From Pseudomonadota bacterium (GTDB taxonomy: Bacteria > Pseudomonadota > Gammaproteobacteria > Burkholderiales > Rhodocyclaceae), in contig JAGTRW010000021.1 in NCBI GenBank assembly GCA_018262095.1, positions 1-64,000 of the forward strand: a stretch of DNA of 64,000 bases, given 5' to 3'. Made by a program: the position numbers and the translations under genes. Of the stretch, positions 1 through 64,000 are shown piece by piece (the stretch's first letter is position 1; the number at the start of each line of letters is the position of its first letter). The notes under the pieces were generated by a model, which made no database searches, was not told where the DNA came from, and saw only the letters and a list, made by a program, of their open reading frames with translations.

Positions 1-3000
1 GTCGCGATCGACGGTGGTGCTCGCGACGGTCAGATCGTTGCCGGCGCTGGCGAGCAGCGTACGCTCGGCTTCGATGCTGCCGCCGAGGACGGTAAGGTCA
101 TGCGCCGCCTGCACCGCGACGTCGCGGCCGGCGATTCGTCCGCGCAGGTCGGCGATGTTTTCTGCGCTGAGCGCGACGACCTGCCGCCCGGCGATCGTGC
201 CGCTGGTGACGAGATCGCCCGCGGTCTCGAGCCGCACGTCGTTACCGGCGATCAGCGCACCGCTCGGGGCGAGGTCGCCGTCGCGGACGCGGGCATAGAC
301 CTGCGGCACCAGCACCTTGCTGGTCGTTCCATCGGCCAGCGTCACCTCGCGCTCGACGAGCCAGACGATGTCGGTGGTGAGCCGCGCCATCTGCGCTTCG
401 GAGAGCGCCACGCCTGGAATGAGCAGCCATTCGCGCGCCACCGTCGCCCCGGCGGCCATCAGCGCGCGGTACTGCGCTTCATCGGAGGCGTAGCCGGAAA
501 GGAAACGACGGCCAGTGAGTTCAGCGACCTGTTCAAGGATCAGGCGCTGTTCGTAGAAGCCGTCGCCCAGGCGTTTTTGCGTCGTCGCGGGGTCGAGCGC
601 GAGGGCGCCGAGCAGGTAGTCGCTGGAAAGCCAGGTACGGTAGCTGGCGAACGCCGGGTCGGTCTCGACGAGGTAGCGCCCGGCCGGGTCGGGATTGACG
701 TACATCAGGCGGCTGGCTGGCAGCGCGAGCGCCAGCGCGGCGGTGGCGACGACGCCGTCCGGTCCGCTGGCGGCGCCGGTTGCGGCGACGCGCGTGATGC
801 GCGCCGGGGCTGTGCCGAAGGTGCTGGCAGTGTTGGCCGACGAGGTGCCGGCGGTCGAAGAAACGGCCTCGCCGGTGCCGGAAACGGTTTGGGCGGACGC
901 GGTGTGGACGGTCGAAGAAACGGCCTCGCCGGTGCCGGAAACGGTCTGGGCGGCCGCGGCGCCGCCGGTGCTCAGACCAACGCCGGTGACGCCGGACGTC
1001 CCGGGCGTGCTGCCGGTCTGTCCGACGACGCGTGCCGCATTTTGCCGGATGACGACATTGTCGATGCGGTTGCTGAAGCTGCCGGTGAGCGCGCCGCCGG
1101 CGCTGATGATGGCGGGCGCGCTGCCGATCAGCGTCTGCGTGCTCGAAGCGCTGGTCGTTGAACCTTGATCCCTGCTCATCCAGTGCCAGAGCCGGCTGGT
1201 GCTGGTCGTGTCGGTGAGCAGATAAAACTCTGCGCCGACGTTGGTCAGCGTCGCGCCGGTCAGCGTCATGTCGCTGCCCGACTGAATGACGCTGTAGCGG
1301 TTTTCGAGCGCTGTCGCATTGATCGCCGCGTTGCCGCCGGCGCGGATGACGGCGGCCGGCGAATCGGCGCTGACGACGTCGCGCTGGCTGACGCTGGTGG
1401 AAACGACGTTGGTGACGTAGTCGCAGTCGTCGGTATCGACGCAGATCTGGCGGTAGCTATACTGCAGCGGACCACGCGCGGCGAGGTTTCTAGCCATCCG
1501 GTCGATGTACTCGGGATGCTCGGCGGCGATCGTTTCGATGAGCAGTTGCCAGATCTTGTGCGAGTCGTCGAGTGCCGACAGCGGCTGCCCGTTGACGGCG
1601 GCGGCAAGCCGACTGCGATATGTTGCATCGAGCCCGCCGCCGACCGGGCCGGTGTAGCCGGTCAGATCGCCCCAGATAGTGTCGGGCACATAACCTTCGT
1701 AAGGCAGAGGTGGGGGCCGGCTATACGGGCCGACCGGCTGATCCGGGTCATACGGCGGCAGGTTGTCGGGACCGACCGGCTTGTCCGGGTCGAAGGGCGG
1801 TGGCGGGTTGAGGAAGGCCACCAGCGCTGCGTCGGGGCCGCCGCCCAGGAGCCTGGTGATGGCGTCGAGGTATCGCTCGCGAATGTAACTCACCCAGGGC
1901 CCCATCCCGGTCTTCATGGCCCCCCAATTAAATCGCAGGTCGGGATCGTAGTCGAGCAGCGCGATTCCGCTCGTCGGCGTGCCTGAGGTGATGCGCGTCG
2001 TGGCGAAGGTGGTCTTTTGGTTAATGAGGCTGGCCGTGTTGATCGTCAAGTTGCCGAGCGCTTCGATCGTGGCGCTGGCGTTGGTGATCGCCCCAGCTTG
2101 GCCAATGGCCCGGTGGTTGGCGTCAAGCGCGCCGCCGATGGCCAGGTCGCCGGCCGAAAAGATCAGCGCGCCGTCGCGGTTGTCGATCGCCCAGGCGCCG
2201 ATGTCGAGGCGATCGCGCGCCGCGATGACCGGTGCGACGCCGCTTTCGGGGTGGTTGTTCACCGCCGACGCGGCGATGGCGAGGTGGTTGCCGTAGATGC
2301 GTCCGGTGCCGAGGTTGTCGACGCTGGCGGCGTTGATGAAGGCGTCGCCGCCGTCGATCAGCCCGCGGTTGGTCAGCGTTCCCGCACTCCAGATCTGCAG
2401 CGTTCCGGCGGCGATCTTGCCGGCGGCCGTGTTGTCGAGCGTGGCGGCCTGGACGGCGAGCGTGTTGCCGGCCTGCAGCGTGCCGCTGTTGCTCAGGTTA
2501 CCCGCGGTGACGATGCTGGCGTTGCGGTCGGCGGTGATTTCCGACGTATTGACGAAGTCAGTAGCGAGATCGACCGCCAGATCGCCGTGCGAAAGGATTC
2601 GTCCGTCGCCAGTCAAGCGGCCGGAACGGATCGCGAGGTCGGTTCCGGCGATGATCGTACCGCCGGTGTTGGTTACGGCCAAGGTGCGCACCGGACTCTC
2701 GTCGCGAATGGCGAGCGTCCGCGTCGATGAAATTAGCCCGCTGGTATTTTCGAGCGCGCCGGCGCTGCGAACAGCCAGCGCGTCGACCGCGCGCAATGCG
2801 CCGCTGCGGTTGTCGATCGCGTTCGCCGCAACAATGAGCGAACGGCCTTCGAGGCCCTTGTCGTCGGCGTTGGTCCACGCATTGACCAGGCGATCGGCGC
2901 CGAGCGACTGCGTACCGGTGGCGCGCATCAGTCCGCCGCTGTTGTCGATCACGGTCGCGGTGGTGGAAAGGTCGCCGCCGGACTGAATGTCGCCGCTGCG

Positions 3001-6000
3001 GTTGTCGAGCGCCGTGCCAGTGCCGAGCGTCATGCCGGCCTGGGCCGACAGACGGCCGCCGACGTTGGTCAGATGGCTGGCGGTCACGGCCAGCGTGTCG
3101 GCCGAGGCGATCAGTCCCGATGAATTGTCGAGCGCACCGGCGGTCAGGGTGACGCTCGACTGGCCGAGGATGTTGCCGCCGGTGTTGGCGATGGTCTGCC
3201 CGTGGCTGTCGATGGTGAGCAGCCCGGCGGCCTGCAGGTGGCCGGCGACGTTGGTCAGCGTGCCGCTGGCAACATTCAGCACGCCGCCCGCGGCCACCGT
3301 GCCGCGGCTGTTGTCGAAGACTTGTTGCCGGGTGTCGATGGCGACCGATTGGCCAAGGAGCGTGCCGTTGGTGTTGGTCAGTCCGTTGCTTGAGAGGACC
3401 AGTGCGCTGGCCGCCTCGACGCGCCCGCCGCTATTGTCGAGCGCGCCGCCGAGCGTGGTGTCGAGCCGTCCGGCGACGGCACCCAGCGTGCCGCCATCGT
3501 TATCGACCCGGCCGCCCGTGGTCAATCCCAGGTCGGTTCCGGCGACGAGTTGGCCGCCGGCGTTGCTCATTTCCCCGGCGATGCGGGCATCAAGCCGCCC
3601 CTGGCTGTTGATTGTGCCGCCGTCGTTGGCCAGCGCGCCAGTCGTCGTGGTCAGCGCCAGGTCGCCGTTCGAAGCGATCTTTCCGCCGCCGCGGTTGTCG
3701 ATCTCGCCGGCAGTCAGATTGAGCGCTGCGGCGCTGGCGAGCATGCCGCCCGTGTTGTCCAAACGTCCGGCGACGCTGATCGGGCCGGAAACGATCCCGT
3801 TCTGGGTGATGCGCCCGACGCGGTTGATCAGCGAATCGGCGTTGAGTGTCAGCGAGTCGGCGGCGCCGATGACGCCCGATGAATTGTCGAGCGCACCGGC
3901 GGCGGTCAGGGCGACGCTCGCTTGGCCGATAATGTTGCCGCCGCCGGTGTTGGCGAGCGCTTGCCCGTGGCTGTCGATGGTGAGCAGCCCGGCGGCCTGC
4001 AGGCGGCCAGCGACGTTGGTCAGCGTGCCGCTGGCGACGCTCAGCGCGCCGCCCGCGGCGACGGTGCCGCGGCTGTTGTCGAAGGTCTGTTGCCGGGTAT
4101 CGATGGCAACCGATTGGCCGAGCACAGTACCGCCGACGTTGGTTAGGCCGTTGCTGGTCAGCGTCAGAGCAGTGGCCGCTTCGACGCGCCCGCCGCTGTT
4201 GTCGAGCGCGCCGCCGAGCGTGGCGTCGAGCCGTCCGGCGACGGCGCCCAGCGTGCCGCCGACGTTATTGACCCGGCCGCCCGTGGTCAGACCAAGATCG
4301 GTGCCGGCGACGAGCTGGCCACCGGCGTTGCCGATTTCCCCAGCGATGCGGGCGTCAAGCCGCCCTTGGCTGTTCACCGTGCCGCCGTCGTTGGTCAGCG
4401 CGCCAGTCGTCGTGGCGAGTGCCAGGTCGCCGTTTGTAGCGATCTTGCCGCTGCCGCGGTTGTCGACCTCGCCGGCGGTCAGATTGAGCGCGGCGGCGCT
4501 GGCGAGCATGCCGCCCGTGTTGTCGAAACGTCCGGCGACGGTGATTGGCCCGGAAACGACGCCGTTCTGGGTGATGCGCCCGACGCGGTTGATCAGCGAA
4601 TCGGCGGTGAGCGTCAGCGAGTCGGCGGCGCCGATGGTGCCCGATGAATTGTCGAGCGCACCGGCGGTCAGGGCGACGCTCGCCTGGCCGAGGATGTTGC
4701 CGCCGCCGGTATTGGCGATGGCCTGTCCGTGGCTGTCGATGGTGAGCAGCCCGGCGGCCTGCAGGCGGCCGGCGACGTTGGTCAGCGTGCCGCTGGCGAC
4801 ATTCAGCGCGCCGCCAGCGGACACGGTGCCGCGGCTGTTGTCGAACGATTGTTGCCGGGTGTCGATGGCGACCGATTGGCCGAGGAGCGTGCCGTTGGTG
4901 TTGGTCAGTCCGTTGCTCGAAAGCGCCATCGCAGTGGCTGCTTCGACGCGGCCACCGCTGTTGTCGAGCGCGCCACCCAGGGTGGCGTCCAGCCGTCCGG
5001 CGACGGCGCCCAGCGTGCCGCCGGCGTTATTGACCCAGCCGCCTGTGCTCAAGCCAAGGTCGGTGCCGGCGACGAGTTGGCCGCTGGCGTTGGTTAACTC
5101 GCCGGCGATGCGGGCGTCAAGCCGCCCCTGGCTGCTCACCGTGCCGCCGTCGTTGGCCAGCGCGCCAGTCGTCGAGATCACTGCCAGGTCGCCGTTCGCA
5201 GCGATCTTCCCGCCGCCGCGGTTGTCGATCTCGCCGGCGGAGAGATTGAGCGCAGCGGCGCTGGCGACCGAGCCGGCGGTGTTGTCGAAGCGGCTGGTGA
5301 CGGCAACGTTGCCGCTGCCCTGGCCAGTCTGCGTGATGGACCCGCCTTGGTTCGACAGCGTTCCGGCGGCAATGGCGAACGTCGCGCCGAGTGTCGAAGC
5401 GCCGTCGAGGAGGGCGTTTCCGGCGGCGATGACCAGTGCGCCGCGGCTTTCGATGCGCCCGCCGTTGCCGTCGAGTCGGTTCGTCGCGAGAGTGAGCTTG
5501 CCGTCGCCTGCGTGTTCGATGTGCCCGCCGGTGTTGTCGACGGCGGCAGCCGAGACCTTGAGATCAATGCCGTTGCTGGCGATCTGGCCGCTACGGTTGT
5601 CGAGGTTGCCTGCCAGCGCCACGCTGAGCGCATTGGCGCCGGAATGGCGAATCGTGCCTTGCGCGTTGACGACGTCATGGGCGGCAAGGTCGAGCCTGTC
5701 GGCGACGAGCAGCGTACCGCCACGATTGTCGAGCAGCGCTCCAGCAAGGCGCGCACTGGTCACCGCAATGGAACCGCTGTTGCGGACGGATTGTACGGAT
5801 TCGCCGCTGACGTCGAGTCGGCTGAGCGCCAGCGTCCCGGCATTGGCGAGCCCCGCGCTGGCGCTCAGCGACACCGCGCCGCTGGCGGCGATCGTTCCGC
5901 TGTTGTCGATGGCGCCGTGCATGGCGATGAGCCCGTCGGCGAGCCCTGCCGTCGTGGTGGGAGCGACTGCGACAGCCGAGGCATTGGTGCCGCCGGTCGA

Positions 6001-7317
6001 GGCTACATTGCCGATCAGCGCGCCGGCCGCGTTGGCGACGCGACCGGCGCTTACGACCAGCGCCTGTGTGCCGTTCTGGCGCAGCGTTCCGCCGTCGTTG
6101 ACCAGGCTGTCGGCGTGGATGGCCAGGCGCTGCCCTTCGATCGTTCCCTGCCTATTGGCCAGTTGCCCCGTGGTGTCCAGGCTGAGTTCTCGGCCGGCGT
6201 GCAGCAGGCCGCTATTGACGACGTCGCCGACGCTCGCCAGCGTCAGATTGTTTTCGCTGGAAAGCGTGCCGGCGTTGTCTATCCCGCGCGTGCTGATGAT
6301 CAGCGGGAGGTCGCCGCTGATCAGCGTACCCGGGTTGACGAGCTTGCCGTCGGCGGTGACGACGACTTCGCCGGCAGCGGCGCCGATCGTTCCGGCGTTG
6401 CGCACCCCGACGCCGGCCTCGGTACCGACCAGGACGATCTTGTTGGCATACATGCCGCCGAGATGCGCGACGTCGATGGCGAAGGCCGGGGCGGCAGCGC
6501 TGCCGGCGATCGGCGTCGCCAGGACGTTGGCGGCGTCGACCTGGTTGGCGCCGGCAGTGACTTTGAGGTCTTTGGCCCACACCCCGGCGTTGATTTCGAC
6601 CGCGCGGGCGATGAGGTCGGCGTAGTCGACGTGGGAAGCGTCCATCCCGGCGCCTTCGACGCGGATCGTTCCGCCTTCGACGCGGTAGCCGTCTAGACTG
6701 CCGCCGTTGACGATCGGCGTGCCGGTGGTGAGGGTGGCGCGGTTGGCGTTGATGAAGCCGCAGCCCGCGCAGGTGACGCCGGCCGGGTTGGCGATGACGA
6801 CCTGGGCGTTGCTGCCGGCGACTTCGACGTAGCCGCGCAGCAGGCTGGGGTTGGCCGAGGTCACCTGGTTGAGGACCACCCGCGCGCTACCGGTGGCGAG
6901 CCAGGGATTGCCCGATACCCAGCCGCCGAGCTGGGTCTGGGTGTTGCTGCGCGAGTTGTTGAGAATGGCGCCCGCCGATTGCACGTCGAACTGGCTGTAG
7001 CTGTTGCGTGAGACGCCGGCGGCGCTCGGCGTCTGGATGTTGATCAGCGGCACGCCGTTGCCGGCGCTGAGGACGGTCGGCTGCTGGTTACCCGGCGCGT
7101 TGCGGTAAGCGACGATCTGCGCGTGGGCTGCGCTGAAAGCCAAGCCCAGCGCGGCGAGCAATGCGAAGCTCAGCGCCCGCAGGGTTGCCCAGTACGGCGC
7201 CGCTGGCCGCTGGTCGGGCTGCCGGGCTGATTTGCCATCGCCGCTCGCCGTTTCGGCGACCACCATCAGCTGTCCGCGCGTGTCGTTGAAGACGATTCGG
7301 TAGAGGTGCTTGTTCAT
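1..7317 (-). CDS. Giant two-partner-secretion exoprotein (TpsA, filamentous haemagglutinin/CdiA-like), C-terminus off the window
   Basis: One open frame runs from the ATG at 7317 to the window edge (2439 codons, no stop seen where I checked). A GGAGGAG ribosome site lies just upstream. The N-terminus (MNKHLYRIVFND...) is an extended signal peptide region of the kind used by autotransporters and TPS exoproteins. About residues 60-190 form the TPS secretion domain, with an NPAGVTCAGCGFIN motif. Most of the rest is short beta-helix repeats of the type LDNSGGxI / LTNxxGxL. Residues about 1830-1880 are proline-rich. Near residues 2190-2330 is a block (LVETDPAF, WLSSDYLL, KRLGDGFYEQ, LTGRRFL, TTDIVWLV) typical of CdiA-class proteins. 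Its transporter lies immediately upstream on the same strand. The role is probably adhesion or contact-dependent toxin delivery. The toxin and immunity regions, if any, would be beyond position 1. Repeat structure is described separately. Confidence 0.9.
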   Translation of the reverse strand, partial: MNKHLYRIVFNDTRGQLMVVAETASGDGKSARQPDQRPAAPYWATLRALSFALLAALGLAFSAAHAQIVAYRNAPGNQQPTVLSAGNGVPLINIQTPSAAGVSRNSYSQFDVQSAGAILNNSRSNTQTQLGGWVSGNPWLATGSARVVLNQVTSANPSLLRGYVEVAGSNAQVVIANPAGVTCAGCGFINANRATLTTGTPIVNGGSLDGYRVEGGTIRVEGAGMDASHVDYADLIARAVEINAGVWAKDLKVTAGANQVDAANVLATPIAGSAAAPAFAIDVAHLGGMYANKIVLVGTEAGVGVRNAGTIGAAAGEVVVTADGKLVNPGTLISGDLPLIISTRGIDNAGTLSSENNLTLASVGDVVNSGLLHAGRELSLDTTGQLANRQGTIEGQRLAIHADSLVNDGGTLRQNGTQALVVSAGRVANAAGALIGNVASTGGTNASAVAVAPTTTAGLADGLIAMHGAIDNSGTIAASGAVSLSASAGLANAGTLALSRLDVSGESVQSVRNSGSIAVTSARLAGALLDNRGGTLLVADRLDLAAHDVVNAQGTIRHSGANALSVALAGNLDNRSGQIASNGIDLKVSAAAVDNTGGHIEHAGDGKLTLATNRLDGNGGRIESRGALVIAAGNALLDGASTLGATFAIAAGTLSNQGGSITQTGQGSGNVAVTSRFDNTAGSVASAAALNLSAGEIDNRGGGKIAANGDLAVISTTGALANDGGTVSSQGRLDARIAGELTNASGQLVAGTDLGLSTGGWVNNAGGTLGAVAGRLDATLGGALDNSGGRVEAATAMALSSNGLTNTNGTLLGQSVAIDTRQQSFDNSRGTVSAGGALNVASGTLTNVAGRLQAAGLLTIDSHGQAIANTGGGNILGQASVALTAGALDNSSGTIGAADSLTLTADSLINRVGRITQNGVVSGPITVAGRFDNTGGMLASAAALNLTAGEVDNRGSGKIATNGDLALATTTGALTNDGGTVNSQGRLDARIAGEIGNAGGQLVAGTDLGLTTGGRVNNVGGTLGAVAGRLDATLGGALDNSGGRVEAATALTLTSNGLTNVGGTVLGQSVAIDTRQQTFDNSRGTVAAGGALSVASGTLTNVAGRLQAAGLLTIDSHGQALANTGGGNIIGQASVALTAAGALDNSSGVIGAADSLTLNADSLINRVGRITQNGIVSGPISVAGRLDNTGGMLASAAALNLTAGEIDNRGGGKIASNGDLALTTTTGALANDGGTINSQGRLDARIAGEMSNAGGQLVAGTDLGLTTGGRVDNDGGTLGAVAGRLDTTLGGALDNSGGRVEAASALVLSSNGLTNTNGTLLGQSVAIDTRQQVFDNSRGTVAAGGVLNVASGTLTNVAGHLQAAGLLTIDSHGQTIANTGGNILGQSSVTLTAGALDNSSGLIASADTLAVTASHLTNVGGRLSAQAGMTLGTGTALDNRSGDIQSGGDLSTTATVIDNSGGLMRATGTQSLGADRLVNAWTNADDKGLEGRSLIVAANAIDNRSGALRAVDALAVRSAGALENTSGLISSTRTLAIRDESPVRTLAVTNTGGTIIAGTDLAIRSGRLTGDGRILSHGDLAVDLATDFVNTSEITADRNASIVTAGNLSNSGTLQAGNTLAVQAATLDNTAAGKIAAGTLQIWSAGTLTNRGLIDGGDAFINAASVDNLGTGRIYGNHLAIAASAVNNHPESGVAPVIAARDRLDIGAWAIDNRDGALIFSAGDLAIGGALDANHRAIGQAGAITNASATIEALGNLTINTASLINQKTTFATTRITSGTPTSGIALLDYDPDLRFNWGAMKTGMGPWVSYIRERYLDAITRLLGGGPDAALVAFLNPPPPFDPDKPVGPDNLPPYDPDQPVGPYSRPPPLPYEGYVPDTIWGDLTGYTGPVGGGLDATYRSRLAAAVNGQPLSALDDSHKIWQLLIETIAAEHPEYIDRMARNLAARGPLQYSYRQICVDTDDCDYVTNVVSTSVSQRDVVSADSPAAVIRAGGNAAINATALENRYSVIQSGSDMTLTGATLTNVGAEFYLLTDTTSTSRLWHWMSRDQGSTTSASSTQTLIGSAPAIISAGGALTGSFSNRIDNVVIRQNAARVVGQTGSTPGTSGVTGVGLSTGGAAAAQTVSGTGEAVSSTVHTASAQTVSGTGEAVSSTAGTSSANTASTFGTAPARITRVAATGAASGPDGVVATAALALALPASRLMYVNPDPAGRYLVETDPAFASYRTWLSSDYLLGALALDPATTQKRLGDGFYEQRLILEQVAELTGRRFLSGYASDEAQYRALMAAGATVAREWLLIPGVALSEAQMARLTTDIVWLVEREVTLADGTTSKVLVPQVYARVRDGDLAPSGALIAGNDVRLETAGDLVTSGTIAGRQVVALSAENIADLRGRIAGRDVAVQAAHDLTVLGGSIEAERTLLASAGNDLTVASTTVDRD
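854..967 (-). repeat. 57-base direct repeat (two copies) in TpsA
   Basis: The segment beginning GTCGAAGAAACGG at 854 recurs at 911, two nearly identical copies of 57 bases. On the coding (minus) strand this duplicates a Ser/Thr/Ala-rich 19-residue unit (GTGEAVSST...), probably a flexible linker just before the CdiA-like block. Confidence 0.75.
3116..5380 (-). repeat. Three tandem ~253-255-codon repeats inside the TpsA gene
   Basis: The plus-strand string CCCGATGAATTG recurs at 3116, 3875 and 4640, spaced by 759 and 765 bases (253 and 255 codons). Long nearly identical stretches follow each copy. The periods are multiples of three, so the reading frame is kept. The third copy diverges near 5290-5380. 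This looks like recent duplication of a block of beta-helix repeats that lengthens the exoprotein stalk. Confidence 0.85.
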
Positions 7318-7364
7318 GGCTGACTCCTCCGGTCAAATTCGCAGCGTTACTGTTCGTTCTTGGC

Positions 7365-9065
7365 TCAAAAGCTGAGCGTCAGGTTGAAACCGGCGGTGAC
7401 GTCCGCGGTCTCGAAGCCTTGCGGTTTATTAAGCGGCCGGCCGGCGAAGACGTCGTAGTAAAGCCCCCGGTAACTGCCGCGGGCGCCGATCACGGCACCG
7501 GTCAGACGCGTGCCGATGAGCAGCGCGGCCGACTGGCCGCCGACCTCGCCATAATCGACGGCGGCGTAGATTTCATGACCGCTCTCGCCGAGCGCGATGC
7601 CGACGTCGTTGCGGATCAGCCAGCCGCGTTCGGCCATCAGTACGCTCTCGCCGTCGAAACCGCGTACCGTGTAGCGTCCGCCGATGGCGAAGCGATCCTG
7701 CGGCACCAGCGGGGTCCGGTTCCACTGGGCGCGCCAATCGCTGGTCAAACGCAGGCGCTGCTCGCCAAGCATGAACGGCGCCGTGAGTTGCGCCTCGGCG
7801 GAAACGATGATCGGGCGTGCAGTGCCTTCGCCGAAGGCCTCTTCGGGAGCGGGCAGGGCGGCGAAGGCGCCGGTGCCATGGCGATAGGCGAGCTTGACGT
7901 TCAGGGTGGACTTGGCGATGAAAGTGCGCTGTCCCAACGCTGCTTCCCAGCCGGCCATACGGCGGTGCTGGACTTCGATTTCAGTGTCGTCGATGAAGTT
8001 GCTCGACTCGGTGAAGTAGGCGCGCAGCGAAGCCCAGGTTCGGCTTGCCGCATCGCGCCGAAGCGTACGCGTCAGCCGGATCTCGTAGTTGTCGCTGGTG
8101 CCGCTGTAGTCGTAGTTCTGGCGATCGCCGGCGACTGTCTGGTGATAACGGTTGGCGCTAGCGGTGGCGCCGAGCAGCCAGTAACCCCAGGGCAGCGAGT
8201 AGTGCGCGGTGTAGCCGCGGGTGCCGTGCTCGCCGCGGCCGTCAAGATTGTGGTTGAGGCTGGCGTAAAAAAGATCGTTGAGTCCCAGCGGGTTGTCGGC
8301 GGCGACGGTGATGCTACCCAGATACTTGCCGGTCGATTGCAGACCGCCATCGTCGGCCGACAGCGTTAGGCGCAGCGGAAAGGACTGCTTCCAGGTGACG
8401 ACGAGGTCGCTGTCGCCGGCCTGTTCGCCCGGAACAATCTTGATGTCGGCTTCGGCGGTCGGTACCCGCTTGAAGTTCTCGAGCGCCTGCTCGATGTCGC
8501 GCAAATTGAGCAGGTCGCCCGGTCGCGCCGGGAGCGCGTTGGCTGCATTGGCGCGGTCGTCGCTGTCGTCGGAGAAGCGGATCGCGCGAATGCGGCCGGC
8601 GATGACCGTCAAGCTCAGGATTCCCGTTTGCAGATCCTGCGCTTCGGCGAGCACGCGGGTGGTGACGAAACCGCGCGCGACGATGGCGTTCTGGATGCGT
8701 TTCATCACTAGGTTGATTCCCGTGCTGCCAAGACAGCGTCCGCTGGCCGGGTCATCGGCCGGGTCGGCGGCCGCCAATGCCCAGTCGAATTGCGGCGCAT
8801 CGCTCTTGAGAGTGATCGAGTGGATCGTGAAACAAGGCGTCTCGGATTGCGGCAGACGCTCGATTGCTTCGGGTGCGGCCGGCGGCAGGCGCACATCGGG
8901 GGTGCGTTCCTGTTGCTCGCGCAACGCTCGTTCGCGTTCCTGCTGGCGTTGCAATTCCTGGGCGGCGAAATCGCCGGTCTGTGCCGTGGCCTCAAGGTCC
9001 AACATCGAGCAGAGCAGGATTGCCGGCAGGCAAAGCCAGTGCCGGGCCGAGGCGGAGCGGTTCAT
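7365..9065 (-). CDS. TpsB outer-membrane transporter (FhaC/ShlB/HecB family)
   Basis: A 566-residue protein that exports its partner exoprotein across the outer membrane. From the start I chose (ATG at 9065), residues 1-28 form a signal peptide (MNRSASARHWLCLPAILL... ending ATA-Q). A Gln/Glu/Arg-rich stretch follows, then a POTRA_2-type domain around residues 80-170 (CFTIHSITL, GFVTTRV). The rest is a ShlB-type 16-strand barrel with the RYTVRGFDGE motif characteristic of TpsB proteins and a C-terminal LTLSF. The frame stays open to 9155, but that extension would bury the signal peptide. The gene lies 47 bases upstream of tpsA on the same strand, so the two are probably co-transcribed. Confidence 0.92.
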   Translation of the reverse strand: MNRSASARHWLCLPAILLCSMLDLEATAQTGDFAAQELQRQQERERALREQQERTPDVRLPPAAPEAIERLPQSETPCFTIHSITLKSDAPQFDWALAAADPADDPASGRCLGSTGINLVMKRIQNAIVARGFVTTRVLAEAQDLQTGILSLTVIAGRIRAIRFSDDSDDRANAANALPARPGDLLNLRDIEQALENFKRVPTAEADIKIVPGEQAGDSDLVVTWKQSFPLRLTLSADDGGLQSTGKYLGSITVAADNPLGLNDLFYASLNHNLDGRGEHGTRGYTAHYSLPWGYWLLGATASANRYHQTVAGDRQNYDYSGTSDNYEIRLTRTLRRDAASRTWASLRAYFTESSNFIDDTEIEVQHRRMAGWEAALGQRTFIAKSTLNVKLAYRHGTGAFAALPAPEEAFGEGTARPIIVSAEAQLTAPFMLGEQRLRLTSDWRAQWNRTPLVPQDRFAIGGRYTVRGFDGESVLMAERGWLIRNDVGIALGESGHEIYAAVDYGEVGGQSAALLIGTRLTGAVIGARGSYRGLYYDVFAGRPLNKPQGFETADVTAGFNLTLSF

Positions 9066-9436
9066 GATTGTCGGAGACACCAGACGGTCAAAGACTTGGT
9101 GCGAAATTGCTGGATCGAGCCGAATTGGATTCGAACAACTCGCCTCGGAGGGCACTTCAAATGGCGCGCAGACAGGTGATGCTAGTTTCGCACTGTGCCT
9201 GCCTCAATACCTATTCGGCATTATCTGCGTGACCAGAAACCCGTAGCTCACGCAGCATGCACCCGAAAATTGGCGGCTGGCGGCGCGCAAGGGGGGAGAT
9301 TGCCGTTTCCTCAAGACCGCAGCACGCCAAATCGACGCCGTTGGCACCTGTCGTTATCGCCCGGCGCCGAGGAAATCGGCGTAAATGAACCGAAGTCTGC
9401 TGCTGTACCATATCCATAAAAAGAGGGAGGGGTAGC
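9066..9436. other. Divergent intergenic region between tpsB and the autotransporter gene
   Basis: About 370 bases between two outward-facing transcription units. It must hold promoters for both. No clearly consensus -35/-10 pair stands out, although the rightmost 40 bases are AT-richer (around CCATATCCATAAAAAG) and could carry a -10 for the rightward gene. Short frames here have no protein-like features that I could support. Confidence 0.5.
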
Positions 9437-9502
9437 ATGGGAAAAACAGAGAACATCAAGCATCAGCGTCAAGTCGGACCGCTTTCGGGATATGGCATAT
9501 GA
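9437..9502 (+). CDS. Possible 21-codon leader peptide
   Basis: An ATG at 9437 sits behind a purine-rich ribosome site (GAGGGAGGGG, 9423-9432). It opens a 21-codon frame (MGKTENIKHQRQVGPLSGYGI) whose TGA overlaps the ATG of the next gene as ATGA at 9499-9502. The downstream gene itself has no good ribosome site, so translational coupling through this leader is plausible. The peptide resembles nothing I know. A coincidental short frame remains possible. Confidence 0.35.
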   Translation: MGKTENIKHQRQVGPLSGYGI

Positions 9503-11250
9503 GCAATGCTGTCCGAGCGGCGAGCCTCGTGTTGTTGGCTAGCGGTGCCGCCAACGCATATGCCCTGGGTACGGCAACGCCAACCGATATTCCCGGAGTG
9601 CTCGTTGTCGATGCGCATGTCGCCGCCAGTTACGTCAACAACATCACCGTCGGCCCGGCCGGGAATCCGCCCTTTACGCCGGGTACCGACGTCTTCAAAC
9701 TCCTGACGACCCAAGCGTTTATTGCCATCCGTTCCTACTACACCCCCAAAGACCCCAACAAAGCAGGGCAAGCCGGAGGCTGGATATCGCCGATTGCCGA
9801 AACGCGGGGGCTCTCTCGGGCTCAGCTCATCGATCGACTGGCACTGCCCGTCAATCCGGATGGCACTCGCAACAACACCTTCGCGCTGGTTCTGGTGCCG
9901 GCCGGCGTGAGTTTCTGGAGTGGGCCGGCGGCGGCGATCAGCAGTTCCAAGGTGGCGCCAATCGGTTCCTATTGGGGGGCTGGCGGTGGCATTCAGTACT
10001 ACGTCGGGCGAAACGCCGGTGACGTTTCCGGTTTTCAAGTGCCGGTCACGAATTACGTGTTGGCGGCACCGATGGGCGAGGCCAATCTGTTGGCCTATAG
10101 TCCGCGGCTGACCGGCAACGCGCTTGGCGTCGGGAAGTATCTCGACGCGCTCAGCGTTCAAGCCTACAGCGATCTGGATCAGCTCCTCACGACGCTCGAC
10201 CTCATCAATCTCTCGGCGCCTGCCGGCGATCAGAAGCTACAACAAGCGATCGGCCAGCTTGGAGCTGAACGTCACGGGGCGCAGGGTCTGGCTGGAATGC
10301 ATCAGTCGGGGCTGTTCATGGATCAGTTGAGCGCAGCGTCCGCGGCTTTGACTTCGCAAAGCCGGCGTGCCTGCGAAATCGACGGCAGCGGAAATCGGAC
10401 CTGGCTACGCGTCGAAGGGGCGAGGGCCAGGCAGTCATCTGATGCGGACCGTACCGGGTTTTCGCAAAACACCACGATGCTGGCCGTTGGCGTCGAGACC
10501 GCCCGCCGCGACGACTGGAATTTCGGCGCGGCGGCGGCTTACTTGTCTTCCGACCTTGAATGGGCGAGCGCTGCGTCCGGCAACGGGACCTTGGAGAGCG
10601 GCTATTTTGGCGGCTACGCGAGCTACCGTAACGATGCCTTGCTGGCGACCGGGCAGCTTTTTCTCGGTTACAGCCACATTGAAACACGGCGAAACATCAG
10701 TATTCCCGACGCGGGTTTGTGGCCAGGATACTCGTTCGCGGTCAATCGAAGTGCGCGCGGATCGACAGCCGCCCTGGCCAGCGGCATCCGCCTCGACGTC
10801 GCGCACCTGACTTCGGCGTGGCAGACCAAGCTTGCGCCTTTCGTCGGCTTCGAGTATCAGCGTTTCGATCGCGCTCAATTCGACGAAACGGGCGCGGGGA
10901 GCGCCAACTTGGCGGTGCGCTCAAAAGCAATGGATGATTTTCGCTTGCGTCTGGGCGTATCGCTTGAACTGGCGCTTGGCGAAGCCAAGCGCATCGATTG
11001 GTCGCTCAATGGCCTGCTCTTGAGCTCCCCTCGGCTGGGCGGACAGTCGGGCGCTATCGACGCGAGCTTCGTGGGGCAAGGCGGGAGCTTTTTGTCGGAT
11101 GGCTGGCGCTCAGCGAGCGTGCTTAACCAAATGGCTATCGGTTTGAGCGGACGAGGAAAAGATGCCGACCTTTCGCTGGCCTACCAGTACGAGCGTGGCT
11201 CGGGCTTTGCAATGAACGCCTTGACGTTCAACGCCGACTGGAAATTCTGA
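9499..11250 (+). CDS. Autotransporter-like outer-membrane protein with barrel domain
   Basis: A 583-residue protein. Residues 1-24 form a short signal peptide (ending ANAYA-LG). Residues about 30-200 form a compact passenger-like domain. The region from about 300 to the end is an autotransporter-type beta-barrel, with alternating aromatic/glycine strands such as LEWASAASGNGTLESGYFGG and a terminal aromatic NADWKF suited to BAM insertion. The passenger contains GGWISP, RLALP, VLVPAGVSFWSGPAA and GAGGGIQYYV in that order, a pattern reminiscent of TNT-type NAD glycohydrolases (see findings). The start overlaps the stop of a 21-codon leader. Its 3' end converges with ppk1, 53 bases away. The barrel call is confident. 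The passenger function is not known. Confidence 0.8.
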   Translation: MSNAVRAASLVLLASGAANAYALGTATPTDIPGVLVVDAHVAASYVNNITVGPAGNPPFTPGTDVFKLLTTQAFIAIRSYYTPKDPNKAGQAGGWISPIAETRGLSRAQLIDRLALPVNPDGTRNNTFALVLVPAGVSFWSGPAAAISSSKVAPIGSYWGAGGGIQYYVGRNAGDVSGFQVPVTNYVLAAPMGEANLLAYSPRLTGNALGVGKYLDALSVQAYSDLDQLLTTLDLINLSAPAGDQKLQQAIGQLGAERHGAQGLAGMHQSGLFMDQLSAASAALTSQSRRACEIDGSGNRTWLRVEGARARQSSDADRTGFSQNTTMLAVGVETARRDDWNFGAAAAYLSSDLEWASAASGNGTLESGYFGGYASYRNDALLATGQLFLGYSHIETRRNISIPDAGLWPGYSFAVNRSARGSTAALASGIRLDVAHLTSAWQTKLAPFVGFEYQRFDRAQFDETGAGSANLAVRSKAMDDFRLRLGVSLELALGEAKRIDWSLNGLLLSSPRLGGQSGAIDASFVGQGGSFLSDGWRSASVLNQMAIGLSGRGKDADLSLAYQYERGSGFAMNALTFNADWKF

Positions 11251-11303
11251 CGCGAACTCCTTTTTCGATCGAGCCGCCCGCTGGAACGTCCCTGCGCTAC
11301 GGG

Positions 11304-13409
11304 TCAGGGCTTGAGCAGTTCGATCAGTTCGCTTTGCGCGCAGCGCGGTTTGCTGCGCGAGTTGCGGCGCGCGTGGTAGCTGCCGTTGGCGTCCATCTCC
11401 CATGACTGCTGGTTGTCGGTCAGATAGATCTGCAAGCCTTCGGCGATCACCCGACGCTTGTGTTTCTTGTCGAGCACCGGGAAGGCGAGCTCGATGCGGC
11501 GGAAGAAATTGCGCTCCATCCAGTCGGCGCTCGACAGATAGACTTTTTCCTCGCCGCCCGCGTAGAAATAGAAGACGCGGTGGTGTTCGAGCAGCCGGCC
11601 GATGATCGAACGCACGCGGATGTGTTCGGATAGCCCCTTGATTCCGGGGCGTAGCGCGCAGACGCCGCGAACGATCAGGTCGATCTTGACGCCGGCTTGA
11701 GAGGCTTCGTAGAGCGCGCTGATGACTTCGGGCTCGAGCAGCGAGTTCATCTTGGCGATGATTCGCGAGCGCTTGCCGGCGCGCGCGGCGCGCGTTTCTT
11801 CATGGATCGCCGCCAGCAGGTTCTGCTGCAACGAGAACGGTGCCTGCCACAGATGCTTGAGCGACTGCGCGCGACCGAGTCCGGTGAGCTGCTTGAAGAC
11901 CTCGTTGACGTCGGCGCCGATCTCTTCGTTGCAGCTCAGCAGCCCGAAATCGGAATAGAGGCGTGCGGTCTTCGGGTGGTAGTTGCCGGTCCCCAGGTGC
12001 ACGTAGCGGCGCAGCAGGCTGCCGCTCTTGCCTTCTTCACGACGAACGATCATCAGCATCTTGGCGTGCGTCTTGTAGCCGACGACACCATAGACGACGT
12101 GGGCGCCGACCTCTTCGAGCTTGGTCGCCCAGCCGATGTTGGCCTCTTCGTCAAAGCGCGCCATCAGTTCGACGACTACCGTGACTTCCTTGCCGTTCTG
12201 CGCCGCGCGCAGCAGCGACTGCATCAGCACCGAATCGGTGCCGGTGCGGTAGACGGTCATCTTGATCGCCACCACCAGCGCGTCGGTCGCCGCCTGCTCG
12301 AGCAGTTCGATGACCGGCGTGAAGCTCTGGTAGGGGTGGTGCAACAGGATGTCGCCGGCGCGGATGGCGTCGAACATGTGGTGGCACTTCTGCAGCGCCT
12401 TCGGGATACCGGGCTGGAACGGCTGGAACTTGAGGTCGTTGCGCAGCACCCAGTCGGGAACCTGCATCAGCCGCACCAGGTTGACCGGCCCGGCGACGCG
12501 ATAAAGGTCGGTGTCGTGCAGGTTGAATTGCGACAGCAGGAAGTCGGCCATTACCTCCGAACAGTTGTCGGCGACCTCGAGGCGAACGCCGTCGCCGAAG
12601 TGCCGCTGCGGCAGTTCGCCCTGGATCTTGGTGCGCAGGTTCTTGACTTCTTCCTCGTCGACGAAGAGATCGCTATTGCGCGTGACGCGGAATTGGTAGC
12701 AGCCGAGCACGTTCATTCCCGAGAACAGTTCGCCGACAAAGGCGTGCAGCACCGACGACAGGAACACGAAGCCGTACTCTCCGTCGCACAGCTCGCGCGG
12801 CAGGCGGATGACGCGTGGCAGCACGCGCGGCGCCTGGACGATGGCGGCCCCGGAACTGCGGCCGAAGGCGTCCTTGCCCTCGAGTTCGATGGCGAAATTG
12901 AGGCTCTTGTTGAGCACGCGTGGGAAAGGGTGCGACGGATCGAGTCCGATCGGCGTCAGTACCGGCATGACCTCACGGAAAAAATAGCTTCTGATCCATT
13001 CGGCCTGGGATTCGCTCCATTCGCTACGCCGGATGAAGTGGATTCCCTCGGCGGCGAGCTTGGGCAGGATTTCATCGTTGAACAGCGCGTACTGCTCCTC
13101 GACCAGCGCGTGCGCCTCGTCGCTGACCAGCTGATAGGCGGCGCGCGCGGTCAGCCCGTCGGCGGTGACGGCGACCGAGTTGAGCTTGACTTGCTCCTTG
13201 AGTCCGGCGACGCGGATCTCAAAAAACTCGTCGAGATTGCTGCTCACGATGCATAGGAAGCGAAGCCGTTCGAGCAGCGGCGTCTGCGGGTTTTTTGCCT
13301 GCGACAGCACGCGGCGGTTGAAGGCCAGGATGCCCAGTTCGCGGTTCAGAAAATTCTCGGCGGGGAAATGCGTCGCGCCGACATCAAGGGTTTCGATGCG
13401 AGTAGTCAT
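11304..13409 (-). CDS. ppk1: Polyphosphate kinase 1
   Basis: A 701-residue protein, the normal length for PPK1, which reversibly polymerises the ATP gamma-phosphate into inorganic polyphosphate at the inner membrane. Family hallmarks: the N-terminal FLNRELGILAFNRRVL and SNLDEFFEIRV, the active-site segment RYVHLGTGNYHPKTARLYSD (His about 471, equivalent to the phosphorylated histidine of E. coli PPK), a second histidine region (LLEHHRVFYF), and the C-terminal SADWMERNFFRRIE. It is transcribed divergently from the chemosensory cluster across an AT-rich region. Together with ppx and hppA it points to a polyphosphate-accumulating lifestyle. Confidence 0.97.
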   Translation of the reverse strand: MTTRIETLDVGATHFPAENFLNRELGILAFNRRVLSQAKNPQTPLLERLRFLCIVSSNLDEFFEIRVAGLKEQVKLNSVAVTADGLTARAAYQLVSDEAHALVEEQYALFNDEILPKLAAEGIHFIRRSEWSESQAEWIRSYFFREVMPVLTPIGLDPSHPFPRVLNKSLNFAIELEGKDAFGRSSGAAIVQAPRVLPRVIRLPRELCDGEYGFVFLSSVLHAFVGELFSGMNVLGCYQFRVTRNSDLFVDEEEVKNLRTKIQGELPQRHFGDGVRLEVADNCSEVMADFLLSQFNLHDTDLYRVAGPVNLVRLMQVPDWVLRNDLKFQPFQPGIPKALQKCHHMFDAIRAGDILLHHPYQSFTPVIELLEQAATDALVVAIKMTVYRTGTDSVLMQSLLRAAQNGKEVTVVVELMARFDEEANIGWATKLEEVGAHVVYGVVGYKTHAKMLMIVRREEGKSGSLLRRYVHLGTGNYHPKTARLYSDFGLLSCNEEIGADVNEVFKQLTGLGRAQSLKHLWQAPFSLQQNLLAAIHEETRAARAGKRSRIIAKMNSLLEPEVISALYEASQAGVKIDLIVRGVCALRPGIKGLSEHIRVRSIIGRLLEHHRVFYFYAGGEEKVYLSSADWMERNFFRRIELAFPVLDKKHKRRVIAEGLQIYLTDNQQSWEMDANGSYHARRNSRSKPRCAQSELIELLKP

Positions 13410-13606
13410 GCGGCCATTGGATCAGGAATGGCGGGGCGATGCAAGTGCGCGGCTATGCCAAGGATATATTCGCGAAGGGCATTAACTTGCTCACCGATGA
13501 ACCGGCCTTTGTCATGGTCGACGAATTGTCGCAGTCCCGGCCAGTTTGATTGAGCGATCAGTTTTGTAAAAACGGCTTTGAATCGGCAACTCTCCATTAT
13601 ATTCAC
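13406..13606 (-). CDS. Possible small protein overlapping the ppk1 start (66 aa)
   Basis: An open frame from a GTG at 13606 (or ATG at 13597) ends in a TGA that overlaps the ppk1 ATG as ATGA. No other gene covers this DNA. The C-terminal half (FVDHDKGRFIGEQVNALREYIL) looks helix-forming. It could be a small protein translationally coupled to ppk1, a remnant of an older gene, or chance. I do not recognise a family. Confidence 0.25.
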   Translation of the reverse strand: MNIMESCRFKAVFTKLIAQSNWPGLRQFVDHDKGRFIGEQVNALREYILGIAAHLHRPAIPDPMAA

Positions 13607-13772
13607 CGAATACTTTTATGCCGAACACATATTATGTCCATGGGCTTTATAAAAATTCACTAGAATTATTATGTCTCGCTAAATGTAAATATAAGTATTT
13701 GTTAAATATGGTGTAAATATTTACGATTTTCGTTGTGGTAGCATAATAAAAGACATTATCTTGAGATGAGCA
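13410..13772. promoter_or_regulatory. AT-rich divergent regulatory region between ppk1 and the che cluster
   Basis: The DNA from about 13560 to 13770 is strikingly AT-rich compared with its surroundings. A sigma70-like promoter for the rightward cluster can be drawn as TTGTTA (13699-13704), a 17-base spacer and TACGAT (13722-13727). A 12-base palindrome, GTAAATATTTAC (13713-13724), lies within it and could be an operator. The leftward ppk1 promoter must also be here. I could not identify a convincing Pho box. Confidence 0.5.
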
Positions 13773-14138
13773 ATGCCAAAAAAAATCCTTACGGTGGATG
13801 ATTCGCCATCGATTCGGCAAATGGTTGTTTTTACACTGAAGAGCGCGGGTTACGGTGTCGCCGAGGCAGGCGACGGCGAGGCGGGGGTGGCCAAGGCGAT
13901 GGCGGAAAAGTTCGATTTGATCTTGACCGACCAGAACATGCCTAAAATGGATGGTCTGACACTGATCCGCACTTTGCGCGCGTCGCAGCAGTGCCAGAAC
14001 ATCCCCATTCTCATCTTGACCACCGAAGCCGGCGAAACGATGAAAGCGCAAGGCCGTGAAGCCGGCGCGACGGGCTGGCTGGTCAAGCCGTTCGATCCAG
14101 CCAAGCTGCTCATGGTCGTGAAAAAAGTCATTGGATGA
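13773..14138 (+). CDS. cheY: CheY-type single-domain response regulator
   Basis: 121 residues forming one receiver domain and nothing else. The acidic pocket is in TVDDS (residues 8-9). The phospho-acceptor Asp is in LILTDQNMPKMDG. The conserved Thr is in ILTTE, and the Lys is in the VKPFDP segment. A ribosome site (GAGATGAG) precedes the ATG. Its stop overlaps the cheA start (ATGA), so the two are co-translated. It would carry phosphoryl groups from CheA to a motor or other output. Confidence 0.95.
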   Translation: MPKKILTVDDSPSIRQMVVFTLKSAGYGVAEAGDGEAGVAKAMAEKFDLILTDQNMPKMDGLTLIRTLRASQQCQNIPILILTTEAGETMKAQGREAGATGWLVKPFDPAKLLMVVKKVIG

Positions 14139-16255
14139 GCAGTGACCTAAGTCGGTTTCATCAGGTGTTTTTCGACGAAGCAAAAGAACATCTGGCAGAA
14201 ATGGAACGCTTGTTGTTGGCGCTGGATGTCGCCGCCCCTGCTGCCGAGGATCTGGACGCGGTTTTCCGTGCGGCGCATTCGATCAAGGGCGGCAGCGGCA
14301 CCTTTGGTTTCAACGACATGTGTGACGTCACCCATGTGCTGGAAACCTTGCTCGATCGCGTTCGTAAAGGTGAGCAGCCCTTGACTGAAGCGATGGTCGA
14401 CGCGTTGTTGCAGGTCGGCGATGTGCTGCGCGAGCAACTGGCGAGTCATCAAGTCGGAAGCGCGTTCGATGCGCAGTCCGCGGAACCGGCGATGCAATTG
14501 CTGCGCGGATTGATCGATGCGCCTGGTGGTGTGGCGCATCGCGAGCCGGATCGAAACGATGCCGATCGTGCTGTGCCGCAGTCTTGCCGCCTTTATTCGA
14601 TCTCCTATACCCCCGATGCGGACGCTGCCGTATCGATGGAACTGCTGGTCGCCGAACTCGCGCGACTGGGAACGGTTGAGGTCGATGCGGTCGGCGAAAA
14701 TCGATGGGCGATCAAATTGCGCGGCGCGATCGGTGAAGAAGAGATAGAGGACGTTTTTTCTTTCATCGCCGATCGTTCGCATTACTCGATAGAACTCGCG
14801 GACGGATCGCCGCAGCCGGTCGCGGCCGAGGAGGAAGGCGATGGCTTCGGCTTTTTCTTGCCGCTGGTCGCTCAAGCTGAGGCCACGGCAGCGCCCGAGG
14901 ACGACGGCTTCGGTTTTTTTGTCGATGCCGAGTCGATAGCTCAGTCATCGTCCGGCGATAAAGATGATCCGGGTTACGGGTTTTTTACCGAGCTGTCGCC
15001 TGTTGCGTCGGCGGGTATTGCCAAGGCGTCGGCGGCGGTTCGCTCGGGACAGTCCAGCGACGTTCCCAAGCGGCGTGCCAGCGACGCCGAAGCGGAAACT
15101 TCGATCCGGGTCGGCGTCGACAAGGTCGATCAACTGATCAATCTGGTCGGCGAACTGGTCATTACGCATGCCATGCTGGCGCAGACCATCGCCGGACTCG
15201 ACCCACAACTGCATCAAAAATTGCTCGGCGGCATCGCCCAGCTGGAGCGCAACAGCCATGATCTGCAGGAGTCGGTGATGTCGATTCGCATGCTGCCGAT
15301 CGGTTCGGTGTTCAGCCGCTTTCCGCGACTGGTTCGCGATCTTTCGCAGAAATTGGGCAAGCAAGTCGAGCTGAAACTGGTCGGCGAAACGACCGAACTC
15401 GACAAGGGCTTGATCGAACATCTGGCCGATCCGTTGACCCATCTGGTTCGCAACAGTCTGGACCACGGTCTTGAAGCGCCCGAACTTCGCCTCGCCGCAG
15501 GCAAGCCGGCCAAGGGCACGCTCACGCTCCAGGCGGCACATCAGGGTGGCGCCATCGTCGTCGAGGTGATCGACGACGGCGCCGGGCTCAATCGCCAGCG
15601 GATCGTGGCCAAGGCGCGCGAGCGCGGCTTGCCGGTCGATGAGGCGGCGTCCGATGAGCAGATCTGGCCACTGATTTTCGCTCCGGGATTTTCGACCGCC
15701 GCGCAGGTGACCGACGTTTCGGGTCGCGGCGTCGGCATGGACGTCGTCAAACGCAATATCGAAAGCCTCGGCGGGCGGGTCGAAATCAGTTCGCAGCAGG
15801 GCTTGGGTACGCGCATCACGATTCGCTTGCCATTGACGCTGGCAATTCTCGATGGGCTGTCGATCGGCGTCGGCGAACAGACTTTTATCCTGCCGCTCAA
15901 CACCATCATCGAATCGTTTCAGCCGCAGCCGGAACAGATTTCCACCATCTCCGAAAGCGGGCGCGTCGTGCATGTGCGCGGCGACTATCTGCCGCTGCTG
16001 GCGCTCCATCAGCTGTTTCATATCGAGCCGCGGACTGTCGATCCAAGCCAGGGAATCGTCGTGACCCTCGACGTCGATGGCGGCAAGGTGGCGCTGTGGG
16101 TCGACGCGCTGCTTGGGCAGCACCAGGTCGTCGTCAAGAGCCTTGAGCGGAATTATCGCAAGGTGCGTGGCGTTTCGGGGGCGACGATCATGGGCGACGG
16201 CACGGTGGCGCTGATTCTGGATGCGGCGGCGCTGGTTTCGTTGAGTCGCAGCTGA
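14135..16255 (+). CDS. cheA: Chemotaxis histidine kinase CheA
   Basis: 706 residues. An HPt (P1) domain at the N-terminus carries the phospho-histidine at residue 48 (FRAAHSIKGGSGTFGF). A P2-like region spans about 150-225. A linker carries three repeats of a GFGFF/GYGFF motif (about residues 232-290). The P3 dimerisation segment starts near IRVGVDKVDQLINLVGELV. The HATPase (P4) has N box NSLDHG, G1 DDGAGL and G2 GRGVGMDVV. The CheW-like P5 domain is C-terminal. It couples receptor state to phosphorylation of CheY and CheB. It overlaps cheY by four bases and is followed by cheW after 24 bases. Confidence 0.96.
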   Translation: MSSDLSRFHQVFFDEAKEHLAEMERLLLALDVAAPAAEDLDAVFRAAHSIKGGSGTFGFNDMCDVTHVLETLLDRVRKGEQPLTEAMVDALLQVGDVLREQLASHQVGSAFDAQSAEPAMQLLRGLIDAPGGVAHREPDRNDADRAVPQSCRLYSISYTPDADAAVSMELLVAELARLGTVEVDAVGENRWAIKLRGAIGEEEIEDVFSFIADRSHYSIELADGSPQPVAAEEEGDGFGFFLPLVAQAEATAAPEDDGFGFFVDAESIAQSSSGDKDDPGYGFFTELSPVASAGIAKASAAVRSGQSSDVPKRRASDAEAETSIRVGVDKVDQLINLVGELVITHAMLAQTIAGLDPQLHQKLLGGIAQLERNSHDLQESVMSIRMLPIGSVFSRFPRLVRDLSQKLGKQVELKLVGETTELDKGLIEHLADPLTHLVRNSLDHGLEAPELRLAAGKPAKGTLTLQAAHQGGAIVVEVIDDGAGLNRQRIVAKARERGLPVDEAASDEQIWPLIFAPGFSTAAQVTDVSGRGVGMDVVKRNIESLGGRVEISSQQGLGTRITIRLPLTLAILDGLSIGVGEQTFILPLNTIIESFQPQPEQISTISESGRVVHVRGDYLPLLALHQLFHIEPRTVDPSQGIVVTLDVDGGKVALWVDALLGQHQVVVKSLERNYRKVRGVSGATIMGDGTVALILDAAALVSLSRS

Positions 16256-16279
16256 TTTTGTTTGAAAAGGGATCGATCG

Positions 16280-16789
16280 ATGTCTGCACCACAAGTCGCG
16301 GGGCAAGCCGCAGCGGCAATCATGACGGGAACGGCGGCCCAGTATCTGACCTTCACGCTGGGCCAAGAGGAGTATGCGGTCGATATTCTCAAGGTCCAGG
16401 AAATCCGCGGCTACGACGCGGTCACCGCAATCGCCAACACGCCTGCTTTCATCAAGGGCGTGATCAATCTGCGCGGCGTCATCGTTCCGATCGTCGATTT
16501 GCGCCTGAAGTTCCAGATGGGCGAGACCTCGTACGATGCGTTCACCGTGGTCATCATCCTCAATGTGCTCGATCGGGTGATGGGGATCGTCGTCGATGGC
16601 GTCACTGATGTCCTGGCTTGTCCTGCCGAGCAGATCAAACCCGCGCCGCAATTCGGTGCGGCGCTCGATACCCGCTATATCGATGGTTTGGCGACCGTCG
16701 ACGGCCGGATGATCATTTTGGTCGATATCGAAAAGCTGATGAGCAGTCCGGAGATGGCGCTGATGGACGAAGCGCTGGACGGCGTTTAA
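16280..16789 (+). CDS. cheW: Chemotaxis coupling protein CheW
   Basis: 169 residues in one CheW domain, preceded by a short Ala-rich N-terminus. It has the typical [15 protein letters not shown] and [16 protein letters not shown] motifs. The ATG at 16280 follows an AAAAGGGA ribosome site, so I prefer it to an in-frame TTG at 16262. It links the MCP encoded directly downstream to CheA in the membrane-associated signalling array. Confidence 0.96.
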
Positions 16790-16808
16790 TTTTGAGGAAT
16801 AGCAAAAA

Positions 16809-18497
16809 ATGAATGCATCAAAGATGAAACTCGCGACCCGTCTGGGGCTGGGATTCGGCACCGTTCTGCTGCTGCTGATCGCAGTTTCCGGAATGGGCAT
16901 CTTGAAGCTCAATACGGTCAAGGACGGGCTCGACCTGATCGTCGACCATCGGATTCCAAATGTTCGCGCGGCGACGGAAATCATCGATGCCAACTACCAG
17001 CTCGCGGTGCTGGCGCGCGATGCGCTGTTGAGCAAAGACCCGCAACAGGTGAAGAAGGATATCGAGCTGATCCCCGTGCAGCGCGAGCAGATCAAGAAGA
17101 GTACGGCACTGCTTGAGTCCGGGCTGACCACCGATGAAGGCAAGCGCCTCTTCCTCGTATTGGTGGCGGCGCGCGACAAATATGCCCCGCTGCTCGACGA
17201 ATTCGCCAAGCTGATCACCGCCAATGAAAATGAGCAGGCGTATCAATTACAGGAAACGCAGATCAACGCTGCGCACGCTGACTATATCGCCGCAGCGCAT
17301 ACGTTGATCAGTTTTCTCAACGACCGGGCGAAGAACGACGGCGCGGAGGCCGCCAGCCAGGTCAGCACGGCGACGTGGACGATCATCGGCGTCAGTGCCG
17401 CGGCGATCTTGCTGGCGCTGGTGATCGCGCTGCTGATCATCCGCAAACTGGCATCACAACTGGGCGGCGAGCCCGACTATGCCGCCGATGTCGTCAAATC
17501 GATTGCCGGCGGCGATCTGTCCAGGTCGGTCGCGATCAAGCCCGGCGATGAAACCAGCCTGCTCGCTGCGATGAAGGATATGCAGCAACACCTCAAGTCA
17601 ACGATTGCGAAAATCAGCGAGTCGGTTGAAACCATCAACAATGCGTCGCAGGAAATTGCCGCCGGCAATTCCGATCTTTCGCAGCGCACCGAGGAGCAGG
17701 CTTCCAGTCTCGAGGAAACGGCGTCGAGCATCGAGCAACTGACGGCGACCGTCAAACAGAACGCAGACAATGCGGCGCAGGCCAGTCATCTGGCGCACGG
17801 CGCTTCGCAGATCGCCGTCAAGGGCGGCGATTCGGTGAGCCACGTGGTGCACACCATGAACGGAATCAACGAGGCGTCGCACAAGATCGTCGACATCATT
17901 TCGGTGATCGACGGCATCGCTTTTCAGACCAATATTCTCGCGCTCAACGCGGCCGTCGAAGCGGCGCGCGCCGGCGAACAAGGCCGGGGTTTCGCCGTTG
18001 TCGCCGGCGAAGTGCGTAGCCTGGCGCAACGTTCGGCCGCCGCAGCCAAGGAAATCAAGTCGTTGATCAACGATTCGGTCGGTCGGGTCGAAGAGGGCTC
18101 GCGTCAGGTCGAGGATGCCGGACAGACGATGGCGCAACTCGTCGCATCGGTAAAGCAGGTTTCCGAGATCATCGCCGACATCTCGAATGCCTCGATGGAG
18201 CAGAGCGCCGGAATTGAACAGGTCAATCAGGCGATCGCCCAGATGGATCAAGTGACGCAGCAGAATGCGGCGCTGGTCGAAGAATCGGCGGCTGCCGCGG
18301 AATCGCTCGAAGATCAGGCACGCAGCCTGGCGCAGGCGATTGCGGTGTTCCAGGTCGATTCGCTGGCAATTCCCGCCGCTGACAGAGCTCGCGCTGCAGC
18401 GGGTAAACCGGTCGGCGCCAAGCGCGTCGCTGCGCTGAACGCGACGCCACGGACTATGCCGCAGTCTGCCGACGAACAGGAATGGCAGGAATTCTGA
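16809..18497 (+). CDS. Methyl-accepting chemotaxis protein
   Basis: 562 residues. TM1 is at about 12-33 and a short four-helix-bundle-type periplasmic sensor spans 35-185. TM2 is at about 188-211, followed by HAMP. The MCP signalling domain has the conserved hairpin tip [33 protein letters not shown]. Glutamine/glutamate-rich methylation helices are visible ([15 protein letters not shown]). The extreme C-terminus EWQEF resembles the NWETF-type tether for CheR/CheB. The periplasmic ligand cannot be told from sequence. Confidence 0.95.
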
Positions 18498-18618
18498 TCG
18501 CTTGCTGTGCGGCTTCCGCCACGATTGGTGATCGAGTCGAGCGCGCCGCGGCGCACTCCTCGGCAAAGACGCTTGGCGGTTGCCTGCGAGATCGACGCAG
18601 CGACGGGGTGGCCGGTTG

Positions 18619-19224
18619 ATGATCGATCGTGACGAGGCCGACGGTCCAGCGCCGACGACCTATTACGACCGCATCTTTGAAATCGATGCGGCCAAGATCT
18701 TGCCCGGCGAGTATTTCGTGACGCAGCGCGACATGGTCGTTGTGACGGTGCTCGGATCGTGCGTTTCGGCGTGCCTGCGCGACCGAATTTCGGGTTTTGG
18801 CGGAATGAATCATTTCATGCTGCCCGGAATCGATGGCGGCGGTCCCGTCTGCGTTTCGGCGCGCTATGGCGTGCATGCCATGGAGATTCTGGTCAATCGC
18901 CTGCTCAAGCTCGGCGCGCAACGCAGCAACCTGGAAGCCAAGGTGTTTGGCGGCGGCAATGTGCTGCGCGGCTTCGTCACGACGACCGTCGGTGAGCGCA
19001 ATGCCGAATTCGTTCTCGACTACCTCGAGACCGAAGGCATCCGTCTTGTTTCGAGAGACCTGCTCGGCGTTTATCCGCGCAAGGTCTATTTCTTTCCGAA
19101 AACCGGCCGGGTGCTGGTTCGGAAACTGAAATCGACCCACAACAACACGATTGCCCTGCGTGAACGCGATTATGCAAGCCGACTGAAGCTCGCTGCGGTC
19201 GATGGCGGGGTGGAGCTGTTCTGA
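18619..19224 (+). CDS. cheD: Chemoreceptor glutamine deamidase CheD
   Basis: 201 residues. CheD removes the amide from receptor glutamines and modulates adaptation. The catalytic Cys is in VLGSCVSAC (Cys 48) and the His in [10 protein letters not shown] (His 65). Later KVFGGG and the Thr of [10 protein letters not shown] follow the family pattern. The ATG at 18619 is preceded by GGGTGG, while the frame is open further upstream without a better start. The stop overlaps the cheB ATG by one base. A CheR gene, which usually precedes cheD, is absent here. Confidence 0.93.
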
Positions 19225-20279
19225 TGAACGATAAAGTAAAGGTTCTGATCGTCGATGATTCCGCGCTGATCCGCCAGATGCTGAGCGAGATCATCGACCG
19301 CTTCGACGATTTGGAAGTGGTCGGCAGCGCGCCCGACCCCTTGGTCGCGCGCGCGATGATCAGGCAGCTCAATCCCGACGTGCTGACGCTGGACGTCGAA
19401 ATGCCGCGCATGGACGGCCTCGATTTTCTCGAACGATTGATGCGTTTGCGGCCGATGCCGGTCGTGATGATTTCCTCATTGACCGAGCGAGGGTCCGAGA
19501 TATCGCTGCGCGCGCTTGAACTGGGCGCCGTCGATTTCATTGCCAAGCCGCGTTTCGATGCGCAACACGGCTTGGTCGATTACGCCGATCAGGTGGCGGA
19601 AAAAATTCGTATCGCCGCCACTGCGCGAATCAGACGGCCTGAGCCCGCGTCGCCCAACCTGCGGCTGCCGCGGGTCGCTCCCGCGCGTAGCAGCGCGGCT
19701 GCCGACGGGTTGATCGCAATCGGCGCATCGACCGGCGGGACCGAGGCGATTCGCCAGATTCTCGTTTCACTTCCCGCATCTTGCCCGCCGATCCTGATCA
19801 CCCAGCATATGCCGAGCGGGTTCACGCTCTCCTTCGCGCGGCGGCTCGATTCCTTGTGCGCGATCACGGTCAAGGAAGCCGAGCACGGCGAGCCGTTGCT
19901 ACCGGGATGCGCCTACGTCGCGCCGGGCGGCGCGACGCACATGCGCGTGCAGCGCGGGCGCAGCGGCTACCAAATCGCTCTGGACGACAGCCCACCGGTC
20001 AATCGGCACCGACCTTCGGTCGACGTGCTGTTTCGCTCGCTGGCTCAATGCGGAATCGGCAAACGTTTGCTCGGCGTGATCCTGACCGGGATGGGCAAGG
20101 ACGGCGCGCTCGGGATGCTCCAAATGCACGATCAAGGCGTCCATACCATCGCCCAGGATGAAACGACTTGCGTGGTATACGGCATGCCCAGGGAGGCCGT
20201 TGCCGCCGGCGGCGTCGATGAGGTCTTGCCGCTGGCGGCGATTGCCGCGCGGATGGTGAGCTTCGTCAATGCAAAATGA
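19224..20279 (+). CDS. cheB: Chemotaxis methylesterase CheB
   Basis: 351 residues. An N-terminal receiver domain (DDS acidic pair, phospho-Asp 57 in [12 protein letters not shown], Lys in AKPR) is joined by a short linker to the methylesterase domain. That domain has the catalytic Ser in IGASTGG, His in ITQHMPSGF and Asp in GMGKDGA. It removes methyl groups from receptors and, with CheD, deamidates them. It is translationally coupled to cheD. Confidence 0.96.
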
Positions 20280-20291
20280 AGGCAGTCGACG

Positions 20292-23200
20292 ATGAGTATG
20301 CGTACGCTATCGATAAGAAAATATCTCGGTTTCATCATTTTCCTGATTGCGCTGGTGTTGGCCGTCGGATTTTTTCTGTTCAAGGTATTTTGGTTCGACG
20401 CCCACGTCAAAATCGAAACCGAGCAGCGCCAACTGCAGGTGGCGACGGTCCTGTCGAAGCAGGTCAAGATCTATCTCGATACGCCGGTGATGCAGTTGAA
20501 GAGCGTCGCGCTGCAAAGGAAGAAAGCGGGAGCTAACGGTGCCGTTCTCGATCAGGCGCTCGATGCGCAGGTGCTTGTCTCGGACGTGCTGGAAGTCGCC
20601 TATGTGCTCGACCAGAGCGGCCATGTGCGTGCGCACGGTTTCCCGCAGCGCCGTGGGCAAATGCGAACGAACCTCTATGATGCCAATTTTTCTGCCGATT
20701 CGATGTTCGTTGACGCTCGCACGACAGGGAAATTGGTTTGGTCAAACGTTTTCTTTTCGGAGCTCAACCAGCAACTGACCATCGCCTTTTCGTTTCCGGA
20801 TAAGGAATGGACCTTCATCGGCGAGGTTGGCATCGAAAATCTGATCGCCAATCTCAAGAAAATCGCCGGAAATTCAAATTGCCTCGTTTTGGTCGTCGAT
20901 ATCAACGGACAGGTCATCCTCGATCAGGAGGGGAAGTATTTCGACCGAAAAATCGATCCTTCCAGGATTCCAGAGATGAGTCAGTTTGTCCGCACCAGGC
21001 AGCCTGTTTTCAGTCAATTCGATTTTGACGACGAGGCAATGCAGGGCGTGATGTCGCCGATCGAGGGGACCAACTGGGCGCTGGTCTATGCCGAACCCGT
21101 CAGTGTGGCCAACGCCACTTCACGCTTGATCAGCCGGGCGACGATCGCTTTCTTTCTGGCCTCTTTGCTGGGTGGGGTCGTTCTGGTCGTGGTTCTCTCG
21201 AAGAAGGTCGCCGGCCAGTTCGCGACGCTGGCCGAGCGCGCCGCACGCGTTGCTGCTGGCGAGGACAACGTGATCTGGCCGGACTTTCTGGTGTCGGAGT
21301 TCTCGCTGCTATCGGTCGGTATCCAGCATACCGCCAGCTTGCTCCTTGAGCGAGAGCGGCGCTTGAAGATGATGATCGAGAATCTTCCCGGAGTGATCTA
21401 TCGGGCCAGGAATGACGAGGTGCCCGAGCGCGCGGTCCTGAGCCAGAGTGTCGAGCGGCTGACCGGATACGGCCACGATGAACTGCAGAGCGGAAACATG
21501 ATTGCCTATCAAGCGTTGATCCATCGCGATGATCGCGCCTATGTCGATAGATCCATTCGGCAGTGCATTGAAGAAAAAAAATCATGGCAGTTGACCTATC
21601 GAATTGTCACCAGAGAAGGGGCTGTCAAATGGGTTTGCGACTACGGGTGGATTTATTCTGACCAGTCGAACGGGGTGATCTATCGCGAAGGATTCATTGC
21701 CGACATTACCGAAACGAAGTGCTCAGCAGACGAACTCTCCGAGTATGAAGCGCGTTTGCATACCGTCCTTGGCAACCTGCCGGTGGTCCTCGAAGTCGTC
21801 GACAAAAACGGAATTTATACCTTGTCCGACGGCAAGGGACTTGCCAAGATCGGCCTGGTGCCGGGGCAACTGGTCGGACAATCGCTGCATGAGCGTTTTT
21901 CCAAGGTGCCCGAGATCCGTGCCGACGTTTTGCGCTGCCTGGCTGGAGAAAGCATTCATAACCAGATGCGCGTCTTCGACAACTGGTACGAAATGATCTG
22001 CGAGCCTGTCATCGAAGCCGATGGTCAGATATCCGGCGCGATGATCTTCAGTATCGATGTCTCGCTGCGCAAAAATGCCGAGGACAAATTGCTGCGCATG
22101 TCATCGCTGCTCAAGGGAACACAGTCGCTGGCCAAGGTCGGCGGCTGGGAGCTGGATGTGTTGAATAGCGAAATGTACTGGTCTGACGAGATGTTCAGCA
22201 TTTATGAAGTCTCGCCAGAAGACTATGTCCCTTCGATCGAAAACAATCTGCTGTTTTTCGTTCCGGAATCGCGTGACAGATTTGCCTCGGCGATTCAGAA
22301 AGCAATTGATACCGGTCAGAACTACGATTTGTCGCTTGCCATGATGACCGGCAAAGGGAATACGCGCATGGTGCGCGCGACCTGTGAGACGATCAAGACA
22401 GACGGCAAGACCGTCAGGATTTTCGGTGCGTTGCAGGATATTTCGGCATACAAGCGGATCGAAAACGAATTGCTCGCGCACAAGCTGCATCTTGAAGAAA
22501 CGGTCGATCAGCGCACACATGAACTGGTGCAGGCGCGTGACGTGGCAGAACACGCGACACAGGCCAAGAGTGTGTTTCTGGCCAATACCAGCCATGAAAT
22601 TCGTACCCCGATCAATGCCGTCATCGGCCTGACACGACTCGCGCTGAAAGCGGAGTCATCGCCCAAGCTCAGGAGCTATCTCGAAAAGATCCATGTTTCG
22701 GCAGGCCTGCTGCTCGATCTGATCAACGATATTCTCGATTTTTCAAAGATCGAAGCGGGGCGGCTGGATCTGGTCCAGGTCGAGTTCAATCTGGCCGACG
22801 TGCTCGAGAAGATCTCTACCGTCATCGCGCAGCGTGCCGGTGAAAAGAACATCGACTTCTTGCTCGACATCGCGCCGCAAGTCAATCAGGTTCTGGTCGG
22901 TGACCCGATGCGACTCAGTCAGGTGCTGATCAATCTGTGCGGCAATGCCGTCAAGTTTACCGAGCGTGGCGAAATCGTGCTCTCGGTGGCGCAGCAGTCC
23001 GGCGAGGTCGCCGGACAGATCAGCCTTCAATTTACGGTAAAGGACAGTGGGATCGGCCTGTCGCCCGAAGATATCGAACGCTTGTTCCAGCCGTTCAACC
23101 AAGTCGATAGCTCAAATACCCGGCGCTATGGCGGGACTGGGCTCGGGCTGGCGATTAGCCGTCTGTTGGTTGAAATGATGGGCGGCAAGGTGTGGGCCGA

Positions 23201-24752
23201 AAGTGAGCCGGGTCGCGGCAGTACGTTCAAGTTTACGGCGAGTTTTGGCGTGGCGGCTGTTCAGCGGCCAGCGCCGGACTACGCGTCGTCCATGCCGCCG
23301 GGTTTGAAGGCGCTGGTGGTCGAGCAAAGCGCTTGTGCACGCGCCATCCATGCGACGCTGCTCGCTTCGCTGGGCTGCGAGACACTGACCGTGGCCAGTC
23401 TGGACGAGGCGCAAGCCAGTTTGCAGCAGGGCGCTTTTGATCTCGTTCTGCTCGACGCGAGACTGTTCGACGCCGACCAGCAAACGGTTCTCGCCTTCAG
23501 GACGGCGGCGCATCCGCTACGGGTCGTCGTCATGGTTGCCGATGTGTCTGATGAGCAGTCGCAAAAGGCGCTGGCTTCGGTCGACGCCTGGGTCAGCAAG
23601 CCGGTGATGGTGGCGCCGCTCTATCTGGCGATCATGACCGCTTTTGGCCAGGTTCTGCGCGTCGCACTGCCGCCGTCCGGCGCAGCGGTGCGGGTTGAGC
23701 AGGCGCGCGCCAAGCTGTCGGGCAGCCAGGTGCTGCTCGCTGAAGACAACGAGTTCAATCAGCTCGTCGCCTGCGAGCTGCTGGCCGACGTAGGCATCAA
23801 GACAACGCTTGCCGGCAACGGCCAGCAGGCTGTTGAGTTGGCGCTGGCCGGGGATTTTGATCTGGTGCTGATGGACATTCAGATGCCGCTCATGGATGGT
23901 TTCGGTGCTACTCGACGCTTGCGCGATGAAGCCCGTTTGGCGGATTTGCCAATCATCGCCATGACGGCGCATGCGATGGTTGCCGAGCACGACAAGTGCC
24001 TGAGCGCCGGCATGAATGACTTCCTGAGCAAGCCGGTCGACCCGGACCAGTTGTACGCGGCCTTGATGCGCTGGATCAAACATTCTGATCGCTCGCCCGC
24101 GACGCTTGCCGTAGCCGATTCGTCGGCGCCCGCGAGCGACGCGCTGCCGGCCGAGATCGCCGGAATCTCGCTGCGCGACGGCTTGCGCTTTTGCGGTGGC
24201 AAGACCGGTTTTTACCTCAAGATGCTGCAGCAGTTTCGGCAGAGCAAAGCGGATTTGGCCGAAGAAATCCGGGCGTGCATCAACGCTGGCGATCTGGACG
24301 CGGCGCGTCGCATCACCCACACCAACAAGTCGATTGCCGCGCACATCGGTGCGGGGCAACTGGCCGATGCGGCCAGGGCTCTGGAGAAGTCGCTGCAAGA
24401 CACCGACGGCGCTGCGATCGCCAGCGCGCTGGCCGAGTTCACGCGCTGCCTGAGTATCGTGATCGAGGGCTTGCAGCAGGCGCTTGCGGCGCTCCCGGCG
24501 CGCGCGCCAGCGGCGGCTGGCGAGGCGATCGGTGACCTGTCGCCGCTGCTGCAGCAGTTGTCCGGCTTGCTGCAGCGCGACCTTGGCAAGGCTCTGCGGC
24601 TGGAAAGAAAAATCCGGCCAGCGCTCGAGTCCGGCCCGCTGGCAAACGATTACGCCGCGTTCAGGCACCATCTCGAGGTGTTTGATACCCATGCTGCAGC
24701 CGAGTCGCTGAGCCGGTTGATCGACGCGTATCGTGAAAAACAAGGAGTTTAA
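20292..24752 (+). CDS. Giant membrane hybrid sensor histidine kinase (sensor-PAS-kinase-REC-REC-HPt)
   Basis: 1486 residues. TM1 is at about 12-30, followed by a Cache-like extracytoplasmic sensor, TM2 near 278-300, a HAMP-like region and several PAS/PAC modules from about 350 to 730. The HisKA domain has H768 in SHEIRTPINAVIG. The HATPase has N box LINLCGNAVKF, KDSGIGL and RYGGTGLGLAIS. A first receiver looks degenerate (VVEQS where the acidic pair should be). A canonical second receiver (AEDNEFNQ; Asp about 1195 in LVLMDIQMPLMDG) is followed by an HPt domain (His about 1343 in THTNKSIAAHIGA). The design is a BarA/ArcB-like phosphorelay. It starts 12 bases after cheB and its stop overlaps the next gene, so it is probably part of the same signalling operon. 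Confidence 0.93.
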   Translation: MSMRTLSIRKYLGFIIFLIALVLAVGFFLFKVFWFDAHVKIETEQRQLQVATVLSKQVKIYLDTPVMQLKSVALQRKKAGANGAVLDQALDAQVLVSDVLEVAYVLDQSGHVRAHGFPQRRGQMRTNLYDANFSADSMFVDARTTGKLVWSNVFFSELNQQLTIAFSFPDKEWTFIGEVGIENLIANLKKIAGNSNCLVLVVDINGQVILDQEGKYFDRKIDPSRIPEMSQFVRTRQPVFSQFDFDDEAMQGVMSPIEGTNWALVYAEPVSVANATSRLISRATIAFFLASLLGGVVLVVVLSKKVAGQFATLAERAARVAAGEDNVIWPDFLVSEFSLLSVGIQHTASLLLERERRLKMMIENLPGVIYRARNDEVPERAVLSQSVERLTGYGHDELQSGNMIAYQALIHRDDRAYVDRSIRQCIEEKKSWQLTYRIVTREGAVKWVCDYGWIYSDQSNGVIYREGFIADITETKCSADELSEYEARLHTVLGNLPVVLEVVDKNGIYTLSDGKGLAKIGLVPGQLVGQSLHERFSKVPEIRADVLRCLAGESIHNQMRVFDNWYEMICEPVIEADGQISGAMIFSIDVSLRKNAEDKLLRMSSLLKGTQSLAKVGGWELDVLNSEMYWSDEMFSIYEVSPEDYVPSIENNLLFFVPESRDRFASAIQKAIDTGQNYDLSLAMMTGKGNTRMVRATCETIKTDGKTVRIFGALQDISAYKRIENELLAHKLHLEETVDQRTHELVQARDVAEHATQAKSVFLANTSHEIRTPINAVIGLTRLALKAESSPKLRSYLEKIHVSAGLLLDLINDILDFSKIEAGRLDLVQVEFNLADVLEKISTVIAQRAGEKNIDFLLDIAPQVNQVLVGDPMRLSQVLINLCGNAVKFTERGEIVLSVAQQSGEVAGQISLQFTVKDSGIGLSPEDIERLFQPFNQVDSSNTRRYGGTGLGLAISRLLVEMMGGKVWAESEPGRGSTFKFTASFGVAAVQRPAPDYASSMPPGLKALVVEQSACARAIHATLLASLGCETLTVASLDEAQASLQQGAFDLVLLDARLFDADQQTVLAFRTAAHPLRVVVMVADVSDEQSQKALASVDAWVSKPVMVAPLYLAIMTAFGQVLRVALPPSGAAVRVEQARAKLSGSQVLLAEDNEFNQLVACELLADVGIKTTLAGNGQQAVELALAGDFDLVLMDIQMPLMDGFGATRRLRDEARLADLPIIAMTAHAMVAEHDKCLSAGMNDFLSKPVDPDQLYAALMRWIKHSDRSPATLAVADSSAPASDALPAEIAGISLRDGLRFCGGKTGFYLKMLQQFRQSKADLAEEIRACINAGDLDAARRITHTNKSIAAHIGAGQLADAARALEKSLQDTDGAAIASALAEFTRCLSIVIEGLQQALAALPARAPAAAGEAIGDLSPLLQQLSGLLQRDLGKALRLERKIRPALESGPLANDYAAFRHHLEVFDTHAAAESLSRLIDAYREKQGV

Positions 24753-25837
24753 TGAATAGCGAGCAGCAACGACCGACGATCCTGATCGTGGATGACTCTC
24801 CCGAGTACGCGATGATCCTGATCGAAACCCTGTGCGACGAATTCGCCACCTTGATTGCCACCGGCGGCGAGCGTGCGCTGGCGCTGGCCGGCGCCGAGCC
24901 AGCGCCCGATCTCATCCTGCTCGACGTCATGATGCCCGGCATGAGCGGCTACGAGGTCTGCGCCAGGCTCAAGGACGACGCGCGTACCGTGCATATTCCG
25001 GTGATCTTCATGAGCGCGCTCGATGCCGAGGAGGACGAGCAGCGCGGCCTCGATCTGGGGGCCGTCGATTACATCACCAAGCCGTTTCGTCCGGCGCTGG
25101 TCAAGACCCGCATCAGCAACCAGCTCGATCTGAAACGTCACCGCGATCAACTCGAGGAGATGGTGCAGGAGCGAACGCGCGAGGTGATGCTGACCCAGGA
25201 TGCAGCGATTTACGGTCTCGGCATGCTGGCCGAGTTCCGCGACACCGAAACCGGTGCGCATATCCGCCGCACGCAGTCGTATGTCGGTCTGCTGGCGCGC
25301 CACTTGAAGGGGAAACCGCGCTTTGCCGGATTCTTTGACGAAAACACCATCAATATGTTGAAAAAATCAGCGCCGCTTCACGATATCGGCAAAGTGGGGA
25401 TCGTCGATCGCATTCTGCACAAGCCAGGCCCGCTGACGGCTAGCGAGTTCAATGAAATCAAACAGCATACGCAGTTTGGTCGCAGCGTCGTCGATCGCAT
25501 CGAAGCGGCGATGCACGACCGCTCGGCATCAGCCTTCCTGCGTTTTGCCAAGGAAGTGACCTATACGCACCACGAACGCTGGGATGGCACCGGCTATCAC
25601 GGCCTGGCGCGCGAACAAATCCCGGTTTCCGGCCGGCTGATGGCGTTGGCCGACATCTACGACGCGTTGACCAGTCGGCGCGCCTACAAGCCGGCGTTTG
25701 CGCATGAAGAGGCCCTGCGGATCATCAGCGAGGGGGATGGCCGGACCCGGCCGGAACATTTCGATCCGGACGTGCTGCAGGCGTTTCTGGAGATCAACGA
25801 GCAATTCAAATCGATATCGATCCAGTTAAGGGATTGA
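24752..25837 (+). CDS. Response regulator with HD-GYP domain (probable cyclic-di-GMP phosphodiesterase)
   Basis: 361 residues. The receiver domain (IVDDS, phospho-Asp in LILLDVMMPGMSG, Lys in TKPFRP) is followed by a coiled linker and an HD-GYP domain from about 155. The metal-binding pair is in HDIGKVGI, the second histidine pair in YTHHERWDGTGYHG, and DIYDALTS closes the domain. The signature reads GYH where GYP is usual, while the metal-binding histidines and aspartates remain. The gene overlaps the stop of the hybrid kinase, which is its likely phosphodonor, so signal output is probably lowered cyclic-di-GMP. Confidence 0.9.
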   Translation: MNSEQQRPTILIVDDSPEYAMILIETLCDEFATLIATGGERALALAGAEPAPDLILLDVMMPGMSGYEVCARLKDDARTVHIPVIFMSALDAEEDEQRGLDLGAVDYITKPFRPALVKTRISNQLDLKRHRDQLEEMVQERTREVMLTQDAAIYGLGMLAEFRDTETGAHIRRTQSYVGLLARHLKGKPRFAGFFDENTINMLKKSAPLHDIGKVGIVDRILHKPGPLTASEFNEIKQHTQFGRSVVDRIEAAMHDRSASAFLRFAKEVTYTHHERWDGTGYHGLAREQIPVSGRLMALADIYDALTSRRAYKPAFAHEEALRIISEGDGRTRPEHFDPDVLQAFLEINEQFKSISIQLRD

Positions 25838-25839
25838 GC

Positions 25840-27012
25840 ATGCATAGAGAGGGGTATATGGATTTCGAGCTAGAGGCTGATACGGTTGAAGACCAACCCA
25901 GGGTTTTGCTGATTGACGACGATCAGTTTATCCACGAGCTGGTCGGCGAGGCGCTCGACGAATGCTGCAGCGTGATTTCGGTCGAGACTGGCGAGGATGC
26001 CTTGATGGCGAGCCGCGTGTGGAAGCCCGACTTGATCATCGTCGATGTCGAGATGCCCGGTGTGGGGGGCTACGAAACCTGCCGTCGATTCAAGTCGATC
26101 GATGAGACCGCGGGAACGCCGGTCATCTTCCTGTCCGGTCACGACCAGATCGAGGACCGTCTCAAGGGCTATGAAGCGGGCGGCGACGATTACCTGACCA
26201 AGCCGTTCGATCCCCAGGAACTCAAGGCCAAGGTACTGCATTTGCTGGCCCGGTCCGCCCAGCGCGGCGAGCTCAAATCGATGGCGGATTTTGCCACCAG
26301 TACCGCCATGACCGCGATGACCAGCATGGGTGAGATGGGCGTGCTGCTCGAAGCGCTCAAGAATTTCAATGCCAGCACCGACTATCAGAGCCTCGCCGAA
26401 GCCGTCGTCGCCGGCTTGTCGATGTACGACCTGCAAGGCGTGGCACAGATCCGCACCCCCGAGGGAAAGCTGAGCAAGACAGCGACAGGCGAGGCGTCGC
26501 CGCTCGAAGAGTCGGTGATCGATCACCTGGCGACGATGGAGCGCATCATGCAGTTCCAGAACCGCATGTCGATCAGTTATGAACACGTCAGCTTGCTGAT
26601 CAAGAACATGCCCGTCGACGATGAAGACCGTTGCGGCAGGCTTCGCGATCATCTGGCGATGCTCGCCGAGGGCGCCGACGTCCGTTTGCGCGGGCTGATG
26701 TCGACGCGCGAGTCAAGCCGGCGAGGCGAGGTGATCGAACATGTTCTGGCGCGGATCAGCGACGCGTTGCGCGCGATTGACCACGATCAACGTCAATGCC
26801 GAATCAAGACCAGCCTGGCGCTGGACGAGGCGTTGCGCAGCTTCGACCGCGCGTTGCTCGGCGTGGCGCTGTCCGACGAGCAGGACGCCTATCTCTCGGC
26901 GACGATCAAACGGGGAATGGACAGCATCATCGACAGCCAGTCGAATGAAATCGATATCCAGGATCGACTGACGGGCATGGTCACTGAGCTGCAATCGGCG
27001 ATGGAAATATGA
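25840..27012 (+). CDS. Response regulator with uncharacterised helical C-terminal region
   Basis: About 390 residues. The N-terminal receiver domain is complete (LIDDDQF, phospho-Asp in LIIVDVEMPGVGG, Lys in TKPFDPQ). The remaining ~250 residues resemble no output domain that I recognise. They include a Met/Thr/Ala-rich stretch and several long amphipathic helices, ending in LTGMVTELQSAMEI. Either ATG 25840 (AAGGGA upstream) or ATG 25858 (AGAGAGGGG upstream) may be the true start. It follows the HD-GYP gene directly and precedes a terminator, so it is the last gene of the chemosensory operon. Confidence 0.85.
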   Translation: MHREGYMDFELEADTVEDQPRVLLIDDDQFIHELVGEALDECCSVISVETGEDALMASRVWKPDLIIVDVEMPGVGGYETCRRFKSIDETAGTPVIFLSGHDQIEDRLKGYEAGGDDYLTKPFDPQELKAKVLHLLARSAQRGELKSMADFATSTAMTAMTSMGEMGVLLEALKNFNASTDYQSLAEAVVAGLSMYDLQGVAQIRTPEGKLSKTATGEASPLEESVIDHLATMERIMQFQNRMSISYEHVSLLIKNMPVDDEDRCGRLRDHLAMLAEGADVRLRGLMSTRESSRRGEVIEHVLARISDALRAIDHDQRQCRIKTSLALDEALRSFDRALLGVALSDEQDAYLSATIKRGMDSIIDSQSNEIDIQDRLTGMVTELQSAMEI

Positions 27013-27043
27013 GCCGAGCCTGATCGCCGTTTTCGGCTTTTTT
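27012..27043 (+). terminator. Rho-independent terminator after the chemosensory operon
   Basis: AGCCGA (27012-27017) pairs with TCGGCT (27033-27038) and is followed by a run of six T. The stem is short (6 bp) with a 15-base loop, but the position directly after the operon stop supports it. Confidence 0.6.
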
Positions 27044-27114
27044 CCGTCGAGGGTTGCGCAACTGGCGGTGCTAGAATGGGCGTCGGGCGCGCTAACTAAC
27101 GGTAGAGACGGCTT

Positions 27115-28617
27115 ATGGTTTATGAACAGATCGCGGCGGTTGATCTTGGCTCGAACAGTTTCCGTCTGCAGGTCGGGCGCGTCGTCGATGACCAGATCTA
27201 TCCGCTCGATACGCTCAAGGAATCGGTGCGTCTGGCATCCGGGCTGACGCCGGAGAAAATTCTCGATGAGCCCGCGCAGCAACGCGCGCTTGAGGCTTTG
27301 CGCCGCTTCGGCGAGCGGCTGCGCGGTTTCCAGCCGGACGCGGTGCGCGTGGTGGCGACCAATACGCTGCGCGTTGCCAAGAATGCGCAGCAGTTCATCC
27401 GGCTCGCCGAAGCGGCGCTCGGCTTCCCGATCGAAGTGATCGGTGGTCGCGAAGAGGCGCGCCTGATCTATATCGGCGTGGTGCACGCGCTACCGTCGGT
27501 AAACCACCAGCGGCTGGTCGTCGATATCGGCGGCGGCTCGACCGAGTTCATCATCGGCACCAGGCTCGATCCGATGGTCCTCGAATCGCTGTTCATGGGC
27601 TGCGTGAGCTATACGCTGCGCTTCTTTCCCGGCGGCAAAGTCGACCGCAAGCGTTTCGCCGACGCGCAACTGTCGGCGGCGCGCGAGATTCAGACGATCG
27701 CCCAGGATTACCGGCGCGCCGGCTGGAGCGAGGCCGTCGCCTCATCGGGGACGGCACGCGCGATTGCCGACGTGCTCGAAAGCAACGGCCTGAATCCCGA
27801 CGCCCAGATCGGCATTACCCGCGCCGGGCTGGACCGGTTGCGGACGCTGTTGATTCGCGCCGGATCGGCCGAGGATCTCAAGCTCTCGAATCTGCCGACC
27901 GATCGTCTGCCGGTGTTCGCCGGCGGCATCGCGATCATGTCGGCGGTCTTCGAAGAGCTGGGAATCGAGCGCATGACCTACGCCGAAGGCGCCTTGCGCC
28001 TCGGTGTGCTCTACGACCTGCTCGGACGCTTTCATCATCAGGACATGCGCGACGCCACCGTGGCGCAGTTTCGGCGGCGCTATCAGGTCGATCGGCGTCA
28101 GGCCGAGCGCGTCGAGCAAACGGCGCTGGCGCTGCTCGGCCAGTTGATCCGCATCGATTCGCCCGAACACGAAGGCGAGGTACGCTATCTGCGCTGGGCC
28201 GCGGCCTTGCACGAAATCGGCATATCGATCGCGCACGGCGGCTTTCACAAGCACGGCGCCTACATCGTGAGCTACGCCGACATGCCGGGATTTTCGAAAC
28301 AGGATCAGGAGCGGCTGGCGCTGTTGATCCTCGGACAACGCGGCAAGCTCGAAAAGCTGCCGCCGACGCCGGCGGCAGACGCCCGCTGGCGGCTCATCTT
28401 CTGCCTGCGCACGGCGGTGCTGCTGCATCGTTCGCGCGACGACGAGCCCCTGCCGCGGGTCTTGGTCAAACCCACGAGCAGCGGTTTTGCGCTCGAGCTT
28501 CCCGCCGACTGGCTGCTCGCCAACCCGCTCTCCGCCGCCACGCTGGCTGCTGAAGCCCAGCTCTGGCAGCGCGTCGGCGCCTCCTTGCGGGTCAAGCGCC
28601 GGACCGCGCTGGGCTAG
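27115..28617 (+). CDS. ppx: Exopolyphosphatase (Ppx/GppA family)
   Basis: 500 residues, the usual Ppx size. It removes terminal phosphates from polyphosphate. The actin-like ATPase-fold domain starts at AAVDLGSNSFRLQVG (phosphate 1 motif). The second phosphate motif VDIGGGSTEFIIG is at about 138-150, and EGALRLGVLYDLLG precedes the HD-like C-terminal domain (AALHEIGISIAHGGFHKH), as in long Ppx enzymes. Guanosine pentaphosphatase activity cannot be excluded. Four bases separate it from the Mla permease gene, which suggests a shared transcript. Confidence 0.93.
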   Translation: MVYEQIAAVDLGSNSFRLQVGRVVDDQIYPLDTLKESVRLASGLTPEKILDEPAQQRALEALRRFGERLRGFQPDAVRVVATNTLRVAKNAQQFIRLAEAALGFPIEVIGGREEARLIYIGVVHALPSVNHQRLVVDIGGGSTEFIIGTRLDPMVLESLFMGCVSYTLRFFPGGKVDRKRFADAQLSAAREIQTIAQDYRRAGWSEAVASSGTARAIADVLESNGLNPDAQIGITRAGLDRLRTLLIRAGSAEDLKLSNLPTDRLPVFAGGIAIMSAVFEELGIERMTYAEGALRLGVLYDLLGRFHHQDMRDATVAQFRRRYQVDRRQAERVEQTALALLGQLIRIDSPEHEGEVRYLRWAAALHEIGISIAHGGFHKHGAYIVSYADMPGFSKQDQERLALLILGQRGKLEKLPPTPAADARWRLIFCLRTAVLLHRSRDDEPLPRVLVKPTSSGFALELPADWLLANPLSAATLAAEAQLWQRVGASLRVKRRTALG

Positions 28618-28621
28618 CCGC

Positions 28622-29743
28622 ATGACCGACGCAGCGATCGACACCGCCGAGCTGCAGGGAGAGCTGCAGGTCAGCCTCTCCGGCGACTGGACGCTCGCCA
28701 CGCTGCCCTTGCCGTTCTCTTCGCTCGAAGCGCGTCTGCAGGCGCTGGCGGCCAAACCGGCGCGCTGGGACTTGCAGGCCATCACGCGCATCGACAGCGT
28801 CGGCGCCATTTTGCTGTGGCGCGCCTGGGGGCGGCGCTGGCCGGCTGCGCTCGAAGCCTCGGGGCCGCAGCGCTCGGCGCTCGAACGCGCGGCGACGATC
28901 GTCCTGGATCGCCGCGCCAGGTTCCGCGCGCCGCGCCTGGTCTGGCTGGTCGCGCTCGGGCGGCTGGTCATTGCGACGGGGAAAAACCTGCGCGACATCG
29001 TCGCGCTGATCGGCCAGTTGCTGCTCGATCTGGCCTATCTCTGCGCCCATCCGCGCGATATCCCATGGCGCGAGTTTTCGGCCAACCTCTACAAGAGCGG
29101 CGCGCAGGCGCTGCCGGTCACCGCGCTGGTCGGCTTTCTGATCGGCGTCGTGCTCTCGTATCTGTCGTCGCTGCAGCTCAAGACCTTCGGTGCCGACATC
29201 TATATCGTCAACCTGCTCGGCATCAGCATCATCCGCGAACTCGGGCCGGTGATCGTCGCGGTGCTGGTCGCCGGCCGTTCGGGTTCGGCGATGACGGCGC
29301 AGATCGGCGTGATGCGCGTCACCGAGGAGATCGACGCGCTGGCGACGATGGGCATCTCGCGCAGCCTGCGCCTAGTGCTGCCCAAGATCGCCGCGCTGGC
29401 TATCGCCATGCCCTTGCTGGTGGTCTGGTGCGCTGCCGCCGGAATCATCGGCGGAATGGTTTCGGCCAACCTCGAGATGGGGCTGGCCTACGGCTACTTC
29501 ATCGAGGCGCTGCCCAAGGTGGTGCCGGTCGCCAACGTCTGGATCGGCATCGGCAAGGGCTTCTTCTTCGGCATGCTGATCGCGCTGATCGCCTGTCACT
29601 TCGGCCTCAAGGTGCGGCCCAATACCGAGAGTCTGTCGACCAAGACGACGACCGCGGTGGTCACCGCGATTACCGTGGTAATCGTCGTCGACGCGGTTTT
29701 TGCGATCTTGACTCGCAACCTCGGCATGCCGGGGGGAGGGTGA
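28622..29743 (+). CDS. MlaE-family ABC transporter permease with N-terminal STAS domain
   Basis: 373 residues. Residues 1-95 are a STAS-like (MlaB-like) domain fused to the permease. The MlaE permease follows, with about five membrane helices and the family motifs SGAQALPVTALVGFLIG and RELGPVIVAVLVAGRSG, then MRVTEEIDALATMGI. It forms the inner-membrane channel of a lipid (probably phospholipid) transporter that works with the ATPase, MCE protein and lipoprotein encoded next. The ATG at 28622 follows the ppx stop by four bases. Confidence 0.93.
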   Translation: MTDAAIDTAELQGELQVSLSGDWTLATLPLPFSSLEARLQALAAKPARWDLQAITRIDSVGAILLWRAWGRRWPAALEASGPQRSALERAATIVLDRRARFRAPRLVWLVALGRLVIATGKNLRDIVALIGQLLLDLAYLCAHPRDIPWREFSANLYKSGAQALPVTALVGFLIGVVLSYLSSLQLKTFGADIYIVNLLGISIIRELGPVIVAVLVAGRSGSAMTAQIGVMRVTEEIDALATMGISRSLRLVLPKIAALAIAMPLLVVWCAAAGIIGGMVSANLEMGLAYGYFIEALPKVVPVANVWIGIGKGFFFGMLIALIACHFGLKVRPNTESLSTKTTTAVVTAITVVIVVDAVFAILTRNLGMPGGG

Positions 29744-29747
29744 GCCG

Positions 29748-30551
29748 ATGATCGATTCCAGCGCCGCGCCGAGTTCGCCAGCGCGCAGCCCGGTCATCGT
29801 GCTGCGCGGGGTATGCACGCGCTTTGGCGAAACGGTCGTTCACCGCGACATCGATCTTGACGTCGAGGTCGGGCAGATTCTCGGGCTGGTCGGCGGTTCG
29901 GGCAGCGGCAAGACGACGCTGCTGCGCGAGATTGTCGGCTTGCTGGTGCCCTCCAGCGGCTCGGTCAGGCTCTTCGGCCAGTCGGTCTTCGACGCCGATC
30001 CGCTGGTTCGGCGCAACGTGCGTCGCCGCTTCGGCATGCTCTTTCAACAGGGCGCGTTGTTTTCGGCACTGTCCGTCTATGACAATATCGCGTTTCCGTT
30101 ACGCGAACTGCGCGCGCTCGACGAATCGATGATCCGCGATCTCGTCTACCTCAAACTGTCGATGGTCGAGCTCGAACCGCGCCATGCGCAGTTGATGCCG
30201 TCCGAGCTCTCCGGCGGGATGATCAAGCGCGTCGCGCTGGCGCGGGCGCTGTCGCTCGAGCCTGAGCTCTTGGTGCTCGACGAGCCGACCGCGGGTCTCG
30301 ATCCCGACCTCGCCGACAATTTCGTCAAGCTGATCAGGATGCTGCAAAGGGAGCTGGGCTTTACGGTCGTCATGGTGACCCACGATCTCGAAACGCTGGC
30401 CGGGCTGGCGAGCCATGTCGCGGTGCTCGCCGAGCAGCGTATCATCGCCTGTGGCACGCCGGCGACCGTGCTCGCTGTCGATCATCCGTTCATTCACCGC
30501 TTTTTCTGTTCCGAACACGCGCTGGCGCTCATGCAAAAAGGATTGGCTTAA
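29748..30551 (+). CDS. MlaF-family ABC transporter ATP-binding protein
   Basis: 267 residues with all ABC ATPase motifs: Walker A GGSGSGKTT, Q-loop in GMLFQQGALF, signature LSGGMIKRVALARAL, Walker B LLVLDEPTAGLDP and switch His in VMVTHDLETL. The LSGGM form of the signature is typical of MlaF. It energises the permease encoded upstream. It lies four bases downstream of the permease gene and four bases before the MCE gene. Confidence 0.95.
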   Translation: MIDSSAAPSSPARSPVIVLRGVCTRFGETVVHRDIDLDVEVGQILGLVGGSGSGKTTLLREIVGLLVPSSGSVRLFGQSVFDADPLVRRNVRRRFGMLFQQGALFSALSVYDNIAFPLRELRALDESMIRDLVYLKLSMVELEPRHAQLMPSELSGGMIKRVALARALSLEPELLVLDEPTAGLDPDLADNFVKLIRMLQRELGFTVVMVTHDLETLAGLASHVAVLAEQRIIACGTPATVLAVDHPFIHRFFCSEHALALMQKGLA

Positions 30552-30554
30552 GTC

Positions 30555-31487
30555 ATGGAAAATCGTTCGCACGCGCTGCTCGCCGGGCTGTTCGCGCTGC
30601 TGCTGGGGCTTTCGTCAGTGGCCGCGCTGTGGTGGTTCGGCGGCCAGCAGGAGGCGACCAACGCGTACCTGGTGGTCACCACCAAGACGATCAGCGGGCT
30701 CAGTCAGCAGGCGCAGGTTCGCTATCGCGGCGTGCGGGTCGGCAAGGTCGAGTCGATCGAACTCGACCCCGACGATGTCGGCAATACGCTGATCCGCATC
30801 AGCGTCCGCAAGGACATCCCGATCACGCACGGAACGACCGCCAAGCTTGGCTTTCAGGGGGTGACCGGAATCGCTTTCGTGTTGCTCGAGGAGAGCGGCA
30901 AGGACGCTACGCGGCTCACCGCCCCGGCCGGCGAGCTGGCCAGGATTCCGATGCAGGATTCGCTGTTCCAGGAACTCACAAGCGTTGCCGGCGAAACGCT
31001 GCGCAACGCGCGCGATCTGCTGGCCAGCGCCAACCAGACGCTCAGTCCCGAAAATCGCCAGCGCATCGAGAAGACGCTGGCCAATCTCGAGGCGACGACC
31101 GGCAATGCCAGAGACGCCACCGCGTCGCTGCGCCAAGTGCTGACACCGGAAAATATTCGTTTGCTCAACTCGACGCTGACGCGCGCCGAACAGACGGCCG
31201 GGCAGGCGGCGCCGTTCTTTGCCGAAGCGCGCGGCCTGGTGGCGCGGCTGCAATCGGTGAGCGACAAACTCGAGACGACGCTCGGCGATCCGGTCAGCAA
31301 CGGCGCGCTGATCCCGCGGCTGGTCGACTTGAGTGCCGATCTGTCGGGCAGTTCGCATCAGCTCAATCGCGTTCTGCAGATGCTCGAAGACTCGCCGCAG
31401 AGCCTTATTTTCGGTCGCCACGAGGCGTTGCCCGGACCCGGTGAGGCCGGCTTCGTTGCGCCAGAGACACCCAAGGGACAACCATGA
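30555..31487 (+). CDS. MlaD-family MCE-domain lipid-binding protein
   Basis: 310 residues. One N-terminal membrane helix (about 8-29) is followed by an MCE domain (about 38-118; VRYRGVRVGKVESIEL, GFQGVTGIAFVLL). A long helical C-terminal region then contains heptad-like stretches (LANLEATTGNARDATASLRQVL). It would form the periplasmic hexameric ring or tunnel of the transporter. Its stop overlaps the start of the lipoprotein gene (ATGA). Confidence 0.92.
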   Translation: MENRSHALLAGLFALLLGLSSVAALWWFGGQQEATNAYLVVTTKTISGLSQQAQVRYRGVRVGKVESIELDPDDVGNTLIRISVRKDIPITHGTTAKLGFQGVTGIAFVLLEESGKDATRLTAPAGELARIPMQDSLFQELTSVAGETLRNARDLLASANQTLSPENRQRIEKTLANLEATTGNARDATASLRQVLTPENIRLLNSTLTRAEQTAGQAAPFFAEARGLVARLQSVSDKLETTLGDPVSNGALIPRLVDLSADLSGSSHQLNRVLQMLEDSPQSLIFGRHEALPGPGEAGFVAPETPKGQP

Positions 31488-32065
31488 ACCGAATCTTGAT
31501 CCTGCTGCTTCTGCTCGGCGGCTGCGCGACCGGCGCGAGAAACAAGCCGCCGCTAACCGTCTATGATTTCGGGCTGCCGGCGGCCCGGCTGCCGGCGGGG
31601 GAAAACTGGCCTCGTCTGGCGCTCGACGTCAAGTCGCCGTCGTGGTTCGATTCGCTCAACATCGACTATCGGCTGGCCTACGACGATCCGCTCAAGCAGC
31701 GCGAATACGCCGACAGCCGCTGGGCGGGCGCGCCCGGCGTACTGCTCGCGCAGCGGCTACGGCAGCAACTGGGGACGGTCAATGACAGCGGCAGTACGGC
31801 GTGTCTGCTGCGCGTCGAGCTGCAGGAGTTCTCGCAGATCTTCGCTTCGCCGCAGCAAAGCCATGCACTGGTGCAGGGCAGTGTCCAGCTGTTCGACGCC
31901 AAGCGACGACTGCTTGCCGAGCGGCAACTGGTGATCGAGAAGCCGGCGCCCGGCGCTGACGCGGCGAGCGGCGTCAAGGCGCTGGTCGCGGCCAGCGACG
32001 ACTTCGGCGTTGAACTCGCCACCTGGCTGGCCGGTGTCGACAAAGGACTTAAGACTTGTCGCTGA
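31484..32065 (+). CDS. ABC-type transport auxiliary lipoprotein (PqiC/DUF330-like)
   Basis: 193 residues. The signal peptide MNRILILLLLLGGCATG has a lipobox (LLGGC), so it is lipidated at Cys 14. The body matches the auxiliary lipoproteins that accompany MCE transporters (YDFGLPAARLP; YRLAYDDPLKQREYADSRWAGAP; ending ASDDFGVELATWLAGV). It probably anchors the transporter to the outer membrane. It overlaps the MCE gene and closes the operon. Confidence 0.88.
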   Translation: MNRILILLLLLGGCATGARNKPPLTVYDFGLPAARLPAGENWPRLALDVKSPSWFDSLNIDYRLAYDDPLKQREYADSRWAGAPGVLLAQRLRQQLGTVNDSGSTACLLRVELQEFSQIFASPQQSHALVQGSVQLFDAKRRLLAERQLVIEKPAPGADAASGVKALVAASDDFGVELATWLAGVDKGLKTCR

Positions 32066-32266
32066 GCGCAAGCTGCCGCACAATGACCCGCGTATTATTT
32101 TTACCTGACCGGCAAAGGCACGCTCGACATTCATAAGAAATAGCGGCCGAAAACGTCACCTATCTCGTGCGACGCGGCGCTGACCACTGAAAAGCGGTTG
32201 GCAGTCGACGGGCAGGGCATCGATCTGGCAATTCCGTTTTCAAACAGCGACCATGAGGAAAGTTCA
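32066..32266 (+). other. Intergenic leader of the pyrophosphatase gene
   Basis: About 200 bases with no supported gene. A GAGGAAAG ribosome site lies at the right end, seven bases before the hppA ATG. A T-rich patch near 32094-32103 may hold a promoter element. Nothing else stands out. Confidence 0.45.
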
Positions 32267-34750
<2,484 letters not shown>

Positions 34751-34783
34751 GTCAGTCAAGCCGCTGCGGCGTCGAACGGGTAC

Positions 34784-34816
34784 AATCAGGGCAGCTCAAT
34801 TTGAGCTGCCCTGATT
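34784..34816. promoter_or_regulatory. Perfect 16-bp-arm palindrome overlapping a -10-like TACAAT
   Basis: The arms 34784-34799 and 34801-34816 are exact inverted complements around one central T (core GGGCAGCTCAA / TTGAGCTGCCC). A -10-like TACAAT (34781-34786) runs into the left arm. The downstream ATG is at 34826. There is no T-run, so a simple terminator for hppA is less likely than an operator or a 5' hairpin for the next gene, although transcript-end protection of hppA is possible. Confidence 0.6.
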
Positions 34817-34825
34817 CAATCAACG

Positions 34826-35173
34826 ATGGCTACAGTCAAGAAAACGCGCGCTGCTCACAAAAATGCGTCGAGCAAGCTGGTGCCGGCGGTGCCGGAGTCG
34901 TCTGGCGTGAGCGTGGTGAAGAAGCGCAAGCGGCTGGCCAAGGTTTTTTCGCGCCCGCTCGACAAAAAACTCAGGGAAATCGAAATAGTTCGCGTAAAAT
35001 TTTCGCTGCTCGCCGACGAGTACGTCCAACTGGCCGAGCTCAAGCAGCGGCTGGTCGCACAGGGTTCTCCCGTCAAGAAGGGCGAATTGCTGCGCGCCGG
35101 ACTGTCGCTGCTCGCCACGCTCGATGACGGCCAATTCAAGGCGGCGCTGGCGAGACTACAGGTTATCGCTTGA
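34826..35173 (+). CDS. Small basic conserved-type protein, unknown function
   Basis: 115 residues. The N-terminal half is Lys/Arg/Ala-rich (MATVKKTRAAHKNASSK..., KKRKRLAKVFSRPLDKK) and looks disordered. The C-terminal half is a compact helical module (VKFSLLADEYVQLAELKQRL, KKGELLRAGLSLLATL) that could be a small DNA-binding or dimerisation unit. No ribosome site is visible before the ATG, which sits nine bases after a perfect palindrome. A nucleic-acid-binding role is only a suggestion from charge. Its 3' end converges with a minus-strand gene three bases away. Confidence 0.75.
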   Translation: MATVKKTRAAHKNASSKLVPAVPESSGVSVVKKRKRLAKVFSRPLDKKLREIEIVRVKFSLLADEYVQLAELKQRLVAQGSPVKKGELLRAGLSLLATLDDGQFKAALARLQVIA

Positions 35174-35176
35174 GAT

Positions 35177-35401
35177 CTAGCGACCCGGAGCCGCCTTGGC
35201 CGGCTTGTAGCGCTTGAAGACGGCGCGCGCGTCGTGTTCGGCGCGCTCCTGGTTGCATAGCGATTGGTCGTCGTCGTGGGCGCTGAAGTAATCGTCGTCC
35301 TGTGCGCGCATGACGATCTCGATCGCCGTCTCGTCGCTCAAGGTGTAGATCTCGGTCAGCAGCGTGGCGACTTCATCAAGGTGTTGTTCGTAAGTGGTCA
35401 T
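35177..35401 (-). CDS. Small acidic hypothetical protein
   Basis: 74 residues (MTTYEQHLDEVATLLTEIYT...) with an acidic, helical N-terminal half (DETAIEIVMRAQDDDYFSAHDDD) and a basic tail (FKRYKPAKAAPGR). It is the only gene in this gap and converges tightly with its left neighbour. An AGG-containing ribosome site lies upstream. I do not recognise the family. Confidence 0.6.
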   Translation of the reverse strand: MTTYEQHLDEVATLLTEIYTLSDETAIEIVMRAQDDDYFSAHDDDQSLCNQERAEHDARAVFKRYKPAKAAPGR

Positions 35402-35502
35402 TGCCTGGTCGTTCGCTAGTGGGTTGCGCTGGAAGCATTGCCGTTCGTTTCGCGAGCGGCCCGGTTGGCAAGTTTATAGGTGTTTTGCTAGAGGTGTCAC
35501 AG

Positions 35503-35790
35503 ATGTCAACAGTGCAGGACCATTATGCGCGGCTCGGCGTGCCGTCGAGCGCCAGCGCCGAGGCGATCAAGGCCGCTTACCGCAAGAAAGCTGCGCAGTT
35601 CCACCCCGACAAGAATCCTTCGCTCGATGCGGCAGCGCGCTTCAGGGAGGTTCAGGAAGCGTACGAAGTGCTTGGCGACGCGCAGCGGCGCAAGGATTTC
35701 GACGAGTACCGGCAGCGCAGCCTGATCGAAGATCCGCTGCCGGTGGCACGCGAGATTTCGGAAAAATACATCCAGGGAATACTTAATTGA
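35503..35790 (+). CDS. Small J-domain (DnaJ-like) protein
   Basis: 95 residues. The J domain starts at DHYARLGVPSSASAEAIKAAYRKK and has the HPD signature (QFHPDKNPSL) that stimulates Hsp70 ATPase. No Gly/Phe, zinc-finger or C-terminal substrate domain is present, so it is a type III-like co-chaperone. The ATG at 35503 begins the J domain; the frame is open upstream without family-like sequence. Its stop overlaps a TTG start of the next gene (TTGA). It leads a four-gene unit of otherwise unknown proteins and probably targets an Hsp70 to them. Confidence 0.88.
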   Translation: MSTVQDHYARLGVPSSASAEAIKAAYRKKAAQFHPDKNPSLDAAARFREVQEAYEVLGDAQRRKDFDEYRQRSLIEDPLPVAREISEKYIQGILN

Positions 35791-36311
35791 AAAAATCGAA
35801 TTACTTTTCCGAACTCATCAAAAGCTATATCGACGAGATCGATGATCTGGTCAGCGATTCTGCCGGCAAGTCGGTGCTGCAAAAGCGCCTCGACGACAAG
35901 CGCGGCGAATTCGATTCGATCCTGCCGATGATCGAGTTTTCGACCGAAATGGTCGCCGTCGTTTTCTACGACGCTTTTGACTTCAAGTCGCCCGAAATCA
36001 TGCAGCAGATCGTGCAGAGCGAACCCGACGATTCGGATTTCATCGGCTGGGACGAGCTCAAGGCGCAACTTGCGGTGTCAGCGTGGGCGCAGCCACTGAT
36101 CGCTTCGTCGCTCAAGGTCCGCGGCGGCGACGCCTTCCTGGTGACCGCTGCGGCGCTCGAGTTCCTGCGCAGCAAGCCTTCGTCGTATGAGTCGCCGGCG
36201 GTCGAGGTGGACGACGAGGGTGACGAGCGCGCAGACGACGGCGAAGACGACTTGAGCGAGGCCGGCGCCGATTGGCTCGCCGAGCAGGGCTTTGAAACAC
36301 TCGACCGCTGA
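35787..36311 (+). CDS. Hypothetical acidic protein in J-domain operon
   Basis: 174 residues from a TTG start that overlaps the J-domain stop. The first ~125 residues look folded and helical (MKKSNYFSELIKSYIDEIDDL, LQKRLDDKRGEFDSILPMIEF, GWDELKAQLAVSAWAQPLIAS). A strongly acidic linker follows (VEVDDEGDERADDGEDDLSE), with a short conserved-looking tail GADWLAEQGFETLDR. There is no signal peptide or membrane helix. I do not recognise the family. Confidence 0.75.
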   Translation: MKKSNYFSELIKSYIDEIDDLVSDSAGKSVLQKRLDDKRGEFDSILPMIEFSTEMVAVVFYDAFDFKSPEIMQQIVQSEPDDSDFIGWDELKAQLAVSAWAQPLIASSLKVRGGDAFLVTAAALEFLRSKPSSYESPAVEVDDEGDERADDGEDDLSEAGADWLAEQGFETLDR

Positions 36312-36340
36312 ACACCATTATTCGTAAAGAAGGAAACGAC

Positions 36341-37090
36341 ATGCATCAGATCGTTTTGAGATCATCCGAGTTGATTCTTGCCGGCGACATCGCCGGTGCC
36401 GAAAGAACCCTGGTCGCCGTCGCCGATCAGCAGGGCGATCACGCGCTGGTCAGCGTGCTCGACGAGATGCCGGCCAGTGATCTGCTGGCGGTCATGCGCG
36501 AGTTCGACTCGTCGCGCGAGTCGGTGGTCAACATGCTGGTGACGCCCGAGCAGTTCGCACGCGCGATCGTGCTCGAGAAGAAATACGGCGATCGCACCGG
36601 CGAGCGCTTGCGCGCGATGGTCAATGCCGTCATTCACCGCGATGGGCAGACCGCCTGCGAGTACCTTGAAACGATCGCCGACATCGAGGGCGGACCGTCG
36701 ACGCTCGCTGATTATTTCGAGGACCGTTACGACGAGATCTTCAGCTTCGTGACCAGCGGCAGTTTCTCGCCGCAGTTCAACACCGATACCGGAGTCCAGA
36801 CGCACAACACCTGGCTGATGGAAAAAATCGAGGAAATCGACCACGGCCTGTGTTTCGGCAACTCGATGGAAAGCTCGCGGCCGCAGGTCTCGCGCTTTGA
36901 AATCGCCGACGGCGACTGGATGGAAACCGCCTGGCTGCTGCGCTATGAGCTTCCCGACGCGTTCGAGGAAGTGATGATGATCCTGCGCGATCGCGCACAG
37001 AAACGCGTCGAGCAGGCCAATGAGCTGGCGCTCGCCGGGCCAGCCGAGTCGGCGCCGGGCTCGGGCGACGAGGAAGAGTCGGCGATTTAG
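36341..37090 (+). CDS. Hypothetical protein in J-domain operon
   Basis: 249 residues, soluble. The N-terminal ~90 residues are helical and end in EKKYGDRTGERLRAMV. The middle contains ADYFEDRYDEIFSFVTSG and a segment HNTWLMEKIEEIDHGLCFG. The end is low-complexity and acidic (AGPAESAPGSGDEEESAI). A GAAGGAAACGAC ribosome site precedes the ATG. It follows the previous gene by 29 bases and precedes the next by 12. I do not recognise the family. Confidence 0.78.
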   Translation: MHQIVLRSSELILAGDIAGAERTLVAVADQQGDHALVSVLDEMPASDLLAVMREFDSSRESVVNMLVTPEQFARAIVLEKKYGDRTGERLRAMVNAVIHRDGQTACEYLETIADIEGGPSTLADYFEDRYDEIFSFVTSGSFSPQFNTDTGVQTHNTWLMEKIEEIDHGLCFGNSMESSRPQVSRFEIADGDWMETAWLLRYELPDAFEEVMMILRDRAQKRVEQANELALAGPAESAPGSGDEEESAI

Positions 37091-37102
37091 GGAATTCTGC
37101 GC

Positions 37103-38347
37103 ATGGCAAGCACATCAACATCGCTGGCGGCTTTTGACGATCGCCCGTTCTTCGACAAGGCGCTGCGCTACGGCGTTGCCGAGCGAATCATTGCGAGCGA
37201 CCGCTTGCCGTGCATCGAGCAGGATCTGGCCAAGGGCCTGGTCCAGATCGCCAATTATTTCGGCACTGCGCATCTGCGCCCCGAACTCGACCTCGCGCTA
37301 CGGCGCATGGTCAAGTTGATCAGCCTCTATCTCGAGGAGATCTCGGCCGGCGACCTCGGCGTCGCCGCGGCGTCCCTGCGCGACAAGACGCTGCTGTCGC
37401 ACTCCAAGGGCGGGTCGGAGATGATCAAGCGCCTGCATGCCTTGCCCGAGAGCGCGGTGATCGGCGGCGAGTGCGTCTCGGTCGAGAGCCAGCGCGCCTA
37501 TCTCGACGAGGTCACGAGGTCAGCGACCTTCAGTCTTGAAAGCTACCGCGCCGAACTCGGCCTGCGCCTGAAAAATCAGATGGCGATCGATTTTTCCTTG
37601 TGGCTCGCGAAAAAAATGGGCGTCTCGCGCCACGACGTCGACGACGCCGATGCGCTGATTCGCAGCGCGATGCTGGTCCTCTTTGTCGACATGGCGGCGC
37701 TCTCGCTGCCCTCGCGGACGGCCTTCGTTCGCCTGATCAAGGCGGCGCGAGCGGCCAAGGCGAAGCTTGACGAGCGACGGCTCGATGTTTTCCTTAAGAA
37801 CGAACCCGAAGAATTCCAGCGGCTGACGCGCGCGGCGATGGCTTCTTTCATCGCCAGCGACCTGCCGCGGATACGCGCGAGCGGCGCCAGCGCCGACAAC
37901 TTACTGTACGGCGACCAGGGCCAAAGCTATTTCGTCAAGGCCAGCGTCGACGACGACGTTCGCGAATACGACCGGCTGGTGGCCAAGCACTGGGATCGCG
38001 TGACGCGCGGCGAGGCCGACGATCCGGCGGTGCTGGCGACCGTCTTCCTGCTGCTGGCGACCGGTCTTGCGCCCAAGGCGTCGATGCTGCTCAAGGACGC
38101 CAAGGCGCTGACCGGAAAATTCCGCGAGTCAGGTTTTGACTCGTCGGCGGTGATCGATTTCATCGCCAGCAATGCGCCGCAAGCGATGCACGACGATCTG
38201 CTGAAATTCTGGAAAGAGGATCTTAAGCGCGAAGCCGAGCAGCAACTCGCCGACAGCGATCCCAATTGGCCCGACAGCCACATGGAGCGCGCCGTCGAGT
38301 ATCTGCGAACGACCTGCCGTGCCACGTGGAAAGGGAAAAAGTGGTGA
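37103..38347 (+). CDS. Hypothetical 414-residue protein in J-domain operon
   Basis: A large soluble, mostly alpha-helical protein with no signal peptide. Recognisable stretches include FFDKALRYGVAERIIASDRLPC near the start and FSLESYRAELGLRLKNQMA in the middle. LATVFLLLATGLAPKASMLLKDA is a possible hydrophobic hairpin. The C-terminus is basic (TCRATWKGKKW). No catalytic motif is recognised. It is the last gene of the four-gene unit. The SRP RNA gene begins about 40 bases downstream. Confidence 0.78.
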   Translation: MASTSTSLAAFDDRPFFDKALRYGVAERIIASDRLPCIEQDLAKGLVQIANYFGTAHLRPELDLALRRMVKLISLYLEEISAGDLGVAAASLRDKTLLSHSKGGSEMIKRLHALPESAVIGGECVSVESQRAYLDEVTRSATFSLESYRAELGLRLKNQMAIDFSLWLAKKMGVSRHDVDDADALIRSAMLVLFVDMAALSLPSRTAFVRLIKAARAAKAKLDERRLDVFLKNEPEEFQRLTRAAMASFIASDLPRIRASGASADNLLYGDQGQSYFVKASVDDDVREYDRLVAKHWDRVTRGEADDPAVLATVFLLLATGLAPKASMLLKDAKALTGKFRESGFDSSAVIDFIASNAPQAMHDDLLKFWKEDLKREAEQQLADSDPNWPDSHMERAVEYLRTTCRATWKGKKW

Positions 38348-38376
38348 GCCCTGGCGTCGCGAGCGCCGACTGATGG

Positions 38377-38382
38377 TATTAT
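38377..38382 (+). promoter_or_regulatory. Extended -10 element of the SRP RNA gene
   Basis: TGGTATTAT (TG at 38374-38375, TATTAT at 38377-38382) forms an extended -10 element about seven bases upstream of the predicted RNA 5' end. No clear -35 is seen. Confidence 0.5.
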
Positions 38383-38388
38383 TCGCCT

Positions 38389-38486
38389 CGGCGGGTCTCC
38401 CCGCATTGCAGCGTGGTGAACCTGGTCAGGTCCGGAAGGAAGCAGCCACAGCCATTTACTGCGAGTGCCGGGGGTAAGGCTCGCCA
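38389..38486 (+). ncRNA. ffs: Signal recognition particle 4.5S RNA
   Basis: The SRP core GGTCAGGTCCGGAAGGAAGC (38424-38443) followed by AGCC is the universally conserved domain IV loop that binds Ffh. Flanking halves pair as in the bacterial small SRP RNA: GGCGGG (38390-38395) with CTCGCC (38480-38485), and GGTGAACCTGG on the 5' side of the core. A pyrimidine-rich CCTTCTTTTC directly after the RNA may aid termination. Ends are estimated from the closing helix. Confidence 0.95.
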
Positions 38487-38526
38487 CCTTCTTTTCTGGC
38501 GATGCGTTCGCGTCGCGTCAAGCAAT

Positions 38527-39267
38527 CTATCTGCTGTAAAAATGCACGTCGCCGAAACGCGTTTCGACGCGCTCTGCGGTATTGTCGGTATCGGCGCCGA
38601 GCGCGACCGCGGTAATTTGCGGCACCGGGTCGCCAAAAGCGGCTCTGAAGTCGGCGGCGACATCGCGTACGACTTCGCGCCACTGCCCGGCATGCGCGTT
38701 GCCCGAATCGACGACGATCATTCGAACGCGGTCGCTATAAGGGTTCCAGCCCGTTTCGCCGGCCGCCTGCTTGCTTCCCCAGACGTAACAGAGTGCCGCC
38801 GCCGGGATGTTGGCGCCATGCAGCAATCGCGCCGCGGAAATCTTGAGGCGGTCGCCGATCGAGAGTCGCTCGACCGGCAGGTCGAAAAGCACATAGACGC
38901 GTGCGGCGTAGTCGTCGCCTGCCTTCTCGCGCAGGTCCGAGCCGGCGAGCGCGCCGGAAATACGCCAGCGCCACTTGAGTAGCGGCGTCGCCGCCGGGTC
39001 GACGCGCAGCGCGTAGGCCAGGCTCGACGACGATCGATCGGAAACGACGCGCAGCACGGTGCTGCCTTGTTCGCTGATCAGATCGAAGCGGTTTTCGCGG
39101 TCGACGCCGGGCAGGCTCTGCGTCACCCATCCGGCGGGGAATGTCGTCCCGGCGCTGGCGCCCGAAAACGTCGTCGGCTCGATCGGGTGGCGTGCTGCGT
39201 CTTCGGCGTGCGCGCCAAGCGACCAGAGCGCGGCGATGGCGAGCAGGGCACGGAGGTGAGGCGTCAT
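38527..39267 (-). CDS. Exported DUF3047-type protein
   Basis: 246 residues with a signal peptide (MTPHLRALLAIAALWSLGAHA). The body has the DUF3047 pattern: WVTQSLPGVDRENRFDLI, LKWRWRISG, GDDYAARVYVLFD, ALCYVWGSKQ, SDRVRMIVVDSG and a final DVHFYSR. The fold looks like a beta-sandwich of unknown function in the periplasm. The ATG at 39267 is chosen because it starts the signal peptide and overlaps the stop of the upstream gene (ATGA), so the two are co-translated. Confidence 0.85.
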   Translation of the reverse strand: MTPHLRALLAIAALWSLGAHAEDAARHPIEPTTFSGASAGTTFPAGWVTQSLPGVDRENRFDLISEQGSTVLRVVSDRSSSSLAYALRVDPAATPLLKWRWRISGALAGSDLREKAGDDYAARVYVLFDLPVERLSIGDRLKISAARLLHGANIPAAALCYVWGSKQAAGETGWNPYSDRVRMIVVDSGNAHAGQWREVVRDVAADFRAAFGDPVPQITAVALGADTDNTAERVETRFGDVHFYSR

Positions 39268-39881
39268 GGCGTCAATCCAGCGAGGTCTTCGAGTTCGGCC
39301 AGGCGCGGCAAATCCTGCGGGCGGTCGACGTCCCACAGCGTTATCGGTTCGGCCCAGCGCAGCCCCAGTTCGTGCAGCCGCTCGCGGGTCTGCGCCATGA
39401 CGCGTTCGCTGCCCCAGTCGATGTTCTCGAAAATACGCGGGTACGGGCGTTTGAGACCGACCAGCACGTAGCCGCCGTCTTCGGCGGGCAGAAAAACCGC
39501 GTCGTGATCGCTCAGCGCGCTCGCCGCCAGCGCCAGATGCGCACGATTGAGCGCCGGACAGTCGGTGCCGATCAGCAGCAGCGGGCCGCCGTGCGCGGCG
39601 AAGGCGTTGGCCATTCGCGCGCCCAGGTCGTCACCCGATTGCGCGCAGAGTGCGACGCCGCGGCGGTCGCGCAAGGCGCGGAAGAAACGCCCAGACGTAT
39701 CGGGCGCGCAGTGCAGCGTGACGCGTCGCGGCGCGAAACTTTCCGCCAGTTGCAGCGTTCTCAGCGTCAGCCGGCGCTGCAGTCGCGCCGCTGCGGCGGC
39801 GCCCAGCGCGGCAATCAGCCGCGTCTTGGCGACCCCCGGCTGCGGCGCCTTGGCGAAGATTGCGAGATCGAGCGCAGTCAT
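39264..39881 (-). CDS. TIGR04282/DUF2064-type glycosyltransferase-like protein
   Basis: About 205 residues with a GT-A-like nucleotidyl/glycosyl transferase fold. The start ALDLAIFAKAPQPGVAKTRL and GPLLLIGTDCPAL are signatures of the family often called rSAM/selenodomain-associated transferase 1. EDGGYVLVGLKRP and WDVDRPQDL also fit. In-frame upstream ATGs at 39908 and 39932 exist; I chose 39881 because the conserved N-terminus begins there. It is paired with a TIGR04283 protein upstream, the usual partner of this family. Substrate unknown. Confidence 0.82.
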   Translation of the reverse strand: MTALDLAIFAKAPQPGVAKTRLIAALGAAAAARLQRRLTLRTLQLAESFAPRRVTLHCAPDTSGRFFRALRDRRGVALCAQSGDDLGARMANAFAAHGGPLLLIGTDCPALNRAHLALAASALSDHDAVFLPAEDGGYVLVGLKRPYPRIFENIDWGSERVMAQTRERLHELGLRWAEPITLWDVDRPQDLPRLAELEDLAGLTP

Positions 39882-39912
39882 CGAGTTCGTCTCGCTCGTC
39901 GAACTCATCGAG

Positions 39913-40608
39913 TCAGCGCTGCCGTGGTGCATAGCCGTAACGAACGGCGAGTTGGTCGGGGTCGGCGCCGAAAAAGTAGGCGGCGCGCAGGCGCCACATC
40001 AGCACGATGGTTGGCAGCACCCCGTGCTTCTCCCAGCGCCGTCCCGAGGTGACGGCGCACGCGCGCAGGCAGGCTGGCGCGGCAAAGCGCTTGAGTCGGC
40101 GGCAGAGCGCGATGTCCTCCATCAAGGCCTGTTCGGGATAACCGCCGACGCGTTCAAATAGATCGCGGCGAACGAAAATCGCCTGGTCGCCGGTGGCGAT
40201 TTGCGAGCGGCGCGAGCGCCAGTTCATCAGGCGCGCGACGAGCAGCAGCAAGCGGTGTGTTCCCTCAATGCGAACGTCGAAGCGGCCCCATTGCGCGCCG
40301 GCATCAATCGCCGCCTCGATGTCGCCTGCGGCCGACGCCGGAAGGCTGGTGTCGGCGTGCAGGAAAAGAAGCACTTCGCCGCGGCTGGCGGCGGCGCCCG
40401 CATTCATCTGCAGCGCCCGGCCGCGCGGCGCGTCGATCAGCTGATCGACGAGCGGCAGCGCTTGCTCGACGGTGTCGTCGTCGCTGCCGCCATCGACCAG
40501 CAGCAGCGTCGCACGGCCGCGCAGCGCTTGCAGCGCGTTGAGCCGAGATCGGATCTGCGCGCCTTCGTTAAGCGTCGGGATGATCACCGAGAGGAAGGGG
40601 GCTGGCAT
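39913..40608 (-). CDS. TIGR04283-type family 2 glycosyltransferase
   Basis: 231 residues. A GT2 fold is shown by LSVIIPTLNEG, LLVDGGSDDDTV and LLFLHADTSLP (the DxD-like region). ATGDQAIFVRRDLFERVGG and the family feature ALMEDIALCRRLKR follow. The family is known as rSAM/selenodomain-associated transferase 2 or arsenosugar-type glycosyltransferase. It probably works with the downstream transferase 1 gene on one product that I cannot name. Confidence 0.85.
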   Translation of the reverse strand: MPAPFLSVIIPTLNEGAQIRSRLNALQALRGRATLLLVDGGSDDDTVEQALPLVDQLIDAPRGRALQMNAGAAASRGEVLLFLHADTSLPASAAGDIEAAIDAGAQWGRFDVRIEGTHRLLLLVARLMNWRSRRSQIATGDQAIFVRRDLFERVGGYPEQALMEDIALCRRLKRFAAPACLRACAVTSGRRWEKHGVLPTIVLMWRLRAAYFFGADPDQLAVRYGYAPRQR

Positions 40609-40644
40609 CTGGAATGCTTGAGTGTTTTCCGGAACGTCGATTGA

Positions 40645-40674
40645 ACAACGCCAGCGACGAGTCCCTGGCGTTGT
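40645..40674 (-). terminator. Hairpin after the RNA helicase gene
   Basis: ACAACGCCAG (40645-40654) and CTGGCGTTGT (40665-40674) are perfect 10-bp arms with a 10-base loop, between the helicase stop and the next gene. There is no strong T-run, so it may be a weak terminator or a processing hairpin. Confidence 0.4.
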
Positions 40675-40700
40675 CCTGGCTGCATTCTAGCGGGTCTTGG

Positions 40701-42005
40701 CTAGTGGTGGCGCGTCCCGCTGCGGTGCGAGCCGCCGGCCGGCGGCTTGCCGCTGCCCGAACGGCTCGGCGAGCCGGAGCGACCGCCGCCGGGACGGCCG
40801 CTTCCCGAACGCCCGCCGCCGCTGCGCGCGCCGGCCGAGCGCATCAGGATCGGCTCGGCGCGGATGCTCGGATCGGGCGCGTATTCGGGATAGTCGATGA
40901 CGTCGATCTGCTTCTTGAGCAAGCGCTCGATGTCGTGCAGGAGCTTGAGCTCGTCGACGCAGACCAAGGAGACGGCAGCGCCTTCGACGCCGGCGCGGCC
41001 GGTACGGCCGATGCGATGGACGTAGTCTTCGGCGACGTTGGGCAGCTCGAAATTGACGACGTGCGGCAACTCGTTGATGTCGATTCCGCGTGCCGCGATG
41101 TCGGTGGCGACCAGCACGTGCAGCTTGCCGCTCTTGAAGTTGGCGAGCGCCCGGGTGCGCGCGTTCTGGCTCTTGTTGCCGTGGATCGCGTCGGCCTCGA
41201 TGCCGGCCTTGAGCAGCTTGTCGGCCAGGCCGTTGGCGCCCCACTTGGTACGCGTGAACACCAGCACCTGGTACCAGCCCTTGTCCTTGATCAGGTCGAT
41301 CAGCAGGTCTTTCTTGCGCTCGCGGTCGACACGGTAGACGTACTGCTTGACGAGTTCGGACGCGGTGTTGCGTTTCTCGGATTCGACGTAGCCCGGATCG
41401 GTCAGGAACGTTGCGGCCAAGGTTTTGATTTCGTCGGAGAAGGTCGCCGAGAAGAGCAGCGTCTGGCGCTTCTTGGGAACCAGCGCGATGACGCGCTTGA
41501 TGTCGTGGATGAAGCCCATGTCGAGCATGCGGTCGGCTTCGTCGAGCACCAGCGTTTCGACGCCCGAAAGATCGACGTTGCGTTGCTGCGCGTGGTCGAG
41601 CAGGCGGCCGGGGGTGGCCACCAGGATGTCGACGCCGCTCCTGAGCGCCGAAATCTGCGGGTTCATGCTGACGCCGCCGAAGATCACCAGCGACTTGAAC
41701 GGCAGGTGCGCGCCGTAGGTGCGAACGCTTTCTTCGACCTGCGCGGCGAGTTCGCGCGTCGGCGTCAGGATCAGCACGCGGATCTTGCGCGGCCCGGCGA
41801 CGCGCGGCGCGCCGGCCAGGCGGTTGAGGATCGGCAGCGTGAAGCCGGCGGTCTTGCCGGTGCCGGTCTGCGCGCAGGCCATCAGGTCGCGGCCGGAAAG
41901 CACCACGGGAATGGCCTGGGCCTGAATCGGGGTGGGGGTTTCATAGCCTTGGTCGGCAACGGAACGAAGGATCTCGGGTGCGAGACCCAGTTCGGTAAAT
42001 TTCAT
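40701..42005 (-). CDS. rhlE: DEAD-box ATP-dependent RNA helicase, RhlE type
   Basis: 434 residues. Q motif region [16 protein letters not shown]...TPIQAQAIP, Walker [16 protein letters not shown] motif [16 protein letters not shown] ([12 protein letters not shown]) and motif [12 protein letters not shown] are all present in order. The C-terminal tail (about 385-434) is Gly/Ser/Arg-rich, as in RhlE, and likely binds RNA. The ATG at 42005 follows an AGGAG ribosome site. The function is RNA unwinding in ribosome maturation or mRNA decay. Confidence 0.95.
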
Positions 42006-42403
42006 GCGAAAGAACTCCTGGCGTTTGCCATGCGTGCGCGGAAGAACCGCCAATGCACGAACCAGTCTGGGCAAACGCGACGGGATTTGTGAGTCGGACG
42101 AGGCGAGACTGCCTGGCCCGATCGGACGCGCGCCAAGACTGTTGAATGGCGCTGCGAGGAAGGCGGATAGTATCACGCCGCAGCCGAATTCCGGCCACTT
42201 CTGTGCCGCGCTGCTGGTCCGGGGGGCGACATTAGGGTAAAAAGCGGGTTGATTGCCAAGAACAAAGTTGGTTATTATTGTTTGTCATAAAAGGGAGCAG
42301 AAATCCAAAGAGCTTCACTCGCTATATCCCTGTCAGTCTGCCGGTCATGATCGACAGGGCTTCGTTCCCGCAATCCCAAGGTTCGTCAACGAAAGGAAAT
42401 AAC
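42006..42403. promoter_or_regulatory. Divergent region between the helicase and phaB, with a sigma70-like promoter
   Basis: About 400 bases without a supported gene. TTGATT (42249-42254), an 18-base spacer and TATTAT (42273-42278) make a plausible promoter for phaB, in a local AT-rich patch. The leader from there to the ATG is about 120 bases. A GAAAGGAAATAAC ribosome site sits directly before the phaB ATG. PhaR may act here, but I cannot identify its site. Confidence 0.55.
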
Positions 42404-43147
42404 ATGACACAACGTGTTGCTCTGGTTACCGGTGCGATGGGCGGTCTCGGCACCGCCATCTGTCAGGAACTCTGCAAGGCCGGACACAAGGTGGTCGCTG
42501 CCTATCATCCCGAGTTCGACAAGCCCGACGAGTGGACCCGCGAAATGGCCGACGCCGGTTTCAAGGATTTCATCTGCGTCGCGGGCGACGTCTCGCTGCT
42601 CGACTCGTGCGCGGCGATGGTCGCCGAGGCCGAAGCCAAGGCCGGCCCGATCGACATCCTGGTCAACAACGCCGGGATCACGCGCGACCGCCTGTTCGCC
42701 AAATTGGAGCCGGGCCAGTGGGACGCCGTGATCGCCACCAACCTCTCCAGTCTCTTCAATATGTGCAAGCAGGTCTCAAGCAAGATGGCGTCGCGCGGCT
42801 GGGGCCGCATCATCAATATTTCTTCGGTCAATGGCGTCAAGGGGCAGGCGGGTCAAACCAACTATTCGGCGGCCAAGGCCGGCGTGATCGGTTTTACCAA
42901 GGCGCTGGCCGCCGAGCTGGCGGCCAAGGGCGTGACCGTCAACGCCATCGCTCCCGGTTACGTGGCGACCAAGATGGTGATGGCGATCAAGCCTGACGTG
43001 CTGCAAAGCATCATCGACACGGTGCCGATGAAACGTCTGGCCAAGCCCGAAGAAATCGGCGGCGCCTGCGCTTATCTGGCGTCCGATCTCGCTGCTTTCA
43101 TGACCGGTGCGACGATGAACATCAACGGCGGTTTGTACTACCAGTAA
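42404..43147 (+). CDS. phaB: Acetoacetyl-CoA reductase
   Basis: 247 residues, a classical SDR. The nucleotide-binding motif is TGAMGGLG (10-17), and NNAG is at 88-91. The catalytic Ser lies in INISSVNG (140-141), with Tyr 154 and Lys 158 in TNYSAAKAG. The motif GQAGQTNYSAAKAG and the size match PhaB, which reduces acetoacetyl-CoA to (R)-3-hydroxybutyryl-CoA for PHA synthesis. A FabG-type role is the main alternative, but the phaR neighbour and the PhaB-like N-terminus favour PhaB. Confidence 0.93.
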   Translation: MTQRVALVTGAMGGLGTAICQELCKAGHKVVAAYHPEFDKPDEWTREMADAGFKDFICVAGDVSLLDSCAAMVAEAEAKAGPIDILVNNAGITRDRLFAKLEPGQWDAVIATNLSSLFNMCKQVSSKMASRGWGRIINISSVNGVKGQAGQTNYSAAKAGVIGFTKALAAELAAKGVTVNAIAPGYVATKMVMAIKPDVLQSIIDTVPMKRLAKPEEIGGACAYLASDLAAFMTGATMNINGGLYYQ

Positions 43148-43173
43148 GCGACCGGTAGCGCCGGATCGCACGA

Positions 43174-43201
43174 CAGGCTCCGCAACGGAGCCTGTTTTTT
43201 T
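43174..43201 (+). terminator. Rho-independent terminator after phaB
   Basis: CAGGCTCCG (43174-43182), a CAA loop, CGGAGCCTG (43186-43194) and seven T. This is a textbook hairpin directly after phaB. Confidence 0.92.
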
Positions 43202-43239
43202 GCCGGTCAGACGTGCTCAAGTCCGACCGCTGGCTAGGG

Positions 43240-43245
43240 TATAAT
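43240..43245 (+). promoter_or_regulatory. -10 element of the phaR promoter
   Basis: A perfect TATAAT at 43240-43245, about 70 bases before the phaR ATG, in the context GCTAGGGTATAATGC. No matching consensus -35 is seen at the expected distance, so an activator or RNA polymerase contacts other than -35 may matter. Confidence 0.6.
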
Positions 43246-43312
43246 GCTGCCCTGCACCATCAATGCGCCAAGAAGAGCGTACTTTGCACGATTTACCTTT
43301 GGAGAGGTCTTC

Positions 43313-43879
43313 ATGCCTGAGTCGTTTCGACTGGTCAAAAAATACCCGAATCGCCGTCTCTACGACACCAAGACGAGCGCCTACATTACGCTTGCCGATG
43401 TCAAGAGCCTCGTTCTTTCGCTCGAGAATTTCAAGGTGGTCGATGCCAAGACCGGCGAGGATCTGACGCGCAGCATCCTGTTGCAGATCATCATCGAGGA
43501 GGAAACGGCGGGCGTTCCGCTATTTACCACCGAGTTGCTCGCGCAAATGATCCGTTTCTATGGCCATGCCATGGAGGGAATGCTGGGAAAATACCTGGAG
43601 ACGAACATCAAGTCGTTCACCGAATTCCAGAAGAAACTCGCCGAGCAGTCGCATTCGCTCTACGGCGAGAACAGCAACCAGGGGCAAAGCGATATGTGGT
43701 CGCAGTTCATGAGCTTCCAGGGGCCGGCGATGCAGACGATGATGGCGACCTATATGGACCAGAGCAAGAAGATGGTCCATCAGATGCAGGATCAGCTCAA
43801 GACGCAGACGTTCAATATGTTTTCGGCGATTCCGGTTCCCGGCTTTGGCAACAACGATCAAAAGAAGCCGAAACAATAG
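43313..43879 (+). CDS. phaR: PHA synthesis repressor PhaR
   Basis: 188 residues. The N-terminal PHB/PHA accumulation regulator DNA-binding domain is unmistakable (RLVKKYPNRRLYDTKTSAYI, TLADVKSLV). PHA-binding accumulation regions follow (ETAGVPLFTTELLAQMIRFYG), with a Gln/Met-rich C-terminus (MDQSKKMVHQMQDQLK). PhaR binds PHA granules and represses phasin and its own gene when PHA is absent. The ATG at 43313 follows a GGAGAGG ribosome site. Confidence 0.96.
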   Translation: MPESFRLVKKYPNRRLYDTKTSAYITLADVKSLVLSLENFKVVDAKTGEDLTRSILLQIIIEEETAGVPLFTTELLAQMIRFYGHAMEGMLGKYLETNIKSFTEFQKKLAEQSHSLYGENSNQGQSDMWSQFMSFQGPAMQTMMATYMDQSKKMVHQMQDQLKTQTFNMFSAIPVPGFGNNDQKKPKQ

Positions 43880-43921
43880 TCGGCACGCCGCGACGACTGG
43901 CGCCAAGCCATCACTCTGTTT

Positions 43922-44848
43922 TTATTGAGATCCAGACGTCTTTTGCCCTAAGCGGCGCTGCAAATCGGCGAGTTGCCGCGGCGCCAGCGGGTCGCCGCGC
44001 TCGACGGCGAGCCGGTACCAGCGTTCAGCTTCGTTCCAGTCCTGCTTGACGCCCCAGCCCTCGTCGTACAGGCGGCCAATGTTGTACGGCGCGCCGGCGT
44101 TGCCCCGGTCTGCGGCGAGCCGGTACCAGTGCATCGCCTTGGCGTAATCCTGCGCCGTGCCGCGGCCAAACTGCTGGAGGCTGCCGATGTTGTTGGCCGC
44201 GGTATGACTACCGTTGTTAAAGGCCTTGAGATACCAGCGCATGGCTTGCGAAAAATCCTGTTTGACGCCAAGGCCGTGGTCGTAGAGGTTGCCGATGTTG
44301 TTGGCCGCTTCGACATTGCCGCGTTCGTCGCCGATGCGATACCAGCGCATCGCCTGGCGATGGTTGGTCGCGACGCCATGTCCGTGCTGGTAGAGCATGC
44401 CGATATTGTTGGCCGCGACGGCGCTGCCACGCTGGTATCCGACTTTGTACCAGCGCAGCGCCTCGCGGTAGTCGCGGTCGACACCGAGTCCGTCGTCGTA
44501 GATGACGCCGATGATCGTCGGCGACGCCTTGTTTTTCGGGTCTTTGGCGGCGAGGCGGTAAAGCCGCAGCGCTTCCTGATAATCCCGCGCGACGCCGTCG
44601 CCAAGCTGGTAGCGAATGCCGAGATTATTCAGCGCGCCGGAGTCGCCGCGTTCGGCGCCACGGCGCAGCTCGTCAAGGCTGTGGCGCTGAGCTGGCCCGG
44701 CCACCGTGAGCGGTACCGAAAAGACCGCGTCGTCGGCGCGCAGCGGCGGCGCGACCAACGCCAGCAGGGCGGCCAGTAGCGGCCAGCAAGCCAGTGCGGC
44801 AGGGCCGGGGCGCACGGCGTTTGGGCTAAACCGATCCGGCCAAAGCAC
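43922..44848 (-). CDS. Exported Sel1-repeat (TPR-like) protein
   Basis: 308 residues with an N-terminal signal peptide (LLAALLALVAPPLRA). Six to seven Sel1-like repeats of about 36 residues follow. Each has the NNIGxLYxxGxGVxxDxxxAMRWY pattern (GVARDYQEALRLYRLA, GVKQDFSQAMRWYLKA, GWGVKQDWNEAERWYRLA). Such proteins are periplasmic scaffolds for protein-protein interaction. It overlaps the end of the upstream gene by 23 bases, so it probably shares its transcript. Confidence 0.9.
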   Translation of the reverse strand: MLWPDRFSPNAVRPGPAALACWPLLAALLALVAPPLRADDAVFSVPLTVAGPAQRHSLDELRRGAERGDSGALNNLGIRYQLGDGVARDYQEALRLYRLAAKDPKNKASPTIIGVIYDDGLGVDRDYREALRWYKVGYQRGSAVAANNIGMLYQHGHGVATNHRQAMRWYRIGDERGNVEAANNIGNLYDHGLGVKQDFSQAMRWYLKAFNNGSHTAANNIGSLQQFGRGTAQDYAKAMHWYRLAADRGNAGAPYNIGRLYDEGWGVKQDWNEAERWYRLAVERGDPLAPRQLADLQRRLGQKTSGSQ

Positions 44849-45155
44849 CGAGGATCACCAGCGGAATTGCCCACCACTTGAAGGGAATCCAGAACAGGTC
44901 GTTCTTCGACTTGAGCTCGAATTCCTGACCACTTTCCTTGTCGATCACGATCTGCCCCGGTTTCCTTTCCATCCGGCTGCCGATCATCCACACGGCGGTT
45001 GCGGCGAGCGCCATGCTGACCATCAGGACCCAACCGTGGGTGCCCGCATAGCCCGGGTCACCGGAGATGCCTTCGACCGCGAAGAGCACGGCAATGTGAA
45101 TAAACGCTGCAATAAAGGGAACCGCGACGCCCCAACCGCGCCAGACCATGATCAT
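44826..45155 (-). CDS. Small inner-membrane protein, unknown function
   Basis: 109 residues with three predicted membrane helices: one near residues 10-27 (VAVPFIAAFIHIAVLFAV), one near 40-58 (WVLMVSMALAATAVWMIG) and one at the C-terminus (WWAIPLVILGALAG). A short charged cytoplasmic-type loop lies between the last two (ERKPGQIVIDKESGQEFELK). The start at 45155 has an AGGAGAAATC ribosome site. I do not recognise a function. Confidence 0.75.
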   Translation of the reverse strand: MIMVWRGWGVAVPFIAAFIHIAVLFAVEGISGDPGYAGTHGWVLMVSMALAATAVWMIGSRMERKPGQIVIDKESGQEFELKSKNDLFWIPFKWWAIPLVILGALAGSV

Positions 45156-45208
45156 GATTTCTCCTCTGAGTGAATGACTTGTTTTCAGTACAGGTGATCC
45201 GGCGGTGC

Positions 45209-46174
45209 TCATTTACCGCTGATCATTTTCAATAGCGATTCGACGCGTTCGACCTCAGCAGACTTCTTCCAGCCGCTCGCCGAGCGCTGCGCGCCTTCGA
45301 TCAGCCGCAGGATTTTTGCAGCGTCGGGATTGTCCATGGATTGATTGGCCCGCGCAATCTCGAAGATGCTGCGTCCGCGATAGCGGTGGTCGTCGACGGT
45401 CGCGCCATGCTTGAGCAGCAGCTCAACGCGTTCAAGATTGGCGTCGTCGACCGCGCTGATCAGCGCCGAGTTGCCCTGCGGTGCGATGTAGTCGGGCGGC
45501 ACGCCGGCTTCGAGTAGCGCGCGCAGCGTCGCGCTGTCGGCCGAATACGCGGCGATCCAGACTTGCTCGGCGACGGCAAGCTGAGCGTAGCGTTCGCGCG
45601 GGATCGCGGCGACCAGCAGGCCGACGACCTTGGCCTCCTTTCTTCTGACTGCCAGCGATAGCGGTGTGTAACCGTCGTCGTCGCGGCGTAGCGGGTCGAG
45701 GCCGGTGGCGAGCAGGATCCGGGTGACCTCGAGGTGGCCTGAGCGCGCCGCCCAGGCCAGCGCGGTATTGCCTCGCGGGTCGGTCGCCGCGAACCGCTCA
45801 GGCGAACGCTGGCCGATCGCGGCGACGACGCGCGGCAGGTTGGCGACGGCGGCCAGAACGACCAGCGGATAGTCGGCTGGCGGTTCGCCGCCGACGTAGG
45901 CGATCTTGACGCGCGGCGCGGCCAGGCGGCGGATTTCGTGCTCGCTGACCATCTCGTCGAGGCGGGCGTCGGCCTCGATCAGGCGAATCGCTTCGTCCTC
46001 GTCACGCGCCAGAACGCTTCGGACCAGCGGCGAGAAGGCGGCGAAACGCGCCTGCTCCCACTCGCCATAGCCCGGCCATCTTTCGCCCTGCTGAGCTTGA
46101 GCCGTGAGCGCGACTCCCAGCAGCGCGAGGACCGCCAGGCGGCGGATGTTTCGCGCGAGTCGATCATTCGCCAT
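45209..46174 (-). CDS. Exported ankyrin-repeat protein
   Basis: 321 residues. A signal peptide (MANDRLARNIRRLAVLALLGVALTAQA) is followed by ankyrin repeats from about 130 to 290 (DPRGNTALAWAARSGHLEVTRILLATGLDP; DDGYTPLSLAVRRKEAKVVGLLV; QGNSALISAVDDANLERVELLLKHGATV). Probably periplasmic, mediating protein contacts. It overlaps the 3' end of the upstream gene by 11 bases. Confidence 0.87.
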   Translation of the reverse strand: MANDRLARNIRRLAVLALLGVALTAQAQQGERWPGYGEWEQARFAAFSPLVRSVLARDEDEAIRLIEADARLDEMVSEHEIRRLAAPRVKIAYVGGEPPADYPLVVLAAVANLPRVVAAIGQRSPERFAATDPRGNTALAWAARSGHLEVTRILLATGLDPLRRDDDGYTPLSLAVRRKEAKVVGLLVAAIPRERYAQLAVAEQVWIAAYSADSATLRALLEAGVPPDYIAPQGNSALISAVDDANLERVELLLKHGATVDDHRYRGRSIFEIARANQSMDNPDAAKILRLIEGAQRSASGWKKSAEVERVESLLKMISGK

Positions 46175-46937
46175 CTTTTTTTTCCTGGTCGTCGATTTTC
46201 GCGAGCAGCGCTTTCATTTCGTTTTCCCATTCGTCGAGCTCGTCGTCGCCGAGGGCATCGTCCGCCTCGGCGAACGGCCACGGCTGTCCGGCAAGCAGCG
46301 CCGGCAGGCCGCTCAGCGCCTGCTCGGCAAGCTCCCTGGGAAATGGCTCGTCGGCGCAATCCGGATAGTCTTCGACGAAGAACTCCCAGCGGCTCGCCAG
46401 CGCCTTGATGCGTTGCCCGAGCGCGCCGTCGAGTCCGCCGGTCAGCGTCATCAGCGGGTAGAGCGCAGCGCTCGGCAGCCACGCTTCGCGATACCAGAGA
46501 TCGCCGGAATACGCGGCGAGTTGTCGGGCGAGCGGCAACAAACGAGCGAGTTGATCGGGCGTCGCGCGACGCGCTTCGACCGAGGTCAGCGCCGCGTTGC
46601 TGCGCGCTTGGGTGCCACACGCGAGGTCGGCGTCGAGCAAATTTTCGCCGTGTTGTGCACAATCTTCGGCGAGCATTTCGCCGACGACTGCCGACAGTCC
46701 TTGCTGAAATTTACCGAGCAGTTCGGCGTCGTACGGCGCGCTGATCACCAGACCGGTCAGATCGCCAAGCTCCATCTCGCGCAACAGAGCGCACAGTTCG
46801 CCGTAGCCGAGCGCCATGCAGCGCGGACGCAGATCGGCGATGGCCGCCGCCCATTCCCGTTCGGAGCGATGCGTGCCGCAACCGGGAACGACGGGGGAGT
46901 TGCAAAGCTTGGGAACCGCACTCAGGTCGATGCGCAT
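46164..46937 (-). CDS. Hypothetical soluble protein
   Basis: 257 residues (MRIDLSAVPKLCNSPVVPGCGTHRSEREW...). It has a conserved-looking cysteine/histidine-containing N-terminus and a helical middle. The C-terminus is acidic (EADDALGDDELDEWENEMKALL) and ends in KKDGE. The ATG at 46937 follows an AAGGAAG ribosome site. The frame is open further upstream, but over a separate gene in another frame. I do not recognise a family. Confidence 0.75.
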   Translation of the reverse strand: MRIDLSAVPKLCNSPVVPGCGTHRSEREWAAAIADLRPRCMALGYGELCALLREMELGDLTGLVISAPYDAELLGKFQQGLSAVVGEMLAEDCAQHGENLLDADLACGTQARSNAALTSVEARRATPDQLARLLPLARQLAAYSGDLWYREAWLPSAALYPLMTLTGGLDGALGQRIKALASRWEFFVEDYPDCADEPFPRELAEQALSGLPALLAGQPWPFAEADDALGDDELDEWENEMKALLAKIDDQEKKDGE

Positions 46938-46975
46938 AGGTCTTCCTTTGGTCGTGTGGGCGGAATATGCCGCCT

Positions 46976-47401
46976 TCAGTCGAACGCGTAATGCGGATAC
47001 GCCGATCTCACCAGCGTCGTCAGCACCCAGGGGTTGAGAAAGGCGAACTGCCCGCGAAGTGCCACTCGACATTCGCTGGCGGCAAAGACGGCGACCGCCG
47101 CCGAGCGTGAAATGCCGGCTTCGCAGTGGATCAGCAGGTGCTGCGCCGGCGCCCGGGTGTGGTGACGGCGCAGGAAATCGACGACCGATTGCGCCTGCTC
47201 GGCGCAAAACAACACGGTTCCGGGATGGCGGTCGGCGCGAGCGACGCCGTCGTGGAAATAAAGGCGCAGGATGTCGTCGATGGCAGGGTGCAAGGCCGCC
47301 GCGCAACGTCCGGGCGAGAGGATGGAGATCGCCACGGTGGGGCGGCACGGAACAAACTCGAGCGCCTCGTCGAGCGAAAGAAATTCAAGGGATTCGATCA
47401 T
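46976..47401 (-). CDS. Tyrosine/dual-specificity-type protein phosphatase
   Basis: 141 residues. The CX5R signature of cysteine-dependent phosphatases is present as HCEAGISRSAA (nucleophile Cys 93, Arg 99), preceded by a compact alpha/beta domain. A general-acid Asp may be in FHDGVARAD. The small size and signature fit the bacterial dual-specificity-like family. The target is unknown. It is transcribed towards the hypothetical, ankyrin and Sel1 genes. Confidence 0.85.
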   Translation of the reverse strand: MIESLEFLSLDEALEFVPCRPTVAISILSPGRCAAALHPAIDDILRLYFHDGVARADRHPGTVLFCAEQAQSVVDFLRRHHTRAPAQHLLIHCEAGISRSAAVAVFAASECRVALRGQFAFLNPWVLTTLVRSAYPHYAFD

Positions 47402-47556
47402 TGCGCTTTCCGCTGTCCTTTTGTCGTGGCGTTAATTGATTGGGCAGGTCACGGTTGTTTCCTGTCTCAATCGGTAGACGGCAGCGAGACGATTTTGTCA
47501 GGCGCTGGTGTCATGCCTGCGCCATGGGGATGACGTCCAGCACCAGCGGCGCGTGA

Positions 47557-49233
<1,677 letters not shown>

Positions 49234-49274
49234 GTAGCTGCCTCGCGCGGCGTCCTTTGCTCTTTTCACGGTCT

Positions 49275-51245
49275 TCACGCGTCCAGCGCTTTCCTGCCGG
49301 CCTCAAAAAATCGCTCGTAAGCGACGTGCAATTTGAGTGCTGTTTTGAGGCAGTGCAATCGATTCGGCGCCAGCGGTGTTTCGGCCTGCCAGCGCTGGCG
49401 GTTGCCGTCGAGCGCCCGGCGCGTCATCAGCTGCTCGCGCATCTGCCGCAGGCGCGGCTGCAGGTCGTCTTCGGCGAGCCGGCCGAGCAGTTGCGCCATC
49501 GCCTGCGCGGCAAGCGTCGATGGGCAGCCATTGCGCTGCGCCTTGTGTTGCACGAGTTCGAAACCGAGCCGCTCGCCGCTGCCGACCAGGCGCAGCTCGG
49601 CGGTCGATAGCGATCGCCCGTCCTTGCTGCGCAGCGAGACGATCGTCGTGCCGTCGAACAGACAGCGGCTGGCGTAGCTGCCGACGCAGTGCTCCATGCG
49701 CAATCCCTCGTCGCGCAGTTCGCTGGTGGTGGTCAGGAAATGCGCCGACAGGGCGCCCAGCTTGACCGGCCCGGTCAGCGGCGCTGGCCAGTGCTTGAGC
49801 CGCGCTGCCGTATCCTCACCATCGTCCGTGGCGGTGGCTTGTGCTTCTTCCTCGACCGGCGGCAGCAGTTGCAGTTCATGCCAGCGCAATGAAGCGCGCA
49901 GCTGTTTGAGCAGACCCGTTTCGAGAAACAGTGTTTCGATCGCTGCGCTGACCCGTTGCCATTCTGGATCGTCATCGTGGCGGTGGCCGGTGAGCAGGGG
50001 CAGCAGGGGCAGCAGTTCGCCGCCGACCGCGCCGGTGATCTCGCGCAGCAGATCGACAATTTCCAGCAGGTCGGACGGCACCGCGCCGATCGCGGCGAAC
50101 TTCTGCCGCGCCGCGATCCAGCCCAGTCGCGCCAGATCGCGCAACCAGAACGCGCGGCGTTGCGCCGATGAGACGTGCCTCAAGACCAGCGCGAAGTCGG
50201 TATAGGCGGTCCATTCGTCGTGGCTGCTCGGACGTTTTTCGGGCGGCAGAAGGGAGAGACTTTGCAGCAGTTCGGGGATTCGCCCGAGCCAGGCGTCGCT
50301 GATCTCGTCGGCGGTCTTGCCGCGCAGCCAGCGCACGGTTTCCTCGGGGACGCCGACGCTATCGGCGAGCGCCGGCCACAAGGGCGTTCCGCTATCGACC
50401 AGGCGGCGCAGGCGGGCGGCGCGGTGGTTCTCCTCGCCGAGCAGGTAGCCGAGCAGCGGTACCGCAGCGGCGGCCTGGATGCGGTTGCGTGCGGCGCTCG
50501 GCTCGCCGCCTCGATAGCTGTTGTAACGCGCGACCGAAGGCGAGAGGCCGCAGGCGCGAATCGACTTGATCAGCTCTCCATCGAGTCCATCGATGAAGCC
50601 GTTGATGGCCGCGCGGTAGTGATTCGACTGGATGTCGACGAGCGCGGCGACGGCCTGCTGACGATGCCTTGATGCGATCGGCGGCAGGCCGCGAAACAGC
50701 GCTTCGGCGAGGCGGGCTTCGCCCTGCGCGTGGCATTCGCGCCAGAATTGATCGGCGTCGGCGTGGACAACAAAATCGACCAGAACAATGCGGCGGCGCG
50801 TCATCAGGGCGATGCTGCGCTCGATTCCCGGCCACGCCGCAACGCCTTGCGCCAGGCGCTCGAGGCTCGTTGCGATGCGACGCAGCAAGGCGGCGGGCGA
50901 GAACCGGCCGGGCATGCAGTCGGCCAGGCGCAGGCAGGCGAGATGGCCGGAGATCATCTCGACCAGCAGATAAGGCGACGCGCCGATCGCCGGCGTGATG
51001 GATCCATCCAGCGCTGATCCGCTTGCTGGAAAGCACAGCGCTTGGCGGAAGGTCGCGCCGTCGCCGTCGAGGTGCGCGACCAACGGGCGTTGTGCGAGCG
51101 CGGCGAACTGTTCGGCGAAGGCCTGTGCGTCCGCACCGCGCAGGTAAAGCGCGCCACTTGCCAATGATCGGCCGAGATCGAGGCGGGCGGTCAATTGTGG
51201 TCCTGGCAGGCTGGCGGAGTGGTTCATCTTGAGCGCTATGGTCAC
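49275..51245 (-). CDS. Large protein with C-terminal PcfJ-like domain
   Basis: 656 residues from a GTG (51245) that overlaps the upstream stop as GTGA; an internal ATG at 51227 is an alternative. The region near residues 525-590 has the PcfJ-like pattern LRDEGLRMEHCVGSYASRC, TTIVSLRSKDG, LSTAELRLVG and QHKAQRNGCPS. The N-terminal ~500 residues are helical and unrecognised. PcfJ-like proteins are known from conjugative elements and their function is unclear. It is divergently transcribed from the sigma-factor island, with a shared 299-base upstream region. Confidence 0.8.
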   Translation of the reverse strand: MTIALKMNHSASLPGPQLTARLDLGRSLASGALYLRGADAQAFAEQFAALAQRPLVAHLDGDGATFRQALCFPASGSALDGSITPAIGASPYLLVEMISGHLACLRLADCMPGRFSPAALLRRIATSLERLAQGVAAWPGIERSIALMTRRRIVLVDFVVHADADQFWRECHAQGEARLAEALFRGLPPIASRHRQQAVAALVDIQSNHYRAAINGFIDGLDGELIKSIRACGLSPSVARYNSYRGGEPSAARNRIQAAAAVPLLGYLLGEENHRAARLRRLVDSGTPLWPALADSVGVPEETVRWLRGKTADEISDAWLGRIPELLQSLSLLPPEKRPSSHDEWTAYTDFALVLRHVSSAQRRAFWLRDLARLGWIAARQKFAAIGAVPSDLLEIVDLLREITGAVGGELLPLLPLLTGHRHDDDPEWQRVSAAIETLFLETGLLKQLRASLRWHELQLLPPVEEEAQATATDDGEDTAARLKHWPAPLTGPVKLGALSAHFLTTTSELRDEGLRMEHCVGSYASRCLFDGTTIVSLRSKDGRSLSTAELRLVGSGERLGFELVQHKAQRNGCPSTLAAQAMAQLLGRLAEDDLQPRLRQMREQLMTRRALDGNRQRWQAETPLAPNRLHCLKTALKLHVAYERFFEAGRKALDA

Positions 51246-51517
51246 GGCAGCGCGACGCGTTTTTTCGACATGAATTGCTTGAGCAGCGCTTCCTGATAGC
51301 GATTGAGTGCTTCGAGCTCGGCAATCGTGAAATCGACGTCATCGCATTCAGCGATTTGATTTCCCGAAATCGCGTGCTCGAGAAAGCGAAAGTAGTTGAA
51401 CAGCGCGGCTCTCAATAGGTCCGGGTGCAACTCGCGATAGTTCTGGCGATACATCGCCGCCAACTGCCGCTGATAGTCGTCTTGCGTCGGCGGAGCAATC
51501 ACTTGCTTGGCGTCCAT
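51242..51517 (-). CDS. Small hypothetical protein coupled to the PcfJ-like gene
   Basis: 91 residues (MDAKQVIAPPTQDDYQRQLAAMY...), soluble, helical, with aromatic-rich RQNYRELHPDLLRAALFNYFRFLEHAI split across two predicted helices. The stop overlaps the GTG start of the PcfJ-like gene, implying translational coupling and probable partnership. Its 5' end faces the ECF sigma gene. I do not recognise a family. Confidence 0.75.
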   Translation of the reverse strand: MDAKQVIAPPTQDDYQRQLAAMYRQNYRELHPDLLRAALFNYFRFLEHAISGNQIAECDDVDFTIAELEALNRYQEALLKQFMSKKRVALP

Positions 51518-51816
51518 TGTGTCCTTTCAAAATGAGGGGTGATCGAGAGTTTTCCGGTCGGTTCGAGCACGTCGTCACCTTGCCGGGGTAGACGACGAGT
51601 TGGCGATTTCGTCAGGCGGCGATTTCCCGCTGAGGCTCGTCCGAGGCCTGACGCTTAGCGCTGACCGCCGTCTATCTGTGCTCTCTGTCCCCAACGGCGG
51701 TGAATCTAGTGCTTGCGCTTGCATCGCCAATCGTTATCATTCTGCGATCAGTGAAAAGGAGCGGTTTGGGAAGAGGCGCCAGCGGCGGCGCCTTGGCCGC
51801 ATCGACAATCATAAAA
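51518..51816. promoter_or_regulatory. Divergent control region of the PcfJ pair and the sigma-factor island
   Basis: 299 bases between two outward-facing units. A ribosome-type AAAAGGAG (51754-51761) lies before an in-frame TTG (51766), a possible alternative start for the sigma factor. TTGCGCTT...TTATCA near 51713-51740 could be promoter-like. An autoregulated ECF promoter is expected but I cannot fix its -35/-10. Confidence 0.4.
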
Positions 51817-52395
51817 ATGAGTGCTGAAGACTATTTACGTTTGCTTTGTGCCGGGGGGCTGGCCGCCGAACGCGGTCTGAAGGGGCTATTCGATCTCTAC
51901 GCGGCACGCCTCAAGGGTTTCTTTCGGCGTCAGGGCTGCAACGACGAAGATGCCGCCGATCTGTTGCAGGAGACCTTCGTCAAGGTCGTCCGCGCCGCGT
52001 CGTCATTCCGCTTCGATTCTCAGGCCAGCACCTGGATCTGGTCGATTGCCCGCAACTGTCTTAACGATCGCTGGCGGTCGCGGCACGACGCCGAGTCGCT
52101 CGACGCCATGAAGGAGTCCGACGGCGACGCCTGGGAGCTCTCGCTGGGGTCAAGCGAGCCGCAGCACGAGCTGCTCGAAATGAAGAACTGCGTGCGCCAG
52201 GCTTTCGTCGAATTCGCCGAACGTCATCCCGATCACGCGCAGGCGACCGTGCTGGCAGCCGTCGAGGGGTGGACCATGGACGAGCTGGCGCAAACCCTGG
52301 GGCGGACGGTCGGCGCGACGCGCGAATTCGTCTCGCAGTGCCGCAAGAAGCTGCGCCCCTATCTGGAACGTTGCCGTGAACTGCTGCCGGTCTGA
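51817..52395 (+). CDS. ECF-type RNA polymerase sigma factor
   Basis: 192 residues. Region 2 (FDLYAARLKGFFRRQGC, DAADLLQETFVKVVR, ASTWIWSIARNCLNDRWRSR) and region 4 (QATVLAAVEGWTMDELAQTLG, GATREFVSQCRKKLRPYLE) are clear. The start is uncertain: ATG 51817 lacks a ribosome site, while an in-frame TTG at 51766 has one. It heads the island and is followed after 12 bases by a membrane protein in the anti-sigma position, so it likely drives the island promoter. Confidence 0.9.
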   Translation: MSAEDYLRLLCAGGLAAERGLKGLFDLYAARLKGFFRRQGCNDEDAADLLQETFVKVVRAASSFRFDSQASTWIWSIARNCLNDRWRSRHDAESLDAMKESDGDAWELSLGSSEPQHELLEMKNCVRQAFVEFAERHPDHAQATVLAAVEGWTMDELAQTLGRTVGATREFVSQCRKKLRPYLERCRELLPV

Positions 52396-52407
52396 GACGA
52401 GCGCGCG

Positions 52408-53001
52408 ATGAGCAAAATTCCCGAAAAAACCGACGAGGATGGCGACACGCGCTGGTTTGACGCGCTGAGCGGACGCTTGGCGGCGGCTGACGACCAGTCG
52501 CCGGCCGCCGACGAGGGAAGAACGCTGCGCCAAGCCTTGCTTTCGCTCGACCGGGAAGAGGCGGCCAGCGAGCAGCTCGACGCGGATTGGCAGCGTCTGC
52601 GTTTTCGCCTGCGCCGCGAAGGTCTGGTCGGCCAGCGCCGCCCGCTCGTCTATTGGGCCTTGGCCGCCTCGCTCTGCCTCGCCGTCGGCCTCGCCTGGTT
52701 CGGCGCGAACAATCCGCTCGAGCAGCCGGAAAGCCAGCTGCTGCGCGGCGCGCAGGCGACCACGGTCGTGCTGCGCGTGGCCGATCCGGGCGCCGCCGCC
52801 GAGCGTCTGATCACGCTCTGCCGCGACGCGGGGATCGCTGTTCGCCGGCGCGATAGCAGCGATCGCGGCGACGGGACGGTGCTGCTCGATCTGGTCGTTC
52901 CGGCGCAGCTTCCTGCCGCGCTGGCCGATGTTTTCAAGGATTATGGCAGCGCGCCGCCGCCGGCCGGCAAGGTGACGCTGGTGTTGATGGATTCGCGCTA
53001 A
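52408..53001 (+). CDS. Single-helix membrane protein, probable anti-sigma factor
   Basis: 197 residues. A cytoplasmic helical N-terminus (residues 1-80), one membrane helix at about 82-98 (YWALAASLCLAVGLAWFG) and a C-terminal extracytoplasmic domain of about 95 residues (TTVVLRVADPGAAAERLITLC..., LVVPAQLPAALADVFKDYG). No zinc-binding HxxxCxxC anti-sigma motif is present. The position directly after the ECF gene and the topology suggest a membrane anti-sigma factor whose outer domain senses a signal. This is inference. Confidence 0.7.
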   Translation: MSKIPEKTDEDGDTRWFDALSGRLAAADDQSPAADEGRTLRQALLSLDREEAASEQLDADWQRLRFRLRREGLVGQRRPLVYWALAASLCLAVGLAWFGANNPLEQPESQLLRGAQATTVVLRVADPGAAAERLITLCRDAGIAVRRRDSSDRGDGTVLLDLVVPAQLPAALADVFKDYGSAPPPAGKVTLVLMDSR

Positions 53002-53039
53002 AGGCGTTGGGCAAGCTTAATGACCAAAAGGATATCGAC

Positions 53040-55172
53040 TTGAAGATTCCGAAACGTTCGCCGAAATTTCTGTGCTGCGCTGTCCTGGGCGCCGCGCTGG
53101 CCCAGCTCGCCGTTGCCGAAAATCATGCGCTGCTGATCGGCGTCTCGAATTACCCCGCGCTCGACAAGAGCCTGCAGCTCGAAGGGCCGGCCAATGACGT
53201 GCAGTTGATGCGCGACCTGCTCAAGACGAGCGGTTTCGCCGAGTCGCATATCCGCGTGCTCGCCGATAATGTTGCCGGCGCAGCCGCACAGCCGACGCGC
53301 GCGGCCATCCTCGGCGAACTGAGCGGCCTGGCCAACCAGGCCAAGAAAGGCGATTTCGTCTATCTGCAGTTCGGCGGTCACGGCACGCAGCAGCCTTCGC
53401 GACCGGGCAAGGTGCCGGTTGAAGCCGACGGACTCGACGAGCTGTTCCTGCCGCGCGACGTTGGCAAGTGGGACGGCGACGTCGGATCGGTCAAGAACGC
53501 GCTGGTCGACGAGGAGCTGGGGCAGGCCATCAGCTCGATTCGTGCCAAGGGCGCTTTTGTCTGGGCGGTCTTTGACAGCTGCCATTCGGGCAACGTCACG
53601 CGCGGCGGCGCTGGTCGCGACGGTGTGCGCGAGCGCCGCGCCAGCCCGCGGGCGCTCGGCGTTCCGCAGCAGGCGCTCGACGCCGCGCAGGCGGCTTCGA
53701 TAAAGACGCGCGGCGGCGCGGCGGCGAGCGGCGAGGGCGGCGCGCTCAAAAGCGGCGCGCAGCAGGACGGGATGGGCGGCTTCGTCTATTTCTACGCCGC
53801 GCAGTCGAACGAAACGGCGCCCGAAATGCGCCTGCCTGACGGCGCCGCCGATCGCAAGCCCTACGGCGTGTTCACCTTTTCGCTGGCGCAAGTGATCGCG
53901 GCCAACCCCGGGATTTCGTATCGCCAGGCCGGCGAACGCGTGCTGCAACTCTACGCGGCGCGCAATACGCGCAACCCGACGCCCTTGTTCGAAGGGTCGG
54001 GGCTCGATGCGCCGCTCTTTGGGCAGCAGCCGGGTGACGTCGTTCGCCAATGGAAAGTGAGCGCCAAGGACGGCGAATTCGAGATTTCGGCAGGGGCCTT
54101 GCAGCAGTTCGGCGAGGGCGCCGTCTTTGCCGTCTTTCCGAACGCTGCAGCCAAGTCAGCCGAGACGATCGGAACGCTCGTCGCGCGCCAGGTCGAGGTC
54201 ACGCGCAGCACGCTGACGGCGCAGGCCCGCGACGGTAAACCGGCGCTCAAGGCCGAGAGTCTGCCACGCGACGCGACGGTACGGCTGGTCGATCCGGCGC
54301 TCAAGCTCTCGCTGCGCGTCGCGCTACCGGTCGACTTGCCGCCCGGCAATATCGCCAAAGTGCTCGACAAGCTCAAAGCGACGCCCGCTGCCGGGCTCGT
54401 CATCGACTGGGTCGCTGCCGGAGAAGCTGCCGACCTGCGCCTGGCGGTCGCCGATCAACGGCTCTGGCTGTTGCCGCCCGACGGCGCCTGGATCAGGACG
54501 GGGCCGGCAAAGACGCCGTCGATCGGTCTCGACAAATCGATCGACGAGTTGCAGCAGGTGCTCGGCGGCACCTTGCAGAAAGTCGCCAAGGTGAGCAACC
54601 TCACCCGCCTTTCGGGGCAGATGCTGTCCGGCCGCATCGCGACGAAACTCGACCTGAGCGTCGAGGTCGTTCGTTCGGCGACCGGAAAGAAGGAGGAGAT
54701 CGCCGGCGCGACGATTCCTCTGCTTGCCGCCGGCGACAAATTGCGCTTCGTGATCCGCAACAATCACTCGCAGCCGGTCGACCTGACGCTGCTTGGCGTC
54801 GATAGCCTCTACGGCATCGCTGCGCTCTATCCCTTGCCCAACGAGGTCAACCGGCTCAATCCGCGCGACGTGCTGACGATCCCAGCGGCCAACGAGGCGC
54901 CGATCGAGCTCGACGGCCAGACCGAAGGGCAGGAAAGCATCGTGCTGATCGCGGTCGAGGCCAAACCGGCAAGCCCGACGTCGGACCTGCGCTTCCTCGA
55001 GCAGGAAGGCGTTCTGCGCGAACGCGGCGGCGCGGCCGGCGCTTCGACGATCGAAAGCCTGTTTGCCGACGCGCGCGACGGCGGTCAGCGAACGCGCGGC
55101 GCGATGCGCGGCGCGGCGCTCGACAGCACGACCATGCGCATCTTCAGCTATCGGGCGCAGGCCAAGCAGTGA
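53040..55172 (+). CDS. Exported caspase-like (peptidase C14) protein with C-terminal regulatory half
   Basis: 710 residues. A TTG start at 53040 follows AAGGA and begins a signal peptide (MKIPKRSPKFLCCAVLGAALAQLAVA). The caspase-like domain follows: ALLIGVSNYP, catalytic His 114 in FGGHGTQ, catalytic Cys 181 in VFDSCHSGN. The C-terminal ~400 residues are beta-rich and resemble the DUF4384-type extension found after such domains (LRFVIRNNHSQPVDL, GIAALYPLPNEVN). Located in the periplasm or membrane-associated. Cleavage specificity is unknown. It sits in a gene array with a second caspase. Confidence 0.87.
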   Translation: MKIPKRSPKFLCCAVLGAALAQLAVAENHALLIGVSNYPALDKSLQLEGPANDVQLMRDLLKTSGFAESHIRVLADNVAGAAAQPTRAAILGELSGLANQAKKGDFVYLQFGGHGTQQPSRPGKVPVEADGLDELFLPRDVGKWDGDVGSVKNALVDEELGQAISSIRAKGAFVWAVFDSCHSGNVTRGGAGRDGVRERRASPRALGVPQQALDAAQAASIKTRGGAAASGEGGALKSGAQQDGMGGFVYFYAAQSNETAPEMRLPDGAADRKPYGVFTFSLAQVIAANPGISYRQAGERVLQLYAARNTRNPTPLFEGSGLDAPLFGQQPGDVVRQWKVSAKDGEFEISAGALQQFGEGAVFAVFPNAAAKSAETIGTLVARQVEVTRSTLTAQARDGKPALKAESLPRDATVRLVDPALKLSLRVALPVDLPPGNIAKVLDKLKATPAAGLVIDWVAAGEAADLRLAVADQRLWLLPPDGAWIRTGPAKTPSIGLDKSIDELQQVLGGTLQKVAKVSNLTRLSGQMLSGRIATKLDLSVEVVRSATGKKEEIAGATIPLLAAGDKLRFVIRNNHSQPVDLTLLGVDSLYGIAALYPLPNEVNRLNPRDVLTIPAANEAPIELDGQTEGQESIVLIAVEAKPASPTSDLRFLEQEGVLRERGGAAGASTIESLFADARDGGQRTRGAMRGAALDSTTMRIFSYRAQAKQ

Positions 55173-55260
55173 TGAGACATGCTGCCGATCTTGCTGCGCC
55201 TCTCCGGCTCGCCGATGGTCGCGTCCCAACGACCGCCAGCGGCAGAGTGGAAACCTTGCG

Positions 55261-57450
55261 TTGAAAACCCGTTTTTTGCGCTGGCTCGACGACTGGCCTG
55301 GCCGCACGCTGTTGGCGACGCTGCTCCTGCTGTCGTTCGCCCACGCGCTGGCCTTGTGGGGCTTCTCGCTGGGTTTGCCGGCCGCGCCCTGGGGCGACGA
55401 GGCGCGTCATTGGGAACGCATCGTGTCCGAGGCGCTGCGCCTCGTCTGGCAACCCTGGCAGGCTCCGGCGCCGGACGCCGCGTGGCCGGCGCCGCTCGGG
55501 CGGCTGGTCGTTCCACTGGCCTTGTTCTGGCTTGGCGTCGAAGCGGCGGCGGTTGCCTTGCGTCGTCATTTACGCCGCCTGCTCGTCGCGCGTCGCGGCG
55601 GACACGCGGTAGTGCTCGGTTGCTGTCCAGTCTCGCTGGAACTGGTTGCGGCCTGGCGGGGCGACGGCCGGCCGGTGCTGGTGCTGGCCGAGGACGATGG
55701 CGCGCGCGGCATCGTGCTGCACGCCGGCGCGGCGCATCTGTCAGGACATTGGAGCGACGAGCGTGCCTTGCGGCAAAGCGGCTTGGCGGGCGCCGAGATC
55801 GTCGCCTGCATCGCCGGCAGCGACAACGCCAACATCGACGCGGCAATCGGCCTGGCGCGCGTGGTCGGCGCGCAGCGCGACCGCTCCTTGCCGCCGCTGC
55901 AGTTGCTCGTCCACGTTGCCGACCCTTTCCTGCGCGCCAGCATCGACGCGCAGATCGACCGCTTTGCGGCGCGCGAAGTCGTCGAGCTGCGTTTCTTCTC
56001 GGCGGCGCAGATCGCCGCACGACGCCTGCTGCGCGATTTTCCGCTCGACTTCTGGCAGGCGCCGAGTGAACCGCGGCTGTGGATCTTTGGCCTGACGCCG
56101 CTTGCCGAGGAACTGGCGCTCGCCGCGTTGCGCCTCGGCGTCTACCGTCAAGCGCGCCCGCCGGCGATGGCGCTGGTCGGTCCCGACGCCGAGCGATTTC
56201 GCGATTCGCTGCTGGCGCGTTGGCCCGGCGCCTGCGCGGTCGGACGGTTGGCCTTCGTCGCGGCGCCGATTGAACTCGGCGACCTCGCGCTCGAGCAGCT
56301 GCAGGCGCAGCTCGGCGAACCGAGCGGGATCTATTTTTGCCACCACGACGACAACGCCAATCTGGCGGCAGCCTTGCATCTGCAGCATGCGTTCGCCGCC
56401 AAAGACCGGGTGCTGCCACCTTTGTACCTGCATTCGGTACAGCCGGGGCGCCACGACCTGCGCAGCGAACTGGGTGGCCACCCGTGGTTTCATCATTTCG
56501 GTGGCGCCGCCCAAATCGCCGCTGAAATCCTGCTCGGCGAGAAACTCGATGCGATGGCGGTGCGAATCCACGAGCACTACGTCAGCGAATCGCTCGAAAA
56601 CGGCGAGCTTCTCGGCGCGCGTCGCTCGCTGCAGCATTGGCCGCTGCTGCCCGAAGACCTCAAGGACGACAACCGCTTTGTCGCCGACCACCATTTCGTC
56701 AAGGTGCGCGACAGCGCTTGCGCGCTGGTCAGCGGGTCTGGCGTGCCGGGCAGCCGGCCGTGGGACGAGGCGACGATCGAAGCGCTGGCGCGCGTCGAGC
56801 ACGAACGCTGGATGATCCAGCGCCGGCTTACCGGCTGGCAGCAGGCGCCGTTGCGCGACGATGTGGCCAAGCGCCATCCCGACCTCGTCGCCTGGGAGGA
56901 CCTCGGCGAGAGCCGGCGCGAACTCGATCGGAACGTCGTGCGCCAGGTTCCCGAGCTCTTTGCCGAGCTGGGTCTGTCGTTGTGCCGCCAGCAGCGCGTC
57001 CTGGTGCGTGGATCGCGCACCCCGTGGGCGTTTCCCGAAGCCTTCGAGCTGGCGGTCGATGGCCTGCTGGCCGAGGTATGCACAGCGCCGCCCGCAGCCG
57101 TCGTGTTCTGGATCGGCCTCGACAGCGCCTTCGTCTGGCGCGTCGCCGAACGCCTGCTCGCCGCGCAGTGCGGGCGCTTGGGAATCGTCATCGATGAACC
57201 GCTGCAGCGCGTTCTCGATCGACTGCCGAGCGCGGAAATCAGGTCGCGGGTGCTGAGCTTGCTGCGCCAGGCCGTCGGCGTGATTCGTCTGCCGCCGCAG
57301 GCGTCGGCCGCCGACTTCCTGTGTCCGGACACGGTGATCGAACTTTCAATCGACGGCAGCGATCTGCCGCGGCAGGGAATCGACTGGATGATCGATGCCG
57401 CCGGTCGCGTGCTGATTCGACCGCAACGCTGTGCAGGAGACGACCGATGA
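55261..57450 (+). CDS. Membrane protein with TrkA-N-like and RyR domains
   Basis: 729 residues from a TTG at 55261. Two membrane helices at about 14-38 and 82-98 resemble a small ion-channel-like or anchor module. A Rossmann-like TrkA-N region follows (GGHAVVLGCCPVSLELV, VLAEDDG, VACIAGSDNANI) and a second similar segment near residue 280 (LWIFGLTPLAEELAL). A RyR (ryanodine-receptor-type) domain spans about 505-575 (EHERWMIQRRLTGWQQ, KRHPDLVAWEDL, LDRNVVRQVP). The C-terminal ~150 residues look like another nucleotide-binding fold. The product may sense a nucleotide or NAD-derived ligand. It overlaps the next gene by four bases. Confidence 0.8.
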   Translation: MKTRFLRWLDDWPGRTLLATLLLLSFAHALALWGFSLGLPAAPWGDEARHWERIVSEALRLVWQPWQAPAPDAAWPAPLGRLVVPLALFWLGVEAAAVALRRHLRRLLVARRGGHAVVLGCCPVSLELVAAWRGDGRPVLVLAEDDGARGIVLHAGAAHLSGHWSDERALRQSGLAGAEIVACIAGSDNANIDAAIGLARVVGAQRDRSLPPLQLLVHVADPFLRASIDAQIDRFAAREVVELRFFSAAQIAARRLLRDFPLDFWQAPSEPRLWIFGLTPLAEELALAALRLGVYRQARPPAMALVGPDAERFRDSLLARWPGACAVGRLAFVAAPIELGDLALEQLQAQLGEPSGIYFCHHDDNANLAAALHLQHAFAAKDRVLPPLYLHSVQPGRHDLRSELGGHPWFHHFGGAAQIAAEILLGEKLDAMAVRIHEHYVSESLENGELLGARRSLQHWPLLPEDLKDDNRFVADHHFVKVRDSACALVSGSGVPGSRPWDEATIEALARVEHERWMIQRRLTGWQQAPLRDDVAKRHPDLVAWEDLGESRRELDRNVVRQVPELFAELGLSLCRQQRVLVRGSRTPWAFPEAFELAVDGLLAEVCTAPPAAVVFWIGLDSAFVWRVAERLLAAQCGRLGIVIDEPLQRVLDRLPSAEIRSRVLSLLRQAVGVIRLPPQASAADFLCPDTVIELSIDGSDLPRQGIDWMIDAAGRVLIRPQRCAGDDR

Positions 57451-59045
57451 ACAAGCTTCTCGTCTTAAGCTTGTTGCTTGCCGCCAGGCTGGTCTGCGCG
57501 CAGACGCCGATGGCCGAGCGTCAGGCCGTTCGCGCCGCGGTCGCGGTCGATAGCGAGCGCAAGATCGCGTTGGTGATCGGCAACGGCGCTTACCGCAGCC
57601 AGCCGCTGCCCAACCCGCCGCTCGACGCCAAGGCGATGAGCGCGGCGCTGCAGAAACTCGGCTTCGAGACGACTTCGCTGGTCGACGCCGACCGCCTGAC
57701 GATGGTTCGCGGGCTCGAGAATTTCCGCGGCAAGCTCAAGGGGGCCAACGTCGCGCTGGTTTATTTCGCCGGCCATGGCATCCAGATGGAAGGGCAGAAT
57801 TATCTGATTCCGGTCGATGCCGACATGGAGCACGAAGACTCGGTGAAGTACAACACGGTGAGTCAGCAAAACGTCCTCGACGAACTCGAACGCGGCGGAA
57901 CGCCGATCAAGATCGTCATCCTCGACGCCTGCCGCAACAACCCCTTTGAGCGCGGACGCGGCAATTCGGGCGGGCTCGCGGCGGCCAGCAATGCGGCACA
58001 GGGAACGCTGATCGCCTACGCCACGTCGCCGGGACGCGTCGCGCTCGACGGGCGTGCCGGCGAGAACGGCCTCTATACGACGCATCTTTTGCGCGCCTTG
58101 CAGACGCCGGGGCTGGGCATCGAGGAAGTGTTCAAGGCGACCCGCGTCAGCGTCGCCGAGGCCAGCCGCGGACGGCAAATCCCCTGGGAGACGACGTCGT
58201 TGACCGGCAACCTGACACTTTTGCCCGGCACACCGTCTACCCAGCACGAGGCATCGGTGGCGACGGCTTCGCTGGCCGTTGCCGGGGCGGCGCGTTCGGC
58301 CGGTCGTAGCGCTACGGTCGGATCGGTTTTCCGCGATTGTCCGCGTTGTCCCGAGATGTCGATCGTTCCGGCCGGGCGCTTCGTGATCGGATCGCCGGTG
58401 AGCGAAAGCGAACGTCAGGCCGGCGAGGGGCCGCAAAAATCGGTGACTATCGCCAGGCCGCTGGCGGTTGGGAGGTTTGAAGTGACTTTCGAAGAATGGG
58501 AAGCATGCCTGCTCGATGGCGGTTGCGACCGTTGGCCCAACGACCGCGGCTGGGGACGCGGCCGGCGGCCGGTGATCGACGTCAGTTGGGAAGACGCGCA
58601 GCGCTATGTCGGCTGGCTTTCGCGCAAAACGCAGCGCAGCTATCGACTGCTTTCTGAGGCCGAATGGGAGTACGCGGCGCGTGCCGGAACGACGAGCGCG
58701 CGGCCGTGGGGCGATGCGCTCGGTGCCCGGCAAGCGGTTTGCCGCGACTGCGCGACGCCCGGCAAGGGAACGCAGGAAGCCGGGACGACGCCGGCCAACG
58801 CCTGGCAGCTGCACGACATGCTCGGCAATGTCTGGGAGTGGACTGCCGACTGCCAGAACAGCGGGCCAGCTTCGATTCCCGACAACGGCTCGGCCAACGC
58901 GCTCGGCGATTGTTCGCGGCGCGCCATTCGCGGCGGTTCCTGGGATAGCGCGGCGAAGGCCGTGCGTTCGGCGACGCGCGCCTTCTATCCGCTGAGCCGG
59001 CGCGAGGACAATATCGGTTTTCGCGTCGCCGCCGAGGTCGACTGA
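57447..59045 (+). CDS. Exported caspase-like protease fused to an FGE/sulfatase-modifying-factor domain
   Basis: 532 residues. Signal peptide MNKLLVLSLLLAARLVCAQ. Caspase-like domain about 38-260: IALVIGNGAYR, catalytic His 110 in YFAGHGIQ, catalytic Cys 162 in ILDACRNNPF. FGE-like domain about 292-530: EMSIVPAGRFVIGSP, LLSEAEWEYAARAG, MLGNVWEWTADC and IRGGSWDSAAKAV. FGE-like domains in such fusions act as substrate-binding or adaptor modules rather than oxidases. It is coupled by ATGA to the RyR gene and overlaps the next gene by one base. Confidence 0.92.
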   Translation: MNKLLVLSLLLAARLVCAQTPMAERQAVRAAVAVDSERKIALVIGNGAYRSQPLPNPPLDAKAMSAALQKLGFETTSLVDADRLTMVRGLENFRGKLKGANVALVYFAGHGIQMEGQNYLIPVDADMEHEDSVKYNTVSQQNVLDELERGGTPIKIVILDACRNNPFERGRGNSGGLAAASNAAQGTLIAYATSPGRVALDGRAGENGLYTTHLLRALQTPGLGIEEVFKATRVSVAEASRGRQIPWETTSLTGNLTLLPGTPSTQHEASVATASLAVAGAARSAGRSATVGSVFRDCPRCPEMSIVPAGRFVIGSPVSESERQAGEGPQKSVTIARPLAVGRFEVTFEEWEACLLDGGCDRWPNDRGWGRGRRPVIDVSWEDAQRYVGWLSRKTQRSYRLLSEAEWEYAARAGTTSARPWGDALGARQAVCRDCATPGKGTQEAGTTPANAWQLHDMLGNVWEWTADCQNSGPASIPDNGSANALGDCSRRAIRGGSWDSAAKAVRSATRAFYPLSRREDNIGFRVAAEVD

Positions 59046-60478
59046 TGCGCGACGAACCTTCATGTACAGCAGACGGGAGTCAATTGAACACGCCCAACGA
59101 AACGACGATTCCGCCGGCGCTGGCCACGCTCGCAGCGCGCCTGGGGGCTGGCCGCCAGCCCTTGTATCGCGCGCTGGCCTACGTGCTGGCGTTGGCCGTC
59201 GCGGTGAGCGTGTCGCTGGTCGCCGTCGTCGGCTGTTTCGCTGCCGATCAGGCGGCGCGCAACGAACGATTGACGCGCGAAATCTCGTCGCTTGACCGGC
59301 AGCTCGGCGAACTGAAGCAGATCAAGGAGGTCTTGCAAATTAGCCTGGCGAAGATGCGCAGCATCGCGCAGTTGCAGCAGGGACGCAATTGGCCGGTGCT
59401 CGACCTCGGCGCGCTGTCGCGTGCGATTCCCCAAGGACTCCGGCTCGTCGAAATGGGCGTCGACGGCGGCACGCTGGTGCTGCGCGGCGAGGCTTCGTCG
59501 GCGGCGCGCGTTGCCGCGCTGATCAGAAATCTCGACGAGGCCCATTTCGGCAGCGTCAGACTGGTGCGCCTGGAAGCGGCGAGCGCTGGTGGAAATCGCG
59601 AAGGCGCCGTCGTCTTTGTCGTCGACATGACGCGCCGGCCTGTCGTGCCAGAGGCTTCGCCGGCGGCGACTGCGGCTGCCGCGGCGGCGCCATCGGCGGC
59701 GCCGCCTGACGATGAATCGCCTGGCGCGATCAGCGTGACGCTGATCGCCGCGCTGCTGGCCGGGTGCGCCGTGCTCTGGCGTTACCGCCGGGGTCGCCGG
59801 GCTGGCGCGGTGGCGACGCGCGAATGCGCTGCGGGCAGGCTGCTGTCGTCGCTTGCGCGCGTCGATTACGCTGATCCTGAGCGCTGGCCGCTCGCCGTTC
59901 GCCTCTTCTTTCTCGCTGAGGTCCTGGTGCTGGCGCTGGCCGCCGCCTGGTGGATCGTCGTGCTTCCGCAAATCGACGCGCTGCGCGAACAGGAGCAGGC
60001 GGAAAGCAGGCTCAAGGACGAATTCGTCGCCAAGACGAGGCAGCTTGCCGGCCGCGCGCTTTATTCGCAGCAGTTAAAAGAAGTCGACCAGGGTTTTGCG
60101 GCGCGCTTGAAACTACTCCCAGGCAGTTTCGACGACGCGAGTTTGTTGATCGAACTCAATCAGTCGGTGCTCGGGCGCGGCCTTTCGCTGCGGCGCATCA
60201 ATCCGGTCGGCGAAGTGACGATCGGCGATTCGTACGCGACCCAGTCGTGGGCGGTCGAGCTGACCGGCGATTTCAACGATCTCGGCGCCTTCCTGGCCGA
60301 CGTGGGCAAGCTCGGACGCCTGGTGACTTTCCCGAAGTACCGTCTGTCGACCGCGACGCGCGGCGATTCGGCCGTGCTTTTCGACGCAACGCTGGAAGTC
60401 TACCGCGAGCTGAGCGTCGATGAAGCGGCGCAGCAAAGGCGGGCGGCGCTAAAAAGCGCGACGAAGGAGGCGAGCTAG
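59045..60478 (+). CDS. PilN-PilO fusion protein (type IV pilus alignment-complex-like)
   Basis: 477 residues. The first ~190 residues resemble PilN: one membrane helix (LALAVAVSVSLVAVVGCFA, about 48-66), a coiled coil, then LDLGALSRAIPQGLRLVEM and ARVAALIRNLDEAHFG. An Ala/Pro linker and another hydrophobic segment (about 228-245) follow. The second half resembles PilO: membrane helix FFLAEVLVLALAAAWWIVVL, coiled coil, LLIELNQSVLGRGLSLRRI, AVELTGDFNDLGAFLADVG and YRLSTATRGDSAVLFDATLEVY. PilN and PilO are normally separate proteins that hetero-dimerise. An in-frame TTG at 59083 with GGGAG is an alternative start. No pilM or pilQ is present. Confidence 0.85.
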   Translation: MRDEPSCTADGSQLNTPNETTIPPALATLAARLGAGRQPLYRALAYVLALAVAVSVSLVAVVGCFAADQAARNERLTREISSLDRQLGELKQIKEVLQISLAKMRSIAQLQQGRNWPVLDLGALSRAIPQGLRLVEMGVDGGTLVLRGEASSAARVAALIRNLDEAHFGSVRLVRLEAASAGGNREGAVVFVVDMTRRPVVPEASPAATAAAAAAPSAAPPDDESPGAISVTLIAALLAGCAVLWRYRRGRRAGAVATRECAAGRLLSSLARVDYADPERWPLAVRLFFLAEVLVLALAAAWWIVVLPQIDALREQEQAESRLKDEFVAKTRQLAGRALYSQQLKEVDQGFAARLKLLPGSFDDASLLIELNQSVLGRGLSLRRINPVGEVTIGDSYATQSWAVELTGDFNDLGAFLADVGKLGRLVTFPKYRLSTATRGDSAVLFDATLEVYRELSVDEAAQQRRAALKSATKEAS

Positions 60479-60480
60479 CC

Positions 60481-60753
60481 ATGCAGCCACAAGACAAACG
60501 CTGGTATCTCGGCCTCGGCGCCACCGCGCTCATCGTCTGCCTGCTCGCTAGCGCGGCGCTCGGCGCGTATCTGCTGGCGACGCTCGAGCGCGGCGAGATC
60601 GACGCGTGGATGCGGTCGGTCGGCGGCGAATTGGTCGCCAGGGTCGAGCCGCTTCCCGAAACACGTGCGGCGCCGCAGCTTGGTTTCGTCGCTGCCGGAC
60701 AATCGCCGTTTGCCCCCGAACTGCTGCGCTCGCCGCGCCAGAGCAGCCGGTGA
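60481..60753 (+). CDS. Truncated PilP-like peptide
   Basis: 90 residues. A membrane helix at about 11-32 replaces the lipoprotein signal. The segment IDAWMRSVGGELVARVEPLPE and AAGQSPFAPELL matches the linear N-terminal region of PilP (pattern of a W/M helix, VEPLP and a closing SPF/DPF). The beta domain of PilP that binds the secretin is missing. That region binds the PilN/PilO pair in pili, so it probably binds the fusion protein encoded two bases upstream. The stop overlaps the GTG start of the next gene. Confidence 0.75.
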   Translation: MQPQDKRWYLGLGATALIVCLLASAALGAYLLATLERGEIDAWMRSVGGELVARVEPLPETRAAPQLGFVAAGQSPFAPELLRSPRQSSR

Positions 60754-62768
60754 GTATCGCGCTTTTCCACCCCGTGCTAGTGCGGCGTGTCGTCGGTCGA
60801 TGGCCGACGCCAGCGGTCGTCGCCTTGCTGCTCGTTCGCGTCGCGCTGCACGGTGTTCTGGCGTGGCTCGTCTGGCTCGCCGGCGAGAACTTTTGGGCGC
60901 CGCTCAGCGCGCTCTGCGGCGGCGTGCTGCCAGCGTTCGTTTTCGCACTGTTGGCGTTCGGCGCGGCGTGGCGCGCGGTGCGCGGCCTGCCGTGGCAAAG
61001 ACAGTGGCGTGTTGCCGAGTTTCCTGACGCGCGGCCAATGACGCGCGGCGAAATCGCCTGGCGGCTGCTCTGGCCGACGACGCCGTGGCGGCTATTGACG
61101 CTGCCGGCCTCGCTCGACGACTGGTGGTGCGTCGAAACGGCAGCCGGACGATCGTATCTTTGCTGCCCGCCAGTCGATGCGCCGTCGGCGCGCGATGGCT
61201 GCGCGCCTTTCGCCTTCGTCTTTCCCTGGCAACTCGAAGTGGCGCTCGCTCTGGCGCTGCTTTTCGAACGCAGCTTGACGCTGCTGCTGATTCCTTACGC
61301 CGTGGCGCGAATCGGCTGGATCATCAGGTGCCGGCGGCGGCAAGCGCAGTGGCGTCGAGTCCGCCTCGACGCGGCGAATGATCTCGCGCCGGCTGATCGT
61401 TCACGCGTCGGCGACCGGCTGTTTGCCGAGCTGAGCTGGCTGCTGTTGCGCGCACCGCAGCTGCGGCGCTGCCGCGACGTTTCAGCGAGCGTTCGCCGCT
61501 GCGGGCAAGCGATCGCCCGCGGCGCGACCTGGCTGTTGCTCGGCTTGCCGGTGCGGATCGGCCAGGCGCTGGCGCTTGCCGCGAGCCTGTGGCGAACGCT
61601 GCTGCTGACGCTGGTCGGGTGGGCGGCGGCGCTGCTGATTGCCTTGCCGCTGAGCCTGCTTTTTGCCGATCCGCAGTCGCCCGTGTGGCGCGAGGAGCCG
61701 CTGGTGCGCGCCGTGCTCTGGCGTTACGGGGCCGACGACGCGGCGCGGCAGGCGACGGCGATGCTCGAAAAGGCACAGGCCGCCAACGATACTGCGGCGA
61801 CGCAGGCGGTGTTGCGCGGTGGCGCCGTCGACGGCGTATTTCGCCTGCTCGGCTGGCAGTCCGATCGCCGCCGGGCGATGAATTGCCGCGATGCGGTCGC
61901 CTCGACGCCCGGCGTCACGCTGCAGCTCGACGAACAGCTCGACCTCGCGCAGCTTTTGCGCGAAGTTGCGTGCGTCAGCGACGGTACCCATCTGCAGCCA
62001 GCCTTGCTGGCGCCGGCCTTCGCTCGCGCCGGCGGAAGTCTGCCGATCGCCGCTGCCGTGGCGAGCGGCGAACCGGCGCTGCTGCCGCTGGCGATCGACG
62101 GCGACGATGGGCTTGCGACGCGCGATTGGCAGGGGCGAACGCCCTTGCTGCTGGCGCTCGACTTGGCGGCGACCGACGGCGAGCGCCGCGCCGGCTATCT
62201 GGCGATCGCCGCGGCGCTCACCGCGCGCGGCGCCGACCGCTCGGCGATCGATCACGGCGGGCGCAGTGCCGCGTACCTGGCGGCGCAGGCCGGTCTTGAC
62301 GGCGACCGCCTAACGCCTTACCTGCGTGCCGCCGATGTCAGGGCGCGCAGCGCGCTGGGCGCGACTCTGGTGCATGCCGCCGCGGCGAGCGGCGAGCTTT
62401 CGACGCTGGCCGACGTCGTTCAGGCCGGTGCCGACGTTGGGCAACGCACGCGCGACGGGCGCAGCGCTCTGCATTTCGCACGCGGCGCGGCAATGGTCGA
62501 GGCGCTGTTTTTGCGCGGTTTCGACCCCGACCTGCGCGACGCGCGCGGTCGCCTGCCGCTGCACGCCGCGATCCTCGCCGGCGACGGCGACGCTGCGCTG
62601 GCGCTGCTCGCCGTCACGCTGGCGCCGCAGTCGGCCGACGTCTTCGGCCGCGCGCCGGCGGACTATCTGGCGGCGCGCAACGCCGGCGGCAAAACGACGA
62701 GCGCCGACGATCGACGCTGGAACGAGCTGGCCTGGCAACTTGCCGAGAGAACGAGGAATGCACGCTGA
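60750..62768 (+). CDS. Multi-helix membrane protein with C-terminal ankyrin repeats
   Basis: 672 residues from a GTG that overlaps the previous stop (GTGA). The N-terminal ~310 residues hold several membrane helices (VVALLLVRVALHGVLAWLVW, VLPAFVFALLAFGAAW, VALALALLFERSLTLLLI, LLLTLVGWAAALLIALPL). From about 430 ankyrin-like repeats follow (DWQGRTPLLLALDLAA, HGGRSAAYLAAQAG, ATLVHAAAASGELSTL, RDGRSALHFARGAAMVEALFLRG, RGRLPLHAAILAGDGDAAL). The repeats are probably cytoplasmic and bind a partner of the system. It overlaps the next gene by 11 bases. Confidence 0.85.
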   Translation: MSIALFHPVLVRRVVGRWPTPAVVALLLVRVALHGVLAWLVWLAGENFWAPLSALCGGVLPAFVFALLAFGAAWRAVRGLPWQRQWRVAEFPDARPMTRGEIAWRLLWPTTPWRLLTLPASLDDWWCVETAAGRSYLCCPPVDAPSARDGCAPFAFVFPWQLEVALALALLFERSLTLLLIPYAVARIGWIIRCRRRQAQWRRVRLDAANDLAPADRSRVGDRLFAELSWLLLRAPQLRRCRDVSASVRRCGQAIARGATWLLLGLPVRIGQALALAASLWRTLLLTLVGWAAALLIALPLSLLFADPQSPVWREEPLVRAVLWRYGADDAARQATAMLEKAQAANDTAATQAVLRGGAVDGVFRLLGWQSDRRRAMNCRDAVASTPGVTLQLDEQLDLAQLLREVACVSDGTHLQPALLAPAFARAGGSLPIAAAVASGEPALLPLAIDGDDGLATRDWQGRTPLLLALDLAATDGERRAGYLAIAAALTARGADRSAIDHGGRSAAYLAAQAGLDGDRLTPYLRAADVRARSALGATLVHAAAASGELSTLADVVQAGADVGQRTRDGRSALHFARGAAMVEALFLRGFDPDLRDARGRLPLHAAILAGDGDAALALLAVTLAPQSADVFGRAPADYLAARNAGGKTTSADDRRWNELAWQLAERTRNAR

Positions 62769-64000
62769 ACTAGATCTGGATGATTTCTGGGAGGACTTCC
62801 TGTCCTCAGTCGAAGAACGGCGGGTGATTCCGATCATCGGCCCGGAGCTGCTGCAGGTGCGCGTCGGCGGCGAGCCGCTACCGCTCTACCGCGTCGTCGC
62901 CGAACGGCTGGCCGACAAGCTGCGCGTCGACATGGGCGAGGCGCCGCCGCAGTGGGGGCTCGACGACGTCGTCTGTCGCTATCTGCAAGGCCGCGGGCGG
63001 CGCGAGGAACTCTATCCGCGGATTCGCGCGATCATGAAGGAGCTGCTCACCGAAGTCGAACTTCCCGACGCGCTGCTCAAGCTGGCGCGCATTTCCGCCT
63101 TCGACGTCTATCTGTCGCTGACCTGCGACAACCTGCTGGCCAGTGCGATCGATCGCGAACGCTTCGCCGGCGCCGAGCGTACGCAGCAGATCGCCTACGC
63201 GCCGAACAAGATCGCTGACCTGCCCGTGACGCGCGACGAGCTCAAGACGCCGGTGGTCTACTCGCTGCTCGGCAAGCTCTCGGTGGCGCCCGATTACGTG
63301 ATCACCGAGGAGGATCTGCTCGAGTTCCTGTGCGCGCTGCAAAGCGACGCCAAGCGTCCGCACCTGCTGTTCGACGCGCTGCAAGCCAGCCACCTGCTGT
63401 TCCTCGGCTGCAGCTTTCCCGACTGGCTGGCGCGCTTTTTCATCCGCATCGCCAAGAGCCGGCAACTGTCGCAGCAGCGCGGCGAATCCGAGCTGATCGT
63501 CAATCCGCGGGTGGCGTCCGAGCCGCAGCTGGTCCTTTTTCTCGAAAACTTCAGCTACGGTACGCGCATCCTGTCGATGGAGCCGCTGGCGTTCATCGAC
63601 GAGCTGGCGCGCCGCTGGCAAGCGCGCCATCCGCCGGTGGCCGCGGTTTCTGCTGCGCCGAGCGCCGAGCCTGACGATGGCGAGGCGCTGCCCGACCTGC
63701 CGGCCGGCGGGATCTTCATCTCCTACGCCAAGGAGGACGTCGACGCGGTGATCCGCCTGCATGATGCGCTCGAGGAACTCGGACTCGACGTCTGGTTCGA
63801 CCGCCAGCGCCTCGAAGCGGGCGATTCGTACGATCGCAAGATCCGCAACAACATCAAGGCCTGCTCGCTGTTCGTCGCGGTCGTCTCGCGCAACACCGAG
63901 CGACGGCTCGAAGGCTATTTCCGGCGCGAGTGGAAGCTCGCCGAAGAACGCGCGTGGAGCATCGCCGACGGCGTTCCCTTCATCTTGCCGGTGGTCATCG
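62758..64000 (+). CDS. SIR2-like/TIR-domain protein, C-terminus off the window
   Basis: At least 414 residues; the gene runs past the window end. Residues about 8-285 resemble a SIR2_2-type domain (VIPIIGPELL, VYLSLTCDNLLASAID, HLLFLGCSFPDWLARFF). The histidine usually seen in the LHG motif is replaced (VVYSLLGKL, about 166-174). A linker follows, then a TIR domain from about 317 (GGIFISYAKED, LDVWFDRQRLEAGDSYD, LFVAVVSRNT, YFRREWKLAEER with a Glu at the usual catalytic place). TIR and SIR2 domains consume NAD in anti-phage systems. The ATG follows an AACGAGGA ribosome site. The TIR is probably the active part. Confidence 0.88.
   Translation, partial: MHAELDLDDFWEDFLSSVEERRVIPIIGPELLQVRVGGEPLPLYRVVAERLADKLRVDMGEAPPQWGLDDVVCRYLQGRGRREELYPRIRAIMKELLTEVELPDALLKLARISAFDVYLSLTCDNLLASAIDRERFAGAERTQQIAYAPNKIADLPVTRDELKTPVVYSLLGKLSVAPDYVITEEDLLEFLCALQSDAKRPHLLFDALQASHLLFLGCSFPDWLARFFIRIAKSRQLSQQRGESELIVNPRVASEPQLVLFLENFSYGTRILSMEPLAFIDELARRWQARHPPVAAVSAAPSAEPDDGEALPDLPAGGIFISYAKEDVDAVIRLHDALEELGLDVWFDRQRLEAGDSYDRKIRNNIKACSLFVAVVSRNTERRLEGYFRREWKLAEERAWSIADGVPFILPVVI

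Follow-up and report, generated by a model that had tools for sequence, protein, structure and literature searches.

A caspase, TrkA-RyR and SIR2-TIR gene array with pilus-like genes in a soil bacterium: a possible TIR-signalled cell-defence operon

Results

Gene content and extent of the array

The window analyzed here, a 64,000-nucleotide stretch of DNA from a soil bacterium (Rhodocyclaceae), carries one long plus-strand array of nine genes at 51817-64152, identified as open reading frames, the last of which runs past the window's end. The first-pass annotation had placed nine genes in a row on this strand, and all nine are indeed open frames; from 57.4 kb onward, the genes of the window overlap or lie 2 bases apart. 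Its domain calls were recovered by Pfam for ECF sigma, caspase C14, RyR, FGE with C14, PilN with PilO, ankyrin, and TIR_2 with SIR2_2, but TrkA_N stayed below the cut-off. When the contig was followed past 64000, the array proved longer than first noted, with an nSTAND1-WD40 gene from 64149 on. A second, near-identical assembly contains five further genes beyond the window (L084:2808-9397, up to a window-equivalent position of ~70738), bringing the total to 14. By Pfam these encode the nSTAND1-WD40 protein, a prepilin, pilX (a membrane protein without assigned identity, between the first pilin and PilC), a PilC/GspF platform protein and a second pilin. Contig C73 of the window's own assembly (G000) ends at 66565 and misses ~150 bp of the nSTAND1 gene relative to JAGDMU010000019.1. 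We rejected the nSTAND frame break as a feature of the gene because the frame is open in this second assembly.

A scan for sigma-70-type promoters, a class that does not cover ECF promoters, gave zero matches in 51300-64000, and 9 terminator-like sites were found in the same interval vs 12.6 expected from shuffles.

The sigma/anti-sigma pair and two caspases

The first gene (51817..52395) encodes an ECF-type sigma factor of 192 aa (Sigma70_r2, E 6e-13; NCBIfam TIGR02937, 62.6 bits with a cut-off of 42.9). It is followed by a gene for a 197 aa membrane protein in the anti-sigma position (52408..53001), whose hydrophobic segment at 80-98 is stronger than a second one at 158-176. No Pfam family scored over its cut-off for this protein, which probably has one transmembrane segment and a periplasmic C-terminal part. 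The third gene, casp1 (53040..55172; TTG start at 53040 or 53007, uncertain), encodes a metacaspase-like C14 protease (Peptidase_C14, E 1.5e-19; PDB metacaspases, E 4e-11) whose H104 and C171 (numbered from 53070) are kept in 10/10 aligned sequences. A second caspase gene (57447..59045) encodes a MALT1-like caspase domain joined to an FGE-sulfatase/PvdO-like domain (C14, E 1.2e-38; FGE, E 5.8e-45; MALT1, E 7.2e-15; PvdO, E 1.3e-44). Judged from their N termini, both caspases are apparently exported.

Triads of sigma factor, anti-sigma protein and secreted caspase were found at five other loci in four genomes (G034, G104 with two, G433 and G370), and an Arg lies shortly after the transmembrane segment in 6/6 aligned anti-sigma proteins, with a shift of one column. 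The proposal in the first-pass annotation that the sigma pair switches on a membrane-anchored effector complex thus gains support for the tie between sigma factor and caspase. A window-like sigma gene was absent from the stretch around casp1 in six of the nine other genomes with a full-length casp1. Such triads could also belong to an envelope-stress regulon, in which the ECF sigma/anti-sigma pair controls exported proteases for damaged envelope proteins, TrkA-RyR reads a nucleotide of metabolism (NAD/ADP-ribose), and TIR acts only as an adaptor between proteins. Consistent with this explanation, which we consider improbable overall, the surroundings of the G034, G104 and G433 triads contain no frame matching the window TIR or RyR (blastp, 1e-4), and on two Pseudosulfitobacter plasmids a casp1 relative is paired with HAMP kinase/response regulator, trypsin and patatin genes.

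A TrkA-RyR membrane protein that recurs beside TIR genes

Between the two caspase genes, 55261..57450 encodes an inner-membrane protein with two hydrophobic segments, a TrkA-N/RCK region and an RyR domain (RyR, E 8.8e-11; PF02026, 42.4 bits with a cut-off of 27.4). Its start is uncertain, with no ATG, and TrkA_N reached 18.9 bits, under the cut-off of 23.8. The family profile matches animal RyR (E 1.3e-37) as well as PDB 1id1 (E 4.1e-13), which is a putative K+ channel protein.

In a 2026 preprint, phage RyR-domain proteins are described that bind or destroy TIR-made cyclic ADP-ribose (cADPR), and H75, W78, H100 and D117 are given as the cADPR-binding residues of one of them, RyDEP (PMC13232231). 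The window RyR domain has these four residues with identical spacing (H522, W525, H547 and D564, numbered from 55237); in an alignment of 34 sequences that counts the window's own, they are kept in 34, 34, 28 and 32, respectively. These ligand residues make the domain a candidate receptor for the TIR product, with binding as a prediction. The window RyR also retains the catalytic pair of RyDEP, and might therefore degrade the signal rather than read it.

A TIR-profile match was present at 20 of the 35 RyR loci, a count that includes the window organism, 12 Sphingomonadales loci that amount to one syntenic locus, and L048, L049 and L060, which were among the sequences used to build the profile. 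Pfam confirmed TIR_2 in all ten proteins tested from RyR loci. The fetched stretches of the other 15 loci had no usable TIR match; in three of them the contig breaks off next to RyR, several more are of short length, and the match at L074 was discounted. The TIR gene adjoins TrkA-RyR directly at four loci (L079-L082), is the next long gene on the opposite strand in G060, and forms a bare pair with TrkA-RyR on a viral contig (L224). Judged by record titles, the loci where a TIR gene adjoins belong to Bacteroidota, Bacillota, Verrucomicrobiota, Actinomycetota and Pseudomonadota. The window TrkA-RyR had no plasmid match and, as a single protein, no viral-contig match; a Sphingobium counterpart gave two partial plasmid matches and the L224 protein three partial phage matches. 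An envelope-stress regulon leaves these repeated TIR and RyR neighbors, including the bare viral-contig pair, unexplained.

The SIR2-TIR and nSTAND1 unit

The ninth gene encodes a SIR2-like-TIR protein (62758..64000 in the window; TIR_2, E 2.9e-19; SIR2_2, E 2.9e-10) that probably starts at ATG 62758 and measures 462 aa counted from 62764. Pfam bore out both domains, but the gene is incomplete in the window, with its stop at 64152. The TIR domain scored 70.2 bits with PF13676 (cut-off 28), and PADLOC ThsB models matched it weakly (best E 1.7e-8). In SIR2 we take the Asn and the His of H-G to be catalytic. Across the five copies aligned, T/S/T/T/T stands in place of the Asn, and L or F in place of the His (5/5), while TIR is kept. 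We therefore rejected SIR2 as an active NADase, and NADase activity would rest on TIR alone, so that the first-pass description of a SIR2/TIR NADase would apply to the TIR part and not to SIR2. Of two candidates for the catalytic Glu of TIR, that of R-E-W/R is invariant in 5/5 copies and the Glu four residues further is variable. All five copies of SIR2-TIR stand directly before nSTAND1, a unit that an envelope-stress regulon likewise does not explain.

Pilus-like genes and an ankyrin protein

Three genes lie between the second caspase and SIR2-TIR. The first (59045..60478) encodes a PilN-PilO fusion with three hydrophobic segments (PilN, E 1.4e-9; PilO, E 1.9e-20) that is 36% identical to the organism's own housekeeping PilO. 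The second (60481..60753) encodes a 90 aa mini-PilP consisting of a hydrophobic segment and a PilP-like N-terminal stretch, the C-terminal domain being absent. Its naming in the first-pass annotation stands in part: Pfam did not match it, but it is similar to the N-terminal region of the organism's own PilP, with a score reached by 4/2000 shuffles for the whole protein and 3/5000 for the soluble part. The third (60750..62768) encodes a polytopic membrane protein with several hydrophobic segments and C-terminal ankyrin repeats (Ank_2, E 6.4e-12).

PilN-PilO, the PilP-like stub, PilC and two prepilins in one run might be the core of an alternative pilus or secretion device, in which pilins would be processed by the caspases or displayed by them at the surface. 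This is very unlikely: Pfam found no PilQ secretin, PilM or motor/extension ATPase among the 14 genes, and a housekeeping PilM-N-O-P-Q set is intact elsewhere in the genome. Across the 35 RyR loci, phmmer queries with the window PilNO and PilC (pilins were not queried) matched only the window organism's PilNO. The pilus part showed no conserved link to the rest of the array and is the weakest piece of the defence reading developed below. Apparent PilN-PilO fusions in G147 and G093 were rejected, as both matches contain in-frame stops and proved, when inspected, to be two distinct genes, pilN and pilO, in ordinary operons; no such fusion was among the matches listed for 148 relatives or for a class-level sample of 274 genomes, each set counting the organism's own genome.

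Conservation of sub-modules

In our searches, the full combination occurs in one organism only, in two assemblies. A neighborhood conserved in relatives, whose absence the first-pass annotation had named as evidence against a joint system, is thus lacking for the whole array, and only sub-modules recur. All 147 other relatives lack a close full-length TrkA-RyR; G060 has a diverged one of 601 aa, and two others have an RyR domain only.

Four sub-modules are found elsewhere: sigma/anti-sigma/secreted caspase; caspase, TrkA-RyR and caspase-FGE; SIR2-TIR with nSTAND1; and TIR with TrkA-RyR. The second has the window order in Magnetococcales and is rearranged with a TIR gene in Sphingomonadales. 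The Sphingobium locus comprises genes for TIR, a secreted caspase, a caspase-FGE, a papain-like protein and TrkA-RyR. Two caspases accompany RyR at 14 of the 35 RyR loci. It is conceivable, though in our judgment unlikely, that the array is a mosaic, in which one promoter came to drive three pieces that share no mechanism: a caspase/RyR module, a defence pair of SIR2-TIR and nSTAND1, and a stray piece of a pilus. The occurrence of the modules apart from each other and of the whole array in a single organism fits a mosaic, but the co-location of RyR, two caspases and TIR in Magnetococcales and 12 Sphingomonadales loci does not, nor do the overlaps and 2-base gaps from 57.4 kb. Other caspase matches in relatives were rejected as the same system, since 13 of the 20 stretches L121-L140 have a different arrangement, in which a long gene (1733-2083 aa) lies close to a caspase that is usually short (crude gene calls).

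Discussion

A possible TIR-signalled defence pathway

The presence of pieces of this cluster in unrelated bacteria suggests that it encodes a cell-defence pathway. The first-pass idea of a conflict-type locus is supported to the extent that caspase, TIR, nSTAND1 and RyR pieces co-recur in distant bacteria and a TIR and RyR pair occurs on a viral contig. We tentatively read the array, from its sequence, as a TIR-signalled, caspase-executed defence operon of the abortive-infection type. From the observed gene content, order, domains, conserved residues and recurring sub-modules, we infer each functional step as follows. The nSTAND1-WD40/SIR2-TIR pair would sense the invader, and TIR would make cADPR from NAD+, with SIR2 as a dead, probably regulatory domain. 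The two-TM TrkA-RyR, which is related to RCK-gated channels, would bind the cADPR in its RyR pocket and pass the signal across the inner membrane, activating both exported caspases, which would attack envelope proteins. The caspases may also cleave the anti-sigma factor close to the Arg that follows its transmembrane segment, and the freed ECF sigma would transcribe the operon in a feed-forward loop. The PilN-PilO/mini-PilP/PilC/pilin set may form a secretin-free, pilus-like inner-membrane platform, perhaps as an anchor or a bait for pilus phages. The specific chain, in which TIR-made cADPR gates the RyR membrane protein and passes the signal outward to fire periplasmic caspases, with self-amplification through caspase release of the ECF sigma factor and, in this organism, a pilus-like scaffold beneath, is doubtful.

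In animal calcium signalling, cADPR and the RyR domain have been linked. If true, the proposed chain would be an inside-out death pathway that uses these same partners. If RyR is the receptor, the animal cADPR/RyR partnership would be tied to a bacterial immune pathway, with the caspases acting as executioners in the periplasm. In size, the viral-contig pair and the compact loci of Sphingobium lend themselves to direct tests in laboratory strains.

Comparison with known systems

The first-pass annotation knew of no described system with this combination, and we found no description of it in titles and abstract openings of the open-licence literature. PADLOC matched only caspase, ankyrin-type and TIR models to the array, and none to sigma, anti-sigma, TrkA-RyR, PilNO, nSTAND or PilC. 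Pfam found neither the MoxR ATPase nor the vWA domain of MoxR-vWA ternary systems among the 14 genes (for nSTAND, among the best 25 of 43 families). From the type IV pilus alignment complex (PilM-N-O-P-Q with PilC), the array has PilN, PilO, a PilP-like stub, PilC and prepilins; unlike in that complex, PilN and PilO are fused, PilP is shortened, and PilM, PilQ and the ATPase are missing from the locus.

The EACC1/EACC2 caspase conflict systems, many of which have an ECF sigma gene and for which nSTAND1 is also named (PMC8195603), share the theme of caspase plus ECF sigma. However, the window caspases look exported, RyR and pilus genes are present, and the EACC1-type caspase model NF047832 gave 36.1 and 63.4 bits, below its cut-off of 140. 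In Type IV Thoeris, TIR-made N7-cADPR activates a caspase-like protease, as summarized in PMC12847820 (citing Rousset 2025). TIR and caspase likewise lie in one putative operon here, where TrkA-RyR and SIR2-TIR are on the same strand with four genes between them (caspase-FGE, PilNO, mini-PilP and ankyrin), and a nucleotide signal acting on a protease is the logic we propose. Unlike Type IV Thoeris, the window array has apparently exported caspases and a separate membrane TrkA-RyR as candidate receptor, and adds the sigma pair, nSTAND1, FGE and pilus genes. RyDEP belongs to the same RyR family (PF02026) and shares the four ligand residues and their spacing. As described in PMC13232231, RyDEP is a phage counter-defence enzyme with sponges as relatives, on the phage side of the conflict, whereas in the array the RyR domain is carried by the bacterium itself, within a membrane protein whose locus also encodes TIR.

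Organization and extent of the gene array

The nine-gene, plus-strand row described in the first-pass annotation was borne out. It spans 51817-64152 of contig C73, of which the window is positions 1-64000, in an assembly totalling 4.8 Mb in 82 contigs, and most of its domains have Pfam support. The genes encode an ECF sigma factor (Sigma70_r2, 6e-13), a putative anti-sigma protein 12 bases downstream, caspase 1 (53040..55172; C14, 1.5e-19), a TrkA-RyR membrane protein (55261..57450; RyR, 8.8e-11; TrkA_N at 18.9 bits, under the Pfam cut-off of 23.8 bits), a caspase-FGE protein (57447..59045; FGE, 5.8e-45; C14, 1.2e-38), a single-frame PilN-PilO fusion (PilN, 1.4e-9; PilO, 1.9e-20), a PilP-like stub (mini-PilP, 60481..60753), an ankyrin protein (6.4e-12) and a SIR2-TIR protein (scored on the complete sequence: TIR_2, 2.9e-19; SIR2_2, 2.9e-10). 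Close spacing had been claimed from 55.3 kb; it holds from 57.4 kb, where, with starts as chosen, neighboring genes share 1 to 11 bases, except for one pair separated by 2 bases. For want of a good ATG, it is uncertain where caspase 1 and TrkA-RyR start.

The row does not stop at 64000, beyond which the first-pass annotation had suggested looking for the operon end. Contig C73 ends at 66565, and JAGDMU010000019.1 (MAG CTSoil_042), which is identical to C73 over 20.5 kb and was counted as the same organism rather than an independent case, extends further. There, the next gene encodes a 1288-aa nSTAND1-WD40 protein (nSTAND1, 2.2e-29), about 150 bp of which are missing on C73, followed by genes for a prepilin (N_methyl, 1.3e-7), a 231-aa protein that has a single hydrophobic segment and matches no Pfam family, a platform protein resembling PilC/GspF (T2SSF, 4.4e-27) and a further pilin (Pilin, 2.3e-12; N_methyl, 2.2e-9), after which a convergent frame ends the run. 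Contig C53 of the window genome carries a 100% identical PilC-like gene together with a WD40-caspase gene, in agreement with this gene order. The genome has three C14 matches, the third being this WD40-caspase gene, which encodes a WD40-repeat protein with a C-terminal caspase domain and lies convergently just downstream of the operon (L084:11297-14938, corresponding to C53 and stretch L003).

TIR genes and paired caspases at TrkA-RyR loci

A profile search of genome contigs with a four-sequence RyR alignment returned 35 RyR loci. A TIR profile of five sequences (window, L049, L060, L010 and L224) matched 21 of these stretches; the match in L074 was discounted because it overlaps the RyR frame on the opposite strand, leaving 20 with a TIR and 15 with no usable match to the profile. 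TIR and RyR genes directly adjoin in L079, L080, L081 (RyR score slightly below the Pfam cut-off) and L082, and are 2.8 kb apart in L077 and 4.1 kb in L075; in genome G060 the next long gene on the opposite strand encodes the TIR. Pfam found TIR_2 in all ten proteins tested. Each of the 13 Sphingomonadales and Magnetococcales genomes searched has between 1 and 5 TIR_2 matches.

Two C14 genes, detected with one profile made from window, L049 and L060 sequences, accompany RyR in 14 of the 35 loci: the window organism, Magnetococcales L049 (the same locus as L042 of genome G530) and 12 Sphingomonadales, which represent one syntenic locus and not 12 independent events. L058 is a partial additional case. 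In L049, caspase 1, TrkA-RyR and caspase-FGE are ordered as in the window (37.5%, 32% and 37% identical, respectively), and the locus also has a TIR-nSTAND1-WD40 gene in convergent orientation. At the Sphingomonadales loci, the TIR and caspase genes share one strand, and the divergent strand encodes a secreted-looking protein, caspase-FGE, a barrel-like protein (no match in L054), a papain-family protein and TrkA-RyR. Twelve of 14 titled loci are complete; contig ends cut L053, L058 and the untitled MAG locus L064. By eye, signal-peptide-like N termini are present on both caspases of the window and L060 and on caspase 1 of L049. Tentatively, the caspases may be periplasmic executioners.

When 21 TrkA-RyR proteins were combined into a profile, it matched animal ryanodine receptors (1.3e-37) and 1id1, a chain named 'putative potassium channel protein' (4.1e-13); the family thus appears to consist of RCK-gated proteins with two TM segments to which an RyR domain was added. 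In the phage enzyme RyDEP, the ligand is held by H75, W78, H100 and D117 (PMC13232231). Window residues H522, W525, H547 and D564 have the same spacing and are conserved in 34/34, 34/34, 28/34 and 32/34 sequences, respectively. We lean towards the TIR product being read by the RyR domain. RyDEP and its sponge relatives hydrolyze or buffer the signal (PMC13232231), and the RyR domain could do likewise, in which case TrkA-RyR would be a brake rather than a switch. The catalytic pair (H75/D117) is kept, which is compatible with either role.

Two other loci stand out. Viral contig IMGVR_UViG_3300044796_000664 (L224:1183-4242), with phage-like genes around it by eye, carries a bare TIR and TrkA-RyR pair about 33 bases apart, a minimal testable system. 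An Oscillospiraceae MAG (L080:8951-13196) encodes, directly before a TIR gene, an RyR-RCK protein with a K+-channel-type TVGYGD loop, found in none of 28 other aligned proteins (eight sequences were left out of the alignment); it is a candidate RyR-gated potassium channel.

SIR2-TIR and nSTAND genes

SIR2-TIR matches occur in 33 of 148 relatives' genomes (own included), mostly to the TIR alone; full-length relatives are rare (one in G076, two in G103). In a phylum sample (309 genomes, E 1e-15), full-length SIR2-TIR was found in G103 and G558 besides the window genome. An nSTAND gene directly follows SIR2-TIR in all five copies, the four others being 37-42% identical to that of the window organism. 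The first-pass annotation had named both domains as NADases. This may stand for the TIR; its R-E-W/R Glu is invariant in 5/5 copies. The canonical SIR2 Asn and H-G His are both substituted in 5/5, which makes NADase activity of the SIR2 part improbable.

Caspase 1 and the neighboring sigma factor

Caspase 1 matches were found in 28 of 148 relatives (own included), mostly to the catalytic part only and almost full length in G034 and G104, and in 38 of 398 phylum-sample genomes (own included), near full length in G433, G430, G530, G697, G722, G674 and G528. The His/Cys dyad is conserved in 10/10 aligned sequences. A sigma factor and one-TM protein adjoin the caspase in G034, G104 and G433; shorter caspases have such neighbors in G370 and at another locus of G104. 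In G430, G530, G697, G722, G674 and G528, which make up six of the nine genomes besides the window's that have caspase 1 in full length, no window-like sigma factor was found (E 1e-4, within the stretch). Beside the G430 gene (L175:6286-11573) we noted by eye zinc-finger anti-sigma-like and sigma-like proteins, the latter unlike the window's and possibly another sigma/caspase pairing.

In all six anti-sigma proteins (window included), one Trp lies near the N terminus and another precedes the TM segment; shortly after that segment, aligned to within one column, comes an Arg followed by G, D or S. Because orthocaspases cleave after basic residues (PMC6426788) and both window caspases resemble metacaspases and MALT1, this Arg, chosen after the fact, is a testable candidate cut site. 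Release of the sigma factor by a caspase seems rather doubtful.

Other neighborhoods were recorded alongside. Small secreted-looking proteins upstream of caspase 1 relatives in four genomes (L174:9279-10668, L176:8012-8806, L177:10317-10946 and L116:12088-12771) share by eye a 'DPLxLxxAA' stretch and are possible substrates or partners. Of 98 plasmid records with a caspase 1 relative, 46 are from Pseudosulfitobacter; in 54 of the 98 the match covers 80% of the query or more. On two Pseudosulfitobacter plasmids, NZ_CP085162.1 and CP069022.1 (L225 and L226), the relative (38% identity, 95% cover) lies near a HAMP kinase/response regulator, trypsin, patatin and a second caspase; on NZ_CP085162.1 the two-caspase cluster is close to replication and partition genes. 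In same-family and same-order genomes (L121-L140), 13 of 20 stretches carry a 1733-2083 aa gene (crude gene calls) near a mostly short caspase, a different, recurring arrangement.

Pilus genes

Apart from the array, the genome encodes PilM-N-O-P-Q in an operon on C54. The PilO half of the fusion is 36% identical to the C54 PilO and up to 42% to the PilO of one genome from the same genus. Mini-PilP aligns to about 46 N-terminal residues of the genome's own PilP, and 3/5000 shuffles of the soluble part of mini-PilP score as well. The gene run contains no secretin, PilM or ATPase. Of 148 relatives, 130 have a match to PilN or PilO, as do 208 of the 274 genomes in a class sample (own genome in both sets), and no second PilN-PilO fusion was among the matches listed; a diverged one could exist in other genomes. 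Among the matches listed, only those in G147 and G093, besides the window genome's own, span most of both halves; they contain in-frame stops and are separate genes. We take the pilus part to be a lineage-specific addition; that it serves as bait is improbable.

Comparison with known systems

The array is quite probably a conflict-type locus. A word search of PMC7159879 for RyR, PilN, pilus, sigma factor and ankyrin gave zero occurrences. Conflict surveys already report caspases with ECF sigma genes, and also nSTAND1 (PMC8195603), and FGE domains on caspases are known (PMC3501461). In type IV Thoeris, a TIR is already coupled with a caspase-like protease (PMC12847820). Since these Thoeris and caspase parts are known, and searches of open-licence literature found no account that pairs TrkA-RyR with TIR or caspase, we file the locus as a variant within TIR-signalled, caspase-executed immunity.
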